Below, one piece after another: positions 1 through 12,561 of a DNA stretch of 12,561 bases. The notes beneath the pieces are model-generated. The model was not told where the DNA came from and did not search any database. It saw only the letters and a program-made list of their open reading frames with translations. The stretch's first letter is position 1. Each line of letters opens with the position of its first letter. The DNA is taken from positions 1-12,561 of the forward strand of contig CAMPHJ010000054.1 in the NCBI GenBank assembly GCA_946885845.1, given 5' to 3'. This DNA comes from an uncultured Sphingobium sp. (GTDB lineage Bacteria > Pseudomonadota > Alphaproteobacteria > Sphingomonadales > Sphingomonadaceae). The position numbers and the translations under genes were made by a program.

Positions 1-122
1 TAGAGCCTGCCCCGCGCGGTTGCGGGACCGGCATGGCGCGCGACAGAGGCCAGCCATTTCGCCATCGGGCCGGCAAACCCGGCGCGCAGGGTTCCGTATA
101 CAAAAAGCAATTGCTGATCCAT
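1..122 (-). CDS. Gamma-glutamylcyclotransferase-like protein, N-terminal part (runs off the left edge)
   Basis: The minus strand from the ATG at 120-122 reads open to the window edge for 40 full codons. The product begins MDQQLLFVYGTLRAGF, continues with GPMAKWLASVARHAGPATA and ends in RGRL plus a partial Tyr codon. The LFVYGTLR motif at residues 6-13 is the glycine-loop signature of the gamma-glutamylcyclotransferase/AIG2-like fold, which binds the gamma-glutamyl group. Members release 5-oxoproline from gamma-glutamyl peptides or act on related amides; the catalytic Glu lies further on and is outside the window. I see no strong Shine-Dalgarno upstream of this ATG, and an in-frame TTG start about four codons earlier is possible. 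The family call is fairly firm; the exact substrate is not. Confidence 0.75.
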   Translation of the reverse strand, partial: MDQQLLFVYGTLRAGFAGPMAKWLASVARHAGPATARGRL

Positions 123-166
123 GAGCTGAAGCAAGGCTGTGCCATCGGCCAAGTGCAACAGGCAAT

Positions 167-206
167 AAAAAAGCCGCCCTGGCATGATCCCGGGCGGCCT
201 TTTTTA
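167..206. terminator. Rho-independent terminator, symmetric
   Basis: GCCGCCC at 173-179 pairs with GGGCGGC at 192-198 around a 12-base loop. An A6 run (167-172) precedes the stem and a T6 run (200-205) follows it, so it could terminate in both directions. The gene best placed to use it is the small minus-strand ORF ending at 248, about 40 bases away. It also separates that transcript from the cyclotransferase-like gene that starts at 122. Confidence 0.85.
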
Positions 207-247
207 AATCCCTCATGACAAGGGAAAGTTGTCGAGCGAGAAATCGC

Positions 248-331
248 TTAGGCAAAGAGAACCGAATAGAAGGTCAGCATCTGTGCGCCGACTGCAACCA
301 TCAGTGCAACGCCCTGAACAGTGTGTCGCAT
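248..331 (-). CDS. 27-residue hydrophobic small protein
   Basis: An ATG at 329-331 opens a 27-codon frame ending in TAA at 248-250. The product starts MRHTVQGVALMVAVGAQM and ends LTFYSVLFA: a short basic N-terminus followed by an almost unbroken hydrophobic stretch from about residue 5, enough for one membrane helix. Support for translation is a good Shine-Dalgarno (AGGA at 341-344 read on the minus strand) nine bases before the ATG, and a strong terminator about 40 bases after the stop, making a compact stand-alone gene. A short hairpin (364-377, TTGCC-GAAA-GGCAA on the minus strand) lies upstream in the leader or promoter region. Function is unknown; a single-pass membrane micro-protein is the simplest reading. 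It could still be a chance ORF, but RBS, frame and terminator together argue for a gene. Confidence 0.6.
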   Translation of the reverse strand: MRHTVQGVALMVAVGAQMLTFYSVLFA

Positions 332-456
332 GTTTTTGTTTCCTGCAGATTTTTCATTTTATTTTGCCTTTCGGCAAGTGCGCCTATGCGCCAGTCGCCG
401 ATTCGTAACAATCGCAAAGGATGCGTTCGCAGTTGCAGCAAATGCAACAGCCCCTG

Positions 457-1197
457 TTACTTCAAGGCAACGATCATCGCCTGGGCAGCAGCGGGCGCCC
501 GCACCTTCGCCCCGCTGATGAAAAAGGCGAACACGTCTCCATGGGTCGACTGTTCCCGCGCCATGCTGGCCCAGGCCGCGATCTCATCGGGGGTGTATCC
601 GGTCGGTTCATCGTCGCGCGTACGCATCAACCGATCATAGCTGAACCCGACATCATGCCCCTTGATCGCGGGATAATCATCATGATCGGCAAATACGACC
701 GCTGCGCCCGCTCCCTGCGCCAGCGCAAGGAAAGCCGGGTCGGCAAAACTTTCATGCCGCACTTCCAGCGCATGGCGTAGCGCCACACCGTCCACCTGCG
801 CGGGAAGCAGCTTCAGGAAGGCGGCGAAATCGTCAGGGTCGAATGTCTTGGTCGGCATGAATTGCCAAAGGATAGGGCCCAGCCGATCACCCAGTTCGGC
901 AATGCCCTGGTTAACGAACTTGGCGATCGATTCACCAGCTTCCCCCAGAACGCGGCGATTGGTGCAGAAACGCGACGCCTTGACCGCGAACTGGAAGCCG
1001 TCCGGCACCGTCCTTGCCCAGTTGGCGAAAGTGGCGGGCTTTTGCGTGCCATAATAGGTCGCGTTGATCTCTGTTGCGGTAAGATGCTGGCCGACATAGG
1101 AAAGTTCATCCTTCTGTCGCAGTCCCTTCGGATAGAAGACACCGCGCCATGGTTCGAAGGTCCATCCGCCGATCCCGACCCTTATCAGTCCGGCCAT
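457..1197 (-). CDS. DUF72 (YecE-like) family protein
   Basis: A 246-residue protein with the features of the DUF72 family, a TIM-barrel-like fold of unknown biochemical role. Visible are the N-terminal strand with GIGGWTFEPWRGVFYP (residues 9-23), EINATYYGTQ (43-52) matching the family's E-N-x-T-Y-Y-type motif, FQFAVKASR (68-76), LGPILWQFMP (106-115), and EVRHESF (145-151). Near the C-terminus is the segment DVFAFFISGAKVRAPAAA (221-238), corresponding to the conserved strand that carries an Asn/Ala-rich motif in other members. The start is supported by a GGAGGCGGAG ribosome site immediately upstream. Length is normal for the family (about 240-300). It is probably a conserved chromosomal gene unrelated to the catabolic block that starts next door. 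Confidence 0.88.
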   Translation of the reverse strand: MAGLIRVGIGGWTFEPWRGVFYPKGLRQKDELSYVGQHLTATEINATYYGTQKPATFANWARTVPDGFQFAVKASRFCTNRRVLGEAGESIAKFVNQGIAELGDRLGPILWQFMPTKTFDPDDFAAFLKLLPAQVDGVALRHALEVRHESFADPAFLALAQGAGAAVVFADHDDYPAIKGHDVGFSYDRLMRTRDDEPTGYTPDEIAAWASMAREQSTHGDVFAFFISGAKVRAPAAAQAMIVALK

Positions 1198-1282
1198 ATC
1201 TCCGCCTCCCGCGGTTCATTCTGACGGGCAACCACCGCCACTGACTGAGAAGATGTGCGCCAGCGGGCGGCCAGTGTCCCAA

Positions 1283-1957
1283 CTATACCGATGGCAAGGC
1301 CCTGATTTCCTCAGGCGTGACGTTTTTGGCGAAGGCCACCAGTTGGTTGATGGCGATGGCCTTGATCTGCGGCATCAGGTCGCTACACAGCCTGCCATAT
1401 CCGGCCACCACAGTTGATCCTTCGATGGTTGCGCTGATGTAAACGGAAACGATCTCTACCTCTCCAGGAGACAGGGCAGGATTGAGTTCGGCGACGAAGG
1501 ATGCGATCAGGCCGTGGGTAAAGCGGTAAACCATCTCCACCCGTTCCGCGACGAATGCATTGTGATTGGCCATCGCCCACAATTCCGTGAACAGATGCGT
1601 CATCTTCTTGGTGCTGATTTCGTCAAGGCTGCCCCCGATGACGATCGCAAGCGATTCCTCGGGCGTCCTGCCCGCATCCTTGAGGTAGCTCCTGACCTCT
1701 CCTGCATTTGGACTGAGCAGTTCTTCCAGAAGCACCTGGACCAACATTTCCTTGCGCGGAAAGTGGCGGCTGACATTGCCAACCTTTAACCCACATTCCG
1801 TAGCGATGCGGCGAAGGGTGAAGGCCGATGCGCCTTCTTCGATAAGGACATTCAACGCAGCACGCAGGATCGCGTCGACCGTATCGGATCCGCGCGAATA
1901 TATGCCGGGACGGGACGGAGCGACGAGCTTCGCCTTATGCGCCTGTTGATTGATCAT
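1283..1957 (-). CDS. TetR-family transcriptional regulator
   Basis: A 224-residue protein with a typical TetR N-terminal DNA-binding domain. After a roughly 20-residue leader, helix 1 (TVDAILRAALNVLIEEG, 26-42) leads into the helix-turn-helix FTLRRIATECGLKVGNVSRH (46-65), followed by F-P-R-K-E-M-L. The remaining residues (about 75-210) form the variable helical ligand-binding and dimerisation domain, with no recognisable ligand signature. The start has a GGAG ribosome site a few bases upstream. It lies last in a minus-strand series beginning with the MFS and monooxygenase genes and is the only regulator in the window, so it is the obvious candidate to control the cluster. It probably acts as a repressor released by the substrate or a CoA or acid intermediate (inference). 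Its own upstream region lacks a good copy of the GTTGA-N6-TCAAC element found before the other genes. Confidence 0.9.
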   Translation of the reverse strand: MINQQAHKAKLVAPSRPGIYSRGSDTVDAILRAALNVLIEEGASAFTLRRIATECGLKVGNVSRHFPRKEMLVQVLLEELLSPNAGEVRSYLKDAGRTPEESLAIVIGGSLDEISTKKMTHLFTELWAMANHNAFVAERVEMVYRFTHGLIASFVAELNPALSPGEVEIVSVYISATIEGSTVVAGYGRLCSDLMPQIKAIAINQLVAFAKNVTPEEIRALPSV

Positions 1958-1999
1958 AATTCTCCGTAGCGGTGATTTGAACCGATGAATAGTTCTGCA

Positions 2000-2013
2000 C
2001 GCCGTTAACGGCG
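2000..2013. promoter_or_regulatory. 14-bp perfect palindrome in the tetR upstream region
   Basis: CGCCGTTAACGGCG reads the same on both strands and lies 43 bases upstream of the TetR start codon, where an autoregulatory operator would be expected. A looser inverted repeat, GAAC-N9-GTTC, occurs between it and the gene (about 1980-1996). No copy of either is evident before the other cluster genes. It could bind the TetR protein or another factor, or be a chance G+C-rich palindrome. Confidence 0.35.
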
Positions 2014-2172
2014 GCTTCAGTTATGATCGTTCACCCTTTAAGTACCCAGACTGCCAATGAATTGATTGCAGGCCAAAGCCTGATGTTGGGGAGCAAGGCT
2101 GTCTGTCCGCAGCCTTTCATGCGATCGACCTGCCATGGCTGGCCAGTAGATCGAACCGATTGCCCTGGGTCG

Positions 2173-2216
2173 CGACCCGGCGGCACTAGGGTCAGGACCC
2201 ATTAACCGCCGGGTCG
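2173..2216 (-). terminator. Nested stem-loop directly downstream of the monooxygenase gene
   Basis: CGACCCGGCGG (2173-2183) pairs perfectly with CCGCCGGGTCG (2206-2216), an 11-bp stem. Inside it a second hairpin forms from GGGTC (2189-2193) and GACCC (2196-2200). It begins 10 bases after the stop codon of the monooxygenase. There is no U-run on the minus strand, so it is either a weak or Rho-assisted terminator or a 3' mRNA-stabilising structure. The left arm overlaps another palindrome, GGGTCGCGACCC (2167-2178), giving a competing fold. Between it and tetR are two small hairpins (2069-2082 and 2095-2116) and no gene. Confidence 0.5.
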
Positions 2217-2225
2217 ATGCCCCGG

Positions 2226-3530
2226 TCAAAATTCGCGCAAGATTTCGCGAAGCGTCGTGCCTTCATATTCGGTGCGAACCGCACCCGCCTTCTGCAAGGC
2301 GGGGATGACGCCGTTCACCAGTTCAGGCAATTGGCGGTTATAGCCCGATCCTTCGATCAGGAAGCCGTCGCCGCCGACCTCATCCATGACCGCCATCATC
2401 TTTTCCGCGACCTGCTGTGGCGTGCCGCTGAAGTCCATGCCGCTGGCACCCTGACCGGCGGAGAATAGGTCCCGAATGGACTTGCCTTCTTCCCGTCCAA
2501 GCTTTTTCATGTGATCGAGCGCGCTGGTATGGCCACCCGCCACGATGTCCTGCGGAACAGGGACATCCAGATCATATTGGGAAAAGTCCACGTCGAGCGA
2601 GGACGAGGCCATGACGATGTTGTGTTCGAACGAAGCCTGCTTTTCTGCCTCGGTCATTTCGTGTGGTTCTTCCCCTTCGGGCAGGATATTGACCGGCGTC
2701 AGGAACACCACCTTGATGTCGTCGGGGTTGCGGCCCTGCTTTTCAGCGCGGTTACGGATGTCCTCGCGATAGGCCTTCATGCCCTTGACGCCGCCGGTCA
2801 TCATGCCGAGGACGACTTCAGCATTTTTGGATGAGAATTCGCGCCCACGCTCTGACGCGCCCGCCTGACAGAGCACCGGATAGCCCTGCGGACTGCGCAA
2901 CGTGTTCAGCGGACCCCGTGAACGGAAATGCTTACCTTCAAAGTTGATGGTGTGCACCTTTGTGTGATCGACATATACGCCCGTGTCCGTATTGGCGACC
3001 AGGGCGCCTTCTTCCCATGAATCCCACAGCTTCTTGGTAAGTTCGACAAATTCGTCGGCAATGTCGTAGCGTTCTGTCGGGGGCAGCAGCTTGTCCATGC
3101 CGAAGTTCATGGCGGCATTCTTTTCGCTGGACGTCACCATGTTCCAGCCGGCCCGACCCCCTGTCAGGGAATCCACCGTCGAAAGCAGTCGGGCGAGCAG
3201 ATAAGGCGGGTAGAATGTCGTCGATGCCGTCGCGATCAAGCCGATATGGGACGTGTCCTGCGCCATCACCGGCAACAGCGGGATCGGGTCGAGCTTGGGG
3301 GCCAGCGTGGCATTCTTTAGATCGAGTTCCATGGAGCCTGCATATCTGTCGCCGACGATCGTCGTATCTTCGAACAGGATGAAGTCGAACTTGGCGGCCT
3401 CCAGCATTTTGGCGAGTTCTTTATGGTAGGATCCATCCGCCCATTGCGATCCGAATTCCTTGCCATCGCCCGGCCATGAGGTGGCCCCGAACTTGGTGAA
3501 ATATCCGAGGTGGAACTTCGTATGCGCCAT
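2226..3530 (-). CDS. LLM-class flavin-dependent monooxygenase, NtaA/SnaA/DszA type
   Basis: A 434-residue bacterial luciferase-like protein of the two-component group that includes nitrilotriacetate, pristinamycin and dibenzothiophene-sulfone monooxygenases. These use reduced FMN from a separate reductase plus O2. Signatures: the N-terminal beta strand HLGYFTKFGATSWPG (about 7-21), DSLTGGRAGWNMVTS (about 120-134, the family hallmark), ERYDIADEFVELTKKLWDSW (about 153-172), HFRSRGPLNTLRSPQGYPV (about 201-219), QAGASERGREF (about 222-232), and a late GTPQQVAEKM. Length fits the family (about 430-460). The frame is open upstream to 3689, but the start was put at the ATG at 3528-3530: the GAGAGG ribosome site (3537-3542) is six bases from it, the protein then starts in register with relatives, and the longer frame would run into the promoter. 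The preceding ATG (3533) is the alternative. The substrate is unknown. It has its own promoter/operator at 3661-3690. Confidence 0.9.
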   Translation of the reverse strand: MAHTKFHLGYFTKFGATSWPGDGKEFGSQWADGSYHKELAKMLEAAKFDFILFEDTTIVGDRYAGSMELDLKNATLAPKLDPIPLLPVMAQDTSHIGLIATASTTFYPPYLLARLLSTVDSLTGGRAGWNMVTSSEKNAAMNFGMDKLLPPTERYDIADEFVELTKKLWDSWEEGALVANTDTGVYVDHTKVHTINFEGKHFRSRGPLNTLRSPQGYPVLCQAGASERGREFSSKNAEVVLGMMTGGVKGMKAYREDIRNRAEKQGRNPDDIKVVFLTPVNILPEGEEPHEMTEAEKQASFEHNIVMASSSLDVDFSQYDLDVPVPQDIVAGGHTSALDHMKKLGREEGKSIRDLFSAGQGASGMDFSGTPQQVAEKMMAVMDEVGGDGFLIEGSGYNRQLPELVNGVIPALQKAGAVRTEYEGTTLREILREF

Positions 3531-3660
3531 CATGAACCTCTCTTGCTGAATTGGATCAACTTTGTCGTTCAAATAAAAAACATGCGTGGGCCGACTGGAA
3601 GCGGCCTCGGCTGAAATCGCTCGTGACGCCTTACCCAAGCTTATCCATCCATCTGGCCAC

Positions 3661-3690
3661 AATAGTTGACGATCATCAACCATTGTCAAG
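3661..3690 (-). promoter_or_regulatory. Operator/promoter of the monooxygenase gene (GTTGA-N6-TCAAC, site A)
   Basis: The exact palindrome GTTGA-cgatca-TCAAC occupies 3665-3680. Read on the minus strand, a consensus -35 hexamer TTGACA lies at 3689-3684, three bases before the palindrome; the palindrome then fills the spacer, followed by a poor -10 region (AACTAT or TATTGT). It is 135 bases upstream of the chosen start. The block TAGTTGAC-N5-TCAAC-N-ATTGTCAAG is shared almost base for base with site B before the TonB-dependent receptor. A repressor bound here should block RNA polymerase (inference). Confidence 0.75.
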
Positions 3691-3740
3691 TGTTAGATGA
3701 ATGCGGGCAGAAAAATCCTGCGGCGGGCAGTGTCGCGCAG

Positions 3741-5021
3741 TCAGGCCGACCTTGCCGGCGACAAAAATGTTACCGGCATATCCGGGTCCATCTCTGCCTT
3801 TCGTGCAAGATACCAACTGATGCCAAAGAATGTTCCCGCCGCAATCAGGCAGGCCGTGACTATCGCGACGAATACGGATTCGAAGCCCCCAAATGCGTCA
3901 TGCAGCCATCCTGCAGCAGGAGACATGGCAAATGAAAACGGCAGCGTCATTACGCCGAACAGGCCCAGGACCTTGGGCAAAGCCTCCACGCCATATAGCT
4001 GGACGGCTAGCGCGCTGATCGGTGGGAAAACTGACGCGCCGCAAAGGCCGATGAGGAAAGCCGAAACCGTCAAAGCGGGCAGCCATCCGGTAAGCCCCAT
4101 GATCATCCAGGCAGCCGCAAACCCGATTCCCGCCAGTCCAAGCGTCTTGGCTGCACCAACGCGGTCGCTGGCGTAGCCTGCTAATAGCGAACCCAATATG
4201 CTGGACAGCCCGGAAACGAACAGCAGCACCGCGCCAGTCTCCAGCGAAACGCCATACCCCTCCACAATGGGCAGCATATGGGCGGCGCCGGCGATGGCCG
4301 TGCCATTGAGAATGCCGTCCCCCAGAACGATCAGCCAGAACAGGGCGCCGCCCATGATAACGATTTTCGGGGCGCGCAAAGCTGATGCTGATTCGGCGAC
4401 CAGTTCCTGTTCATCCAAACCTTCTGTCGTCGGCTCTGCCACGCCCAGCATCAGCGGCAGCAACAGCAGATGGAGCGCGGCGATGGACAGGAAAAATACG
4501 GTCAAACCATAATTTTGGATAATATTGACCCCCAATAATGGGATCACGGTGGCCAATATCGGCAGATAGGCGATCCCCATCACCCGACCGCGCGCATGGG
4601 GATACCAGGCGCCTGCCAGAACTGCGGGCGGAAGGACGGCGAACAGGGCGGCCCCTGGACCGATCAGAAGACCACATGCGGCCAGCGCGACCGGCATGGA
4701 CGGTGCAAAGGCGAGCACGGCATATCCAATCAGCGAGATCAAAGCGCCCGCAGACATCACGCGCCGAAGCCCCCAACGGGCGATCAGCCCTGCAATCAGC
4801 GGCCCAAGCGCCGTCATGGTCAGTACGGTAAGCGACAATGCCATTGCCGCCGATCCCAAGGAGGCATGATAGCGATCCTGTAGCGCCAGGACACTGACCC
4901 CCAGCCCGCCAAAGGCGGAGCCCGTACCGACATTCTGTGCTAGCGTCGCCCGAAGAAGCATGCCACCACCGCGGCCTCCCAAACCAATGCCACGCGTTCC
5001 CATGCTTACATCGCCTGTCAT
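3741..5021 (-). CDS. MFS transporter
   Basis: A 426-residue, strongly hydrophobic protein with about 12 predicted membrane segments in two halves separated by a charged loop (about 196-217). The MFS motif between TM2 and TM3 is present as GLIARWGLRRVM (78-89) and its repeat in the second half as GYASDRVGAAKTLG (282-295). The overall look (glycine-rich N-terminus, LALQDRYHASLG, FPPISALAVQLYG) resembles monocarboxylate/oxalate-formate-type members of the superfamily. A role in inner-membrane uptake of an organic acid or aromatic fits the context but is an inference. The start is the first ATG; GGTGGG a few bases upstream is a moderate ribosome site, and an internal ATG six codons in is an alternative. 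It has its own promoter region with site D, and is separated from the monooxygenase by about 200 bases containing site A, so the two are probably separate but co-regulated units. Confidence 0.9.
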   Translation of the reverse strand: MTGDVSMGTRGIGLGGRGGGMLLRATLAQNVGTGSAFGGLGVSVLALQDRYHASLGSAAMALSLTVLTMTALGPLIAGLIARWGLRRVMSAGALISLIGYAVLAFAPSMPVALAACGLLIGPGAALFAVLPPAVLAGAWYPHARGRVMGIAYLPILATVIPLLGVNIIQNYGLTVFFLSIAALHLLLLPLMLGVAEPTTEGLDEQELVAESASALRAPKIVIMGGALFWLIVLGDGILNGTAIAGAAHMLPIVEGYGVSLETGAVLLFVSGLSSILGSLLAGYASDRVGAAKTLGLAGIGFAAAWMIMGLTGWLPALTVSAFLIGLCGASVFPPISALAVQLYGVEALPKVLGLFGVMTLPFSFAMSPAAGWLHDAFGGFESVFVAIVTACLIAAGTFFGISWYLARKAEMDPDMPVTFLSPARSA

Positions 5022-5131
5022 GCACCCACCGTCTTTTCGACTGGCAGAGGATATACCCTGCCCGGTCCGATTGCGTCCACGAAAACGGAAAGCATGTTAC
5101 CTGGTGCGCACGCTGCTTACCCCGAAATCGA

Positions 5132-5166
5132 TGACAACTGTTGACATGCGACAACCTTTAGTCAAG
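5132..5166. promoter_or_regulatory. Operator in the MFS/nitroreductase divergent spacer (site D, 9 of 10 positions)
   Basis: GTTGA-catgcg-aCAAC at 5140-5155 matches the shared palindrome with one changed base. On the minus strand TTGACT (5165-5160) stands in the -35 position for the MFS gene, one base further away than in sites A and B. Immediately to the left is a further half-site, ACAAC (5134-5138), so TGACAAC-T-GTTGACA forms a second, outward-facing imperfect palindrome. The arrangement could let one protein control both the MFS gene and the nitroreductase, whose start lies 77 bases to the right; no clear plus-strand promoter was recognised. Confidence 0.6.
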
Positions 5167-5231
5167 CCCTTCATCTCAATGGAAGTAAAAGCTACTCCTG
5201 GCGCTAAATCATTTCATGGAAGGAACGATCA

Positions 5232-5813
5232 GTGATGACCAACAGGCAGACCGACACCGCTCTGGACCCTATTTTTCTCCATCGTTGGTCGCCGCGCGCA
5301 TTTGATGGGTCCGTCATTCCGGCCGGGGATTTGCGCACCATATTCGATGCGGCACGTTGGGCGCCGTCATCTTTCAATTATCAGCCCTGGCGCTTTTTAT
5401 ATGCGACGCGCGACGATGCCGCGAACTGGTCACGTTTCGTCGACCTGCTCATGCCTTTCAACGCGCTCTGGGCCAAGGAAGCATCCGCGCTTGTCATCGT
5501 AGTGAGCGAAACGACGATGGGCGCGCCGGACAAGCCAAGCCACTCGCACAGTTTCGACGCGGGCGCCGCCTGGGCCGCCATCGCGCTCCAGGCGCATCTG
5601 CTGGGCTATCACACGCATGGGATGGCGGGGATCGAGATGGAAAAGACCAGGACTGAACTGGGCATTCCCGACGGGTTCCGTATCGAAGCAGCGATCGCGA
5701 TAGGCCGCATGGGCGACCCTGCGACACTGCCGGAAAAATTGCAGGAACGCGAGGTGCCAAGCGATCGCAAATCTCTGGAAGACATCGCTTATCCGGGCAA
5801 TTTCCGGGGCTGA
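5232..5813 (+). CDS. Nitroreductase-family FMN-dependent oxidoreductase
   Basis: A 193-residue single-domain protein of the nitroreductase superfamily (FMN-binding homodimers that reduce nitro groups, enals, quinones or flavins with NAD(P)H). Motifs: RWSPRAFDG (18-26), whose Arg residues contact the FMN phosphate; RWAPSSFNYQPWRF (42-55), the FMN-binding segment; FDAGAAWAAIALQAHLLGYH (108-127), the core dimer helix; and the late strand AAIAIGRMGDP. Length is normal for the compact members. The frame starts GTG-ATG: the GGAAGGA ribosome site (5218-5224) is seven bases from the GTG at 5232 and ten from the ATG at 5235, so either may be used. It is transcribed away from the MFS gene across site D and ends before a bidirectional terminator. 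In this cluster it may reduce a pathway intermediate or, less likely, provide reduced flavin to the monooxygenase (inference). Confidence 0.88.
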   Translation: MMTNRQTDTALDPIFLHRWSPRAFDGSVIPAGDLRTIFDAARWAPSSFNYQPWRFLYATRDDAANWSRFVDLLMPFNALWAKEASALVIVVSETTMGAPDKPSHSHSFDAGAAWAAIALQAHLLGYHTHGMAGIEMEKTRTELGIPDGFRIEAAIAIGRMGDPATLPEKLQEREVPSDRKSLEDIAYPGNFRG

Positions 5814-5824
5814 TCCTTTCGCGC

Positions 5825-5857
5825 AAAAAAGGGGCGGCACATCCGCGCCGCCCCTTT
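5825..5857. terminator. Bidirectional Rho-independent terminator
   Basis: AAAGGGGCGGC (5828-5838) pairs with GCCGCCCCTTT (5847-5857) around an 8-base loop, with an A6 run on the left (5825-5830) and T3 on the right. It lies 11 bases after the nitroreductase stop and about 70 bases after the VOC gene stop on the other strand, so it can end both convergent transcripts; the U-run is better for the minus strand. Confidence 0.85.
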
Positions 5858-5925
5858 GTCCGATCATTTGCCGACCTGCCAGGCCCCATCCGGGTCACAA
5901 GCCATCATCAGCACAATCCTTGGCA

Positions 5926-6330
5926 TCAGAGCAGTTCGACCACTTCGATCAAATTGCCTTCGGGATCGTCCACAAATGCCACTTTTACGCCATGCTCCGG
6001 TTGCGATTGCACAGGGTCGATCATGGCAGCGCCCGCCGCGATGGCCGTTTCAACGAACTGGTTGATGTCGCTGGCAATGAACCCAAGGATGACCGAATAG
6101 CCCGCTGGCTTTCGCGCGTCACAGAATTTGGTCAGCGTGAAGGTTCCGGTGCCGGGCGGGTCCGACTTGAAATAAACCTCACAGATAGGCCGGTTCCCGA
6201 TGGTCGCTTCGGCGCGGCCTTCTTCGGTCAAGCCGCACAGGGCTTGATAAAAGGAGGACATCTTGTCGAGGTCCTCCACCACCAGCTTGGTAAATCCCAA
6301 TGGAAGACCATTTGTCCTACTGTCTGACAT
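5926..6330 (-). CDS. VOC (glyoxalase/bleomycin-resistance/extradiol dioxygenase) superfamily protein
   Basis: A 134-residue protein with two beta-alpha-beta-beta-beta modules (about 11-68 and 79-134). The N-terminal GFTKLVVEDLDKMSSFY (12-28) and the C-terminal VAFVDDPEGNLIEVVELL (117-134) are typical, the latter carrying the conserved metal-ligand Glu129. The usual first-strand metal ligand (His or Gln) appears replaced by Thr14 or Lys15, so canonical metal binding is uncertain. The start was put at MSDSRT, 11-12 bases after a strong GGAGGA site; the frame is open a little further upstream but without a better start. It follows the TonB-dependent receptor by 59 bases on the same strand with no terminator seen between, so the two are probably an operon under site B. 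It may isomerise or cleave a pathway intermediate or bind it (inference). Confidence 0.85.
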   Translation of the reverse strand: MSDSRTNGLPLGFTKLVVEDLDKMSSFYQALCGLTEEGRAEATIGNRPICEVYFKSDPPGTGTFTLTKFCDARKPAGYSVILGFIASDINQFVETAIAAGAAMIDPVQSQPEHGVKVAFVDDPEGNLIEVVELL

Positions 6331-6389
6331 ATTCGATACGTTCCTCCAAAAAAGGGGCACGCGTTCAGCACGCCCTCAACAATTCAGTC

Positions 6390-8927
6390 TCATCCGCCAA
6401 ATGAGTAACGCAGGCGGAGACCATACATCCTGGGTTCGCCATACAAGGTCGATGTAAAGAACTGCCCCGTGTAAGTGTTGCTGTTGCTGACACGATACAG
6501 CTTGTTGGCGAGGTTGGTCGCATAGAAGCCAACATCCATCCGGCTGCCCGCAACATTCCTCCAGTCGAGCGACAGGTTGAGCGTTCCGAATGGTTCAAGC
6601 CGCTCACCCGGCTGGTTCCCCGGAACGCTGGTGCCAGCCGTATGCTGCGCCGACGTGTGCGAATAGTTGACGAACATCGCAATCGTCCCAAGGTCGTTGC
6701 CCAGTGGTTGCTCGGCGGACACATGGAAGCTGTAGATGTACGGCGACACATATTGGAATGGAATGCAGGTCAGGTTCACAGTCGCCGGAGCGCTGATGAC
6801 ATTGCCGGTGCAGTCCTGTGTCGGGCTGCTCGGCTCAAACTCATATCTTTTGTACTTGGCGTCCGTGTAGCTGAAGGTGCCGCCGATTTCGACCCCCGGT
6901 ATCGGGCGCAAGGATGCTTCCGCTTCGATGCCCTGAATTCTCGCATCGGCCGAAAGGACGCGGGCGCCGGCCGCGCCGGTAGCGGAATTGAAGTCGCCGG
7001 TGGCCCGCTGGATGCCCTTATAGTTCAGATAATAATATGTCGCGTTCAGCCGAAGTGGCATGTTGGCCAATCGCACGTCCGACTTGAACCCGGCTTCATA
7101 TGAAGTAACGAACTCTGGCGGGAAAGTACGGGTATCGGTGAAAACCGCATTGGCATTTATACCACCAGCCTTGTAGCCCCGACTGATCTTTCCGTAGACG
7201 AGCAATTCCGGCGAGAATCTGTAGTCTATACCGACGTTCCAGGTCGGCTCACTGGTTTTGAGATTGGCGTTGAACCCGCAACCCTCAGCAGTGACGGCCA
7301 ACGTGTTGTCGGCGAAGCAGAAGAATGCGCCGGGGCCGAAGGCCTGGTACAAACTGGCTGAACCACTGACCTTATCCCAGGTATGCCGGTATCCGCCGGT
7401 CACTTTCAGGTTTTCCAAAGCAGGCGAAACCAGTCCCAAGTCCAGCGTCGTCTGGGCGTACAGCGCTTTGGACGTATTGGTGATGGCATATCGGATATCA
7501 TACGCACCGCAGAGGGCTGGATCGCCGGTATAGATGGCCGGACAGAAGCCCGTCGCCCCCGCGCCCTGCTCCCCAGCCGGGCGCTGGTCGTAGTAAAACG
7601 CTCCCACGGTAAAGGTGAGAAGCTTGTCGAACAGGTCGCCTTGAAGCTGCAGTTCTTCGGTAAAGACCTTGAGATGGTCGCGCGGGAGGCGCGTCGGCGA
7701 TGCATTCAGATAGGTGACCGGCGTTCCGTCACCCGGCAGGGTTACCACGCCCGGGGCCGGATATTCTCTGGGATCGCCATCGTCAAACTGGAAGATCGTT
7801 CCGTCGCTGTCGATGCTATAGGTCGTCTTGAAACGCTGATAGCTCACGATATTACGCAGCGTCAGTTCGTCGTTCAGGTTCAACGTCGATGTGTTGGTGA
7901 TCCCCCAGGTCTTTGTATTCTGGAACGAGTTGCTACCGTGCGCCGTCTGCCGGGGTCCCCGCGCATTTGCCTGCGCAACTGCGGCCCTGTAGACGTCGCA
8001 TGATGCGACAGCGCCGGGAATGGTCGGCGCTTCGTGACAGAAATTGAATCCGGTGAAATAGGGGGTGGTGGAAAGCCCCTCGATGTTGAGGTGCGTGTTG
8101 ACGACACCCGTACCATGGTTCCGGGAATTTGCTCCATAAGCCATGGTATAGTTTTCGAAATTCTCCGTCGGCTTGAGGGTCAGCCCGATGCGACCGGAAT
8201 ACCAGTGCATATTGTCGCGGTCGGTGTTCCAGATAACGTCATGGGTATAGCCGTCACGATCCTGATAGGCACCGGCCACCCGCAGCAGGACCTTGTCATC
8301 GACGACCGGGATGTTGACCGCCCCTTCAAATTCCCTGTTGTCGTAATTGCCGATCTTTGCCTGAACATAAGCTTCGAACTGATCAGTCGGCTTTTTCGGG
8401 ACAAGCAGCACCGCGCCCCCCGTCGTGTTGCGCCCGAACAAGGTCCCCTGAGGTCCGTTCAGAATCTGCACATTTTCCAGATCGACGAAATTGCCCGCGC
8501 CGCCCTGCTGCGGCAGTGAAATAGCGGCGGGCAATGGCACTTCGTTCAGGTAAACCACCACACCGGGGGATGCCTGAAACGTTGCGCCCTGCCCGCGGAT
8601 CGTGAAACTCTGCGCTTCTCGCGCGGGCGTGCCGTTGGTGCCGACGACCAACGACGGAACGGTCGCCTGCAAATTCTGGGCCTGCGTGATGCCTTGCTGC
8701 TGAAGGCGTTCTGGCGAAAAGGCCGTGATGGCGATGGGAACATCCTGCGCGCGCTCGGCACGGCGCTGGGCGGTAACAACGATTTCAGTTGATGGGGCGT
8801 ATCCGTTCCCATCGAGACCGGCTGTCGACTGGGCTTCTGTCTGCGCCTGCGCGGAACCGGCGATATAGACCGCCATTATCGCGGTCGTGCACAGAAGCCT
8901 GACGCTATTTTCCATAACCCGTTTCAT
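6390..8927 (-). CDS. TonB-dependent outer-membrane receptor
   Basis: An 845-residue precursor. Residues 1-28 form a signal peptide (basic start, hydrophobic core LLCTTAIMAVYIAG, cleavage after SAQA). The TonB box EIVVTAQ (48-54) is followed by RRAERAQDVPIAITAF and the plug domain to about residue 185, including the hallmark NVQILNGPQGTLFGRN and TTGGAVLLVPKKP. The rest is a 22-strand-type barrel rich in aromatic, Asn and Asp residues, ending in YGLRLRYSFGG. The start was chosen at the ATG preceded by GGGGGAAG, seven codons inside the longest frame. Such receptors in sphingomonads often import plant- or pollutant-derived organics rather than siderophores, and linkage to catabolic genes here supports that (inference). 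The promoter and operator are at 9083-9107, leaving a leader of roughly 150 bases. Confidence 0.93.
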   Translation of the reverse strand: MKRVMENSVRLLCTTAIMAVYIAGSAQAQTEAQSTAGLDGNGYAPSTEIVVTAQRRAERAQDVPIAITAFSPERLQQQGITQAQNLQATVPSLVVGTNGTPAREAQSFTIRGQGATFQASPGVVVYLNEVPLPAAISLPQQGGAGNFVDLENVQILNGPQGTLFGRNTTGGAVLLVPKKPTDQFEAYVQAKIGNYDNREFEGAVNIPVVDDKVLLRVAGAYQDRDGYTHDVIWNTDRDNMHWYSGRIGLTLKPTENFENYTMAYGANSRNHGTGVVNTHLNIEGLSTTPYFTGFNFCHEAPTIPGAVASCDVYRAAVAQANARGPRQTAHGSNSFQNTKTWGITNTSTLNLNDELTLRNIVSYQRFKTTYSIDSDGTIFQFDDGDPREYPAPGVVTLPGDGTPVTYLNASPTRLPRDHLKVFTEELQLQGDLFDKLLTFTVGAFYYDQRPAGEQGAGATGFCPAIYTGDPALCGAYDIRYAITNTSKALYAQTTLDLGLVSPALENLKVTGGYRHTWDKVSGSASLYQAFGPGAFFCFADNTLAVTAEGCGFNANLKTSEPTWNVGIDYRFSPELLVYGKISRGYKAGGINANAVFTDTRTFPPEFVTSYEAGFKSDVRLANMPLRLNATYYYLNYKGIQRATGDFNSATGAAGARVLSADARIQGIEAEASLRPIPGVEIGGTFSYTDAKYKRYEFEPSSPTQDCTGNVISAPATVNLTCIPFQYVSPYIYSFHVSAEQPLGNDLGTIAMFVNYSHTSAQHTAGTSVPGNQPGERLEPFGTLNLSLDWRNVAGSRMDVGFYATNLANKLYRVSNSNTYTGQFFTSTLYGEPRMYGLRLRYSFGG

Positions 8928-9082
8928 TGCACTTCCCCCTCGTAACAATGCTCGATGTCAGAACATTGGTGTGACTGGCATTTCTCCGTCGAACCCTGCG
9001 GCCACCTTCAGGCGGTCTTGTTAAAGGTCATTGGAACGGCTTCGCGACACGTGCGCTATCCGTCCCCTGCCTGCGCAAGATA

Positions 9083-9107
9083 GTTGACATGGTTCAACGA
9101 TTGTCAA
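9083..9107 (-). promoter_or_regulatory. Operator/promoter of the receptor-VOC operon (GTTGA-N6-TCAAC, site B)
   Basis: The exact palindrome GTTGA-catggt-TCAAC lies at 9083-9098. On the minus strand TTGACA (9107-9102) sits three bases before it in the same register as site A, so the palindrome fills the promoter spacer; the -10 region (ACTATC/TATCTT) is weak. It is 156 bases upstream of the receptor start. The rest of the 368-base spacer (8928-9295) holds no gene that I can support. Confidence 0.75.
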
Positions 9108-9227
9108 GAAAGAAGTGCAGCGAATGACTGTTTCCGGTGGGAGTGCCGCATTGGGGCCACAATGTCGGCGGCATGGAAAACAGCGCATGTGCGGGCAGCG
9201 CACTTGGTCGCTCAGACGCATATGAAA

Positions 9228-9287
9228 TTGGCGGACCATGACTGGCCCGCCAACTTCATTCTTCGCTAACTGGCGCCCGAAAGCGCC
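9228..9287 (-). terminator. Pair of hairpins downstream of the dioxygenase-like gene
   Basis: On the minus strand, just after the stop at 9296, GGCGC (9272-9276) pairs with GCGCC (9283-9287) around CCGAAA. Further on, TTGGCGG (9228-9234) pairs with CCGCCAA (9247-9253) around a 12-base loop. Neither has a proper U-run (the second is followed by TTTCAT on the minus strand), so termination is plausible but not clear. They separate this gene from the receptor promoter at site B. Confidence 0.4.
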
Positions 9288-9295
9288 CGCTATTG

Positions 9296-10360
9296 TCAGG
9301 CAGCCATGCTGTCGTCGGCGTCCGCCGGGATATTCGCCGGGCCGTTCACGGCAAACACCTGGCTGAGCATGCCGATAAACTTGCGGTCGGTCAGCGGGTC
9401 GGTCGGCATTTCAAATGTAATGCCACGGCGACGGACCTCGTCGATCAACATATTCAGCGCCTTTTCGTGCGTGATATCATCGGTGTGATCGAACGTGCGC
9501 TTCAGGTCAGCCATGTCCGTGAATACGCGCGCGCCCCAGTGCACCAGCAGGCGCATTTCATCTGCCGGTATCTGTTGGTTGACCTGTCCGTTGGTCTCAA
9601 TGCGCCAGCCATCCTTAACGGTCGGATCAGGAGCCATCACGCTGCTGATGTCCAGGCCTGTGGGGCGACGCATCGCAACAGGGCCGGTCGCCTGGGCGTG
9701 GTGGAACATCATTTCGTTTTCGGCGACAACGGCGCGACCCCACATGGGCGAGGTGATCTGCTGGGGTTCGCCGCGCGGGCCGTCCGGCCAATAGTTGAAG
9801 CCACCGCCGATATTGCCCTTATAATACCAGCCCGTGACCTGCATCTTCTTGCTGCGCCAGTGGTCGAACATGCGGGACTTGGCCATGGTCAGGAGGAGCC
9901 AAAGCGGCGTGTTTTCCATGGTCATTCCGCGGAAAACCACGCCGTCCAGATGCGGCGGCCCGCCCAGAGGGGTCGGTCCCTGAATGTTGATCAGAAACGT
10001 CTCTGGCTCGGCATATTTGGCGCCCCAATAGTTGCGCGCCATTTCGAGGAACCTGGAGTTGTAATAGCAGTCGTTGAGTTCAGGATAGAAGCAAACACCC
10101 TGACGGGCGATATACCCCCGGAACGTCCCGTTGCCCTGCAGGATCATGTCCCAGGTCAGCGTCACACCTTCAGGAATGACGCCACCGGTCGTCGCAATGA
10201 CCTCTTCAGGAGACTTGAAGTTCTCGGCAAGGATCAGTGGCCATGGGCCATTATCGCGCACAACCTTGAAAATGCGCTGACGCTGGTCTTCCGTATAGGC
10301 GTCCTCGATCACGTAGGGCGGGGCGAATGGGCGGAATTGGTCGGCGAAATCGGCGGTCAT
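9296..10360 (-). CDS. Putative non-haem Fe(II)/2-oxoglutarate-type oxygenase (phytanoyl-CoA dioxygenase-like), unassigned
   Basis: A 354-residue soluble protein I do not recognise as a named enzyme. The most informative feature is PPHLDGVVFRG (135-145), an HxD pair (His137, Asp139). It is followed by a second histidine pair in ENEMMFHHAQATGPVAMRR (214-232), His220/His221 with Arg231/Arg232 about ten residues later. This H-x-D...H...R order and spacing is that of Fe(II)/2-oxoglutarate oxygenases with the double-stranded beta-helix fold. Between them lies a tryptophan- and glycine-rich stretch (VTGWYYKGN, GGGFNYWPDGP). There is no signal peptide or membrane segment. A GGGAG ribosome site precedes the ATG. 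It is transcribed alone, 111 bases downstream of site C, and so is linked to the monooxygenase and receptor by the shared operator. Alternatives are a cupin-fold isomerase or lyase, or a metal-free relative. Confidence 0.6.
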   Translation of the reverse strand: MTADFADQFRPFAPPYVIEDAYTEDQRQRIFKVVRDNGPWPLILAENFKSPEEVIATTGGVIPEGVTLTWDMILQGNGTFRGYIARQGVCFYPELNDCYYNSRFLEMARNYWGAKYAEPETFLINIQGPTPLGGPPHLDGVVFRGMTMENTPLWLLLTMAKSRMFDHWRSKKMQVTGWYYKGNIGGGFNYWPDGPRGEPQQITSPMWGRAVVAENEMMFHHAQATGPVAMRRPTGLDISSVMAPDPTVKDGWRIETNGQVNQQIPADEMRLLVHWGARVFTDMADLKRTFDHTDDITHEKALNMLIDEVRRRGITFEMPTDPLTDRKFIGMLSQVFAVNGPANIPADADDSMAA

Positions 10361-10470
10361 CGGTTACTCCCTTGATCAGCAAAATAATCCCGTCGCGCCT
10401 TATGAAAGCGCGCGCAAGCTACCGCAACCCGCGCGAGTCGAGCAGCAGACAACGGGATGCTGTACTACAA

Positions 10471-10486
10471 GTTGACACTCGTCAAC
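10471..10486. promoter_or_regulatory. Operator upstream of the dioxygenase-like gene (site C)
   Basis: GTTGAC-actc-GTCAAC is the most symmetric copy, with 6-bp arms. It is 111 bases from the dioxygenase-like start on the minus strand and 429 bases from the CoA-transferase start on the plus strand. Unlike the other three copies it has no TTGACA/T in the expected -35 position on the minus strand (TCCAGA instead), so the promoter may be placed differently. The leader downstream on the minus strand contains a long-range 7-bp pairing (10452-10458 with 10387-10393). Confidence 0.65.
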
Positions 10487-10914
10487 TGTTCTGGACCAGT
10501 CAGCGTAGAAATCTATGGTGACATTTTTACGGCACAAGCGGTGGCCGGGTCAACAGCACCATATTTTATAGTGCGAGGGAGGGAAACCGCCGTTCCGCGG
10601 CCCGCGATGCCTTCAAAACCTCCTGCGCTCTCAGCGCGTTGCGGCAGGAAGAACCGCCATCGGTCATCCCCAATATCCCGCCCTCCAATATGAATTGAAC
10701 GCGAACCACGCGCAGTTCGACGGCCCCGCATTACGACTCATGCTGCAATGACCCAGATTGCCAACCCGCTGGAGCGCGCCTATTGCCCGGCTCATCAGCA
10801 GCGCTGTTTGAAGAAGGAAAACTCAGGCGTATGACGCCTCCCAACCAAGGGTAATCACCCACCTGCGCTGTATTTGGAACTTTTGGCTACGAACTACATG
10901 ATTGGCAGAGAAGC
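10487..10914. other. 428-base spacer without a convincing gene
   Basis: No frame shows a credible start, ribosome site and recognisable protein; the open frames here are short and arginine- or serine-rich on both strands. Near its right end is a perfect 6-bp hairpin AGGCGT-ATG-ACGCCT (10825-10839) and, just before the CoA-transferase, a possible promoter TTGGAA (about 10874-10879), 17 bases, CATGAT; both are weak calls. The spacer is long for such a compact region and could hold a leader RNA or the remains of a lost gene. Confidence 0.4.
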
Positions 10915-12156
10915 ATGATGGAAACAAAAGCGGCCCTGGAGGGGGTGAAGGTTATCGACATGAGCCGCGTGTTCGCGGGTCCGGTCAGCGCGCAGATACT
11001 TGGCGATCTGGGCGCCGACGTGATCAAGGTTGAACGGCCCAAGGTGGGCGACGACGGACGCGGCTACGGCCTCGCCTGGGTCCCGGGGAAGGACGGGCTT
11101 GAAACCCATCAGTCCAGCTTCTTCACGGCGTCCAACCGCAACAAGCGTTCAATCACCGTCAATCACGCAAAGCCGGAAGGGCAGGACATCATCCGCGAGC
11201 TGGTAAGGACGGCGGACGTCCTGATCGAAAATTACAAGGTCGGCGACCTCAAGCGTTATGGCCTGGACTATGAAAGCCTGCGCGCGATCAATCCGCGCCT
11301 GATCTATTGTTCCGTGACCGGCTTTGGCCAGACCGGGCCGATGGCCGCCCGCGCGGGATATGACGGACTGTTCCAGGCCACAGGCGGCATGATGGCGGTC
11401 ACCGGCATTCCAGATGGCCAGCCGGGCGCAGGCCCACTGAAAGCGGGACCCAGCCTGGTCGACTTCGTAACGGGCCATAATGCAGCGCTCGCGATCCTTG
11501 GCGCGCTGATGTATCGCAGCCGCACGGGTGAGGGACAATTTATCGACATCGCGCTGCTCGATAGTTCAGTGGCGATGGTCAGCCACATCATGCAGGATTA
11601 TCTGATCGGCGGGGTAGCTCCACCTCGTTTCGGCAATGGCGGCAATGGCGGCGGGCCAGCAGACATCATCCACTGCACCGACGGCATCATGTATCTGAGC
11701 GCAGGCGGCGACGAGCATTGGCGGCGCCTGACCGTCCTGATGGAGCAGCCGGAATTATACGAAGACCCCCGCTTCAATTCCAACATGAAGCGCGCCAAGC
11801 TGCATCGCGTCGAATTGATGGACATCATCAATGAATGGAGCCGCAGGTTCACGACGGCTGAACTGCAGGCCATGTTCGATGGGGTTGGCATTCCCGCGGC
11901 GCGTTACAACGATCTCGACGAAGTGTGGGATGAACCGCAGGTCAAGCACCGGAACCTTCGCGCGGCAACACCGCACCCCTGGGCTGAAAGCGGTTCGGTG
12001 GACCTCATCGCCAGCCCGCTCGCGCATATGTCCAGGACCCCGGCGACAATCCGCACCGCCCCGCCGCTGATCGGCGAACATACCGATGAGATATTGAAGA
12101 CGATCGGATATGATGACGCCCGCATTGCCGACCTGCGGGCTTTGAACGTAATCTGA
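10915..12156 (+). CDS. Family III (CaiB/BaiF) acyl-CoA transferase
   Basis: A 413-residue protein with the full set of family III CoA-transferase features, enzymes that move CoA between carboxylic acids through an aspartyl-CoA intermediate. Visible are LEGVKVIDMSRVFAGPVSAQ (8-27), LGDLGADVIKVERP (29-42), NRNKRSITVN (74-83), ADVLIENYKVGDLKRYGLDY (100-119), and ISCSV-like IYCSVTGFGQTGPMAARAGYD (130-150, the segment before the glycine loop). The catalytic aspartate is Asp183 in GPSLVDFVTGHNAAL (178-192). The C-terminal half contains the usual GDEHWRRL, PRFNSN and PLIGEHT segments. Length is typical (about 400). It starts with ATG-ATG (10915 or 10918) and only a weak AGAGAAG upstream. It is transcribed divergently from the dioxygenase-like gene and ends before a hairpin. 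It probably activates an acid intermediate or the substrate of the pathway (inference); the specific acid cannot be read from sequence. Confidence 0.92.
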   Translation: MMETKAALEGVKVIDMSRVFAGPVSAQILGDLGADVIKVERPKVGDDGRGYGLAWVPGKDGLETHQSSFFTASNRNKRSITVNHAKPEGQDIIRELVRTADVLIENYKVGDLKRYGLDYESLRAINPRLIYCSVTGFGQTGPMAARAGYDGLFQATGGMMAVTGIPDGQPGAGPLKAGPSLVDFVTGHNAALAILGALMYRSRTGEGQFIDIALLDSSVAMVSHIMQDYLIGGVAPPRFGNGGNGGGPADIIHCTDGIMYLSAGGDEHWRRLTVLMEQPELYEDPRFNSNMKRAKLHRVELMDIINEWSRRFTTAELQAMFDGVGIPAARYNDLDEVWDEPQVKHRNLRAATPHPWAESGSVDLIASPLAHMSRTPATIRTAPPLIGEHTDEILKTIGYDDARIADLRALNVI

Positions 12157-12171
12157 TCAGGCGACCGACGC

Positions 12172-12202
12172 CCGTCGATGCCCTTATCTAGGGCGTCGAC
12201 GG
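12172..12202. terminator. Stem-loop between convergent CoA-transferase and S-formylglutathione hydrolase genes
   Basis: A 12-bp stem with one G-T pair (arms 12172-12183 and 12191-12202, around CGTCGATGCCC/GGGCGTCGACG) and a 7-base loop lies 15 bases after the CoA-transferase stop and 38 bases from the stop of the facing gene. There is no T-run on either strand, so it is a probable but non-canonical terminator. Confidence 0.5.
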
Positions 12203-12240
12203 AATGCGGCCTTCGTTGCTCGGAACGGGTGAAGTCACGG

Positions 12241-12561
12241 CTATGCGGGTCTAGGACCTCGGCAAGATGCCCCGACTTCCGCCAATCGATCCGCGTGCCA
12301 GCGAAGGTGGTCCGCCATGAAGGTGGAGATGAAATAATAGCTGTGATCATAACCCTCCCGAATGTTTAGGGTCAGGTCAATATTCGCAGCAGCGCAGGCA
12401 TCCTTCAGCAGATGGGGACGCAACTCCTGCTCCAGAAATGGGTCTGCCGCCCCTTGATCGACCAGCAATGCTCCAGCCCTGGCCCCGTCCTCGATCAAGG
12501 CTACCGCATCATGCTTCCGCCAGGCGGCGCGATCATCGCCCAGATATCCGGTCAAGGCCTT
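12241..12561 (-). CDS. S-formylglutathione hydrolase, C-terminal part (runs off the right edge)
   Basis: The minus-strand frame enters at the window edge and ends with TAG at 12241-12243, giving about 106 residues of C-terminus. It is the esterase-D type alpha/beta hydrolase that releases formate from S-formylglutathione in glutathione-dependent formaldehyde oxidation. Signatures: LTGYLGDDRAAWRKHDAV near the edge, LLVDQGAADPFLEQELRPHL with the catalytic Asp, and REGYDHSYYFISTFMADHLR with the catalytic His. The nucleophile Ser lies outside. The tail after WHADRLAEV is about 10 residues longer than usual (GASCRGPRPA), possibly a lineage-specific extension. It is a housekeeping gene marking the right border of the catabolic block. 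Confidence 0.92.
   Translation of the reverse strand, partial: KALTGYLGDDRAAWRKHDAVALIEDGARAGALLVDQGAADPFLEQELRPHLLKDACAAANIDLTLNIREGYDHSYYFISTFMADHLRWHADRLAEVGASCRGPRPA

Follow-up and report, generated by a model that had tools for sequence, protein, structure and literature searches.

A palindrome, GTTGA-N6-TCAAC, recurs upstream of scattered genes in a 12,561-nucleotide stretch of Sphingobium DNA (hereafter the window), and very likely serves as operator for the TetR-family product of the gene at 1283-1957 and for close paralogues of that protein in relatives, which are predicted to repress a regulon for uptake and oxidation. On the best reading of the sequence, the operator and regulon are new and their regulator is of an already known kind, a TetR-family repressor with a palindromic operator. 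No description of a GTTGA-N6-TCAAC operator was found in the literature, although a search by letter string is a weak test and most subscription papers lay outside its reach.

The regulator, its neighbors and their upstream sites

The genes concerned are as follows.

1283..1957, minus strand: TetR/AcrR-family regulator, the proposed repressor; recognition helix LKVGNVSRHF, with Arg64
2226..3530, minus strand: LLM flavin monooxygenase, NtaA/DmoA subfamily (TIGR03860, 407.2 bits, cutoff 279.7)
3741..5021, minus strand: MFS transporter (PF07690, 1.3e-31)
5232..5813, plus strand: nitroreductase-family protein (PF00881, 2.5e-20)
5926..6330, minus strand: VOC/glyoxalase-fold protein, start approximate (PF00903, 2.2e-6)
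6390..8948, minus strand: TonB-dependent receptor (PF00593, 5.6e-34, and Plug)
9296..10360, minus strand: Fe(II)/2OG-dioxygenase-like protein with an HxD motif (His137 and Asp139 invariant, 30 aligned)

The regulator has the TetR_N helix-turn-helix domain (PF00440, 1.7e-10; 41 bits against a Pfam cutoff of 24), and a BetI-type C-terminal domain scores below the Pfam cutoff. Its AlphaFold model, built from 32 sequences, is all-helical (pLDDT 86.9), and the helix spanning residues 59-65 contains Arg64. By sequence, the solved structure nearest to the monooxygenase is DszA (5tlc, E 1.8e-69). The dioxygenase-like protein has no Pfam or NCBIfam match; a fold search gave mostly 2OG-Fe(II) oxygenases as top matches, the best with E 7.9e-6 and a TMq of only 0.36. 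The receptor probably starts at the ATG at 8927, as the alignment of its relatives begins at residue 8, and the VOC gene is perhaps co-transcribed with it; the receptor-VOC order is identical in Chol11 and G382, two of the related genomes described below.

A motif scan of the window located the palindrome, whose fuller form is GTTGAC-N4-GTCAAC, at the following places, given with the putative promoter boxes read from the sequence around them.

3545..3560, no strand: one-mismatch copy, GCTGAATTGGATCAAC, just upstream of the LLM monooxygenase start
3661..3666, minus strand: putative -10 box ACTATT of the LLM promoter
3665..3680, no strand: operator 1, exact, GTTGACGATCATCAAC, upstream of the LLM monooxygenase
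3684..3689, minus strand: putative -35 box (TTGACA) in the LLM promoter; a 17-bp spacer separates it from ACTATT
5140..5155, no strand: operator 2, conserved 9/10 variant, GTTGACATGCGACAAC, between the MFS and nitroreductase genes
5160..5165, minus strand: putative -35 box TTGACT of the MFS promoter (CTTGACTAA in five of five sequences)
9083..9098, no strand: operator 3, exact, GTTGACATGGTTCAAC, upstream of the TonB receptor
9102..9107, minus strand: putative -35 box (TTGACA) in the receptor promoter; a 17-bp spacer separates it from ACTATC (9079-9084)
10471..10486, no strand: operator 4, exact, GTTGACACTCGTCAAC, upstream of the dioxygenase-like gene; overlaps TTGACG, a possible -35 box of that gene

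This confirms three exact copies and one 9/10 copy, all intergenic, as a sequence-only reading of the window had claimed, provided that the Met at 3530/3533, where the alignment of its relatives begins, is taken as the monooxygenase start instead of the TTG at 3689 chosen by the mechanical ORF call. The other 9/10 copy, 3545-3560, some 12 bp before the monooxygenase start, was missing from that reading's list. It is probably a chance occurrence and was rejected as a regulon site, as no counterpart with at most one mismatch precedes 11 LLM copies.

How strong is the window taken alone? The exact pattern occurs on average 0.017 times in 60 shuffles of the window, in agreement with the earlier estimate of about 0.01 chance copies, and matches with at most two mismatches number 14 against 4.42 expected, a count reached in none of 200 shuffles. 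GTTGA-N6-TCAAC is also the sole 5-bp dyad (spacer 0-12) with at least three copies in the real window. The motif was, however, chosen post hoc, and 3 of 60 dinucleotide-shuffled windows contain some such dyad three times. For the window alone, the claim that three exact copies are strong evidence therefore weakens to about the 5% level, which is suggestive.

Recurrence in relatives and background frequency

Upstream of the same classes of gene, though in a different gene order, the sites appear again in S. vermicomposti, Novosphingobium/Sphingobium sp. Chol11 and genomes G350 and G382, which supports the earlier proposal that the scattered genes form one candidate regulon. Exact sites precede the LLM orthologues of Chol11, G350 (two copies) and G382; the receptor orthologue is preceded by a counterpart of operator 3 in S. 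vermicomposti (one mismatch), Chol11 and G350, and no upstream site with at most two mismatches was found for the G382 receptor; and the dioxygenase-like orthologue has a proximal site in Chol11, G382 and G350. In each of the five sequences compared (the window and four relatives), operator 2 reads GTTGACN4GACAAC with AGTCAAG after it, and the idea that it is a decayed site was rejected because the deviation is identical in all five.

Close orthologues of the TetR and of the LLM monooxygenase are present in 4 of the 94 genomes of the genus, the same four for both. In two genomes, remote LLM copies, separated from the TetR orthologue by about 170 and 240 kb, bear the same element; the distant LLM gene of Chol11 is at C10:2202398. 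For 4 of 11 LLM copies no site was found within 700 bp; two of these four terminate a same-strand run that is headed by a site. Judged by eye, the palindrome and its trailing TAT[TC] persist amid diverging flanks in the LLM promoters of the window, Chol11/G350, G382 and L091, a further stretch. Of the 11 aligned LLM and receptor sites, 8 retain TTGACA and 10 have TAT[TC] after the palindrome; a TTGAC box stands immediately before it at 8 of the 11 and at all five MFS-nitroreductase sites. It is therefore plausible that the majority of LLM and receptor sites fall between -35 and -10 boxes. The likely core promoter boxes, the conserved 9/10 variant and the use of the palindrome by paralogous TetR loci, which bear tandem copies of it, go beyond the sequence-only reading.

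Is the motif simply common and unlinked to these genes? Common it is: the exact pattern is present as background in 89 of 94 genomes, with a median of four sites in the 90 that lack a close TetR orthologue, and the four genomes with one have 9, 6, 14 and 4. With such a background, a regulon is not recognizable from counts alone, and they were rejected as proof of one. Neither is comparison with a reversed control evidence, since the palindrome exceeds it in most genomes lacking the regulator. Unlinked, however, it is not. Of the 33 exact sites in the four orthologue-bearing genomes, 20 are no more than 10 kb from a TetR gene of the Arg type defined below, where 0.41 would be expected (one of the 20, Chol11 C10:2024319, falls inside a large ORF). 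The Fisher test of this clustering takes no account of relatedness. In five high-count genomes without the orthologue none of 46 sites is closer to another than about 12 kb.

Residue 64 and the outer base of the candidate operator

The 67 TetR rows compared are those with fetched stretches, some weaker homologues (most about 42% identical or less) lying outside this sample. Here and in the other scripted scans, genes were called heuristically from ORFs and codon-position GC. An exact intergenic site was found at 7 of 9 rows with the Arg-type helix NV[ST]RHF (8 of 9 counting the adjoining stretch L084) and at none of 58 with Tyr or His at that position. NV[ST]RHF together with an exact intergenic site, which we propose as the mark of an Arg-type subfamily, was found in the window and at seven of eight other loci; at the exception, G001:C4:141127 (L087), there was no intergenic site with at most two mismatches. 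A de novo dyad search of intergenic DNA ranked GTTGA-N6 first, in all eight of the Arg-type stretches taken from 11 (two overlap; L081, L083 and L087 were left out), and in 10 control shuffles any dyad reached at most two stretches. The corresponding Tyr-type search covered 45 of 55 loci. The motif is kept by Arg paralogues just 52-54% identical, and Tyr-type proteins up to 56% identical are without it. Among the matches listed, 100 of 120 homologues have Arg at the residue-64 position; many Arg-type proteins are on record with no surrounding genomic sequence.

A broader framework, TKGA-N6-TCMA, which was selected after the Tyr-type sites had been inspected, brings the two classes together. 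At Arg-type loci, 24 sites (two of them counted twice) supply 48 half-sites, 45 of which have G as the outer base; at Tyr-type loci, 42 sites at 33 of 55 loci supply 84, with G in only 3, C in 51 and T in 30. Shuffles gave 0.95 and 3.9 sites, respectively. In a held-out check, which bears on the Tyr half only, 11 of 14 new Tyr-type loci had a framework site (16 sites, 0.95 expected), with an outer C or T in 30 of 32 half-sites and no exact Arg-type operator. No new Arg-type locus was found among these 14, the yield, at the thresholds used, of scans of 397 family, 398 phylum and 396 order genomes. The shuffles in the de novo, framework and held-out comparisons keep base composition only. One recognition-helix residue thus seems to track the version of the operator used, but the Arg-types form one clade (support 98/82), so this link counts as a single event.

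Tyr-type palindromes often precede amine dehydrogenase genes: the seven adjoining genes scanned comprised four Me-amine-dh_H, two quinohemoprotein amine dehydrogenase and one molybdopterin-binding domain. Conceivably, though we hold this only tentatively, a Tyr-to-Arg change at residue 64, paired with a C/T-to-G change of the outer base, split a second, insulated regulator off a lineage of amine-dehydrogenase regulators; this regulator was then duplicated, and scattered flavin monooxygenase, 2OG dioxygenase and TonB receptor genes came under its control as a regulon.

Proposed repression, its alternatives and known systems

Given its co-occurrence with the sites and its recognition-helix residue, the protein at 1283-1957 is most likely the one that docks on the palindrome, which stands at target promoters (as judged from the putative boxes) and is kept there in relatives. 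Repression by this adjacent TetR is the best reading, because plausible -35 and -10 boxes flank the palindrome at the majority of LLM and receptor sites. A TetR dimer would occupy the palindrome, which at the LLM, receptor and MFS promoters would lie in the spacer between a TTGACA-like -35 box and the -10 box, and at the dioxygenase promoter over the likely -35 box. The bound protein would exclude RNA polymerase from the monooxygenase, MFS-nitroreductase, receptor-VOC and dioxygenase promoters. A small molecule would then release it, probably a substrate or intermediate of catabolism that is hydrophobic or bears an amine. Release would jointly switch on the TonB receptor and MFS transporter for uptake and the LLM monooxygenase and 2OG dioxygenase for oxidation. 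The existence of the sites, their position, conservation and co-occurrence, and their tie to the recognition-helix residue are the sequence-based support for this scheme.

The operator might be genuine and yet serve another regulator, either a different Arg-type paralogue or a protein of another family, the adjacent TetR being incidental. We think this unlikely, although S. vermicomposti and G350 have three Arg-type TetRs each, which makes the assignment of paralogues to sites ambiguous, and one Arg-type locus has no site. Moreover, no site directly precedes the TetR gene in the window. The same holds in S. vermicomposti and G382, and around the direct S. vermicomposti orthologue exact sites (in L052) lie at a distance of at least about 8.6 kb, nearer a paralogous TetR, the closer sites having one and two mismatches only; these points weigh against the main reading. 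Against a different regulator, Chol11 has a single TetR match at E <= 1e-30 and still keeps the regulon, sites follow TetR genes including the paralogues, and the outer base follows residue 64. The TetR family includes some activators, and the extra TTGAC-like half-sites 10 bp away could be second binding sites instead of -35 boxes; that the Arg-type proteins act on the palindrome as activators or anti-activators is nevertheless less probable still, as the TTGAC box just before most palindromes would place them in the spacer, a position from which a bound dimer is expected to obstruct polymerase.

Could the sites have no regulator at all? Each half-site includes TTGA, and one half may act as the -35 box of the dioxygenase-like gene, so the palindrome might be a by-product of strong sigma-70 promoters with TTGACA boxes. 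This is very improbable, because both halves are conserved, including an outer G that lies outside the -35 consensus, and because the outer base is C or T at the loci of the Tyr-type relatives. The roughly four background occurrences per genome and the shuffled windows with a triple dyad would fit functionless chance palindromes combined with shared ancestry of neighboring DNA; this is disfavored to the point of being scarcely credible, given that the promoter flanks diverge around a persistent palindrome, that sites crowd near Arg-type TetRs, with tandem copies at paralogue loci, and that the five control genomes have no close site pairs.

The proposed repression by the Arg-type TetRs has partial parallels. 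The KstR palindrome differs from GTTGA-N6-TCAAC. In the predicted fold, operator-bound KstR (5fmp) appears among the closest matches to the window TetR model (rank 10, 21% identity), but the resemblance in sequence is weak (E about 5e-4) and the score of 22.3 bits is far from the NCBIfam equivalog cutoff of 280. KstR and KstR2 repress sterol catabolism in mycobacteria and rhodococci. Like the proposed regulator, they belong to the TetR family, and they govern numerous catabolic genes, as described in part in PMC8399759. The choline repressor BetI is the best NCBIfam match (49.8 bits, equivalog cutoff 201.3), and no choline genes were recognized among the window genes with Pfam and NCBIfam. The Tyr-type sister proteins, mostly 48-56% identical, share the operator framework but differ in its outer base. 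PheR of Sphingobium sp. SHPJ-2 is, according to PMC13273656, a repressor likewise linked to catabolism and TonB receptors; unlike the window protein it belongs to the IclR family, and its operator is 44 bp long and GC-rich, with an essential core GCAACG.

Chol11, a bile-salt degrader, has this regulon, and any tie of it to bile salts would be conjectural. For a TetR subfamily on which no study was found in the literature searched, the palindrome offers a candidate operator with which sphingomonad sequences can be searched for regulon members, even ones distant from the regulator gene. The pairs of Arg and Tyr proteins with their G and C/T operators give a direct mutational route to the divergence of TetR specificity. 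If the proposed split of the lineage is true, it would be a natural one-residue, one-base specificity switch open to test, and would provide a candidate regulator of the breakdown of polycyclic or amine-bearing compounds in sphingomonads, Chol11 among them.

Palindrome copies in the window

The genes of the window were identified from Pfam and NCBIfam matches, one protein having a match in neither:

1283-1957, minus strand, TetR-type regulator
minus strand, LLM flavin monooxygenase of the NtaA/DmoA subfamily
minus strand, MFS
plus strand, nitroreductase
minus strand, VOC
minus strand, TonB receptor
plus strand, CoA transferase
9296-10360, minus strand, dioxygenase-like protein, no Pfam or NCBIfam match

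"Dioxygenase-like" seems a reasonable, not a firm, name: an HxD motif is invariant in 30 sequences, and 2OG-Fe(II) oxygenases are the first fold-search matches to the model, at a low TM-score (0.36). A search found 787 homologues of this protein, with several copies on single Sphingobium megaplasmids.

A motif scan confirmed the three exact copies of GTTGA-N6-TCAAC (3665-3680, 9083-9098, 10471-10486) and the 9/10 copy (5140-5155) of the sequence-only reading; a fifth, with one mismatch, lies at 3545, about 12 bp 5' of the monooxygenase start. Three exact copies had been called strong evidence. They are indeed rare (mean 0.017 copies per shuffled window, 60 shuffles), and this is the sole window dyad with three copies (5-bp arms, spacer 0-12). 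Strength from the window alone did not stand up: because the motif was chosen after the fact and 3/60 shuffled windows likewise hold some such dyad three times, the window by itself is suggestive, not strong.

Sites in related genomes

Searching with the window TetR protein gave homologues at 83% in S. vermicomposti and at 71% in Novosphingobium/Sphingobium sp. Chol11; scanning 94 genomes of the genus gave two further close orthologues, in genomes G382 (74%) and G350 (71%). In these four genomes palindromes precede the same gene classes as in the window (LLM, MFS/nitroreductase, TonB receptor, dioxygenase, with exceptions by genome), lying outside genes or within the 5' stretch of an ORF of uncertain start. 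Conservation upstream of orthologues, on which the proposed regulon turned, thus holds, except that the G382 TonB receptor has no site before it and no dioxygenase-class gene was found near the S. vermicomposti cluster. Chol11 and G350 have a TetR/nitroreductase site, with no MFS gene at that place. A few intragenic one-mismatch matches exist (L081:2460, L083:18909 and L084:9611, on stretches from related genomes). The MFS/nitroreductase site reads GTTGACN4GACAAC, then AGTCAAG, in 5/5 sequences, so the 9/10 copy is a conserved variant.

Would a genome scan find the motif common and unlinked to these genes? Common it is: S. vermicomposti, Chol11, G350 and G382 have 9, 6, 14 and 4 exact sites, the remaining 90 genomes a median of 4 (maximum 11), and in those 90 as well the palindrome is usually commoner than its reversed control. 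Its siting is distinctive, 20/33 exact sites in the four genomes lying within 10 kb of a gene for an Arg-type TetR (arginine at residue 64, as in the window protein) vs 0.41 expected; one of the 20 is intragenic (Chol11 C10:2024319, a large ORF). Among 46 sites in five high-count genomes without a close orthologue the closest spacing is about 12 kb. Position rather than number of sites sets the four genomes apart.

Close LLM orthologues, at E <= 1e-150, were confined to 4/94 genomes, the four that have the close TetR orthologue. The same promoter-operator precedes LLM copies (90% and 94%) of Chol11 and G350 that are separated from the TetR orthologue by about 170 and 240 kb. The four genomes have 11 close LLM copies: for six, a site of no more than one mismatch lies inside 700 bp, and the S. 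vermicomposti orthologue has a two-mismatch site of the same architecture; four lack a site, two of these closing a same-strand run headed by one. In G350, 13 of 14 exact sites precede a PhyH gene or a homologue of a window gene (one such homologue has only 30%, along part of its length), and the other is inside a VOC-like ORF. Sites away from clusters, partly coding (3/4 in S. vermicomposti, two in G382), look like chance matches. A 1245-aa cadherin and RTX-repeat protein (L091:14044-17781) adjoins the MFS gene of one G350 cluster.

When LLM and receptor sites (n=11) were aligned on the sense strand, TTGACA was directly 5' of the palindrome in 8 (the exceptions being the G382 LLM, one G350 LLM, on L091, and one receptor site, on L085) and TAT[TC] directly 3' in 10. 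TTGACA, a 17-bp spacer and ACTATT/ACTATC are, from consensus, putative promoter boxes. The window also has a third sequence resembling a half-site, CTTGAC (3684-3690, 9102-9108, 5160-5166), just beyond the palindrome and 10-11 bp away from its near half; this may be an additional half-site, the -35 box, or the two at once.

TetR type and operator

We compared 67 TetR homologue rows from the loci examined: 9 Arg, 56 Tyr and 2 His at residue 64, which lies in helix 59-65 of the model (Arg-type recognition helix NV[ST]RHF). An exact intergenic site is on the same stretch for 7/9 Arg-types and on an adjoining stretch (L084) for the eighth, vs 0/58 Tyr/His rows, many of them as similar to the window TetR as the Arg paralogues are. 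Sites also adjoin TetR paralogues that share 52-54% identity with the window TetR. The ninth Arg-type, from S. vermicomposti (L087:6065-6883, G001:C4:141127), has no intergenic site on its stretch even at two mismatches; it adjoins a His-type gene, with no recognisable operator nearby. For the S. vermicomposti orthologue the exact sites are at least about 8.6 kb off, and the stretch of a paralogue (L088) contains them as well. Tandem full palindromes exactly 26 bp apart, possibly cooperative double operators, occur at paralogue loci (L086:4300-4341, L086:5601-5642, L088:5630-5671) upstream of TonB-receptor, PhyH and NmrA-like genes.

A pattern-free dyad search ranked GTTGA-N6 first for Arg-types (8/8; 8 of 11 stretches, two overlapping) and GGACA-N2-TGTCC first for Tyr-types (in 11 of the loci searched, which were 45 of 55, vs at most 4 in shuffles), the latter lying some 100 bp beyond the TetR gene in 8/11, about 1.35 kb in two and 4.9 kb in one. 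When the two palindromes are aligned at their centres, the outer base differs, and often one inner base as well. With the outer base left free (TKGA-N6-TCMA), it is G in 45/48 Arg-type half-sites (two sites double-counted via overlapping stretches) and in 3/84 Tyr-type ones (C 51, T 30). Fourteen newly found loci were all Tyr-type; 11 have a framework site (outer C/T 30/32) and none the exact Arg-type operator. Since outer base and exact sites track TetR type, the data support direct recognition of the palindrome by this subfamily. The Arg-types group in a single clade whose sister is the pair of His-types, so the link between residue 64 and outer base is one historical event; we infer that Arg reads the outer G, and residue 64 need not be the full basis of specificity.

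Function

The sister operator YTKGAC-N4-GTCMAR occurs at Tyr-type loci L094:8560, L121:7166, L119:6011, L132:8190, L125:2348 and L164:11517, beside genes like the methylamine dehydrogenase heavy chain (four) or for quinohemoprotein amine dehydrogenase (two). Since seven scanned genes adjoining Tyr-type sites comprise four Me-amine-dh_H, two quinohemoprotein amine dehydrogenase and one molybdopterin-binding domain, there is a hint of amines as an inducer class. The Sphingobium sp. TomMM7A megaplasmid (L001:6226-17969) has a His-type TetR gene at a distance of about 9 kb from two others, a dioxygenase-like homologue and one with the annotation cyclohexanone monooxygenase, and no GTTGA-N6-TCAAC at 0-1 mismatch there.

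Genes adjoining the GTTGA-N6-TCAAC sites encode proteins of two sorts: the TonB receptor and MFS for uptake, and, for oxidation, the LLM monooxygenase together with PhyH and further 2OG-dioxygenase-like proteins. Some of the distant sites have FMO-like, SDR and P450 genes in their vicinity. Chol11 is described as a bile-salt degrader (PMC8540908). This analysis gave no tie between regulon and bile salts. Literature searches for the operator, its regulon or the paired specificity switch found no description of them; operator-regulons of this kind are already known. From sequence comparison, GTTGA-N6-TCAAC appears to be a real, conserved operator with its regulon, for which repression through the Arg-type TetR is the best explanation.
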